Assembly (NCBI RefSeq): GCF_001435755.1 | Contig: NZ_AZFI01000004.1 | Coordinates: 1-36,219 of the forward strand | Length of the DNA stretch: 36,219 nt | Source: Ligilactobacillus acidipiscis DSM 15836 | Lineage (GTDB): Bacteria > Bacillota > Bacilli > Lactobacillales > Lactobacillaceae | Direction: 5' to 3' | Shown: one piece after another, positions 1 through 36,219 of the stretch | Position numbering within the stretch: position 1 is the first letter of the stretch | Layout: every line of letters starts with the position of its first letter | Notes under the pieces: generated by a model | Seen by the model: only the letters and a program-made list of their open reading frames with translations | Databases searched by the model: none | Told to the model about the DNA's origin: nothing | Program-made: the position numbers and the translations under genes

Positions 1-23
1 CACTAAAAATTAACTTTCAACCT
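1..23. other. foreign sequence abutting truncated lacG (possible IS end)
   Basis: These bases follow the point where the lacG reading frame loses similarity to its family. Read outwards on the minus strand they give GGTTGAAAGTTAATTTTTAG. The last bases of the window, read outwards, give TGTCAAATTAAGTTAG, which can be aligned to it with a few gaps. I infer that both edges may be the ends of copies of one insertion sequence, at which an assembly would break. No transposase is visible, so this remains a guess. Confidence 0.3.
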
Positions 24-932
24 TTAGTAATTCATTCCAAAGAAATCATTTTGCGGTGCAGCTTCTGCTAAAATATCCAAATCGCCATCTTCGATCTCTA
101 AATGAGCGTCATTTAAACGTAAGATCTCGTTGATCGACTCCATCGTGTCATCTGAATAATAGCCTAAGAATGTCCCATCAAGTAAGAACTTATTCATGAA
201 CGCATCCTGTAATTTAGCAGCATGCACATTTTCTGGTGCATTATCGATCGGATAAATTGGTTGGATCACATGAATCAAACCGATCCGGCCAGGCAAGCCT
301 AACTTCTTGTACAAATTGACAACACGAGCATGGGCAACTAGCTCATTGTGTTGTGCTTGGATACCGCTTGTTACATCAAAATGATGATTAGGTGGGAAGT
401 TTCCTTGAATGTATTGTGAATATGCCAAAGAAATCAATTCGTTGATCGTAAACCATTTCTTCACTTCTGTGAATTCTTTAAAACAAAATTCAGCATAGTC
501 CACAAAGTAATCAATATTTTTACGATTTAACCAGTCACCATCTTCAAATAATGTTTGCGGACTGTCAAAATGGTGTAAACTGACGTACGGCTCTAATCCT
601 CGATCTAAGCATTCCTTAAACAAACGATGATAATAAGCAACACCTTCTTGGTTCGGTTCACCATACCCCTTAGGAAAGATTCGCGTCCAAGCAATCGAAA
701 CACGAATAGAATTCAAACCATATTTCTTGGAAAGAGCAATATCTTCTGGATAACGATTATAAAAATCACTGGCTGGATCAGGCGAAAAACGACCTTGAGC
801 CTTCAAGTAATCATCCCACATCGTTTTACCTTTACCTGCAACTTTAGTACTGCTCTCTACCTGATAAGCGGCAGTTGCGCCACCCCAAACAAAGCCATTT
901 GGTAAACTTTTTACTCTATTTAATAAGCTCAT
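24..932 (-). pseudogene. lacG: 6-phospho-beta-galactosidase (GH1), C-terminally truncated
   Basis: This encodes the N-terminal 302 residues of a glycoside hydrolase family 1 6-phospho-beta-galactosidase, the cytoplasmic enzyme that splits lactose-6-phosphate into glucose and galactose-6-phosphate. The start (MSLLNRVKSLPNGFVWGGATAAYQ) is typical, and the acid/base glutamate is present in the motif TINE. The frame stops right after NDFFGMNY, where family members (about 470 residues) continue for another 170 residues that carry the nucleophile in the ITENG motif. The product therefore lacks half its catalytic pair and should be inactive. The break lies 24 bases from the window edge, so it may be an insertion junction. 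The ATG follows the lacF stop by 3 bases, and its ribosome binding site (AAGGCAGG) lies inside the lacF end, so the two were co-translated. Confidence 0.85.
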
Positions 933-935
933 AAA

Positions 936-1286
936 TTAAAGACCTGCCTTATCTAAGCGTTCTTCGATCTTAGCGATCCTTTCGTATTCGTTGATAAAGT
1001 ATTCAACTTGATCTTTCAACATCATTGTTGTCATTAAAGTATCCTGACCATGAACCATGATAAATGTAACGTCCATATCAGCACCGCCGGCCTCTTTTGT
1101 CAGTAAACCAGTTTGTTCATTATGTGCTTCAACGATGTTTTTGTTTGCAGACTCGACTAGTTCGCGTGCTTTAGCAAAGTTTCCATTACGTGCCTGATTT
1201 AAAGCTTCGATCAAGTCTGATTTTGCATCACCAGCGTAAGCAACAATTGCAAAGCCTACCATTGAAATATCATTTTTTGTAGCCAT
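936..1286 (-). CDS. lacF: PTS lactose-specific EIIA component
   Basis: A 116-residue protein of full family length (PTS_IIA, lactose/cellobiose class). It is a soluble all-helical trimer that takes phosphate from HPr and passes it to the IIB domain of LacE. The phosphorylation site is His79 in the motif VHGQD, and Asp82 matches the metal-binding aspartate at the trimer axis. An AGGAG-type ribosome binding site precedes the ATG. It sits between lacT and lacG in one minus-strand operon. The partner permease gene lacE is not found between lacT and lacG or elsewhere in the window. It may lie beyond the truncated lacG or be lost, in which case LacF has no obvious partner. Confidence 0.92.
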   Translation of the reverse strand: MATKNDISMVGFAIVAYAGDAKSDLIEALNQARNGNFAKARELVESANKNIVEAHNEQTGLLTKEAGGADMDVTFIMVHGQDTLMTTMMLKDQVEYFINEYERIAKIEERLDKAGL

Positions 1287-1328
1287 TAGTAATTCCTCCC
1301 ATTAACCTTCTCATTAAATAGTTCGTCG

Positions 1329-2219
1329 TCAGTAATTAGTTTCACTAGACTTCAAACCGCTTTCATTGTCTTTCTCATTAATGATCCTTTGAATGTGAAT
1401 CAATAAATACAACTCTTCATTTATACCTAAATCAGCATCTAATTCACTGCAAATCGCTTCATAGATCTCGTGAGCTATTTTATAGGAATGTGGATATGAG
1501 GTTTTCATCTCTTCTTCTATCTTCACTATCGCACGCTCATTGCTTGGCTGATGTTGTGATAATCGTTCTGCCAAATAACCGAGATGAATCATCAATCTGT
1601 CATAAAAATTCTGATTAGAGCCATTTCTAAGTACCATATTTTTCTGCAAGATACTTTGTACCAGATCATTCAGATCTGAAGTGATCTGCGACGTCTCATT
1701 TCCTGCCGAAACATCTTCGCCCTCACTACGGCCGTTGATAAAGTGCAGCGCGATACTCTTGATCTCATCTTTAGGAAAGTAGACTTTTAAATTCGCGTTA
1801 ATGATTTTTAAACCATCAGCAGCAATATGGTATTCAGTGGGGTATTGTTCTTGCATATCAGGAACCGGAGTACGTTGATAGGTATTATTTTGCAAATGCT
1901 TATACATTCCATTAATATGATCAGCTAAAGTAACATACACAAAATCAGCTAAATTATAATGATATTTGCTTTTAGCATTATCAACTATTTCGTATGTTGT
2001 TGTTACAATATTGATCGGAATATCCTTCAACAAGAATGCCAAGTTTTGCTGAGATTCCTTAGTTGCCAAATGCATTACTTTTTCGATCCGCTCATTATCA
2101 AGTTGGTCACCCTTTCTTTTTTGATAAGCGACCCCTCGACCTTTGACCAGCGCTTGGCGACCTTTTCCTAAATCTACGATTGCACAATTATTATTTAAAA
2201 CTTGGACGATTCCTAGCAA
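1329..2219 (-). CDS. lacT: BglG/LicT-family transcriptional antiterminator of the lac operon
   Basis: An RNA-binding antiterminator of about 296 residues. The N-terminal CAT domain (LGIVQVLNNNCAIVDLGKG, then a KGRGVAYQKRKGD motif) binds a RAT hairpin. Two PRD domains follow, with conserved histidines in ADHIN, EYH, IHLGY and LIHIQ, through which the PTS controls activity. I chose the TTG start at 2219 because AAAGGGGGT lies just upstream and the protein then begins at the conserved CAT motif. A longer frame reaching 2297 would run through the RAT and terminator and is unlikely. A RAT, a terminator and a promoter lie directly upstream, so the gene is autoregulated. It heads the operon lacT-lacF-lacG. 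Its usual signal source, the lactose permease LacE, is not seen. Confidence 0.92.
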   Translation of the reverse strand: MLGIVQVLNNNCAIVDLGKGRQALVKGRGVAYQKRKGDQLDNERIEKVMHLATKESQQNLAFLLKDIPINIVTTTYEIVDNAKSKYHYNLADFVYVTLADHINGMYKHLQNNTYQRTPVPDMQEQYPTEYHIAADGLKIINANLKVYFPKDEIKSIALHFINGRSEGEDVSAGNETSQITSDLNDLVQSILQKNMVLRNGSNQNFYDRLMIHLGYLAERLSQHQPSNERAIVKIEEEMKTSYPHSYKIAHEIYEAICSELDADLGINEELYLLIHIQRIINEKDNESGLKSSETNY

Positions 2220-2247
2220 GAAAATACCCCCTTTCATACATTTGGAC

Positions 2248-2316
2248 AAAAAAAGGCCACAAGAGCAGTTGACAGTTCTATATGAACTGACCCCCATCTC
2301 CTATGGTCATGCCTAA
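2248..2316 (-). terminator. leader terminator controlled by LacT
   Basis: Reading on the minus strand, AGGC...GGAG at the 5' side can pair with CTCTTGTGGCCT at the 3' side. A run of seven T follows (2248-2254), ahead of the lacT ribosome binding site. A small inner hairpin CAGTTC/GAACTG lies in the loop. The 5' arm overlaps the RAT, the classic arrangement in which LacT binding prevents termination. Confidence 0.75.
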
Positions 2317-2333
2317 TTTAATAGTAACAATCC
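2305..2333 (-). promoter_or_regulatory. ribonucleic antiterminator (RAT) site
   Basis: The minus strand reads GGATTGTTACTATTAAATTA followed by GGCATGACC. This closely follows the RAT consensus of the BglG/LicT/LacT family (GGATTGTTACTG...GGCAAAACC). It lies directly upstream of lacT and overlaps the terminator arm, so LacT very likely binds its own leader. Confidence 0.88.
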
Positions 2334-2351
2334 ATTTAATATCCACGTCTT

Positions 2352-2391
2352 AGTATAAACTAAACCAAACAGTTTGTAAACGTTTTTTCTA
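2352..2391 (-). promoter_or_regulatory. lacT promoter with cre-like site
   Basis: On the minus strand, a -35 TTTACA (2375-2380) and a -10 TATACT (2352-2357) are separated by exactly 17 bases. The -35 is embedded in AAAAACGTTTACA (2374-2391), which matches the 3' two thirds of the CcpA cre consensus but lacks its leading TG. A second imperfect palindrome, AAATAAGCGTTTATTT, lies just upstream (2391-2406). Carbon catabolite repression of the lac operon is the likely role. Confidence 0.65.
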
Positions 2392-2439
2392 AATAAGCGT
2401 TTATTTATTAACAACTTTAAACAATATAAAACAAAAATT

Positions 2440-3330
2440 CTATGACGAGCGTGATAACTCCTTCTGCAACAAATCTACAATACTCTGTTCATCATCTGAC
2501 AATATCTTATTTTTACGATATGCAGTTGACATATAAAAAGTAGGCTGATCATCATCTAATAGGGTCAATGAATGTACTTGATCCGTTTTGGAAATAGCTG
2601 ATTCTGTCAAAAAACCAATGCCGACGTTTTCGGCCACTAATGACTTCAAAATATGAATATCAGTCGTCGGATAAACAATGTGCGGTCGATAATGCGCATG
2701 GTGACTGACCTGCTTTAATGCCTTACCATGCACAAAGCCTTTGTCCAAAACTATAAAATTCTCATTTTTCAATTCGCTAAAATTGATTTCATCTTTTTGT
2801 GCTAAAGGATTGTTTTTAGAAACAATGATCTTAAATTTCGACTCGTCAAACAGCTCGACCTTTAAAACATCATCAATAACAGGAGACAGCGAGCTCAGTA
2901 AGGCTATATCTAAATCTCCTTTTTCTAAACGCAGGCGTAAATCAGCAGATCCAGCTTCGACAGTTTCGATCTTGTTGATCAATTTACTGCGAAATAAATC
3001 TGGCGATATCTTAGGAAAATAATAATTACCAATTATTGGCGGTAAACCCAATCTGACTTTACCAGATGTCATTTGAGCCAATTCTTTTTTGGCTATTCCT
3101 AATTCAGTCAACATATTTTGTGCATGGATCAATAATTGTGAACCTTGCCTAGTAGGTTCCAATCTTTGATGCGAATGATCACGAATAAATAACCTAGCAC
3201 CAAATTCGTTTTCTAACCGTTTGATCGCCAAAGTAATGGTTGGTTGTGAAACGTTCTTTTCCATAGCGGCCTTAGAAAAATTTTTTTCATCAAAAACTGC
3301 TACAAAATATTCTAGATCTTTCACATTCAT
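2440..3330 (-). CDS. mleR: LysR-family regulator of the malolactic genes
   Basis: A 296-residue LysR-type regulator. The N-terminal winged helix-turn-helix (residues about 1-60, MNVKDLEYFVAVFDEKNFSKAA...SQPTITLAIKRLE) is followed by a two-lobed periplasmic-binding-like effector domain. It is transcribed away from mleS, with about 600 bases between the genes, the standard arrangement for MleR and its malolactic target. By homology it activates mleSP in response to L-malate. The sequence itself shows family and context, not the ligand. The start follows GGAGGGG. Confidence 0.85.
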   Translation of the reverse strand: MNVKDLEYFVAVFDEKNFSKAAMEKNVSQPTITLAIKRLENEFGARLFIRDHSHQRLEPTRQGSQLLIHAQNMLTELGIAKKELAQMTSGKVRLGLPPIIGNYYFPKISPDLFRSKLINKIETVEAGSADLRLRLEKGDLDIALLSSLSPVIDDVLKVELFDESKFKIIVSKNNPLAQKDEINFSELKNENFIVLDKGFVHGKALKQVSHHAHYRPHIVYPTTDIHILKSLVAENVGIGFLTESAISKTDQVHSLTLLDDDQPTFYMSTAYRKNKILSDDEQSIVDLLQKELSRSS

Positions 3331-3526
3331 TTTAGCCCCTCCATATCAGCTTTTTTCTGCTGCCCATTAACATTTTTTATAAGTAACTTAAGATTTGACT
3401 ATAATTTTAACACACTACTATACTAAGAATCGTTCAAAAGGTTGAGAACAACAAATTAACCTTTTAAGTTTTAACAAATAGGAGCTAATTTTTAGTCAAC
3501 TTAGGTTACTGAGTCAAGTTGGGTGT
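3331..3526. promoter_or_regulatory. mleR-mle intergenic control region with inverted repeat
   Basis: There is no gene in these bases. They hold a perfect inverted repeat AAAAGGTT/AACCTTTT with a 14-base spacer (3436-3465). This could be a terminator-like hairpin or a regulator site. The LysR binding site and the mleR and mleS promoters should lie here, but I could not assign them firmly. The structured tandem repeats begin immediately downstream. Confidence 0.45.
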
Positions 3527-3653
3527 TTCGCTTTGTTTTTATAGTTGAGCTGCACAACTCAGAAGATTCCGCTTATCACACCTCAAGCTCACAGCGCTGA
3601 GACCCGCGCTATAAGCCTGATGTCAGATAATGCTCATCTTCTAAACAAGTTGT
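3527..3653 (+). repeat. structured repeat, diverged tandem unit 1
   Basis: First and most diverged of three tandem units before mleS. It keeps the family layout: TTTTTATAGTTGAGCTGC at the 5' side, then arms CAACT/AGTTG and AGAAGAT/ATCTTCT that can pair across about 95 bases, and the 3' motif GATAATGCTCATCTTCT. The inner loop sequence differs from units 2 and 3 (AGCGC/GCGCT instead of ATGC/GCAT), but pairing is kept, which suggests the RNA or DNA fold is selected. Confidence 0.7.
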
Positions 3654-3776
3654 TCCACTCTGTTTTTATAGTCGAGTTGCGTGAACCAGAAAGCTCCGCC
3701 TATCTCACTCTAACCTTCAATGCTAAAAACGCATTAAAGGTTAGACTATGATAGTGCTCACTTTCTCCCTGTTCAC
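3654..3776 (+). repeat. structured repeat, tandem unit 2 (123 bp)
   Basis: A 123-bp unit that can fold into one long imperfect hairpin. Nested arms are GTGAAC/GTTCAC, AGAAAG/CTTTCT, CTATC/GATAG, CTAACCTT/AAGGTTAG and ATGC/GCAT around a TAAAAAC loop. It differs from unit 3 at five positions by eye. It lies in the leader or promoter region of mleS and is not coding. Confidence 0.85.
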
Positions 3777-3899
3777 TCCACTCTGTTTTCATAGTCGAGC
3801 TGCGTGAACCAGAAAGCTCCGCCTATCTCACTCCAACCTTCAATGCTAAAGACGCATTAAAGGTTAGACTATGATAGTGCTCACTTTCTCCCAGTTCAC
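3777..3899 (+). repeat. structured repeat, tandem unit 3 (123 bp)
   Basis: A near-identical copy of the preceding unit in direct tandem. A further 13 bases of a fourth unit (TCCACTCTGTTTT) follow, before the mleS ribosome binding site. One of the five differences (C for T in the CTAACCTT arm) weakens an outer pair only. The very high similarity points to recent duplication. Confidence 0.85.
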
Positions 3900-3930
3900 T
3901 CCACTCTGTTTTATAATAGGAGGTTTTATC

Positions 3931-5556
3931 ATGGAAAATGCACAAAATATTTTAAACGATCCCTTCAAAAACAAGGGCACCGCATTTACTAACGAAGAGA
4001 GAGAAAAATATGGTTTAATAGGCACTCTTCCTCCTCGTGTTCAAACTTTAGCTGAACAAGAAAAACAGGCTTATAACCAATTTAAGAGCAAGGATTCCGC
4101 CCTCGAACAACGACTGTTTTTAATGAATATTTTCAATACTAATCGGACTCTTTTCTATTCTTTAATGGGTAAACACATTACTGAATTTATGCCCGTTGTT
4201 TACGACCCAACAATAGCTGATTCTATCGAACAATATGGACAATTATTCGTGGATCCGCAATATGCTGCCTTTTTGTCGATCGATGATCCTGATCATGTGA
4301 AAGATGCCCTGGCAAATGCTGCCGGCGACCGCGACATTCGTTTGATAGTTGTCACAGACTCACAAGGTATTCTTGGCATTGGCGACTGGGGCGTTAACGG
4401 TGTAGACATCGCCGTTGGTAAATTGATGGTTTATACTGCTGCTGCAGGTGTTGATCCTTCTCAAGTACTGCCAGTTGTTTTAGATGTCGGAACTGATAAT
4501 CAACAATTACTAGATGATCCTGAATATCTGGGCAATCGGCATTCACGAGTCCAAGGGAAAGACTATTTAGATTTTGTTGATAAGTTCGTCTCAACTTCCA
4601 CTGCATTATTCCCTGAAGCTTTACTTCACTTTGAAGACTTTGGACGTGCCAATGCTTCTGTTCTCTTGGATAAATATCAAGATCAAATCTTGACTTTTAA
4701 TGATGATATCCAAGGAACAGGGATCATCTCCCTAGCTGGTGTTTTAGGTGCTTTAAATATTTCCGGTGAAAAAATTACTGACCAGAAATTCTTAACATTT
4801 GGTGCTGGTACTGCCGGTGTCGGCATTGCTTCAATGCTTTATGATGAATTAGTGCGTGCCGGTTTGTCTTCAGAAGAAGCTAAAAAACATTTTTATCTCG
4901 TTGATAAACAAGGTCTATTATTCGAAGACACACCTGACTTAACAGATGGGCAAAAGAAGTTTACACGTTCACGTTCTGAATTTGACAATTCTTCTGAATT
5001 AACAGATCTTTATTCTGTTGTTAAAGCTATTCATCCGACAGTTATGATCGGTACTTCCACACAACCAGGTGCATTTACTAAAGAAGTTGTTCAGGAAATG
5101 GCACAACATACAGAGTGTCCAATTATTTTCCCATTGTCCAACCCAACCAAACTTGCAGAAGCTAAAGTACAAGATCTGATCGAATGGACACAAGGAAAGG
5201 CCTTGGTTGCTACAGGGATCCCAGCAGGTTTTGTAGAATATAATGGAGTCAGCTATGAGATCGGCCAAGCTAATAATGCCCTTGTTTATCCTGGTGTCGG
5301 CTTTGGCGCCATTGCTGTTGGTTCTAAGATCATTAATGAAAAAATGCTTGCTAAAGCCAGCCATGCTTTAGGCGGTATCGTTGATACAACTAAAGCAGGA
5401 GCTGCCGTATTACCGCCAGTTTCTAAATTAGAAGAATTCTCAACAACCGTTGCAGAGGTTGTTGCACAAAGCGCCATTGACCAAGGATTAGCTAAAGACG
5501 GTATCACTGATGCTAAAAAAGCTGTTCGTGCTACCAAGTGGACACCAAAATACTAA
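3931..5556 (+). CDS. mleS: malolactic enzyme
   Basis: A 541-residue NAD- and Mn-dependent malolactic enzyme of the malic enzyme family. It decarboxylates L-malate to L-lactate and CO2 in the cytoplasm, raising pH and generating proton motive force. Seen in the sequence: the N-terminal malic domain with [15 protein letters not shown] and [10 protein letters not shown], the FNDDIQGTG motif with metal-binding aspartates, and the nucleotide-binding [10 protein letters not shown]. The ATG at 3931 is chosen because AGGAGG precedes it by 7 bases and it gives the usual family length. An in-frame upstream ATG at 3871 lies within the tandem repeat and lacks a ribosome binding site. The malate transporter gene mleP follows, so the pair forms an operon under MleR. 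Confidence 0.96.
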
Positions 5557-5590
5557 AATCATAAAATCTAAAAAAGAAGGTAAGCAGATA

Positions 5591-6561
5591 ATGTCTGTAT
5601 TTCTAACGTCTGTTTCCAGCGTTGTCGTGATCGTTTTGATCGTGGCCTTGGGATATTTACTAAAAAAATATAATTGGGTCGGTGATTCATTTGGAAGTGA
5701 AATCTCTTCAATAATTACCAAGATCGCTTTACCGGCTTCAATTTTTACCGTAGTTATGAAAAATTTGACTAGGTCAAGTCTGATCAGTCTCTCAACGGAA
5801 TTAGTTTTCCCGGTTTTGGGTGTTGTGATCGGCTATGTTATAGCTTGGATAATGGTCAAAGTCTTCAAGATCAAACGTGGTCGCCGCGGGATCTTCATCA
5901 ATGCCTTTGTTAACGCCAATACCATCTTTATCGGAATGCCTTTAATATGACTCTCTTTGGTGATAAGGCGATGTCATATTTTTTGATCTACTATATCGTT
6001 AATACAGTTTCAACCTGGGCATTCGGCGTATTCTTGATTCAAAATGATGACCCAACGGTCGATAAATCTGCTCAAAAAAAGCACAATAAGATCAACTGGA
6101 AAAAAATCTTGCCAATGCCGCTTGTCGGTTTTATAGTGGCCATCGTTTGGATGCTGTTAAGCATTCCAGTTCCAAACTTTTTGGGTCAAACTCTAAATTA
6201 TGTTGGTTCACTGGTTACTCCACTTTCCCTAATTTATATCGGGATCGTCTTGTATAACGCTAGTTTAAAAAACTTCCACTTCGAACGTGATTCTGTTCTA
6301 GCTTTGATCGGACGTTTTATCTTGTCACCGCTTGTCTTGATTATTTTGATCAAGATCGGTGCTTCGACCGGTTTTTCAATGCCAAGTCTGATGAGCCAAA
6401 CATTGGTCGTTCAATCAGCAACACCTATGTTGGCTGTTTTGCCGATCTTAGCAAATGAAGCTCATGGCGACGTTAAATATGCAACTGATGTTGTTGTTAT
6501 GAGTACTGTATTGTTCATAGTCGTTGTACCTATTTTGATGACTATTTTACAATTTATCTAA
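5591..6561 (+). pseudogene. mleP: malate permease (AEC family), interrupted by a 1-base frameshift
   Basis: An auxin-efflux-carrier family transporter with about ten membrane segments that takes up malate for MleS. The first part (from ATG 5591, after AAGAAGG) encodes MSVFLTSVSSVVVIVLIV...NTIFIGMPL and stops at 5950. The second part resumes in another frame with MTLFGDKAMSYFLIYYIVNT and runs to a normal end. Reading TTTAAATATG instead of TTTAATATG near 5941-5949 would restore GMPLNMTLFGDKA, the usual family sequence, so a single A appears to be missing. It could be a real inactivating mutation or a sequencing error. The resulting ATGA stop/start overlap could allow split translation, but a working two-part permease is unlikely. 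Confidence 0.85.
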
Positions 6562-6592
6562 TTGAGTTACACCTTATAAAAACATTATTATC

Positions 6593-6645
6593 AAAAAAAG
6601 ACTGCTATCGTACGGACATATGATCCATACGGTAACAGTCTTTTT
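6593..6645. terminator. bidirectional terminator between mleP and lacD
   Basis: AAAAAGACTGCTATCGTACGGA pairs with TCCATACGGTAACAGTCTTTTT around a 7-base loop, with a few mismatches. T runs lie on both strands, so it can end mleSP from the left and the lacR-lacABD transcript from the right. Confidence 0.85.
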
Positions 6646-6737
6646 GGTCAGGCTATGACAAGACAAGTAAGAAGCTTCGTCTATCTAACTCCAACATCAC
6701 AGAGTTATAAATCACTCGTTACTTGCTTGTTGTTACC
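6645..6737 (+). repeat. structured repeat, short dispersed copy
   Basis: The stretch GAAGCTTCGTCTATCTAACT then CCAAC closely matches GAAAGCTCCGCCTATCTCACTCCAAC of the tandem units. The flanks ACAAGACAAGTAA and TTACTTGCTTGT can pair, keeping the long-hairpin layout with a shortened core (AACTC/GAGTT). It sits between the convergent ends of mleP and lacD and is not coding. Confidence 0.65.
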
Positions 6738-6749
6738 TTAACTTTTTAA

Positions 6750-7730
6750 TTATTTAACTTTACTTTCCCAAGATGAAGCTGTAACTGCCAGAACTTTGTT
6801 TAGATCTTCAATGTTCTTCCGGCCAGTTGTCCGCATCCATTCGCGTCCGGCTTCCTCGCCATCTTTAGCAAATGGTTCGATCGAATGACGCCAGGTAGCA
6901 CGGCCACAGAGAACCCCGTTGAAAGATGAGCCTGCTTCATGAGCAAACATCAAAGTTTCTTGGAAGAGTTCAGCAGAAACACCGGCACTCAAGAAGATAA
7001 ATGGCACACCTGCAGTTGCCTGGTCTTGTTCTTTGAAGAAGTCCAAAGCCTGCTCTTTAGTGAAGATAATTTCATTATCACCATTGTAACCTGCAACATA
7101 ATCCATGTTGACCGGAACTTCGACTTTCAAAACGTCGACATTGTAACGGCTCTTAGCAAATTCTTCAACCATTGCGTTGACCTTGTGTGGTTTTACTTTT
7201 GCATATTCAGCACTCTTGGTATCATCGATGTTGGCATCATATGACATCAGTTCCAAGAAGAACGGCATATCTTCAGCCACACATTCGTCACCGATCCGTT
7301 CCACGAACGCTTGCTTCTTGCGGTTGATCTCAGCACCTTCATCAACATCATAGTACAACATGAACTTGATCGAGTCAGCGCCGGCTTCTTTCAAACGTTT
7401 AACGGACCAGTCAGCCAGCAAGTCTGGCATGCGGCCAGGAGCAGTTGTGTCATAACCTGTCTTTTCATAAGCTGTCAGCAAGCCGCAGTTAGCGTCGCGT
7501 TCTTTAGCAGCTGGCAAACCATATTCTGGATCAAGCAAGATCGCAGAAGCATATTTAGTCAATTCGGAAGAAATAGCCTTCTTAAATTCAACGATATCTT
7601 CTTCATTGGCAGGCTTGTTAGCAGCGGCAGCCAACATTTTTTTCAAAGAACCGCGTTGGTCGATCGCTAAAGCAGCTATCACACCATCTTTATTGGACAT
7701 ACGTTTTAAAGCTTCGATTTTATTGGACAT
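6750..7730 (-). CDS. lacD: tagatose 1,6-diphosphate aldolase
   Basis: A 326-residue class I aldolase, exactly the usual LacD length. It cleaves tagatose-1,6-bisphosphate to dihydroxyacetone phosphate and glyceraldehyde-3-phosphate, the last step of the tagatose-6-phosphate pathway. Typical features are [15 protein letters not shown] near the N-terminus, [11 protein letters not shown], and the Schiff-base lysine region [11 protein letters not shown] at about residues 198-208. It is the last gene of lacR-lacA-lacB-lacD on the minus strand. The first 36 bases contain a repeat of ATGTCCAATAAA-like sequence, giving two possible ATGs. The first follows AGAGGAG and matches family length. Confidence 0.96.
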
Positions 7731-7797
7731 ACTGTATTGTTCTCCTCTTTATTCAGTCTTAAAGTTCAGTATCTCGGTATTTTTGCCGACTAACACA

Positions 7798-8316
7798 TTA
7801 GTCGTGATAGTAACCTTCATTCCATAACTTCATCTCATCATCATAGAAATGAGGATTATCATGTTGAGCTGGGTTATCTTTTTCAAGATTATCGATTTTT
7901 TCGATCAACTTCTTGTTTTCTGGTGTCTCTTTATATTCTGTTTTTAAGAAGGTATTAACGATCTCTTCAGCAAGGTGTTCACCAACAACTGCACCACCAA
8001 AACCGATAACATTAGCGTTTAATTCTTCTTTAGCATACTTAGCTGTTGTCACATCATTGACTAAAGCTGCTCTGATTCCTGTATTCTTATCAGCAGCTGT
8101 TGAAATACCAACACCAGTCCCACAAAGAACAACACCAAGATCAGCTTTGCCATCGCGAACTAAGTCAGCAACTTTTAAACCATAAATTGGGTAGTGAGTT
8201 CTAGTATTGTCATAAGTTCCAACATCGATCACTTCATGGCCTAAAGACTTTATAAAATCTGAAATTTGAATTTTTGTACCTGTAACAATATGATCATTTC
8301 CTAATGCGATAATCAT
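7798..8316 (-). CDS. lacB: galactose-6-phosphate isomerase, LacB subunit
   Basis: A 172-residue RpiB/LacA/LacB family protein. With LacA it forms the isomerase that converts galactose-6-phosphate to tagatose-6-phosphate. The start [18 protein letters not shown] and the motifs [16 protein letters not shown] and [15 protein letters not shown] (catalytic cysteine loop) are typical, as is the length. It follows lacA by 67 bases and precedes lacD by 67 bases. The ribosome binding site is AAGGAGGAATTGCA before ATG. Confidence 0.95.
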
Positions 8317-8383
8317 TGCAATTCCTCCTTGAGATAGACATTTTCTTTTTGATCAAGCCTGTTAATTTTTTAGCAGCCGTTTA

Positions 8384-8812
8384 TTAAGATAACTTCTCTA
8401 ACATGTCCAAACGGATCTGGTGACGACCGCCAGCATAATTAACACCTAAATATTCATCAACTAATGATTCAGCCTTCTTTGGTCCTACGATACCTGCACC
8501 AATTGCGATCGCCTTTGCCCCATTATGTTGTGTTGTCATATGTGAGGTGTTTTCTTCAGCAACGTTGGCTGTAACCATACCATGGATCTTATTTGAAGCC
8601 ATTGCTGAACCGGCTCCAAATTCATCAAACATGATCCCACGGTCTGCCTTACCATCAAGTACAGCACGAGAAACTGCCACAGAAGAATCTACAAAGTCTG
8701 CTGCTGGTTCTTCAGTCAGATCGATCACATCATAGTCTTTACCCTTCAGATAACTCTTAATATATTCCTTTAGATCAAAGCCGCCCTTATCAGATGCCAA
8801 TGCAATTTTCAT
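8384..8812 (-). CDS. lacA: galactose-6-phosphate isomerase, LacA subunit
   Basis: The smaller, 142-residue partner of LacB. It starts with MKIALASDKGGFDLKEYIKSYL and carries MFDEFGAGSAMASNKIHG in place of the catalytic cysteine loop seen in LacB. This matches the known division of labour, where LacB supplies the main active-site cysteine. An AAGGAG-type site precedes the ATG. It lies directly after lacR in the same operon. Confidence 0.95.
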   Translation of the reverse strand: MKIALASDKGGFDLKEYIKSYLKGKDYDVIDLTEEPAADFVDSSVAVSRAVLDGKADRGIMFDEFGAGSAMASNKIHGMVTANVAEENTSHMTTQHNGAKAIAIGAGIVGPKKAESLVDEYLGVNYAGGRHQIRLDMLEKLS

Positions 8813-8891
8813 GATAAAATCTCCTTTGTTTTTGGCTAAATCATCATCAACTGATTCAGCCCTTTGTTTTTACAGAGCGAGTCACTAAACT

Positions 8892-9662
8892 TCACTCTAT
8901 TTGTTCCTTTGTTAAAATAACCTTTGTATACTGCTGATAATGTGAAACTGCTTCGTCATTCAACTCAACATTAGTAATCAAATAATCAACATCATACAAA
9001 TTGTAAAACTGATAAAAATCGTCGCGATTTATTTTAAAACGATCAGCCAAAACGATCTTTGTCAGGCTATTATTGATAGCAACTGTTTGGGCACTGCCCT
9101 CCTCAGTATTTGCTGTCATCATGCTTTCATTGCGGATACCATTAACACCGACAAAAGACTTGCTAAACTTTAAATCTCCCAAGGTGTCGCTAGCCAAACC
9201 ACCAATAAACGCTCCTGACCGCTCGCGAAAGTTACCACCGCCTAAAACCAAATCAACATTTTTGTTTTGCCATGATTCAAAGACCGGCAAACTATTAGTG
9301 ACGACTCTCAAATCAGCAATATCATCTACGTAACGAACTATCAGCTCCTGGGTCGTGCCAGGGCCAATGTAGACCGTGTCACCCGCATTGATCATTTTTG
9401 CAGCCCGCTTAGCAATTTGTTCTTTTTGCTGAAGATGGACCTCTTTTTTTTCAATGTGAGATAACTCAGTCGCATCACTGCTAGCAACACTCTGGGCACC
9501 GCCATGTATTCTAACCAACTTGCCGCTGTCCGCTAATTCATCCAAGTCGCGACGAATCGTCATATCAGAAACTCCCAGCTCATTGATCAAATCCTTAACA
9601 GTCATGATGCCGTTTTGGTTAACCATATCAAGCAGCATCATCAGCCGTTCTCTTTTTAACAT
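8892..9662 (-). CDS. lacR: DeoR-family repressor of the tagatose-6-phosphate pathway
   Basis: A 256-residue DeoR/LacR protein. An N-terminal helix-turn-helix (MLKRERLMMLLDMV...VSDMTIRRDLDELADSGKLVRIHGGAQS) is followed by a sugar-phosphate-sensing domain with YIGPGTTQELI and VGVNGI motifs. Family members bind tagatose-6-phosphate as inducer. It is first in lacR-lacA-lacB-lacD with its own promoter, separated from the upstream PTS genes by a terminator. Candidate operators flank that promoter. A close paralogue lies at 30360-31124; by eye the two share about two thirds to three quarters of residues, including long identical blocks near the C-terminus (FKINRDDFYQFYNLYDVDYL). Confidence 0.93.
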   Translation of the reverse strand: MLKRERLMMLLDMVNQNGIMTVKDLINELGVSDMTIRRDLDELADSGKLVRIHGGAQSVASSDATELSHIEKKEVHLQQKEQIAKRAAKMINAGDTVYIGPGTTQELIVRYVDDIADLRVVTNSLPVFESWQNKNVDLVLGGGNFRERSGAFIGGLASDTLGDLKFSKSFVGVNGIRNESMMTANTEEGSAQTVAINNSLTKIVLADRFKINRDDFYQFYNLYDVDYLITNVELNDEAVSHYQQYTKVILTKEQIE

Positions 9663-9686
9663 GCTAGCAGCTCCCTTTTATGGTTG

Positions 9687-9769
9687 TTTTTGTTTGTCAA
9701 TGTTCCTTACATGTATAAATTAGCACTAAAACAGACTATAGTCAACGTTTTATGTGCATTTTTGTTTGT
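9687..9769 (-). promoter_or_regulatory. lacR promoter flanked by two candidate LacR boxes
   Basis: On the minus strand, a -35 TTGACT (9740-9745) and a -10 TAATTT (9717-9722) are 17 bases apart. The same 11-mer, ACAAACAAAAA, occurs on either side, at 9759-9769 (upstream) and 9687-9697 (in the leader). A related A/C-rich stretch, GAACAAAAATAAACA, occurs in the IIA leader. Binding by LacR and DNA looping are inferred. Confidence 0.6.
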
Positions 9770-9819
9770 TTATTTTTAATAAAATAAACATTTAGCTCAA
9801 TATATTTCTTTATTTACTC

Positions 9820-9850
9820 AAAAAGGTACTGCGAATTAACACAGTACCTT
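9820..9850 (-). terminator. terminator of the PTS operon
   Basis: On the minus strand AAGGTACTG and CAGTACCTT form a perfect stem with a 10-base loop, followed by TTTTT. It separates the PTS-small protein genes from lacR. Confidence 0.85.
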
Positions 9851-9912
9851 CTGCAGTCATTTACATGACCTGATTTTGTGACAAATCATGGAAAATGCAT
9901 TGACCGATAATA

Positions 9913-10155
9913 TTAACTTTCTTGTTGCTGTTCATGTTTATATTCCTCATGTGCCTTTTTATTACGTTCAATACGTCTGTAATATGACTTAGGAACACCA
10001 ACTGTCTTATACAATGCGTATAGTGCAATGATCGTTGAGATCGTTTGTACCATAGGATTTGGAAATGCTGTTGCAATGATACTTGAAACGATCACGATCG
10101 CTGCCCACAAAATAAGATTAGCGCGTTTTGACAATTTACCGGTTGCTTTTTTCAT
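9913..10155 (-). CDS. small two-helix membrane protein after the PTS IIC gene
   Basis: An 80-residue protein that I do not recognise. It has a basic N-terminus (MKKATGKLSKRAN), two hydrophobic segments (about residues 14-30 and 34-52), and a highly charged C-terminal tail rich in lysine and glutamate (RRIERNKKAHEEYKHEQQQE). The ATG at 10155 is chosen because GAGGTGAT lies 7 bases upstream; an earlier in-frame ATG at 10179 lacks one. It starts 57 bases after the IIC gene and ends just before the operon terminator, so it is co-transcribed with the PTS. A helper role for the permease is possible but unproven. Confidence 0.7.
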   Translation of the reverse strand: MKKATGKLSKRANLILWAAIVIVSSIIATAFPNPMVQTISTIIALYALYKTVGVPKSYYRRIERNKKAHEEYKHEQQQES

Positions 10156-10212
10156 GATTATCACCTCGATTTTTGTCATCGTAAAGTTGACTATTATACT
10201 AACGTCTTAGAA

Positions 10213-11622
10213 TTAGTTGCTTTCTTTTGCAGCAGCATATTCAGCATTACGTTTCTTCATTTGTTTTGCATACCACCAGAAGATCAAACCATATGCGATC
10301 AAAGCAAGAGCTGCATAGATAATAAACTCGATTTGTCCTTCAGAAGCCTTACCAACTAAGTAAGCCAAGAACTGTTCGATAGGTCCTTCTTTAGTAGCTT
10401 CAGCAATCTGTGTACCTGAACCAACACCGGCAGGGAAAGCACCAACTTGTTTAGCAACACCTGTGATGAATGGAGCAGATAATGTACCAGCCCACAAGAA
10501 GATAGGCATTTCAATAGCACCGATAACGATCATACGAATGATCTTACCACGAGTAACAACTAACAAAGCAGGTGTAACACCCATAGCAATGATAGAACCT
10601 AAAGGCATGATATGGTTACCAGGAAGTACCAATGCTTCAACCAACATGATAGGAGCTAAAACGTTAGCTGCAGCCCAAATTTCGGCACGGCCAGCGATAA
10701 ATGGCCAGTCAAGACCAATGTTGAATGTACGTCCCTTAAATCTCTTAGTAGCAAAATCAGAAATACCTTGTGACAATGGTTCAACAGCGGCGATAAACCA
10801 AGAACCGATCAAACTAAACAGTTCCAAACATGTACCACCAGTGAAGGCTAATGTCAAAATTGTCTGAACGTCTTGTTTTGAAAGCAAGCCGATGAAGACA
10901 CCTAAGTAAACACCAATGGCAAAGTGACTGCCCCAGAAACCGATCTTTTTGTTCAATTCGGCGGAGTCAAAGTCATACTTGTCCAACCAAGGGAAAAGTT
11001 TATCAAATATCTTATCAAATACCATGATAATTGGGTTCATCATGTAGTTCAAATGGGTTGTAGTCATCGGGTTTTCATCCGGTGCATCCAACAGATCGTT
11101 GAAGGTTGGCTTCATCAGATCAGAGTTAACGATCTTCAAAGCACCAATGTATAAGATCAAAAGCGTAGCGACAAATAGGTTAGCACCGAAGTACATAGCC
11201 ATCAAAGCCGTAAATGAAATATGCCAAATATCAAAAATATCAACATCCAACGTATTTGTCTTGTTTAAAACCAACATTACAACGTTTAACAAGATCATAA
11301 TAAGTAAGAAGAACAAAGTATATGGGGAACCCCAAGTAATAGTACCCAATGGAGCCCAGCCAACGTCAGTGATCGACAAGTGAATACCTGTTGATTTAAC
11401 AAAATCGACCAACGGCTTTTGGTATGCAGTTGTCAATAAGTTGATAATGTCACCAATAGCTGTCAAGGCGATGGCTAAACGAATACCACCTTCCAAGGCA
11501 CGAGAAAACTTGACCCCAAACAACAGCGCTAATAGTGTTAAGACGATCAACATGATCGGAGCAGCCCCCAGATCGATGATCGGCTTGAATACCGCATTAG
11601 CGATATCAATAATAGTTTGCAT
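10213..11622 (-). CDS. gatC: PTS galactitol-family EIIC permease
   Basis: A membrane permease of about 469 residues of the EIIC-GAT family, with ten or more hydrophobic segments starting at IMLIVLTLLALLFGVKF. It moves and phosphorylates a sugar together with the IIA and IIB proteins encoded just upstream. The ATG at 11622 follows AAGGAG by 11 bases; a GTG four codons upstream overlaps that site and is less likely. Members of this family carry galactitol, tagatose or galactose. The linked lacABCD genes and the absence of a polyol-phosphate dehydrogenase favour galactose giving galactose-6-phosphate, or tagatose. The exact sugar is inferred. Confidence 0.88.
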   Translation of the reverse strand: MQTIIDIANAVFKPIIDLGAAPIMLIVLTLLALLFGVKFSRALEGGIRLAIALTAIGDIINLLTTAYQKPLVDFVKSTGIHLSITDVGWAPLGTITWGSPYTLFFLLIMILLNVVMLVLNKTNTLDVDIFDIWHISFTALMAMYFGANLFVATLLILYIGALKIVNSDLMKPTFNDLLDAPDENPMTTTHLNYMMNPIIMVFDKIFDKLFPWLDKYDFDSAELNKKIGFWGSHFAIGVYLGVFIGLLSKQDVQTILTLAFTGGTCLELFSLIGSWFIAAVEPLSQGISDFATKRFKGRTFNIGLDWPFIAGRAEIWAAANVLAPIMLVEALVLPGNHIMPLGSIIAMGVTPALLVVTRGKIIRMIVIGAIEMPIFLWAGTLSAPFITGVAKQVGAFPAGVGSGTQIAEATKEGPIEQFLAYLVGKASEGQIEFIIYAALALIAYGLIFWWYAKQMKKRNAEYAAAKESN

Positions 11623-11699
11623 TAAAAATTTCACTCCTTTTTATAATAGAAAATTATTGCTTTTTAAAAATTTAATGCCTTAATTTTAACGAAGAGTGT

Positions 11700-12005
11700 T
11701 TATTTTAAGCCCTCTTTTTTGATTGTTTCTTCTACCTTGTCATAAACAGGTTTTGCCATTGCAGCGATCCGATACAAAATAGGACCAGCATCAATTACAG
11801 GGATAGAAGGCGTAAATCCTAAGTCAGTTTTAGCAATTGGGGTGAAAATATCATATTTGCTGATCATATCTTCGGTAATGTCTTTAACCATGACAGCGTC
11901 ACATTTAACGTCGTATCCACGATCTCCCATTTCTCTTTCCAATGCATCTTTGATTTGATGACTTGAATTAACTCCTGCTCCACATGCTGCTAAAATCTTG
12001 ATCAT
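11700..12005 (-). CDS. gatB: PTS galactitol-family EIIB component
   Basis: A 101-residue cytoplasmic phosphocarrier of the GatB/SgcB type. The phosphorylated cysteine is Cys8 in MIKILAACGAGVNSS, at the usual place in the P-loop. It accepts phosphate from the IIA protein and gives it to the sugar bound to the IIC permease. AAGGAGGA lies before the ATG. It lies between the IIA and IIC genes, 35 and 77 bases from them. Confidence 0.93.
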   Translation of the reverse strand: MIKILAACGAGVNSSHQIKDALEREMGDRGYDVKCDAVMVKDITEDMISKYDIFTPIAKTDLGFTPSIPVIDAGPILYRIAAMAKPVYDKVEETIKKEGLK

Positions 12006-12040
12006 AATAAGTTCCTCCTTAAAATAATTAAATATATGTT

Positions 12041-12544
12041 TTACATATTTTGTTCTTCAAACGATCTCTTCAAAAATTTATAAATCGCGGAAGTATCCGT
12101 ACTCTTGAAAAACGTTCCTAAGTCGTTAGGAGAAGTTGTGGTACAAAAATTCATGATCTGAGCTAAAATATTTGATTGCCCTTCTGGGTCATTGTTCAAA
12201 ATCATGAATAAAAATTTAACTTCCATGCTCGAACTAGGATCGATCATATTTTTGAATGTGACCGGATGTTCCAAATGAACTGGGATCACACGGCGAACAT
12301 TAACAAATTCGCCTTCTGTATGCGGGATCGCAATATTTGGAAGACTTTCATCAACGACACTCAAGTCTATTCCAGTTGGATAGTCTTTTTCACGCCCGAT
12401 GACATTTTCATAAAATGCGGGTTTGACCAGCCCCTCTGAAAGTAGCTTGTCTGAAATTTCTTTAATGACCTCTTCTGCCGTTGTCTTCGAAGAAAGATAG
12501 ACAGTGTCCTCAACAAAAAGTGGTTCCTCTTTCTCTGTCTGCAC
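12041..12544 (-). CDS. gatA: PTS EIIA component (fructose/mannitol/galactitol class)
   Basis: About 167 residues of the PTS_EIIA_2 fold. The phosphorylated histidine is in NIAIPHTEGE (His75 from the chosen start). The GTG at 12544 is preferred because AAAGGAG lies 10 bases upstream, and the 12 extra residues of a longer ATG form (12580) would include that site. It is the first gene of the IIA-IIB-IIC-small protein operon, and its promoter faces away from lacC. Confidence 0.9.
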   Translation of the reverse strand: MQTEKEEPLFVEDTVYLSSKTTAEEVIKEISDKLLSEGLVKPAFYENVIGREKDYPTGIDLSVVDESLPNIAIPHTEGEFVNVRRVIPVHLEHPVTFKNMIDPSSSMEVKFLFMILNNDPEGQSNILAQIMNFCTTTSPNDLGTFFKSTDTSAIYKFLKRSFEEQNM

Positions 12545-12569
12545 TTTAGTCGATCTCCTTTCTTGTTTA

Positions 12570-12625
12570 TTTTTGTTCAATAATGTTTACAAACTAATAG
12601 TATAGCGAAATTTTGAGAATGTCAA
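12570..12625 (-). promoter_or_regulatory. promoter of the gat PTS operon with LacR-like box
   Basis: On the minus strand TTGACA (12620-12625) and TACTAT (12597-12602) are 17 bases apart. The leader just downstream carries GAACAAAAATAAACAAG, which resembles the A/C-rich boxes around the lacR promoter. LacR control of this operon is inferred. Confidence 0.65.
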
Positions 12626-12885
12626 CCACAAATTTGAAAAGGCTTTCCAGTTTAGTTGTACACGATTAAATGCCTGAATCGTTGGTGTTTCAACCAGAAG
12701 CCCAAGACTTCAACTGTATATCGACCTAGCAATCAATATTAAACATTTCTAATCTTTTCCTTTTCCAAATAGTAGTTAACGTTATCCTCATCTCACCAAC
12801 AAATAGTACCTATAATTAAGCAATGTAACCGAAGTCATAAAAATATTTTTATCTAAGGGTTTTATACGCTTATTTCTAGTTAGTC
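12626..12885. other. divergent intergenic region between gatA and lacC
   Basis: I see no gene in these 260 bases. Both strands have stops in all frames within short distances. Apart from the two promoters at its ends, I recognise no conserved element here. Confidence 0.5.
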
Positions 12886-12914
12886 TTGACTTATTGCTTG
12901 TCTAATGATAATTT
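12886..12914 (+). promoter_or_regulatory. lacC promoter
   Basis: TTGACT (12886-12891) and TAATTT (12909-12914) are 17 bases apart. Both hexamers and the spacing are identical to those of the lacR promoter, which suggests a shared promoter type. A following GAATAAACAATTAAAAACA stretch may be a LacR box. Confidence 0.65.
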
Positions 12915-12962
12915 TAGCTTTGAATAAACAATTAAAAACATTAATAATCAAGGATGGTCTTT

Positions 12963-13910
12963 ATGTCAAATAAAATCTTAGCGATCACTATGAATCCTTC
13001 TGTCGATATTTCTTATCCTATTACTCACTTAGATATAGACACAGTCAACCGTGTCTCAAATGTTACTAAAACGGCCGGAGGTAAAGGCCTTAACGTTGCA
13101 CGAGTGATCCACCAATTAAATGAACCCGTTTCAACCAGCGGAGTTTTAGGCGGGACGATTGGTGATTATATTTCTAAACAATTAAAAGAAGTCGGATTGC
13201 AAGAACAGTTTCTACACATCACACAAGAATCACGCAACTGTATCGCTATTCTCCATGATGATGGCCAACAGACCGAGATATTAGAAGCAGGCCCGGCACT
13301 AACGGCACAACAACAAGAAGAGTTTATGCAACATTTTACAAATCTTCTAAGTGAAGTCAGCTTGGTAACTATTTCAGGCAGCTTACCACAAGGTTTTACC
13401 GCTGATCTTTACGCGCAAATGATCGAGGCTGCTGCCAAGCAAAATGTTAAAGTGATCCTTGATTCATCTGGAAAGTCACTAACAGCTGGAATCTCAGGCG
13501 CAAATAAACCATTATTGATCAAGCCTAATCAAGAAGAGATCGCCCAACTTGTTGGCCGAAAATTAAAAGACCTGACGGATCTGCAAGAAGTACTATTAAA
13601 CGAAGAAATATTTACTAACTTGGAGTGGGTCGTTGTTTCTCTTGGTAAAGATGGTGCTTTAGCCAAGGTTGGTCAAGAAATATATCGTGTCTCAATACCA
13701 AAGATTAATGTAGTCAATCCTGTTGGCTCTGGAGATTCGACAGTTGCCGGTTTAGCTGTTGGGATCAACAGAAACGAAACCATCCCCACTGTTTTAAAGA
13801 CGGCTATGACTACTGGAATGTTAAATACCATGGAAAAAGAAACTGGTCATATTGACCCTTCCTTGTTTGACGAGTACTTCAACAAAGTGTCCGTGGAAAA
13901 ATTAAATTAA
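12963..13910 (+). CDS. lacC: tagatose-6-phosphate kinase
   Basis: A 315-residue PfkB-family sugar kinase. It phosphorylates tagatose-6-phosphate to tagatose-1,6-bisphosphate for LacD. The N-terminal substrate motif (MNPSVDISYPI, then TAGGKGLNVARV) and the C-terminal ATP and catalytic-base motif NPVGSGDSTVAGLAVG are intact. The ATG at 12963 follows AAGGATGG; an earlier ATG at 12954 is part of that binding site. Fructose-1-phosphate kinase (FruK) is a close relative, but the linked lacABD genes, which otherwise lack a kinase, favour LacC. Confidence 0.9.
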   Translation: MSNKILAITMNPSVDISYPITHLDIDTVNRVSNVTKTAGGKGLNVARVIHQLNEPVSTSGVLGGTIGDYISKQLKEVGLQEQFLHITQESRNCIAILHDDGQQTEILEAGPALTAQQQEEFMQHFTNLLSEVSLVTISGSLPQGFTADLYAQMIEAAAKQNVKVILDSSGKSLTAGISGANKPLLIKPNQEEIAQLVGRKLKDLTDLQEVLLNEEIFTNLEWVVVSLGKDGALAKVGQEIYRVSIPKINVVNPVGSGDSTVAGLAVGINRNETIPTVLKTAMTTGMLNTMEKETGHIDPSLFDEYFNKVSVEKLN

Positions 13911-13940
13911 GCATATAAAATATAGAAAGAAGTCAGTGCT

Positions 13941-14618
13941 TTGAATAAATACGAAGAAATGTGCGCGCAAAATCCAACATATACTATTAAGAAAACTACA
14001 GATCAAGCTTTTGCCAAATATGGCAAGATCTATACTAATTATGATGTTTCAGATGTGATCAAATATATGGACGACAATATTACCATCGATCAAACAAGTA
14101 ATGTTTATGTACCTTCTAACGCTGAATTAGAAAAAGTACCTTCCATGCAAACGATTGGAACAGATATCTATGCCGGCATGCCTTTTGAAGCAGGTGAATG
14201 TACTGGTCAATCTTCAAACTTCACAGCCGTTGAATATCATCAAGGCAGTGAATTAAATGTTATGTTAACCGATGTTGTCATGGTTTTAGGTAAAAGAAGT
14301 GTCTTAGAAGAAAGCGGCACATTCAATGCTAAAGAACAAGCTGAACTTTTCTTTGTTCCACGTGGAACAGTCGTTGAATTTTATAGTGATACCCTACATT
14401 ACAGCCCGATCAAAGTCGACGATTCAGGTTTTAAAATCATAGTGATGTTGCCAGCTGGATCAAATCAGCCTCTACCGGAAAATTTCCATTCCAATAACCC
14501 GCGGATCGTTAAGAAAAATAAATTTCAAGTGGTCCATGAATCACGGACTGATAAAATTGAACAAGGCGCACAAATCGGAGTTTCAGGCTATTTGATCGAA
14601 CTTTCTCCTTTGAAATAA
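13941..14618 (+). CDS. DUF4867-like protein, likely cupin fold
   Basis: A 225-residue soluble protein with no signal peptide or membrane segment. The sequence fits what I know of the DUF4867 family, whose function is not established. The second half reads like a cupin beta-barrel (VEYHQGSELNVMLTDVVMVLG, then FFVPRGTVVEFYSDTLHYSPIKV, then GFKIIVMLPAG), with His and Glu residues that could bind metal. It starts with TTG after AGAAAG, 30 bases behind lacC, and a strong terminator follows, so it is in a two-gene unit with lacC. An aldose/ketose isomerase or epimerase acting on the imported sugar or its phosphate is a reasonable guess, but nothing in the sequence proves it. Confidence 0.75.
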   Translation: MNKYEEMCAQNPTYTIKKTTDQAFAKYGKIYTNYDVSDVIKYMDDNITIDQTSNVYVPSNAELEKVPSMQTIGTDIYAGMPFEAGECTGQSSNFTAVEYHQGSELNVMLTDVVMVLGKRSVLEESGTFNAKEQAELFFVPRGTVVEFYSDTLHYSPIKVDDSGFKIIVMLPAGSNQPLPENFHSNNPRIVKKNKFQVVHESRTDKIEQGAQIGVSGYLIELSPLK

Positions 14619-14678
14619 ACATGTAGCATGTGAGTACTATTTAACCTTGAGTTTTGGGACTCAATGATGAGGACAGGT

Positions 14679-14730
14679 AAAAAACTGAGAGACAGAAAAT
14701 CACTTTTGATTTTTCTGTCTCTCAGTTTTT
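14679..14730 (+). terminator. terminator of lacC-DUF4867 unit
   Basis: AAAACTGAGAGACAGAAAATCA pairs almost perfectly with TGATTTTTCTGTCTCTCAGTTTT around a short loop, followed by TTTTTGTTTT. The following 190 bases up to kptA hold no gene that I can see. Confidence 0.9.
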
Positions 14731-14920
14731 GTTTTATAACCATTTCTGTTCCTAAGGTTTCCTGGGATCGTTCTTACTTAAAGATCAATCTTCTTTTAAA
14801 ACCCGCGTCACCCTTGATCTATGGCTGCTTACTTTGACCACAAAATCTCTTGCTTTATCATATTTTCATATAGCATTTCTAGTATATTGTGCTATGGTTA
14901 TAAATACGAGGTGAAACTAC

Positions 14921-15463
14921 TTGGACAAACAATTAACCAGACTCAGTAAAAAACTCTCTTTTGTTTTACGCCATCACCCTGATAGGATCGGCATCCAATT
15001 AGATAAGTTTGGCAGAGCAGACTTAAACGATTTTCTCAAAAAGTTCAATGCTCACTATCAAACACCACTCAACAAAAAGACGATCGAACAAATCATCTAT
15101 CAAAGCAACAAGCAACGCTTTATTATTGAAGGCAGTACGATCCGCGCTTTATACGGACACAGTATTCCTGTTGAATCGCTTGAACCGGCAGCAGATCCGC
15201 CAGAGACCCTTTATCATGGAACTTCTCATACAGCTGCAAAATTAATTCAACAAGAAGGGCTTAAAAAAATGGATCGTTCCTTTGTTCATCTTTCAAATGA
15301 TTCGCAAAATGCCTACAATGTCGGCCGCCGTCACGATAGCCATCCTGTAATTTTAAAGATTGCAGCTCAAAAAGCTAATGCGTCGGATATCTCTTTTTAT
15401 CCAACAAAAAGCGGGATCTGGTTAGTAGACTATCTTCCGCCAGAATTCATTTCAATAAAATAA
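14921..15463 (+). CDS. kptA: RNA 2'-phosphotransferase (Tpt1/KptA family)
   Basis: A 180-residue protein of the KptA/Tpt1 family, of full length. The family transfers a 2'-phosphate from RNA to NAD+, giving ADP-ribose 1'',2''-cyclic phosphate. Conserved residues are present: LSFVLRHHPD (Arg17, His18), IRALYGHS (Arg75), YHGTSHTAA and VGRRHDSHPVIL, with NAD contacts expected in the last two. The start is TTG after GAGGTG with 8-base spacing; no ATG fits. It stands alone between two terminators. Its bacterial role is unknown, since bacteria lack the tRNA splicing that needs it in yeast. Confidence 0.92.
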   Translation: MDKQLTRLSKKLSFVLRHHPDRIGIQLDKFGRADLNDFLKKFNAHYQTPLNKKTIEQIIYQSNKQRFIIEGSTIRALYGHSIPVESLEPAADPPETLYHGTSHTAAKLIQQEGLKKMDRSFVHLSNDSQNAYNVGRRHDSHPVILKIAAQKANASDISFYPTKSGIWLVDYLPPEFISIK

Positions 15464-15567
15464 AAAATTTCTGCCTGCTTTATCTTAATGTTTTTGCTTT
15501 TCGTGATAACGAGCAAGTATTTGTTCGCAAACGTCAGTAAAAATTTCCCTGATTATACTAGACAACA

Positions 15568-15599
15568 AAAAAGAGAGCTTATCTGCCCTCTTCTTTTTG
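15568..15599. terminator. possible bidirectional terminator between kptA and the nucleotidase gene
   Basis: AAAAAAGAGAGC and GCCCTCTTCTTTTT form an imperfect stem around TTATCT with T runs on both strands. It sits between convergent genes. Confidence 0.6.
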
Positions 15600-15651
15600 T
15601 AGTAATACACATATTGCTTATCAGCCTATTTCCTAGCATTCCTAAAGCACA

Positions 15652-17211
15652 CTACCGTAACAAATGAATGTTATGGGGTTGAGCAGCAGTGATCTTAGGA
15701 TGATCCTGTAAATACTGAATGATCAATTTTGGCATATCGTCAGCATATTCACGCACGATTTTATCAGCACTAAACATGGGATAATCCCCGCCGCCAACAC
15801 CTCGATACTGATTCAACACTACTTCTACCTCTTGTTCATCTAATAATTCGGCACCAGCATGAAAAATTTTGCCAACTCTTTGCCCGACTGGTTTATGCAA
15901 GTCAAAAGTGTAATCTAGACCCGTGTAGTAATCGTAATTATACAGTTCTACCTTTGGCGTACTAAATTCTGCAGAAATTTGCAGAGACACATCTTCTCTT
16001 AATTCAAAAAAAGAAGCACATCTTTCAAGCGCCGCTCTTAAGTCGGCACCGGTTACTTTTTCAACCACCAAGGTATTAGGATAAACATAACTATTCATCA
16101 CATTACGCACAGTCACGTTCTTGCCGAATCCTCGCACATCATCATTAAATAAAGCAGTTCCAGATATTTCAGTACCAGTTGCTTCCATTTGAACATGGTT
16201 AACTAAATCTAAGTAAGCGTGTCCCTGGGCACGAGCTTTCATATGGTCAGTGATCCGCATGTCCCCTGTGATCGTAGCAACTGGCTGGTCTAACCATTTT
16301 TGTGTATCATCGTACCACTGTTCTGAGACCTGTTGCAGATCTTGCGCTAATTGCTGTCCGGACACTGGTATTAACTGGGCTGTGGAGCGTTTGACGTGCT
16401 TTTTTTCGTCAAGTTCCAGCACAATTTTTCCAACATCACTTCCCCGATATCCAGGCTGTGTTACCGGGATCCCATTAACAATGGCTGCCTCTCGCCGATG
16501 CTGGTGTCCAGTCACTAAAGCATCAATTTCTGGTATTTCACGTAAAATAGCCGATCCTTCATTTTCACCTGTCTGTTTTTCAGTCGGCTGACCCGTGATC
16601 AGATCTGCTTCGAAACCGCCATGATACGCTGCAAGTAAAACGTCAACTTGTGAACGCAATTGGGCAACTGTTCCTTTTAAAGTATCAAGTGCCGAGGCGA
16701 AGTGCAGCCCACAGATATTTGTGGGGTCCTCCCAATGAGGAATAAACTGTGTCGTTAATCCGACGATCCCGATCTTGACACCTTTTTCTTCAATGATTTT
16801 ATACGGCGCATCAAGGATCCGTGAAGAACTTTCCCCGCTGATATTTGCACCTAATATTGGAAAACTACGCTCTTTTAGCACCTGACCCAAATAATCTAAT
16901 CCGTAATTAAACTCATGATTACCCAAAACCGCAGCGTCAGGTTTTAAAAGATTGACCAGCGAAATAATTTTCTGAGAATAATCAGTGGTTTCCCTAGTAT
17001 TATAGGCATAAGAATCCATTGGTGACCCTTCGATAATGTCGCCATTTTCAATATAAAGAACTATTTCATTCGGTCTTTCATCTGCTTTAACCTTCCTGAT
17101 CAAACTTGCAGCCTTTAAAAATCCAAATTCGTGGTGATCATCTATCGTACTAAAATCAGTCGGATAAAAATAACCGTGAACATCACTTGTAGATAAGATC
17201 GTGATTTTCAT
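15652..17211 (-). CDS. cytoplasmic metallophosphatase/5'-nucleotidase family protein
   Basis: A 519-residue protein of the UshA/CpdB/YunD type. The N-terminal calcineurin-like domain has all the metal-binding motifs: STSDVHG, ENGDIIEG, LGNHEFNYG, AAYHGGFE and VTGHQHRRE. A C-terminal 5'-nucleotidase domain (residues about 310-500) ends with NQYRGVGGGDYPMF. Unlike secreted UshA it has no signal peptide, so it acts inside the cell. Its ATG directly abuts the stop of phnE, and it is the last gene of the phnD-phnC-phnE-phnE operon. Phosphate-ester, nucleotide or cyclic nucleotide hydrolysis after uptake is the likely job; the substrate cannot be read from the sequence. Confidence 0.88.
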   Translation of the reverse strand: MKITILSTSDVHGYFYPTDFSTIDDHHEFGFLKAASLIRKVKADERPNEIVLYIENGDIIEGSPMDSYAYNTRETTDYSQKIISLVNLLKPDAAVLGNHEFNYGLDYLGQVLKERSFPILGANISGESSSRILDAPYKIIEEKGVKIGIVGLTTQFIPHWEDPTNICGLHFASALDTLKGTVAQLRSQVDVLLAAYHGGFEADLITGQPTEKQTGENEGSAILREIPEIDALVTGHQHRREAAIVNGIPVTQPGYRGSDVGKIVLELDEKKHVKRSTAQLIPVSGQQLAQDLQQVSEQWYDDTQKWLDQPVATITGDMRITDHMKARAQGHAYLDLVNHVQMEATGTEISGTALFNDDVRGFGKNVTVRNVMNSYVYPNTLVVEKVTGADLRAALERCASFFELREDVSLQISAEFSTPKVELYNYDYYTGLDYTFDLHKPVGQRVGKIFHAGAELLDEQEVEVVLNQYRGVGGGDYPMFSADKIVREYADDMPKLIIQYLQDHPKITAAQPHNIHLLR

Positions 17212-18015
17212 TTAAACTAACTTCTTTCTAATAGAACCTGAAATGAGATCGATCATTGTAACCATTACGATGATACCCAATAAAATAATACCGACCCGCG
17301 GCCAGTTTCTTGTCTGGATCGCAAACAATAATGGCGTCCCGATCCCGCCGGCCCCGACCATCCCAAGGATCGAAGCAGAACGAACCGCGATCTCAAAGCG
17401 ATATAATGTATAAGATAAGAATTCGGGCATGATCGTAGGCATGGTGGCTAAAAGCCACATGTCAGCCTTACTTCCGCCAGCAGACTGAATAGCTTCTTCA
17501 GAACCACGGTCCATATTTTCGATCGCCTCGCCAAACAACTTACCTAGCATCCCGATCGAATGGATCGAAACAGCCAACACCCCGGCAAATGACCCCGGAC
17601 CAACTGCTTTAATAAACATAATAGCCAAAACCAGTTCTGGAAAAGTCCGGATAAAAACTAAGACAAACTTTCCACTTGAAGAACGCAGATGAAGTTTATT
17701 TTCTTCCAGCCCACGCGCTGCCCAAAAGGCAAAGGGCACACTTAAAATCGCAGAAACAAACGTCCCCAAAAAAGCAATAGCAAGCGTTTGGATGATCAAG
17801 CTAAACAGATCTTCCCCACTACCATCGTAAAAATAGCCCCATTCGGGATGAAAGAGCCCATTAACGATCGATTTTGAAACCTCGCCAGCTGATTCCTGCA
17901 GACCGCTAAATTTAAGACCTGTGATAGACCACACGTAAAATAAAAGGACTATAACAGCCCAGAAGATCCAGCCATATCGTGCAGCAAAATTTTGTTTTTT
18001 AATATTTTCTGTCAT
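17212..18015 (-). CDS. phnE: phosphonate-type ABC transporter permease (second PhnE)
   Basis: A 267-residue permease with about six membrane segments, of the binding-protein-dependent family. The EAA loop contacting the ATPase is visible as SGGSKADMWLLATMPTIMPEFLSYTLYRFE. It overlaps the preceding permease gene by four bases (ATGA), so translation is coupled. Two different PhnE proteins in one operon suggest a heterodimeric pore. The family carries phosphonates, phosphite or phosphate esters; the substrate is not determined. Confidence 0.9.
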   Translation of the reverse strand: MTENIKKQNFAARYGWIFWAVIVLLFYVWSITGLKFSGLQESAGEVSKSIVNGLFHPEWGYFYDGSGEDLFSLIIQTLAIAFLGTFVSAILSVPFAFWAARGLEENKLHLRSSSGKFVLVFIRTFPELVLAIMFIKAVGPGSFAGVLAVSIHSIGMLGKLFGEAIENMDRGSEEAIQSAGGSKADMWLLATMPTIMPEFLSYTLYRFEIAVRSASILGMVGAGGIGTPLLFAIQTRNWPRVGIILLGIIVMVTMIDLISGSIRKKLV

Positions 18016-18806
18016 TGCAATCTCTCCCTTAAACTGTTGCTGACTGAATCGATCACTATAACAATCAATAAGATAGCAATAACGATCACAGCCGTTTGAT
18101 CATATCTAAATGAAGACAAGGAGCGTTGCAAATAGACACCAATACCGCCCGCGCCTAAATAACCAAGAACGGTCGAAGCACGAACATTGATCTCAAATGT
18201 ATATAGAAAATAACTGACAAAACTGTTTAAAACTTGAGGAACTACGGCAAAGACAACTACTTGTACATTATTAGCACCTGCAGCTCTTAAAGCCTCCAAC
18301 GGACCATCATCAATAGTTTCAATGGTTTCATAAAATAGTTTAGAGATCATTCCGAATGAAAACACAGCTAATGTCCAAACACCAGCAGTTGAACCGATCC
18401 CCACGATCGCCACAAACAAGGCAGCTAATAAAAGATCCGGCAATGTTCTGACCAAGTTTAAAATAAACCGTATGACCCCTCGAACAACTGCATTTTTAAT
18501 TAAATTTCGCGCAGCTAAAATAGAAAATGGGATAGCGATCAAAGTCCCGATGGTCGTTCCGATCAAAGCCATTTGAATTGTTTCTAATATCGGTTGGATC
18601 ACAATGTTTGTATAATCCCAAGCAGGGTGTGCCATCCGACTAAGTAAATCGAAAAACTGATCTAAGTTAGTAAAAAATTCACCCCAATTAACGCCTGTCA
18701 TAACTGCTGAACCCCACAATAACAGGAGAAAGATGAACGTTCCAACCAGTCCTTTAACATGATATTTCTGTACGAAAGTACGTTTTGGAATAAGATCTTT
18801 ATCCAT
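18012..18806 (-). CDS. phnE: phosphonate-type ABC transporter permease (first PhnE)
   Basis: A 264-residue permease, paralogous to the next gene, with about six membrane segments. The EAA-type loop reads [35 protein letters not shown], and [13 protein letters not shown] follows. It overlaps the ATPase gene by 8 bases and the second permease by 4 bases. It pairs with that permease to form the membrane channel. Confidence 0.9.
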
Positions 18807-19584
18807 GGACAGCGCCTCCTGTCACAGGATGACTTTCGCTGTAGATCTCAGCAAAATCATCTTCAGAAACTTCGGCGATCGGCTTATCATAAACTAACTG
18901 TCCTGCACGTAAACCAATGATCCTATCAGCATATTTCATTGCAAGCGGCACCGAGTGCAAGTTAGCTAAAACTGTTATTCCTAAATCTTTATTCAAACTA
19001 AGTAAGTCATCCATCACTGCATTAGTAGTCAATGGATCAAGTGAGGCGATCGGTTCGTCCGCCAACATAATTTTAGGATCCTGCATTAAGGCACGTGCAA
19101 TAGCTACACGCTGCTGTTGTCCGCCAGAAAGCTCATCGACCCTGGTATATAGTTTTTCAACCATATTCACTCTTTTTAAAGAGTTGATCGCACGCTGTTT
19201 ATCTTCTGCAGAAAACAATCCTAGTGAACTTTTCCAAGTTGAATAATACCCAACTTTACCGGACAAGACATTTCTTCTGACGCTTGCCCGATCAACTAAA
19301 TTAAAATCTTGGAAGATCATACCAATACTTCGTCTGAGATTGCGGAGGTCCTTACCCTTATACCCAACGATCGACTGACCATCGACTTTCAAATTACCAC
19401 TAGTAACATCGTGCATCCTATTGATCGAACGAAGAAGAGTACTTTTTCCCGCGCCAGATAAACCAACTACGGCAACAAACTCACCATCATATATTTTTAG
19501 ATCAATATCTTTCAGCCCTACTGTTCCGTTAGGATACACCTTTTGTACGTCATCAAATTCGATCATAACTGGTCTGTCGCTCAT
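18799..19584 (-). CDS. phnC: phosphonate-type ABC transporter ATPase
   Basis: A 261-residue ABC ATPase. Walker A is [11 protein letters not shown], the signature is [15 protein letters not shown], and Walker B is [12 protein letters not shown]; the D-loop and H-loop (ANLHSVPLA) are normal for PhnC. The ATG at 19584 is used because AGGGTGG lies just upstream and the protein then starts like its family; an ATG at 19611 would overlap that site. It is separated from phnD by 258 bases that carry a hairpin and a structured repeat, so expression of the binding protein and of the translocator can differ. Confidence 0.93.
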
Positions 19585-19631
19585 TTTAAATCCACCCTTC
19601 ATGCCGCACATTTGCAGCTAGATATAACTAA

Positions 19632-19669
19632 GAGCAGAAACAATAGTTACTCGTTTCTGCCCCCTTTTT
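19632..19669 (+). terminator. hairpin with T tract between phnC and phnD, antisense to the operon
   Basis: GCAGAAAC and GTTTCTGC form a perfect 8-base stem with an 11-base loop, followed by CCCCCTTTTT on the plus strand. As an intrinsic terminator it would act on plus-strand transcripts, such as one from the repeat or from elsewhere. On the operon strand it lacks a T tract and may act only as a processing or stability hairpin. Confidence 0.45.
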
Positions 19670-19720
19670 AAAAACATAAAATCGCTACAACTTAAGAAAT
19701 ACTAATAAATAAAAGAATGT

Positions 19721-19840
19721 TTGGTTAGGAACTGTGAAACAGAAAGCCCTGTTTATCCAGCTCGGAGCTGGCCGTGCAAAAACGCACTATAAGGTTCGAG
19801 TCCGATAATGCACGTTGTCTCCCAAATTTCTCTACCCTGT
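19721..19840 (+). repeat. structured repeat copy between phnC and phnD
   Basis: It aligns with the mleS-leader units: CTGTGAAACAGAAAGCCC matches CTGCGTGAACCAGAAAGCTCC, the GTGC/GCAC stem with an AAAAAC loop replaces ATGC/GCAT, and GATAATGCACGTTGTCTCCC matches GATAGTGCTCACTTTCTCCC. It ends with CCTGTTTTT three bases before the phnD stop. The orientation is opposite to the phn genes. A CCAGCT/AGCTGG hairpin sits in the middle. Confidence 0.7.
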
Positions 19841-19842
19841 TT

Positions 19843-20775
19843 TTATTTATCCAGTTTTTCTGCTGTTTTATCGTATTCACGGATTATATCAAAATTGCTA
19901 TCCTTGGAATCTGCATAACCTTCATGGGAATAAACACTTGATACAATGTCATGACCCTTTTTAGTTTTGGCGATATCCTTAAATGCTTTAGCGATCTTCT
20001 TTTGCCATTTTCCATCCATATCTCCACGGACGGTAATAGTATCATTCGGGATCTTTTTAGTAGTATAGATCGGAACAACTTTATCATTAACATCGGGTGC
20101 GTCTTTTTTGACCAAATTACGTGCACTTTGGAAAACAAAAGCAGCATCAGTATTCTTGTTGTAAACAGACAGAACTCCTTGATCATGTCCTTTTACCTGT
20201 GCTGTTTTAATACCATTTTTGTTAATATTCACGCCATGTTTATACATTTCAACCGCAGGGAAGATCCATCCGGCAGTTGATGTTGTATCTTGAACAGCAA
20301 TTTTCTTACCCTTAAGATCGTCTAACGTTTTTATACCGCTATCCTTACGTACCAAGATCTGTGAACGATAGTAATCAACATTCTTGCTGCCTGGATGATC
20401 ATCTTTTCCGAGGACTTCTTTACGTTCAGCCTGTAAAATAGCCTTGGCATTATTTTGTTTATGTGCCAAAACATAAGCATCTGGCGGCAAGAAACCTACA
20501 TCAACTTTTTTGGAACCCATTGCTTCCACAATAGTATTGTAATCAGTCGAAACACTAACCTTCACTGGGATACCTAACTGCTTTTTTAATAATTTTTCCA
20601 AAGGCTTAGCCTTAGCTTCGATCGTTGTTGCATTGGACGAAGGCACAAACTGGACCGTTAATTCTTTAGGCTTATATGTATCTGAATCTTTGGAGCTTTT
20701 ATTACCGCACGCTGCCAAACTAACTGCACACAAGAGTCCAGACGCGACAATTGCAGCTTTTTTAAAAAACTTCAT
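19843..20775 (-). CDS. phnD: phosphonate-type ABC transporter substrate-binding lipoprotein
   Basis: A 310-residue lipoprotein. The signal peptide MKFFKKAAIVASGLLCAVSL ends in a lipobox (LAAC), so it is anchored to the outer face of the membrane. The mature part is a PhnD-type two-lobed binding protein, with LTVQFVPSSNA, VDVGFLPPDAYVLA and KGKKIAVQDTTSTAGW motifs. The start at 20775 follows GGGGGAA and gives a normal signal peptide; an ATG at 20823 would add 16 non-signal residues. It is the first gene of the operon. The ligand may be a phosphonate, phosphite or phosphate ester. No C-P lyase or phosphonatase gene is nearby. Confidence 0.93.
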   Translation of the reverse strand: MKFFKKAAIVASGLLCAVSLAACGNKSSKDSDTYKPKELTVQFVPSSNATTIEAKAKPLEKLLKKQLGIPVKVSVSTDYNTIVEAMGSKKVDVGFLPPDAYVLAHKQNNAKAILQAERKEVLGKDDHPGSKNVDYYRSQILVRKDSGIKTLDDLKGKKIAVQDTTSTAGWIFPAVEMYKHGVNINKNGIKTAQVKGHDQGVLSVYNKNTDAAFVFQSARNLVKKDAPDVNDKVVPIYTTKKIPNDTITVRGDMDGKWQKKIAKAFKDIAKTKKGHDIVSSVYSHEGYADSKDSNFDIIREYDKTAEKLDK

Positions 20776-20828
20776 TCGAAATTCCCCCACTTCGGTTTGT
20801 CTAATATGAACCTCTACTTCCAAAAGCT

Positions 20829-20858
20829 ATTATAAACAAAAATTAAGCACTTAATCAA
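20829..20858 (-). promoter_or_regulatory. phnD promoter
   Basis: On the minus strand TTGATT (20853-20858) and a perfect TATAAT (20829-20834) are 18 bases apart, about 55 bases ahead of the start codon. I see no clear PhoB/PhoP box. Confidence 0.7.
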
Positions 20859-21014
20859 GGATAAAAACGAATGTTTACATAAAAAACATCTAAAATAGTT
20901 CCATTTTTTACAAAAATATATTTTATATACCCCAGTAAAACGTATTTATTTATATTTTTGTGAACTTTTTAAAATGTGTTTTTTTGCTGCCGTCGTATTT
21001 ACATCTACTATTAC

Positions 21015-21043
21015 AAAAAAAGCCCCCTAAAATATAGGAGACT
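21015..21043 (-). terminator. terminator of dnaB
   Basis: On the minus strand AGTCTCCT and AGGGGGCT pair around TATATTTT (one mismatch, one wobble), followed by TTTTTTT. It lies 16 bases after the dnaB stop. Confidence 0.8.
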
Positions 21044-21058
21044 TTTGTGCAAAAATTA

Positions 21059-22435
21059 TTATTGTTCTTGTTGATAAGCAATGTTTGAAAATTTATTGTA
21101 CGATTTGATAAACAAAAGTTTGACTGTTCCTCGTGCACCCGCACGATTTTTTTCAATGATCAATTCAACTTCACCAACATCTTGATCTTCTTCATTTTGC
21201 TCCTCATCGTCATCGTCATTATCTCGCTCATAATAATCATCACGATATAAGAAGGCAACAATATCCGCATCTTGCTCAATAGAACCAGACTCACGAATAT
21301 CCGATAAAACCGGCCGCTTATCTTGTCTTTGTTCAACTCCACGTGATAACTGTGATAAAGCAATGATCGGTACTGATAACTCTTTAGCTAGTTTTTTAAG
21401 TTGCCGTGAGATCTCAGAGACTTCTTGTTGCCGACTTTCTTTATTCGACCCTTCAATCAACTGCAGGTAATCTACAACGATCAGATCTAAACCATTTTTT
21501 TCTTTAGCTAACCGCCGACATTTAGCTCGGATCTCACTCATTTTGATTCCGGGTGTATCATCAATGTAAATATTTGTTTTAGACAAAGCCCCCATGGCAA
21601 CGATCAAATTTTGCCACTCATTGTCATCTAACTGTCCATTTCGCAAATGATTGGCATTGATCGAGCCTTCCGCACATAACATTCGGTTGACCAGCGATTC
21701 CGCGCTCATTTCCAATGAAAAGATAGCAACATTTGAGTCAGTTGCAGTCCCAACATTTTGCGCGATATTCAACGCAAAAGCAGTCTTACCAACAGCAGGC
21801 CGTGCCGCCAAGATGATCAAGTTATCAGGTTGCAATCCTGCGGTCATCAAATCAAAATCCCTATATCCGGTCGGTAAACCCGTAATATCTTCATGCTCTT
21901 GTGAGAGCTTATCGACTTCTTCCAAGGCTGTTTTTAAAACTTGGTCGATCGGTTTAAAACCGCTGCGATTCCGCCGCTCTGAAACATCCATGATTTGACG
22001 CTCAGCATCATCCAGCAAGTTAGGTACGTCTTCATCCTGATTCTGTGCCGAACTCATGATATTGGTTGCTGCAGAGATCAACCTACGCAGCATCGCTTTT
22101 TCTTCAACAATTTGCGCATAATACGAGGCATTTGCAGCTGTTGGAACTGCCTGAGCTAATTCAGCGATATAAGCTACTCCGCCCACATCATCGATCTGAT
22201 TATCCTGCTCCAGCTGGTTCTTAACAGTCACAACATCAATACCCTCACCAGCATCATTGAGTTCGATCATTGCCTGAAACATGATTTGGTGAGCTCGCCG
22301 ATAAAAGTCATCTGGCTCAACATATTCCATCGCATCAGCTAATGCATCTGTACTCAAGAAAACTGAACCAAGGACTGCTTGCTCAGCTTCAATATTTTGT
22401 GGAGGTAAATTGTCCGTCAAAACGTCATTATCCAT
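21059..22435 (-). CDS. dnaB: replicative DNA helicase DnaB
   Basis: A 458-residue hexameric helicase (named dnaC in Bacillus). The N-terminal collar domain (PPQNIEAEQAVLGSVFL) is followed by a RecA-like motor with Walker A ARPAVGKTAFALNIA, Walker B DLIVVDYLQLI and the arginine-rich motif LSRGVEQRQDKRP. It unwinds DNA ahead of the fork. The stretch NDDDDEEQNEEDQDVGE near the C-terminus is unusually acidic but is in a loop that varies in the family. It follows rplI, the common origin-proximal order in Firmicutes, but a terminator separates them, so it probably has its own promoter. Confidence 0.96.
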   Translation of the reverse strand: MDNDVLTDNLPPQNIEAEQAVLGSVFLSTDALADAMEYVEPDDFYRRAHQIMFQAMIELNDAGEGIDVVTVKNQLEQDNQIDDVGGVAYIAELAQAVPTAANASYYAQIVEEKAMLRRLISAATNIMSSAQNQDEDVPNLLDDAERQIMDVSERRNRSGFKPIDQVLKTALEEVDKLSQEHEDITGLPTGYRDFDLMTAGLQPDNLIILAARPAVGKTAFALNIAQNVGTATDSNVAIFSLEMSAESLVNRMLCAEGSINANHLRNGQLDDNEWQNLIVAMGALSKTNIYIDDTPGIKMSEIRAKCRRLAKEKNGLDLIVVDYLQLIEGSNKESRQQEVSEISRQLKKLAKELSVPIIALSQLSRGVEQRQDKRPVLSDIRESGSIEQDADIVAFLYRDDYYERDNDDDDEEQNEEDQDVGEVELIIEKNRAGARGTVKLLFIKSYNKFSNIAYQQEQ

Positions 22436-22503
22436 GACTGTGTTCCTTTCTAGTAATAAAAATTTCTTAGTTTCTAATCATTATAATCGGTTGTACATAA
22501 AAC

Positions 22504-22548
22504 GAAAAGAGCCTAAGAATCATCACGTACTCTTAGGCCCTCTTTTAA
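22504..22548 (-). terminator. terminator between rplI and dnaB
   Basis: On the minus strand GCCTAAGAGT and ATTCTTAGGC (with GAG/CTC extension) form a strong stem followed by TCTTTTCGTTTTATG. It may be partial, allowing some readthrough into dnaB. Confidence 0.85.
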
Positions 22549-22575
22549 ACAATACTGGGCTTTAGCCTCTCAAAT

Positions 22576-23025
22576 TTATTGTTCAGTAATGTGAACCCGG
22601 ATCTTCGAAGAAACATCATTGTGCAACTTAACCGGCACATTAGCATACCCCATTGAACGGATGGGTTCTTTTAATTCCATTTTACGTTTATCGATCTTAA
22701 TTCCATACTGTTTTTGTAAACCTTGAGCGATCTGCTTAGATGTAACTGAACCAAACAACCGCCCATCTTTGCCAGCTTTGGCTTTCAATTCAACCACATA
22801 CTTGCCAGATTCAAGTTTTTCTTTAAGATCCTTAGCTTCAGCAATGATCTCTGCTTCTTTTTTAGCCTCAGCATGTTGCTGACCCTTTAACTTGCTCATC
22901 GCAGCAGCACTGGCTTGTTTGGCTTTATTATTTTTAATCAAGAAGTTAGCATAACCGTCTGGGATCTCTTTAACTTCTCCACGTTTACCTTTATTTCGCA
23001 CATCTTGTGTAAAAATAACTTTCAT
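22576..23025 (-). CDS. rplI: 50S ribosomal protein L9
   Basis: A 149-residue ribosomal protein L9 of normal length. The N-terminal domain (MKVIFTQDVRNKGKRGEVKEIPDGYANFLI) binds 23S rRNA; a long helix and a C-terminal domain (DGRLFGSVTSKQIAQGL) follow. The ATG at 23025 is preceded by TAGGAGGT. A longer frame (to 23067) has no support and overlaps the structured repeat. The leader contains one copy of the repeat family that also precedes mleS. Confidence 0.97.
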   Translation of the reverse strand: MKVIFTQDVRNKGKRGEVKEIPDGYANFLIKNNKAKQASAAAMSKLKGQQHAEAKKEAEIIAEAKDLKEKLESGKYVVELKAKAGKDGRLFGSVTSKQIAQGLQKQYGIKIDKRKMELKEPIRSMGYANVPVKLHNDVSSKIRVHITEQ

Positions 23026-23040
23026 CAAAATACCTCCTAA

Positions 23041-23165
23041 AATAACAGAGCGACGGAAGACTGGCACTATCGACTATCATGTTACAACACATCTTTTTAG
23101 CATCATGGTACGAGAGTCGGCTAGATCATTAACAAAATCTCTTGTCTTCCAAAATTCGACTAATA
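23041..23165 (-). repeat. structured repeat in the rplI leader
   Basis: On the minus strand it starts with TAGTCGA, has the family core GATGCTAAAAA, and ends with CATGATAGTCGATAGTGCC then GTCTTCC and CGCTCTGTTATTTT. These match AATGCTAAAAAC, CTATGATAGTGCTCACTTTCT and CCACTCTGTTTT of the mleS units. The outer arms GGAAGAC/GTCTTCC and inner arms CGACT/AGTCG pair, though their sequences differ from other copies. It lies just ahead of the rplI ribosome binding site. Confidence 0.7.
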
Positions 23166-23175
23166 ACAGCGTAGA

Positions 23176-25203
23176 TCACTCTGCTGTCTCTTCTTTATTT
23201 TCCTGCTGATCTTGTAAAATTTCAAGCAGTTGTTGTCGTACTTCAGAAACAGTCGTATCTTCAATTTGGGTAGCTGCAACGGACAAGTGTCCGCCACCGC
23301 CCATCTGCTCCATGATCAATTGAACATTACGCTTACCACTACTCCGAGCAGATATCCCAACTGAACCTTCACCACGTCTAGTAATAGCGAACGATGCTTC
23401 CACGCCGCTAACATCAAGTAACGAATCCGCCGCTTGAGCAGCAGTGACGGGATCATAAGAACGATCATCTTCACCTGCACAAATTGCATTGCCATCATCC
23501 ATAAACTCGACTCTGTCTATCAAATGACTCCGATTCATATAACTATCAACATTTTCTTTCATAAAATGACTGGATAAAGCTTGATCTGCACCCAGAGCAC
23601 GCAAATAGCTGGCAGCATCAAAAGTACGTGTTCCAGTATGCTGTGAAAACGACTGCGTGTCAACAACGATACCCGTTAACATAGCAGTAGCTTCAATACG
23701 ATTGATCGGTTCACTTTCCCGAGCCTGATATTCAAACATTTCGGTGATCAACTCACAAGTTGAACTTGCATAAGGTTCAATATAAACCAACATCGGGTTC
23801 TCAGGAAACTCTTCACCACGCCGATGATGATCGATAACCATCAAACGATTTTCCAGTTTGTCGTATAAATCAGGGCTCGCTGAAATCGACCGTTTAGAAT
23901 GGTCTGCCAAGATCAATAGATCTTCCTGATCGGCTTTTTCAATGGCCTCTTCAGAACTAATGATCGAAGCACTGATCGTTTCATCTTTTTGTAGTTCATC
24001 CATTAGACGAGAAACATCCGAATGTAGGTTTTTCTGATCTATAACGACCCAACATTGCTTTTTATTCATTGCAGCGATCCTTCTGATACCCAAACAAGCA
24101 CCAACTGAATCCATGTCCGGCCTTTGATGCCCCATCACAAAAATCTGCTTAGACTGCCCCATCAAATCTCTGAGCGCTTGTGAGATCATTCGTGCTCGGA
24201 CTCGCGTTCTTTTAGCCATCGGATCAGTAGTACCGCCATAAAAGCGCGCCTGTCCATCGACCTTTCGGACAACAACCTGGTCGCCGCCGCGTCCTAAAGC
24301 CAAGTCTAAATTATTCTGTGATTGATCAGACAATTCCGACAGGTTATCATCACCATACGCGATACCAATGCTCAGTGTCAGCGGGGAATTTCCCTTGGAT
24401 GTTTTTTCTCGAATAACATCTAAGATCTTAAATTTTTCATTTTCGATCTTATTTAAGGTTCCTGTATAAGCTAAGATAAAGTAACGATCTTGATCGACCT
24501 TTTTCAGAAACATTCCAAATTTTTGCGCCCAGTTTGATAAAGTATTGGCAACAAAACTATCTAAGTTAGAAACTTCTGTGTCATTCCGCGATTTAGTAAC
24601 TTCATCATAATTATCTAAAAAGACTTGTCCCAAGACCAACTGTGAATCATCATATTTTTTCTGTATCTCAGCATAATGCGTAATATCCAACAAATAAACG
24701 ACCCGCATGTCCCGTTGGATCAGCAGATTAAAATAATTGTCATGCCATTTAACTTCTACATCATCCTTATGTTCCATATTTTTTTCTATCAAATCGGCTA
24801 ACTGTGGATCCACTTCATTTAAACTACGGCCTAAAACATCTGCCTTACCAAAATAACTCTGTAAATAAGGATTGACCCAATCGATTTCTTTGTTTTCATT
24901 AAACATCAAGATACCGATCGGCATTCTGATCAGCGCATCCTGCTCATCTCGCTGAATACGGTAAGTTAAATCAAAAATATAATCACTTGTTTGCCCACGG
25001 ATCTCAGTTAAAGTGGTAAAAGCTCCGACAATTACTAAAATCATGATCAATAAAAAGATAACACCAAAGATCCAGTTAAAGGCAAAAGCTAAAATATCAC
25101 TCACGGTCGCCATTATAATTAATAGAATAGCAACTAGGCGGAACTGCTCGTTTTTAAAGATCTCAGGTATATCACCAAATCTTTGTATAAACTTATTCTT
25201 CAT
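23176..25203 (-). CDS. gdpP: cyclic-di-AMP phosphodiesterase GdpP
   Basis: A membrane protein of about 675 residues. Two N-terminal membrane helices (residues about 20-70) are followed by a degenerate PAS domain, a degenerate GGDEF domain (SIGIAYGDD), and a DHH-DHHA1 catalytic part. The DHH part carries MGHQRPDMDSVGACLG, LADHSK, VIDHHRRGE and the GGGGH motif. It hydrolyses c-di-AMP to pApA and so affects potassium balance, cell wall stress and beta-lactam response. The ATG at 25203 follows GAGGAAGG and is preferred over one at 25239. It lies directly upstream of rplI, with the repeat between them. All catalytic motifs look intact. Confidence 0.95.
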   Translation of the reverse strand: MKNKFIQRFGDIPEIFKNEQFRLVAILLIIMATVSDILAFAFNWIFGVIFLLIMILVIVGAFTTLTEIRGQTSDYIFDLTYRIQRDEQDALIRMPIGILMFNENKEIDWVNPYLQSYFGKADVLGRSLNEVDPQLADLIEKNMEHKDDVEVKWHDNYFNLLIQRDMRVVYLLDITHYAEIQKKYDDSQLVLGQVFLDNYDEVTKSRNDTEVSNLDSFVANTLSNWAQKFGMFLKKVDQDRYFILAYTGTLNKIENEKFKILDVIREKTSKGNSPLTLSIGIAYGDDNLSELSDQSQNNLDLALGRGGDQVVVRKVDGQARFYGGTTDPMAKRTRVRARMISQALRDLMGQSKQIFVMGHQRPDMDSVGACLGIRRIAAMNKKQCWVVIDQKNLHSDVSRLMDELQKDETISASIISSEEAIEKADQEDLLILADHSKRSISASPDLYDKLENRLMVIDHHRRGEEFPENPMLVYIEPYASSTCELITEMFEYQARESEPINRIEATAMLTGIVVDTQSFSQHTGTRTFDAASYLRALGADQALSSHFMKENVDSYMNRSHLIDRVEFMDDGNAICAGEDDRSYDPVTAAQAADSLLDVSGVEASFAITRRGEGSVGISARSSGKRNVQLIMEQMGGGGHLSVAATQIEDTTVSEVRQQLLEILQDQQENKEETAE

Positions 25204-25497
25204 AAACCTTCCTCTTCTTTTCCGTCCCCTAATATGCAAAATTTAAAATAAAGATTTTCATTCAGTTTTAACTTCAAGGTACTTAATGATCAATATTACC
25301 ACTAAGAACACCTTGCCAGTCAGGCAATCTTTTCAACCCATACCCCTACCTGATATTATGTGTATTCTTACATATTTTATCATATTTGGCCTTAAATACC
25401 GAATTTTAGTCATCATTATTGTGTCTTTAAAGACCATCATCACAAACAAAAAACGTCAAAGATCATTTGACGTTTTTGTATTTTTATTCTGTTATTA
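25204..25497. terminator. gdpP upstream region with terminator of the ABC operon
   Basis: There is no gene in these bases. A perfect hairpin AACGTCAAA/TTTGACGTT with T tracts on both sides lies at 25448-25477 and ends the five-gene transporter operon that stops at 25498. A short TTGCC/GGCAA hairpin lies at about 25313-25327. The gdpP promoter must lie between these and 25203; I could not place it with confidence. Confidence 0.75.
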
Positions 25498-26283
25498 TTA
25501 GCGGGGAGTCTTCAATTTCAGGTTAAAGAAATATGTTCCACCAAATAAAATTACCGAATATAAGATCCCTGAAAACAGAGGGTGAAAAGGATTCAAACCT
25601 TCAGTTCCAGAATTACCGCTCTCCCCAGCAATCCACAACAATACCTTAGCTATCCACGTTAACTTCAATGAAGTTTCTTCGCCTACGTTTCCTACAACTA
25701 TTAAAGCAATGATCAAAATAATAGGTACGCCAATTATCAAAGCAATCTGTGTCCGTCGTTCAAATAAACTTAAAATGCTGCCCACAAACGTAAAAGTTGC
25801 TGAAATACAAATCGTCAACAGTACTAAAAGGATAAAGGACATAACATCATTCAATATGTTATTAGAAAAGAAATTGTAATAAAAGCCTTCCAATACAGCT
25901 GTAGCTGTCCCTTGACCGTAAGAAGTATTAAATGGCATTACCAGCAAGTTATACAAAACACTGACCAAATTTCCTACTAAAGCCAGAGTACCAATAACAA
26001 GCGTTTTTGAATAAAAGTATGTGTTACGTCCGATCCCATTTTGAATCATCAGTTGAAAGCTGTCGTACGTTGAAGCACTATAAAATACCAAACATGCCAT
26101 TAAAGCAATTTCTAAAATTCCAGATGGTAAAAAATCTTCACCATTCAATGACCCTAATCGCCCCGTTAAAGCAGCTGTTATAAACGGTATAATGACAATT
26201 GCCACTGCGACCCAGACTAATGTCCAGCCCAATAATTTAGCGCCGCTCGCTAACTGATATTGAAAAGCCTTCTTTAATTTCAT
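25498..26283 (-). CDS. ABC transporter permease, YtrC/ABC-2-like
   Basis: A 261-residue membrane protein with about six hydrophobic segments, starting MKLKKAFQYQLASGAKLLGWTLV. There is no catalytic motif to read, and the family is inferred from topology and its partner. It overlaps the ATPase gene by four bases (ATGA). With that gene and a GntR regulator it forms a YtrA-YtrB-YtrC-like set, known in Bacillus and relatives to respond to cell wall antibiotics. The role here is inferred. Confidence 0.75.
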   Translation of the reverse strand: MKLKKAFQYQLASGAKLLGWTLVWVAVAIVIIPFITAALTGRLGSLNGEDFLPSGILEIALMACLVFYSASTYDSFQLMIQNGIGRNTYFYSKTLVIGTLALVGNLVSVLYNLLVMPFNTSYGQGTATAVLEGFYYNFFSNNILNDVMSFILLVLLTICISATFTFVGSILSLFERRTQIALIIGVPIILIIALIVVGNVGEETSLKLTWIAKVLLWIAGESGNSGTEGLNPFHPLFSGILYSVILFGGTYFFNLKLKTPR

Positions 26284-27158
26284 TTCTGCCCCTCCTCATC
26301 AGATTGCTCAGTCAAATTGATAAACAACTTCTGTAAATCAATTTTTTCTACAGAAACTGTATCCGGTAAAACTCGGTTTTCGTCCAACTTGCCAAACACA
26401 TAGTCTGAACGAAGTTTACCTAAACTATCATGCCCGATCACATTGAGTCCGGCAGTATATTCTCGGACTTTTTCTTCTGGTCCAGTGACAGAATAGCTTC
26501 GTGCTAATAAGCTTTCCGTCGTATCATCGAGAGCTAATCTTCCGTCCTTGATCAATAAGACATTTTCAACCATTCCTGCTATCTCTTCAATCAGGTGTGT
26601 TGATATTACAAAAGTCCGTGGCCGATCAGCATAGGTTTCAACTAATTCCTGATAGAAAAGTTCACGATGATTAGCATCCAAACCTAACGTTGGTTCATCT
26701 AACAAAATAATATCTGCATCAACGCACAAAGCAATAATATCCTTTAAAATCGAGCGATAACCCGTTGAAAGTTTGCCGAAACGCAAGCTTTCATTTAAGC
26801 CAAATTTATTGGTTAATTGATGTGCAAGTTCAAAATCAAAGCCCGTATAAAAATTGGCAGTCTCGCGAAATATTTGAAACACTTTAGCACGAGTTAGGTA
26901 AAGATTTGGTTCACTCATGAGATAAATTTTACCTAAAGCATCGTCATTATTAAGGTTTGGCTGACCATCTATCAAAACCTTGCCTGATGTTGCAGGGATT
27001 CGATTTGTCAGAATATTTAACAAAGTACTTTTACCAGCACCATTGCGTCCCAATAAACCATAAATCGTATTAGGCTTTAGCTTGAGGCTAATATCAGTTA
27101 AAACCTCTTGCTTCCCATATTTTTTTGAGATCTGGTTTAAAACCACTTCTGTTGTCAT
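26280..27158 (-). CDS. ABC transporter ATPase, YtrB-like
   Basis: A 292-residue ABC ATPase. Walker A is [14 protein letters not shown], Walker B is DIILLDEPTLGLD, and the H-loop is STHLIEEI. The signature motif reads LSTGYRSILKD rather than the canonical LSGGQ, a variant seen in the YtrB/EcsA-like group. A C-terminal extension of about 70 residues follows the ATPase core. It overlaps the upstream GntR gene by four bases and the downstream permease by four. Confidence 0.88.
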   Translation of the reverse strand: MTTEVVLNQISKKYGKQEVLTDISLKLKPNTIYGLLGRNGAGKSTLLNILTNRIPATSGKVLIDGQPNLNNDDALGKIYLMSEPNLYLTRAKVFQIFRETANFYTGFDFELAHQLTNKFGLNESLRFGKLSTGYRSILKDIIALCVDADIILLDEPTLGLDANHRELFYQELVETYADRPRTFVISTHLIEEIAGMVENVLLIKDGRLALDDTTESLLARSYSVTGPEEKVREYTAGLNVIGHDSLGKLRSDYVFGKLDENRVLPDTVSVEKIDLQKLFINLTEQSDEEGQK

Positions 27159-27526
27159 CCTTCTTCAAATCCCCTTTCCACTAAAGAGATAATTGCATTT
27201 TCATCTAAGCCTAAATTTTTGGCTTCGACTATCATGTTTAAAATATAATCTTGAAAAAACTCATTTTTTCTTTTAGTCCGAATCTTTTCTTGTGCATCTT
27301 CTAAAACAAACATTCCTCTTCCTCGTTTTTTCTGGATCAGTCCATCTGCCACCAAAATATTCATGCCCTTTAAGACAGTCGCAGGATTGATTTGAAAATC
27401 ACGTGAAATTTCAGTAGTCGAAGGAATTTGCTCTCCTGTTGCAAAGCTTCCCAAAAAAATAGCATTTTCGATTTGCTCTGCTACTTGAAGATACAATGGT
27501 TCAGAACTATCAAAATTAAATTGCAT
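27155..27526 (-). CDS. GntR-family regulator, YtrA subfamily
   Basis: A short GntR protein of about 123 residues. The winged helix-turn-helix (PLYLQVAEQIENAIFLGSF, EQIPSTTEISRDFQINPATVLKGMNIL, KKRGRGMFV) is followed only by about 45 residues, the YtrA pattern with no large ligand domain. The start is uncertain: TTG, GTG and three ATG codons follow each other; I chose the last ATG (27526) because GGTG lies 6 bases before it. It likely represses its own operon. The inverted repeat ahead of bceA is a candidate operator. Confidence 0.88.
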   Translation of the reverse strand: MQFNFDSSEPLYLQVAEQIENAIFLGSFATGEQIPSTTEISRDFQINPATVLKGMNILVADGLIQKKRGRGMFVLEDAQEKIRTKRKNEFFQDYILNMIVEAKNLGLDENAIISLVERGFEEG

Positions 27527-27579
27527 CATCATCACCAAGTTTCATTATCGGCACCCCTCGTCTTTTCTAATTAATTTTC

Positions 27580-29400
27580 TTATTTATCAATTTCTACTGC
27601 AGGTAGGACAATGCTCTCATATAACTTAACTGTGACCAAATAATACAGCAGGTACAAGACGATAAAGATCACAAACGGCAACCAGATCCCCTGATAAGGC
27701 GATATTAGCAAGGTCTTAAATAACTGTAAGCCGAACAAAACATGCACGATCCCTAAAACGCCTGGCAAAGCATAAAGTGTCATTATTTCCCGGGAAATAG
27801 ATCGGCGTAGAGTGTTCTTTCTAACCCCTAATTTATTTAACATCTCATAACGATGTTTATCACTATTAGCGCCACTTAAGATTTTAAACATTAAACAACT
27901 GGCTAACATTGCCAAAAAGGCGATCCCTAAGAAAAAGCCCATAAATTCAAAACCGCCAAATACCTCGAGCCCATTCAAGTACCCAGCATATCCGCCTGGA
28001 ATAGTTGAACGAATTGTCTCATAGTTTTTAGGATAAGCTGTTTTGACGATCTTGTCTAAAGATTTTTTGCTTTTCTCGATATTTTTCACTCTGAATAAAT
28101 AAAGTTGTTGACGTGGTGCCTGAATTTTAGCAAATTCACTTTGAGAAATAATTTTTACTGTTTTATCGGAGCCATTTTTTTGTAAATAATATAGTGAACC
28201 GGGGTTTTTTTGCAGTTTCTGCCCATCAAAGCTTTGGTAAGATATTTTTGCTTTCTTACCCTTGGACATTTTTTTCATCCAATTATCGCTGACATCCTGT
28301 AAAGGTATCCTGTCAAATTCTTCTTTGACGTAATAAACTGTATCTTTGCTCTGCTTTTCAGAATAGCTTACCTTTTTTTCAGTATCTAATTTATTGACCT
28401 GTTTTTTGACAGCAGCGCTCGGATCTTCGAGTGCCATCGTATAACCACTCGAACCTTGCGTGAATAAGTCTGTTTCTTTACCAAAACCCATACCAACTGT
28501 GATTGCACCTAATGCCAGAGCAAACAAGATCGAAACTGTCGCTAAAATTTTAGTGTAATTTCTGATCCTAAAATCGAGCTGTGACAAAGTAAAGTTGTTG
28601 ATCCCTCGTTGCGCCCATTTTGTCTTTTTCAATAACACGACCAACCACACAAAAACAGCATTAAATAGTAAGTATGAACCAAAAACAATTGTTACTAATG
28701 CAAGTGGAATACTTGCTAGTTGGAAGTCAATAAAATGCTTCATTACATAATAACCAACTGCCAATAATCCAATCCCTAAAACTACTTGGATAAATTGACT
28801 TACTGGTTTTAGTTTGGCTCTGTTCGGTTGACTATCGCCTTTTAATAATCCCAAAACGGGTGTCTTGATCAATTTCCGTCTGTTGATAAACCCAGCAATC
28901 ACGAATAAAACCAAATATAAAACTAAAGTCACCAAGATTGCTGGTACGTGCACAGCATGAAAGTTTGCCACATTAGTCTGCAAAATACTTTGCATCAAAT
29001 AAGATCCCAAACTGGCCGTCAAGAGACAACCCACAACAACTCCGATCACGCTTGAAAGTGCTCCAATAACCAATGTCTCAGTTAATATTAACCGGCCAAT
29101 TTTAGTCGGCTTAGCACCAAGCATCATAAAAATCCCATAGTCATGTTGTCGCATACTTAGCAAAAATGAATTAGCATAAAAAATATAAACTAATGAAATA
29201 ATTGTCAACAAAACTGAACCAAATTGAAATATAAAAGAAGCTGCGCTCATCCCATTGGTACTGTTTTTTAGAAACTGCGGATTAGTCGCCAAAGCTTCAA
29301 ACATATAAAAAACAGCACTTGAGATCACCAAACCTGTAAAGAGAACTAAGTAGTCACGCAAGCGACTTTTGATCCCCGTAAATGCTAATTTTCTTAACAT
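27580..29400 (-). CDS. BceB-type ABC permease of an antimicrobial peptide detoxification system
   Basis: A 606-residue FtsX-domain permease. Membrane segments lie at about residues 15-35, 55-80, 105-135, 150-170, 205-220, 225-260 and 285-305, then three more after residue 485. Between them lies a large extracellular domain (residues about 310-480), rich in lysine. This is the BceB/VraG/PsdB layout, in which the domain senses peptide antibiotics such as bacitracin or lantibiotics. It lies two bases after bceA. The two-component genes that usually accompany BceAB are absent here. Confidence 0.88.
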   Translation of the reverse strand: MLRKLAFTGIKSRLRDYLVLFTGLVISSAVFYMFEALATNPQFLKNSTNGMSAASFIFQFGSVLLTIISLVYIFYANSFLLSMRQHDYGIFMMLGAKPTKIGRLILTETLVIGALSSVIGVVVGCLLTASLGSYLMQSILQTNVANFHAVHVPAILVTLVLYLVLFVIAGFINRRKLIKTPVLGLLKGDSQPNRAKLKPVSQFIQVVLGIGLLAVGYYVMKHFIDFQLASIPLALVTIVFGSYLLFNAVFVWLVVLLKKTKWAQRGINNFTLSQLDFRIRNYTKILATVSILFALALGAITVGMGFGKETDLFTQGSSGYTMALEDPSAAVKKQVNKLDTEKKVSYSEKQSKDTVYYVKEEFDRIPLQDVSDNWMKKMSKGKKAKISYQSFDGQKLQKNPGSLYYLQKNGSDKTVKIISQSEFAKIQAPRQQLYLFRVKNIEKSKKSLDKIVKTAYPKNYETIRSTIPGGYAGYLNGLEVFGGFEFMGFFLGIAFLAMLASCLMFKILSGANSDKHRYEMLNKLGVRKNTLRRSISREIMTLYALPGVLGIVHVLFGLQLFKTLLISPYQGIWLPFVIFIVLYLLYYLVTVKLYESIVLPAVEIDK

Positions 29401-29402
29401 CT

Positions 29403-30173
29403 TTAATCAGCCTCCTGACCCTGAAATGCGCCCAGGTCATCAATGATCTGTTTATAAAATTGTTTTCTTGTTTGGCCTCCACGCTTTAACTCTTGTCCGA
29501 TCTTACCATCTTGAATAAATAAAATCCGTTGGCAATAGCTAGCTGACAGAGGATCATGAGTGACCATCAAGATCGGAACATTCTGTTGTTGGTTAACTTC
29601 GTTCAACATTTCTAATAGATCTGTTGTGCTGGAAGAATCTAACGCGCCTGTTGGTTCATCTCCAAATAAAATTGCTGGTTGGCTAACGAGTGCTCGAGCA
29701 GCAGCAACTCTTTGTTTTTGCCCACCTGAAATTTCATTAGGGTATTTGTCTAAAATCCCTGTGATCGACAACTGTTTAGCCAATTTTTCAATTTGCGGTT
29801 TTATCTCAGCTGCTGCTACATTTTGTAAAGATAGTGGTAAAGCTATATTTTCGCTATTAGTTAAATTTTCTAACAAATTGAAATCTTGAAAAATAAAGCC
29901 GATCTCTTTTGCACGAAAATCTGCAACAGCATTTCCTTTCAAACTGGTAATATCTTGACCATTGATTTCAACCGTTCCTTGTGTCGGTTGATCTAAAGTT
30001 GTTAAAATATTTAATAATGTGGTTTTCCCGGAACCTGATGCACCCATGATCCCTACAAACTCACCCGCTTTCACATCAAAAGTTATTCCTTTTAAAGCTT
30101 CATATTGTTTTTCGCCTTTATGGCCATATATTTTTCTAATGTCTCTTGCTGATACGATTGCTTGATTATTCAT
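29403..30173 (-). CDS. BceA-type ABC ATPase
   Basis: A 256-residue MacB/LolD-type ATPase. Walker A is GASGSGKTTLLNIL, the signature is ISGGQKQRVAAARAL, and Walker B is AILFGDEPTGALDS. It is the first gene of a minus-strand operon that continues into bceB, the GntR gene and the YtrBC-like pair. The ATG follows AGGAGG. Its promoter carries a palindrome, and a parS site lies about 110 bases upstream. Confidence 0.92.
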   Translation of the reverse strand: MNNQAIVSARDIRKIYGHKGEKQYEALKGITFDVKAGEFVGIMGASGSGKTTLLNILTTLDQPTQGTVEINGQDITSLKGNAVADFRAKEIGFIFQDFNLLENLTNSENIALPLSLQNVAAAEIKPQIEKLAKQLSITGILDKYPNEISGGQKQRVAAARALVSQPAILFGDEPTGALDSSSTTDLLEMLNEVNQQQNVPILMVTHDPLSASYCQRILFIQDGKIGQELKRGGQTRKQFYKQIIDDLGAFQGQEAD

Positions 30174-30198
30174 ATCGCATCCTCCTGTTCCTTAATTG

Positions 30199-30247
30199 GT
30201 TAATTACTTGTGTAACTAACTATATATGTCAAACAGTCTTTTGTCAA
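30199..30247 (-). promoter_or_regulatory. bceA promoter with palindromic operator
   Basis: On the minus strand a perfect -35 TTGACA (30242-30247) and a -10 TATAGT (30219-30224) are 17 bases apart. The inverted repeat GTTAGTTAC-ACAA-GTAATTAAC (30199-30220, one mismatch) begins inside the -10 and covers the likely start site. This is a good position for a repressor, probably the GntR protein encoded within the same operon. Confidence 0.75.
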
Positions 30248-30281
30248 TCATTTTCAAAAAATATTTTTACTCTGAAAAAAA

Positions 30282-30297
30282 TGTTTCACGTGAAACA
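30282..30297. promoter_or_regulatory. parS chromosome-partition site
   Basis: TGTTTCACGTGAAACA is a perfect 16-bp palindrome and matches the bacterial parS consensus bound by ParB/Spo0J exactly. It lies in an intergenic gap, upstream of bceA. The neighbouring dnaB-rplI-gdpP block is normally near oriC, where parS sites cluster, which supports the call. Confidence 0.9.
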
Positions 30298-30311
30298 TTT
30301 TATGATAACAC

Positions 30312-30347
30312 AAAAAAAGCACTGATCATTAAGCTTATCAGTGCTTT
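30312..30347 (-). terminator. terminator of the second lacR
   Basis: AAAGCACTGAT and ATCAGTGCTTT form a perfect stem around a 10-base loop. On the minus strand it is followed by a long T tract. It lies 12 bases after the lacR paralogue. Confidence 0.88.
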
Positions 30348-30359
30348 AACTCATTATCA

Positions 30360-31124
30360 CTACTCACTAGCTAATTTCACTTTTGTAAATTGCTGGTAAT
30401 GTGTCAGAATTTCTTCAGAAATATCAGGGTTAGTGATCAGATAATCAACATCGTATAAATTGTAAAATTGATAAAAATCATCACGATTAATTTTAAATTT
30501 ATCTGCCAAAACTATTTTTTCTTTGGCATTATTCAAAGCAACACTTTGTGATTTTCCTTCTTCTGTGTTAGCTGTCATCATACTGTCGTTATGGATCCCA
30601 TTGACTCCAACAAAAGCTTTGTTAAACTTTAACTCCGCCAAAGTATCATTAGCTAACCCACCAATAAATGCCCCAGAGCGTTGCCGAAAATTACCACCCA
30701 CTAAAATTAAATCAACATTATTTCTATTTTTCCAGCTTTGAAAAATCGGAAAACTGTTAGTAACTACCCTCAAATTAGAAATGGCTGGTAAATAACGTTC
30801 AATTAATTCTTGCGTCGTACCTGGACCAATGTAGATAGTATCTCCTTCTTTGATCAACTGTGCTGCTTCTCTGGCAATCTGCTGTTTTTCTGCTAAATGA
30901 ATCTCTTTTTTCTCAATATGTGATAATTCGTTATTTTCGTTGCTATCAATACTCTGGGCACCACCATGAACTCGAATTAGTTTTCCGCTATCAGCCAGTT
31001 CATCTAAATCACGTCGAATAGTCATATCAGATACACCTAACTGATCGATCAGTTCCTTGACAGTTATGATTCCACGCTCTTGAACAAGTTTTTTAATTGT
31101 TAACAGTCTTTCTCGTTTTAACAT
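30360..31124 (-). CDS. DeoR-family sugar-phosphate repressor, LacR paralogue
   Basis: A 254-residue DeoR/LacR protein, clearly paralogous to the lacR product at 8892-9662 over its whole length. The helix-turn-helix recognition stretch VSDMTIRRDLDELADSGKL is identical, so the two probably bind the same or very similar DNA. Sensor motifs YIGPGTTQELIERY and AFVGVNGIHNDSMM are intact. The ATG at 31124 follows AGGGGAA; an upstream ATG at 31148 lacks a site. It lies behind the galactosidase/amino-sugar operon on the same strand, after a terminator, and probably regulates that operon. Confidence 0.88.
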   Translation of the reverse strand: MLKRERLLTIKKLVQERGIITVKELIDQLGVSDMTIRRDLDELADSGKLIRVHGGAQSIDSNENNELSHIEKKEIHLAEKQQIAREAAQLIKEGDTIYIGPGTTQELIERYLPAISNLRVVTNSFPIFQSWKNRNNVDLILVGGNFRQRSGAFIGGLANDTLAELKFNKAFVGVNGIHNDSMMTANTEEGKSQSVALNNAKEKIVLADKFKINRDDFYQFYNLYDVDYLITNPDISEEILTHYQQFTKVKLASE

Positions 31125-31218
31125 GCTCGTTTCCCCTACTAAATACAATTTTTATTATTTTATCATTATCATACGCTATTTTTGACTACTAAAACAGGGG
31201 GGGGAGATTCACACAAGC

Positions 31219-31255
31219 AAAAAAGTGTTAGTAAACTAGAAAACACTAACACTTT
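31219..31255 (-). terminator. terminator of the bga-agaS-nagA operon
   Basis: AGTGTTAGT and ACTAACACT pair around a 12-base spacer. On the minus strand TTTTTT follows. It lies 32 bases beyond the nagA stop. An unusual run of eight G lies just beyond (31197-31204). Confidence 0.8.
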
Positions 31256-31287
31256 CTTCGTTATTTACATAATTAAGAGTAGACTTC

Positions 31288-32437
31288 TTACTTAGAATAG
31301 ACTTCTTTTCCAGCTAAATAAGTTGATTGTAAATTAATATTTTCATCAACAACAATAAAATCAGCCTCTCTGCCAGCAGCAATCAAGCCACACTCATCTT
31401 CTATTCCAACACTTACCGCTGGAACATAACTAGCCATCTTGAAAGCATCGTACAAGCTTACCCTACCCCACTGAACCAAGTTTTGTACCGCCTGAAGTAA
31501 TTTTAAAACGCTGCCTGCTAAACTACCGCCATCTTTTAGCCGAGCTGCTCCGTCTTTCACGATAACTGGAAACTCCCCTAAAACATACTCTCCGGCACGC
31601 CTTCCTCCGGCACTCATGCAATCCGTCACTAATGCCACGTGATCAATGCCCTTTTCTTGAATCAGCAAATTTGCTGCCCCAGATTCCACATGATGACCAT
31701 CGCAGATCAATTCAGCATAAGTATTAGGCGTGTCCATCGCTGCCCCTACCATTCCCGGAGCATGATGATTTAACCCGCTCATACCATTAAAAGTATGCAC
31801 AAAGATATTTGCACCTGCATACACAGCCTCCAGTGCTTCTTCGTAAGTAGCCGAACTATGTCCAATTGCGACTTTAGTGCCAGATCCACTGACATTTTCG
31901 ATAAAATCTGCAGCTCCATGGCGCTCCGGTGCCAGTGCAATTTTTTTTAAAAGGCCTTGTGCAGAGTCCTGCCATCTTCGAAAAGCCGTCAGACTAGGAT
32001 CTGACATGAAGCGAGGATTCTGCGCTCCTTTATGTTCCGTAGTAAAGAATGGCCCTTCAAAAAAAATTCCTTTGATCCTAGCCCCCCTTTACTTCTTTAT
32101 ATCTGGAACTTATCATTTTACAAATTTCGTTCAATGTATCCGCGCCAGCAGTCAAAGTGGTTGGTAAAAACGCTGTGACACCACACGATAAAAGCCCTTT
32201 AGATATTTCATTTAGGCCAGTAAAGTCATTGTCCATAACATCATGGTTATTATAGCCATGAATATGTGTATCTACCAACCCTGGAGCAACAATACTTTCA
32301 CCCAGATCAACTATCCTAGTATCCACCGGTCTGGTTTTAGTATATTTGCCAAATTTACCTTCAATGATTTCTAAAAATCCTTGTTCACTGAGGCCTGAAG
32401 CTAAAATAAACTTAGCTGCATGAATATAATAATGCAT
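31288..32437 (-). pseudogene. nagA: N-acetylglucosamine-6-phosphate deacetylase, frameshifted
   Basis: The enzyme removes acetyl from GlcNAc-6-P or GalNAc-6-P. The first part (from ATG 32437, after AAGGGGGT) carries the HIHGYNNHD metal motif and stops within KEVKGG. The second part, in another frame, supplies IFFEGPFFTTEHKGAQNPRF, GHSSA, HTFNGMS and the catalytic aspartate in VTDCMSAGG. Reading five instead of six G (the C run at 32082-32087 on the plus strand) would restore KEVKGARIKGIFFEGPFF, a normal family sequence of about 382 residues. All active-site residues are otherwise intact, so this is a very recent mutation, a phase-variable tract or a sequencing error. It is the last gene of the operon. 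Confidence 0.88.
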
Positions 32438-32453
32438 CTCTTGACCCCCTTGA

Positions 32454-33623
32454 TTACTTGAAATCATGAATCGTAACTCCTTTGACTACTCGGTTGACCG
32501 TACCTGTTGGAGATGGAGTATCTGGCGTGTTATTGATTTTTATCGAAGTTAATAACGCGAGTGTTTGGGCAAACATAATATCAGCTAAAGCGAGATAGCC
32601 ATCTGGTAAAGCTTCACTGCTTTTTGTAAATTCAAATTTGTCACCACTAAAATTACGCTGTCCAATTTGACCAATCGTCATTGCCTTAAGAGCAATCTGC
32701 TCATTTTTGATTTCTTCCATGACATCTATATCATAATCACGTGTATACTCATCGTTATTGACAAAATCAAAAACTAAAGTCTTTTCATTGACAAATGATT
32801 TGGGTCCATGCCGAAAACCCATTGAAGAATCAAAAACTGTTGCGATTTTACCTGCAGTCAATTCAAGAACTTTTAGCTGAGCTTCACGAGTTAATCCTGC
32901 TAAACTACCAGAACCTAAATAGATTATTCTTTCAAAATCGAGCCCCATAAACTTCTGAATCTCTGTTTCACGAGCAATGACCTCATGCCCTAGGTCTCTT
33001 AAATTCGTTACATAACTAGTTTTTGTTCGTAGATCACTCTGGTCAAAAGTCAACAAGGCAGCTAATGTCATACATGAAAAACTGCCAGTCATTGCGAAAC
33101 CACCGTCATTTGAACGTTCAGGCATTAAAAGTACCAAGGTATTAGCTGCCTTTTTCCCATTAACCGCCAATGCACCACTTTCAGCGCAAGTGATCATTAA
33201 ATGATAGATATTTTTGACATTCTTTTCTGCTAAATTTACTGCCGCCACACTTTCGGGACTATTACCGCTTCGGGCAAACGATACCAGTATCGTCGGTTCA
33301 TCAAATAATAACGTTTCTTCTGGCGCAGAAACAATATCTGTCGTTCCAATACTTTCAAATGAATAAGCTGCTGTATTACCATATTTGCGCAAATATGGGA
33401 CTATAGTATCACCGACATACTGTGAAGTCCCTGCGCCGGTAAAAATAACACGTATCTTTTGCTGAGCCTGATCTTTAACATTGTCTAGAAATGAAACAAT
33501 TTCGGCTTGATGTTGTTGATAGATCTGCAAAGTTTCTTCCCACAATTCTGGTTCTTGTTTAATTTCACGTGTCGTAATACTTGCGCCCATTTTCGCTAAT
33601 TCTACTTGAGATAATTCAAACAT
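32454..33623 (-). CDS. agaS: tagatose-6-phosphate ketose/aldose isomerase (SIS family)
   Basis: A 389-residue protein with two SIS domains. The first has FTGAGTSQYVGDTIVPYL and VSFARSGNSPESVAAV; the second has YLGSGSLAGLTREAQLKVLELTAGK and FRHGPKSF. AgaS deaminates and isomerises galactosamine-6-phosphate to tagatose-6-phosphate, which would feed LacC and LacD encoded about 19 kb away. Related GlmS-type SIS proteins are distinguished by a glutaminase domain, absent here. It lies 16 bases before nagA and 18 after the PTS remnant. It appears intact. Confidence 0.92.
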   Translation of the reverse strand: MFELSQVELAKMGASITTREIKQEPELWEETLQIYQQHQAEIVSFLDNVKDQAQQKIRVIFTGAGTSQYVGDTIVPYLRKYGNTAAYSFESIGTTDIVSAPEETLLFDEPTILVSFARSGNSPESVAAVNLAEKNVKNIYHLMITCAESGALAVNGKKAANTLVLLMPERSNDGGFAMTGSFSCMTLAALLTFDQSDLRTKTSYVTNLRDLGHEVIARETEIQKFMGLDFERIIYLGSGSLAGLTREAQLKVLELTAGKIATVFDSSMGFRHGPKSFVNEKTLVFDFVNNDEYTRDYDIDVMEEIKNEQIALKAMTIGQIGQRNFSGDKFEFTKSSEALPDGYLALADIMFAQTLALLTSIKINNTPDTPSPTGTVNRVVKGVTIHDFK

Positions 33624-33641
33624 TTTTAATGGCCTCCTTGA

Positions 33642-33959
33642 TTACTCGTCTTCACCGTCTAATTTTTGTAAAGAAGCATTAACATCACAGATTCCTTGAG
33701 TCCCCCCTTTTATAGGGTCGGGCTTTGTGTCTAACAGTGCTGCATTTAAATAATCGATGATCATCGCCATATTCATTCCTGTATACAACTTGAAATTACT
33801 CCCCGAAAGAAGCATTTTTGCTGCGACATTGCAAGGTGTTCCTCCATATAAATCAGCAAAAACAGCTGAACCAGCACTAGAGTTTATTTCAAGTTCATCC
33901 AAAATCTGATAACCTGCATAAAGCGTCAACAATAAAATTTGCCACCATGAAATGTCCAT
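33642..33959 (-). pseudogene. PTS mannose-family IIC::IIA deletion fusion (remnant)
   Basis: A 105-residue frame made of two parts. Residues 1-32 (MDISWWQILLLTLYAGYQIL then DELEINSSAGSA) are a hydrophobic segment typical of the first membrane helix of a mannose/sorbose-family IIC protein. From about residue 33 (VFADLYGGTPCNVAAKMLL) it is the C-terminal half of a mannose-family IIA protein. The IIA histidine (usually in an SHG motif near residue 10) is missing, as are the rest of IIC and the whole of IID. An in-frame deletion, which I estimate at about 1.7 kb from usual gene sizes, explains this. It keeps a good GGGAGGT ribosome binding site. The product cannot function as a PTS subunit. Confidence 0.8.
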
Positions 33960-33974
33960 TTATGTGACCTCCCT

Positions 33975-34454
33975 TTAATTTTGTAATAATTTCATAAATT
34001 CTTCTGATTTAACACTTGGGTTGACTTGTGCAAATAGGTGAACTCCTTTTTGATTTAATTCTTTAAAGTTGTCTATATCATCTTGTGTGACTGATACTTG
34101 ATGCGTCAGAATTTTTTTGGCATTATCACGTGCTAAATTTCCTACATTAACATCAGAAAGTTCAACGCCCGCATCTACCAAATCATTCAAATATTTTGGT
34201 TCTTTAACGACTATTAGTAACCGTTGACTATCATATTTACCAGCCAAAATATTAGTTGCTGCTTTTTGAACAGGTAAAACACTAAGTCTAACTCCTGATG
34301 GAGTGGCTAATTTTAAGCCACTTTTCTCAATTTGACTTGTTGCTGTCTTGTCGTCAACAACCATGATCCGCGAAATTTGTAGTTTTGTGACCCATAAATT
34401 TGCCACTTGTCCGTGGATCAAACGACCATCTACTCTAGTTCCAATAATACTCAT
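33975..34454 (-). CDS. PTS mannose-family EIIB component (galactosamine/galactose type)
   Basis: A 159-residue protein of full IIB length. The phosphorylated histidine is His14 in RVDGRLIHGQVANLW. It would pass phosphate to a sugar carried by IIC and IID, which are missing here, so it is probably without function unless another PTS uses it. It lies 12 bases after the galactosidase gene, the order found in streptococcal bgaC loci. Confidence 0.92.
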   Translation of the reverse strand: MSIIGTRVDGRLIHGQVANLWVTKLQISRIMVVDDKTATSQIEKSGLKLATPSGVRLSVLPVQKAATNILAGKYDSQRLLIVVKEPKYLNDLVDAGVELSDVNVGNLARDNAKKILTHQVSVTQDDIDNFKELNQKGVHLFAQVNPSVKSEEFMKLLQN

Positions 34455-34466
34455 ACTTCGTTCCTC

Positions 34467-36170
34467 CTATTTGAGTGGTGCTTTTATCAAATTAAGTTCC
34501 TCACTAAACTGTCCTTCAGTTTCAAAAATAATTATCTGATTATTTTTCCGACGTAAAATCCCGTGTGGCAAATAAAGAGAATGTTGTGGTCCGCGTTGCC
34601 AAAAACGACCTAAGTTGAATCCATTAATTATCACAACTCCTTTCCCAAACTGACTTAAATCAATATTTGTATCCTGAATTTTATTCGAATCAAATGAAAA
34701 ACGATAAAATGCTGGAACTCTAGGTTCCCATTTACGAGAAAAATCTAATTTTTCAATTCGCGAAAAATCTAACCCATATTGCTCCCAATTTATTACATAG
34801 TGCAAATCACTCATAACACCCGAACGAATTCCTTTTCTTTGTGTATCTGCCAATAGCTTATGTCCATAATTAACTCGACCCATATTTTCCATTAAAATAT
34901 CAATTTCATTGTCTTCTTTATCTTGTTTTACACTGATTTCTTCACCAATTTTCTCTTGATACTGTGTTACCTGTAATTCTTGATTCAAAAAAAACTGTGC
35001 TCGATCCCTACCATCGATTATGCGATATTTTTCTTTAAAAGAATCACGTTTGACTTTTGTCCGATACAGCATATAACCGTAATAATGACCAGCCTTTTCC
35101 ATTGTTTGTGGGTACTTAGTTGTTGTTTTACTCCCGATTTCATCTAAAACTTCAAATAAACTAACTTTATCTTGCAGTCTTATTTTACTTAAGCGAAAAC
35201 TTTCTTTGACCCAAGGATCTTGCTGGCTAATATTTGGATATTTTTCTTTCAGCATTTTTTTTATCTTATAATAACCTTCTGTAGGATTTCCTTGCTCGTT
35301 TAACGGTGCCCCATAATCATAAGAAGTGATCTGTGGCAGGTCATGGGTGCCTCGAGCAGAACAACCATTCATAAAGCCAAAATTTGTGCCGCCATGAAAC
35401 ATATACATATTTACACTGCCAAGTTCGATAACTTTTTTTAGTTCATTGACCATCTCATCTTGGTCTCTTATATGGACTGGTTCACCCCATCTATCAAACC
35501 AACCGTCCCAAAATTCCATATTCATCAGAGGCTGAAACTGACCTTTTTCATTTTGAAAATCTACAATATTAGCAAAATTTTCTTTGGCATGGGAACCAAA
35601 ATTCCCTGTTTCTAAAATTCCTTTTTGTATCAAGCTGCCTGCTTGCAATGTTGCATGCCAAGCACCATCTGAGGTAAACAACGGCACATCTACGCCATTT
35701 TTTAGCATCATATTACGAATACTGCACAAATAGTCGTGGTCTTCGCCATATGATCCGTATTCATTTTCTACCTGCATCATTATAATTGGACCACCATGAG
35801 TAACCTGCAGAGGAATCAAAATTTGAAATAATTTTTGATAATAAGTTGAGACTAACTTTAAGAATTTCGGATCATTAGATCTAATACGGCAATCTTTTGC
35901 CAAAAGCCAAGCAGGCAAGCCTCCAAATTCCCACTCAGCACAAATATAAGGCGATGGGCGAACGATAACATAAAGTCCTTCATGTTGAGCCAATTCAATG
36001 AATTTTTTTAAGTCAGCGCCCTCAGTAAAATTGAATTGCCCCTCTTTTTGCTCATGAACATTCCATGGAATATATGTTTCTACTGTATTAAAGCCAAGAG
36101 CCTTTAAGTTATGTAGTGAATTTTGCCAATCACTTGGGTGTATTCGAAAATAGTGGATCGCGCCTGACAA
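34467..36170 (-). CDS. bgaC: GH35 beta-galactosidase, N-terminus cut at the window edge
   Basis: A protein of 567 residues from a TTG, or slightly more upstream (open to 36200). It is a glycoside hydrolase family 35 enzyme, acting on Gal-beta-1,3-GlcNAc-type or similar ends. The acid/base is the second glutamate of MMQVENEYGS and the nucleophile lies in NMEFWDGWFDRWGEP. A C-terminal jelly-roll part follows. The family normally starts about 20 residues earlier. Here FKNKKKFQILSGAIHYFRIHP is still recognisable, but the preceding bases give a stop (36201-36203), so the normal start and promoter are gone. The TTG at 36170 has no convincing ribosome binding site. It has no signal peptide. Product probably not made, or made poorly. 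The gene symbol rests on its PTS neighbours. Confidence 0.82.
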   Translation of the reverse strand: MSGAIHYFRIHPSDWQNSLHNLKALGFNTVETYIPWNVHEQKEGQFNFTEGADLKKFIELAQHEGLYVIVRPSPYICAEWEFGGLPAWLLAKDCRIRSNDPKFLKLVSTYYQKLFQILIPLQVTHGGPIIMMQVENEYGSYGEDHDYLCSIRNMMLKNGVDVPLFTSDGAWHATLQAGSLIQKGILETGNFGSHAKENFANIVDFQNEKGQFQPLMNMEFWDGWFDRWGEPVHIRDQDEMVNELKKVIELGSVNMYMFHGGTNFGFMNGCSARGTHDLPQITSYDYGAPLNEQGNPTEGYYKIKKMLKEKYPNISQQDPWVKESFRLSKIRLQDKVSLFEVLDEIGSKTTTKYPQTMEKAGHYYGYMLYRTKVKRDSFKEKYRIIDGRDRAQFFLNQELQVTQYQEKIGEEISVKQDKEDNEIDILMENMGRVNYGHKLLADTQRKGIRSGVMSDLHYVINWEQYGLDFSRIEKLDFSRKWEPRVPAFYRFSFDSNKIQDTNIDLSQFGKGVVIINGFNLGRFWQRGPQHSLYLPHGILRRKNNQIIIFETEGQFSEELNLIKAPLK

Positions 36171-36200
36171 GATCTGAAACTTTTTTTTATTCTTGAAATG

Positions 36201-36219
36201 TCAAATTAAGTTAGAAATA
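36201..36219. other. foreign sequence abutting the galactosidase gene (possible IS end)
   Basis: From here on the sequence no longer encodes the expected GH35 N-terminus. The outward reading TGTCAAATTAAGTTAG resembles the sequence at the other edge of the window. An insertion sequence end is a possible explanation; no transposase is visible. Confidence 0.3.

Follow-up and report, generated by a model that had tools for sequence, protein, structure and literature searches.

Tandem Repeats in Front of mleS of Ligilactobacillus acidipiscis Are Members of an Apparently Undescribed Family of Folding DNA Repeats in Lactic Acid Bacteria

The three tandem units located in front of mleS in Ligilactobacillus acidipiscis DSM 15836 are members of an apparently undescribed family of folding DNA repeats, which is present in many lactic acid bacteria. 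Copies of this family are spread through genomes and often stand in tandem, and we consider it probable that this family consists of structured mobile repeats of the Lactobacillales, which are dispersed, non-autonomous and strand-specific, and that the mle triplication is one of its arrays. In this case, many lactobacilli from food and the gut would have a conspicuous noncoding feature that went undescribed, with dozens of copies per genome and a fold strongly selected on one strand, and the ends of many mRNAs would have been rewritten, in some species including that of mleS. It would also mean that there is an insertion rule tied to stop codons which the mobilisers tested do not explain, and the family would be well suited for studying how gene ends are recognised by a small noncoding element.

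Materials and Methods

The window is the whole stretch of DNA analysed here, 36,219 nt from the genome of L. acidipiscis DSM 15836 (own genome, G000). Other genomes that are referred to by name are Levilactobacillus fuyuanensis (G063), Liquorilactobacillus oeni (G077), Ligilactobacillus salitolerans (G008) and L. pabuli (G007). The alignment A1 consists of 25 aligned units of the own genome, which were folded to 42 pairs, and is the basis of the covariance model R1, so that the model derives from G000 only. A2 holds 145 rows from 26 genomes with the own genome excluded, and A4 holds 102 matches, one per row, from 79 of 80 named-contig loci.

Architecture and Fold of the Repeat Units

The initial annotation had described a tandem triplication in the gap between mleR and mleS, and our analysis confirmed three head-to-tail units together with an extra edge of 13 bases (Table 1). 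In detail, the direct repeats at 3654-3776 and 3777-3899 are 96% identical, and the diverged unit spans 3527-3653, with its stretch 3524-3581 being 74% and 69% identical to the counterparts in the other two units. The sequence TCCACTCTGTTTT is present at 3654, 3777 and 3900. The 13 bases at 3900-3912 had been taken as the start of a fourth unit; they are indeed a repeat, but on the minus strand, where the array reads from 3912 to 3527, they form the 5′ edge of the first unit. A unit of the family has a length of about 125 nt. Most of it is a hairpin of about 96 nt with GAGC/GCTC as its closing helix; this is preceded by a short 5′ edge, which reads AAAACAGAGYGGA in Ligilactobacillus, and followed by a short linker on the 3′ side.

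Table 1. Coordinates of the mle array, its neighbouring genes and signals, and further family copies in the window.
Feature	Position	Strand	Evidence and remarks
LysR-type regulator gene, divergent, mleR position	2440..3330	-	LysR-family matches; 0 of the best 25 over their own cut-off
Probable mleS promoter, TTGACT-18-TATACT	3395..3424	+	Consensus match; conserved in G016, G017 and G008; upstream of all units
Edge-like sequence AAAACAAAGCGAA, 3′ closing end of the array	3527..3539	-	
Third, diverged unit, RNA orientation	3540..3666	-	130.1 bits for 3527-3666
Second unit, RNA orientation	3667..3789	-	96% identical to the first; 134.6 bits for 3654-3789
First unit, RNA orientation	3790..3912	-	5′ edge 3912-3900, hairpin, linker GCAGCTCGACTATG; 131.9 bits for 3777-3912; unit 3 of the initial annotation displaced by the 13-base edge
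Shine-Dalgarno sequence AGGAGG of mleS	3918..3923	+	5 nt from the array edge
mleS, malolactic enzyme	3931..5556	+	NF041582, 969 bits (cut-off 850)
Decayed family copy	19711..19843	-	38.5 bits; 5′ edge on the stop codon of ORF 19843-20823 (-)
Weak, decayed family copy	23042..23175	+	21.3 bits, E 0.065 (E 0.0046 in another search); adjoins the Shine-Dalgarno site of ORF 22576-23067 (-)

Each unit of the mle array forms one long nested hairpin that folds better than expected by chance, and the initial proposal of a single long hairpin with nested arms was confirmed by MFE values and z-scores on both strands. For the three units the MFE amounts to -32.6, -36.3 and -32.3 kcal/mol on the plus strand (z -2.5, -6.4 and -4.2) and to -49.5, -51.8 and -54.5 kcal/mol on the minus strand (z -5.5, -8.3 and -7.4). 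The better-folding strand is the minus strand, which is opposite to the mleS mRNA.

Pairing that persists while the sequence changes, as suggested for the diverged unit, is a property of the family as a whole: a check set beforehand on homologous copies revealed conserved pairing with compensatory changes. In A1, double-sided changes are found in 36 of the 42 pairs. For A2 and A4, whose counts lean towards the model because both alignments were fitted to it, the values were compared with shuffled data. In A2, 94.5% of the cells are paired (60.3% when shuffled) and the covariation score is 0.852 (0.211); the double-sided changes in 39 of 42 pairs are a weak measure alone, as the shuffled mean is 36.4 and 3 of 500 shuffles were as high. 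A4, which contains sequences outside model building, gave 95.1% paired cells versus 63.1%, a score of 0.782 versus 0.185 and double-sided changes in 40 of 42 pairs versus 32.9; on all five measures every one of the 500 shuffles stayed below the value observed, and the highest score of slid structures was 0.112.

Furthermore, G-U outnumbers A-C in A2 (394 versus 77 cells, with one fixed G·U pair left out), and by this count the modelled strand is favoured in 119 rows and the opposite one in 8, with 18 rows tied. A lower folding energy of the modelled strand was obtained for 284 of 301 units (A1 25/25, A2 136/143, A3 26/33, A4 97/100), a count from which 7 short or N-holding rows were left out and in which two units of G109/G110 (L479, L480) are counted twice. 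Strand polarity is somewhat favoured in these comparisons because the matches and strand counts come from a strand-fixing model; the mle units of the window show the minus-strand polarity without any model. The fixed G·U pair is present in 132 of 142 rows with both letters, and bases of the internal loop are fixed as well. We conclude that in this family one strand is under selection for its fold.

With regard to the closing helix, the GAGC of the 5′ edge pairs with the GCTC after the hairpin. A pairing of GCTC with the downstream GAGC was rejected: among 12 units with differing copies the upstream copy pairs better in 8 and the downstream copy in none, and if only Watson-Crick pairs are considered for the GAGC copies of the same 12 units, upstream is better in 8 and downstream in 1. 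As a separate observation, the second unit contains a promoter-like match on the minus strand (window 3775-3748, TGAACA-16-TATCAT, 9/12), which points in the direction of the element's RNA.

Dispersal Within and Beyond the Own Genome

The view that the units are peculiar to mle did not hold, as they are members of a genome-wide repeat family. A DNA search of G000 with one unit yielded 31 matches at E ≤ 10, many of them weak or partial, an iterated profile on the G000 loci added further tandem units, and R1 gave 103 matches at E ≤ 0.1, a number that includes fragments as well as neighbours that overlap. With the two weakest matches omitted, 101 of the 103 fall into 70 arrays, 47 single, 17 double, 4 triple and 2 quadruple; flanks are available for 54 of the 70. 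Successive units are spaced by 119-128 bp (22 pairs in 16 multi-unit arrays with 38 units), and the median identity is 0.70 for neighbouring units versus 0.64 for units of different arrays. As 4 of the 22 neighbour pairs share at least 90% identity, some arrays grew by local duplication. Several copies are located at contig ends (C425, C44, C5, C48 and C63 of G000), and the family may contribute to the fragmentation of the G000 assembly into 457 contigs.

Under strict filters R1 matches were obtained in 27 of 100 genomes including the own one (26 of 99 others) and in 19 of 59 genera. This search undercounts, since a match in G059 is absent there and present in the search of family f3, and its few matches in G020 and G023 are doubtful. 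Rescoring of 21 matching genomes gave up to 55 matches per genome. At the level of families, matches are found in 12 of 18 genomes of f2 (E ≤ 0.001), in 7 of 36 genomes of f8 (E ≤ 0.01) and, with at most 4 matches each, in 6 of 39 genomes of f3, which we take to be the Enterococcaceae (E ≤ 0.01); none of the six genomes of f4, presumably the Streptococcaceae, had a match under strict filters. A pattern scan of named genomes revealed at least 119 stretches, and judged by their titles the 80 listed among them all belong to Lactobacillaceae, 'Lactobacillus' MAGs included. The named genera among these 80 loci are ten, i.e., Levilactobacillus, Lactiplantibacillus, Lacticaseibacillus, Lapidilactobacillus, Paucilactobacillus, Pediococcus, Liquorilactobacillus, Companilactobacillus, Periweissella and Ligilactobacillus, and R1 at E ≤ 1e-4 matches 79 of the 80 listed loci.

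A plasmid- or phage-borne repeat was rejected, as blastn with the mle array gave no match to plasmids or phages at E ≤ 1e-5, a search that distant copies could escape. Similarly, viral carriage was discarded with R1 matching 0 of the 80 viral loci listed from a degenerate pattern scan. Many of these viral matches share a length of 58-59 bases and are perhaps one conserved viral sequence that is not part of the repeat family. A known Rfam RNA is ruled out by searches of the window and of 10 copy-bearing loci from other genomes: with Rfam 15 there is no match in the window at the gathering threshold, the only match at E ≤ 1 in 3400-3960 is sR2 with 15.3 bits (threshold 42), and the 10 other loci gave only a tRNA. 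Literature searches, which covered top-ranked and openly licensed papers, revealed no description of such a family in lactobacilli, which makes its novelty provisional, and the main text, as distinct from other parts, of two surveys of structured RNAs does not contain the string 'lactobacill' (PMC11109978, PMC8632094).

Insertion Sites and Turnover

The 5′ edge of the family is locked to gene boundaries, namely to sense stop codons and to antisense Shine-Dalgarno sites, the latter mostly in Ligilactobacillus. The edge test comprised 263 arrays with flanks of sufficient length (own 42, A2 111, A3 24, A4 86), among which A2 and A4 may share loci and from which 27 arrays near sequence ends were excluded (own 12, A2 3, A3 2, A4 10). 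The 5′ edge coincides with a same-strand stop codon in 98 of them (own 13, A2 37, A3 13, A4 35), compared with 3 for the mirrored 3′ edge, which is the better control because the random-position null excludes coding positions. Among the remaining arrays, 31 have their 5′ edge -3 to +14 nt from an antisense Shine-Dalgarno site (own 16, A2 12, A3 1, A4 2; mirrored 3), and 134 of the 263 belong to neither class. In an earlier count of 153 arrays with other settings all 27 Shine-Dalgarno cases were from Ligilactobacillus, and 0 of 10 arrays of L. oeni fell into either class. Within the window, the array at mleS is a case of the Shine-Dalgarno class and the copy at 19711-19843 one of the stop-codon class.

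After two arrays with identical flanks were dropped (261 arrays), the 96 edge stops comprise 62 TAA, 32 TAG and 2 TGA, versus 592 TAA, 253 TAG and 120 TGA in the background of long open frames from the same loci (n = 965). The stop codon at the edge is often composed of a T from the host and the element's own A(A/G), and T or TA is found at most 5′ edges. Terminator T-runs at the 5′ edge occur in 21 of 263 arrays versus 16 for the mirrored edge and are notable, by eye, only in Levilactobacillus fuyuanensis. This lock is unlike a random inserter, and it could also reflect selection. A more specific version, in which a structured RNA or single-stranded DNA moves throughout the Lactobacillales and inserts at the ends of translated regions, with its first base following the T of the stop codon, is tentative and in our estimate somewhat unlikely; homing to the ends of translated regions would imply a machinery that reads translation or transcript boundaries.

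Selection by the host would account for the same positions in a different way. The units might be cis elements, which at stop codons serve as mRNA end protector, RNase III site or modulator of translation termination, and in front of Shine-Dalgarno sites, including that of mleS, as leader element. Their precise placement at both kinds of sites, the strand-specific conserved fold with its fixed internal-loop bases and fixed G·U pair, and the insertion between promoter and Shine-Dalgarno site at mle would be in line with such a role. We nevertheless regard it as unlikely, because the presence of the family is patchy (27 of 100 genomes), intact units are kept in G017 at only 2 of the 12 own loci compared, and the orientation in the stop context is opposite to that in the Shine-Dalgarno context, so that one RNA function cannot cover both.

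Returning to the proposed mobile family, in the one species pair compared the sites persist, and most of their occupants have decayed or been replaced. This comparison included 12 own loci with flanks aligned on one contig of G017, with L127 left out as it lies at a contig end. Judged by eye, and with poor alignments for L134 and L172, 2 of the 12 loci are filled in both genomes (mle and C403:18027), and the remaining 10 are empty in G017 or contain a decayed remnant there. For the mle locus itself we compared the own pieces with 13 from G017 and 2 from G016, one piece of G016 being excluded. The own mle units 2 and 3 share an identity of 0.96 with each other and of at most 0.76 with everything else compared. 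For a mle unit of G017, the identity is 0.90 with an own unit from a different locus and 0.89 with a unit from a different array of G017, and the mle occupants of G017 and G000 are not most closely related to each other; judging from an identity of 0.87, one pair of mle units from G016 and G017 may be orthologous. A clean pair of empty and filled sites with aligned flanks was not obtained among these genomes, with G008 being free of units at mle.

Nearly identical copies at separate sites were found in Levilactobacillus fuyuanensis and in L. oeni. In the latter, 8 of 12 unit-bearing copies have a length of 168 bp including a fixed 3′ tail, and two further tails occur without a unit. Direct repeats at the edges of these 12 copies have 10 bases in one case, 6 bases in one and 4 bases in three. 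At L212 and other loci of L. oeni the 3′ tail ends with GACCCAGCC, often followed by TTTTTTG, as if it had its own terminator. The genome of Levilactobacillus fuyuanensis contains composite arrays (L183, L194, L199 and other loci), in which full units alternate with half-units; these consist of the 3′ part only plus a conserved GAGGCCGCATATTTCC-type tail, and many start directly after a terminator-like T-run.

Mobilisation and Comparison with Known Repeats

Searches for Y1 transposases, IS630-type DDE_3 transposases and integron-type integrases revealed no mobiliser of the family, and the carrier searches leave all three candidates unsupported. In detail, an open copy of the Y1 transposase (PF01797) is present in 5 of 8 carriers, G000 has only fragments with stops, and G008 and G110 have none; the enzyme is also found in three non-carriers (G013, G019, G033). 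No match over cut-off was obtained in 12 carriers for DDE_3 (PF13358), with one weak match in G063, or for the integron-type integrase (TIGR02249), and weaker matches to other tyrosine recombinases are present in all 12 carriers as well as in 14 control genomes. A terminal inverted repeat was not detected beyond the 4-bp closing helix GAGC/GCTC in A1, and inspection of the consensus by eye revealed no GTAG or CGTC tag.

These results bear on the possibility that the family is an ordinary MITE- or REP-type element, which is mobilised in trans by a standard transposase, either IS630-like at TA or Y1/RAYT. Size, copy number and intergenic location would fit, as would T or TA at most 5′ edges, the near-identical recent copies and the open Y1 frame in 5 of 8 carriers. 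We consider this nonetheless very unlikely, given that a terminal inverted repeat is missing past the GAGC/GCTC helix, a consistent target duplication is not apparent in the 12 copies of L. oeni, DDE_3 exceeds the cut-off in none of the 12 carriers, and Y1 is absent from two carriers and present in three non-carriers.

For the dispersed structured family we propose instead that the folded single strand, either RNA or single-stranded DNA, might be recognised by a protein, which would copy units into A/T-rich targets, either at the edges of genes or next to copies already present. Head-to-tail arrays would then result from the entry of new units at or close to old edges, together with local duplication in some arrays.

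Several known repeats share features with the family. EFAR elements are mosaic and target stem-loops. Compared by description only, EFAR/Efa-1 of Enterococcus faecalis are likewise stem-loops of comparable size that are interspersed between the genes of a lactic acid bacterium, whereas f3, presumably corresponding to this host group, has few matches to our family (6 of 39 genomes, at most 4 each). According to passages of the respective papers, Efa-1 has 163 bp, 65 copies and a double hairpin (PMC2267715), and EFAR is listed among MITEs (PMC3733652); the size of Efa-1 compares with the 168 bp of 8 of 12 L. oeni copies, conserved 3′ tail included. Small repeats are also known from Streptococcus pneumoniae as BOX, RUP and SPRITE, and according to passages of one study BOX consists of modules in variable number, and both BOX and RUP terminate in inverted repeats (PMC3049150). 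By description these elements resemble the mle family in being small, structured, clustered and located between genes, whereas, in contrast to BOX and RUP, each unit of the mle family is a complete hairpin, the units follow one another in direct tandem and the 5′ edge is locked, and six genomes of f4, which we take to be their host group, had no family match under strict filters.

Like the mle family, REP/BIME sequences with their RAYT form strand-specific hairpins in intergenic regions. In E. coli, REPs are known to occur close to stop codons. REP/BIME are 20-40 bp long and alternating, in contrast to the direct units of about 125 nt in the mle family, which also has carriers lacking Y1 (G008, G110). 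The attC sites of integrons are hairpins folded from a single strand, with variable stems, and are located at stop codons. Carriers of the mle family differ in having no integron-type integrase over cut-off (0 of 12), and its arrays are also found in antisense orientation at Shine-Dalgarno sites. ERIC sequences are about 127 bp long and resemble the mle family in this size and in forming a stem-loop. Passages of one paper describe a stem-loop transcript and TA at the termini of ERIC (PMC2229807). In a comparison by description only, ERIC differs in its terminal inverted repeat, which was not found in the mle family, in its occurrence in different bacteria and in the TA duplication, which is not established in the mle family.

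The Leader of mleS

The number of units at mle varies among relatives, as had been anticipated, and by eye amounts to 3, 2, 3 and 0 in G000, G016, G017 and G008. The corresponding distances from the -35 element to the ATG are 536, 502, 640 and 110 nt. A predicted promoter on the plus strand lies upstream of the units, and the scan revealed no plus-strand match inside or after the array. As this promoter match precedes all units and is kept in three relatives, the units are probably part of the leader of the mleS mRNA, and the array is most likely transcribed in its less stable orientation. An intrinsic terminator at mle was rejected, as the scan of 3330-3960 revealed no terminator-like site.

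The initial annotation had gone further and suggested a structured leader of three hairpins dedicated to the control of mleS. Its first part, units within the leader, agrees with the probable promoter upstream; the second part, a dedicated malolactic device, conflicts with the same units standing at dozens of unrelated genes. The location between a conserved promoter match and the Shine-Dalgarno site, and units at mle in three species of Ligilactobacillus, would speak for such a device. Family matches are, however, restricted to 2 of 29 other mle loci (G016 and G017), which led us to reject an mle-specific leader, and furthermore the mle units of G000 and G017 are not mutual nearest relatives and the conserved strand is antisense to mleS. 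We thus consider a dedicated leader highly improbable. A host-selected role of the array at mleS is possible but unsupported. If the array belongs to a mobile repeat family, its insertion would have added about 400 nt to the leader, in which the element is oriented antisense to the mRNA, and a possible influence on mleS would be a by-product of the insertion.

Two minor observations concern the region downstream of mleS. On the minus strand of the gap between mleP and lacD (window 6636-6730) there is a partial and weak resemblance to the family (26 bits with the profile), for which the covariance model gave no match at E ≤ 0.1. The gene mleP, encoding a malate transporter of the auxin-efflux-carrier type (window 5510-6561), consists of two reading frames split near 5950 and is a single frame in G017.
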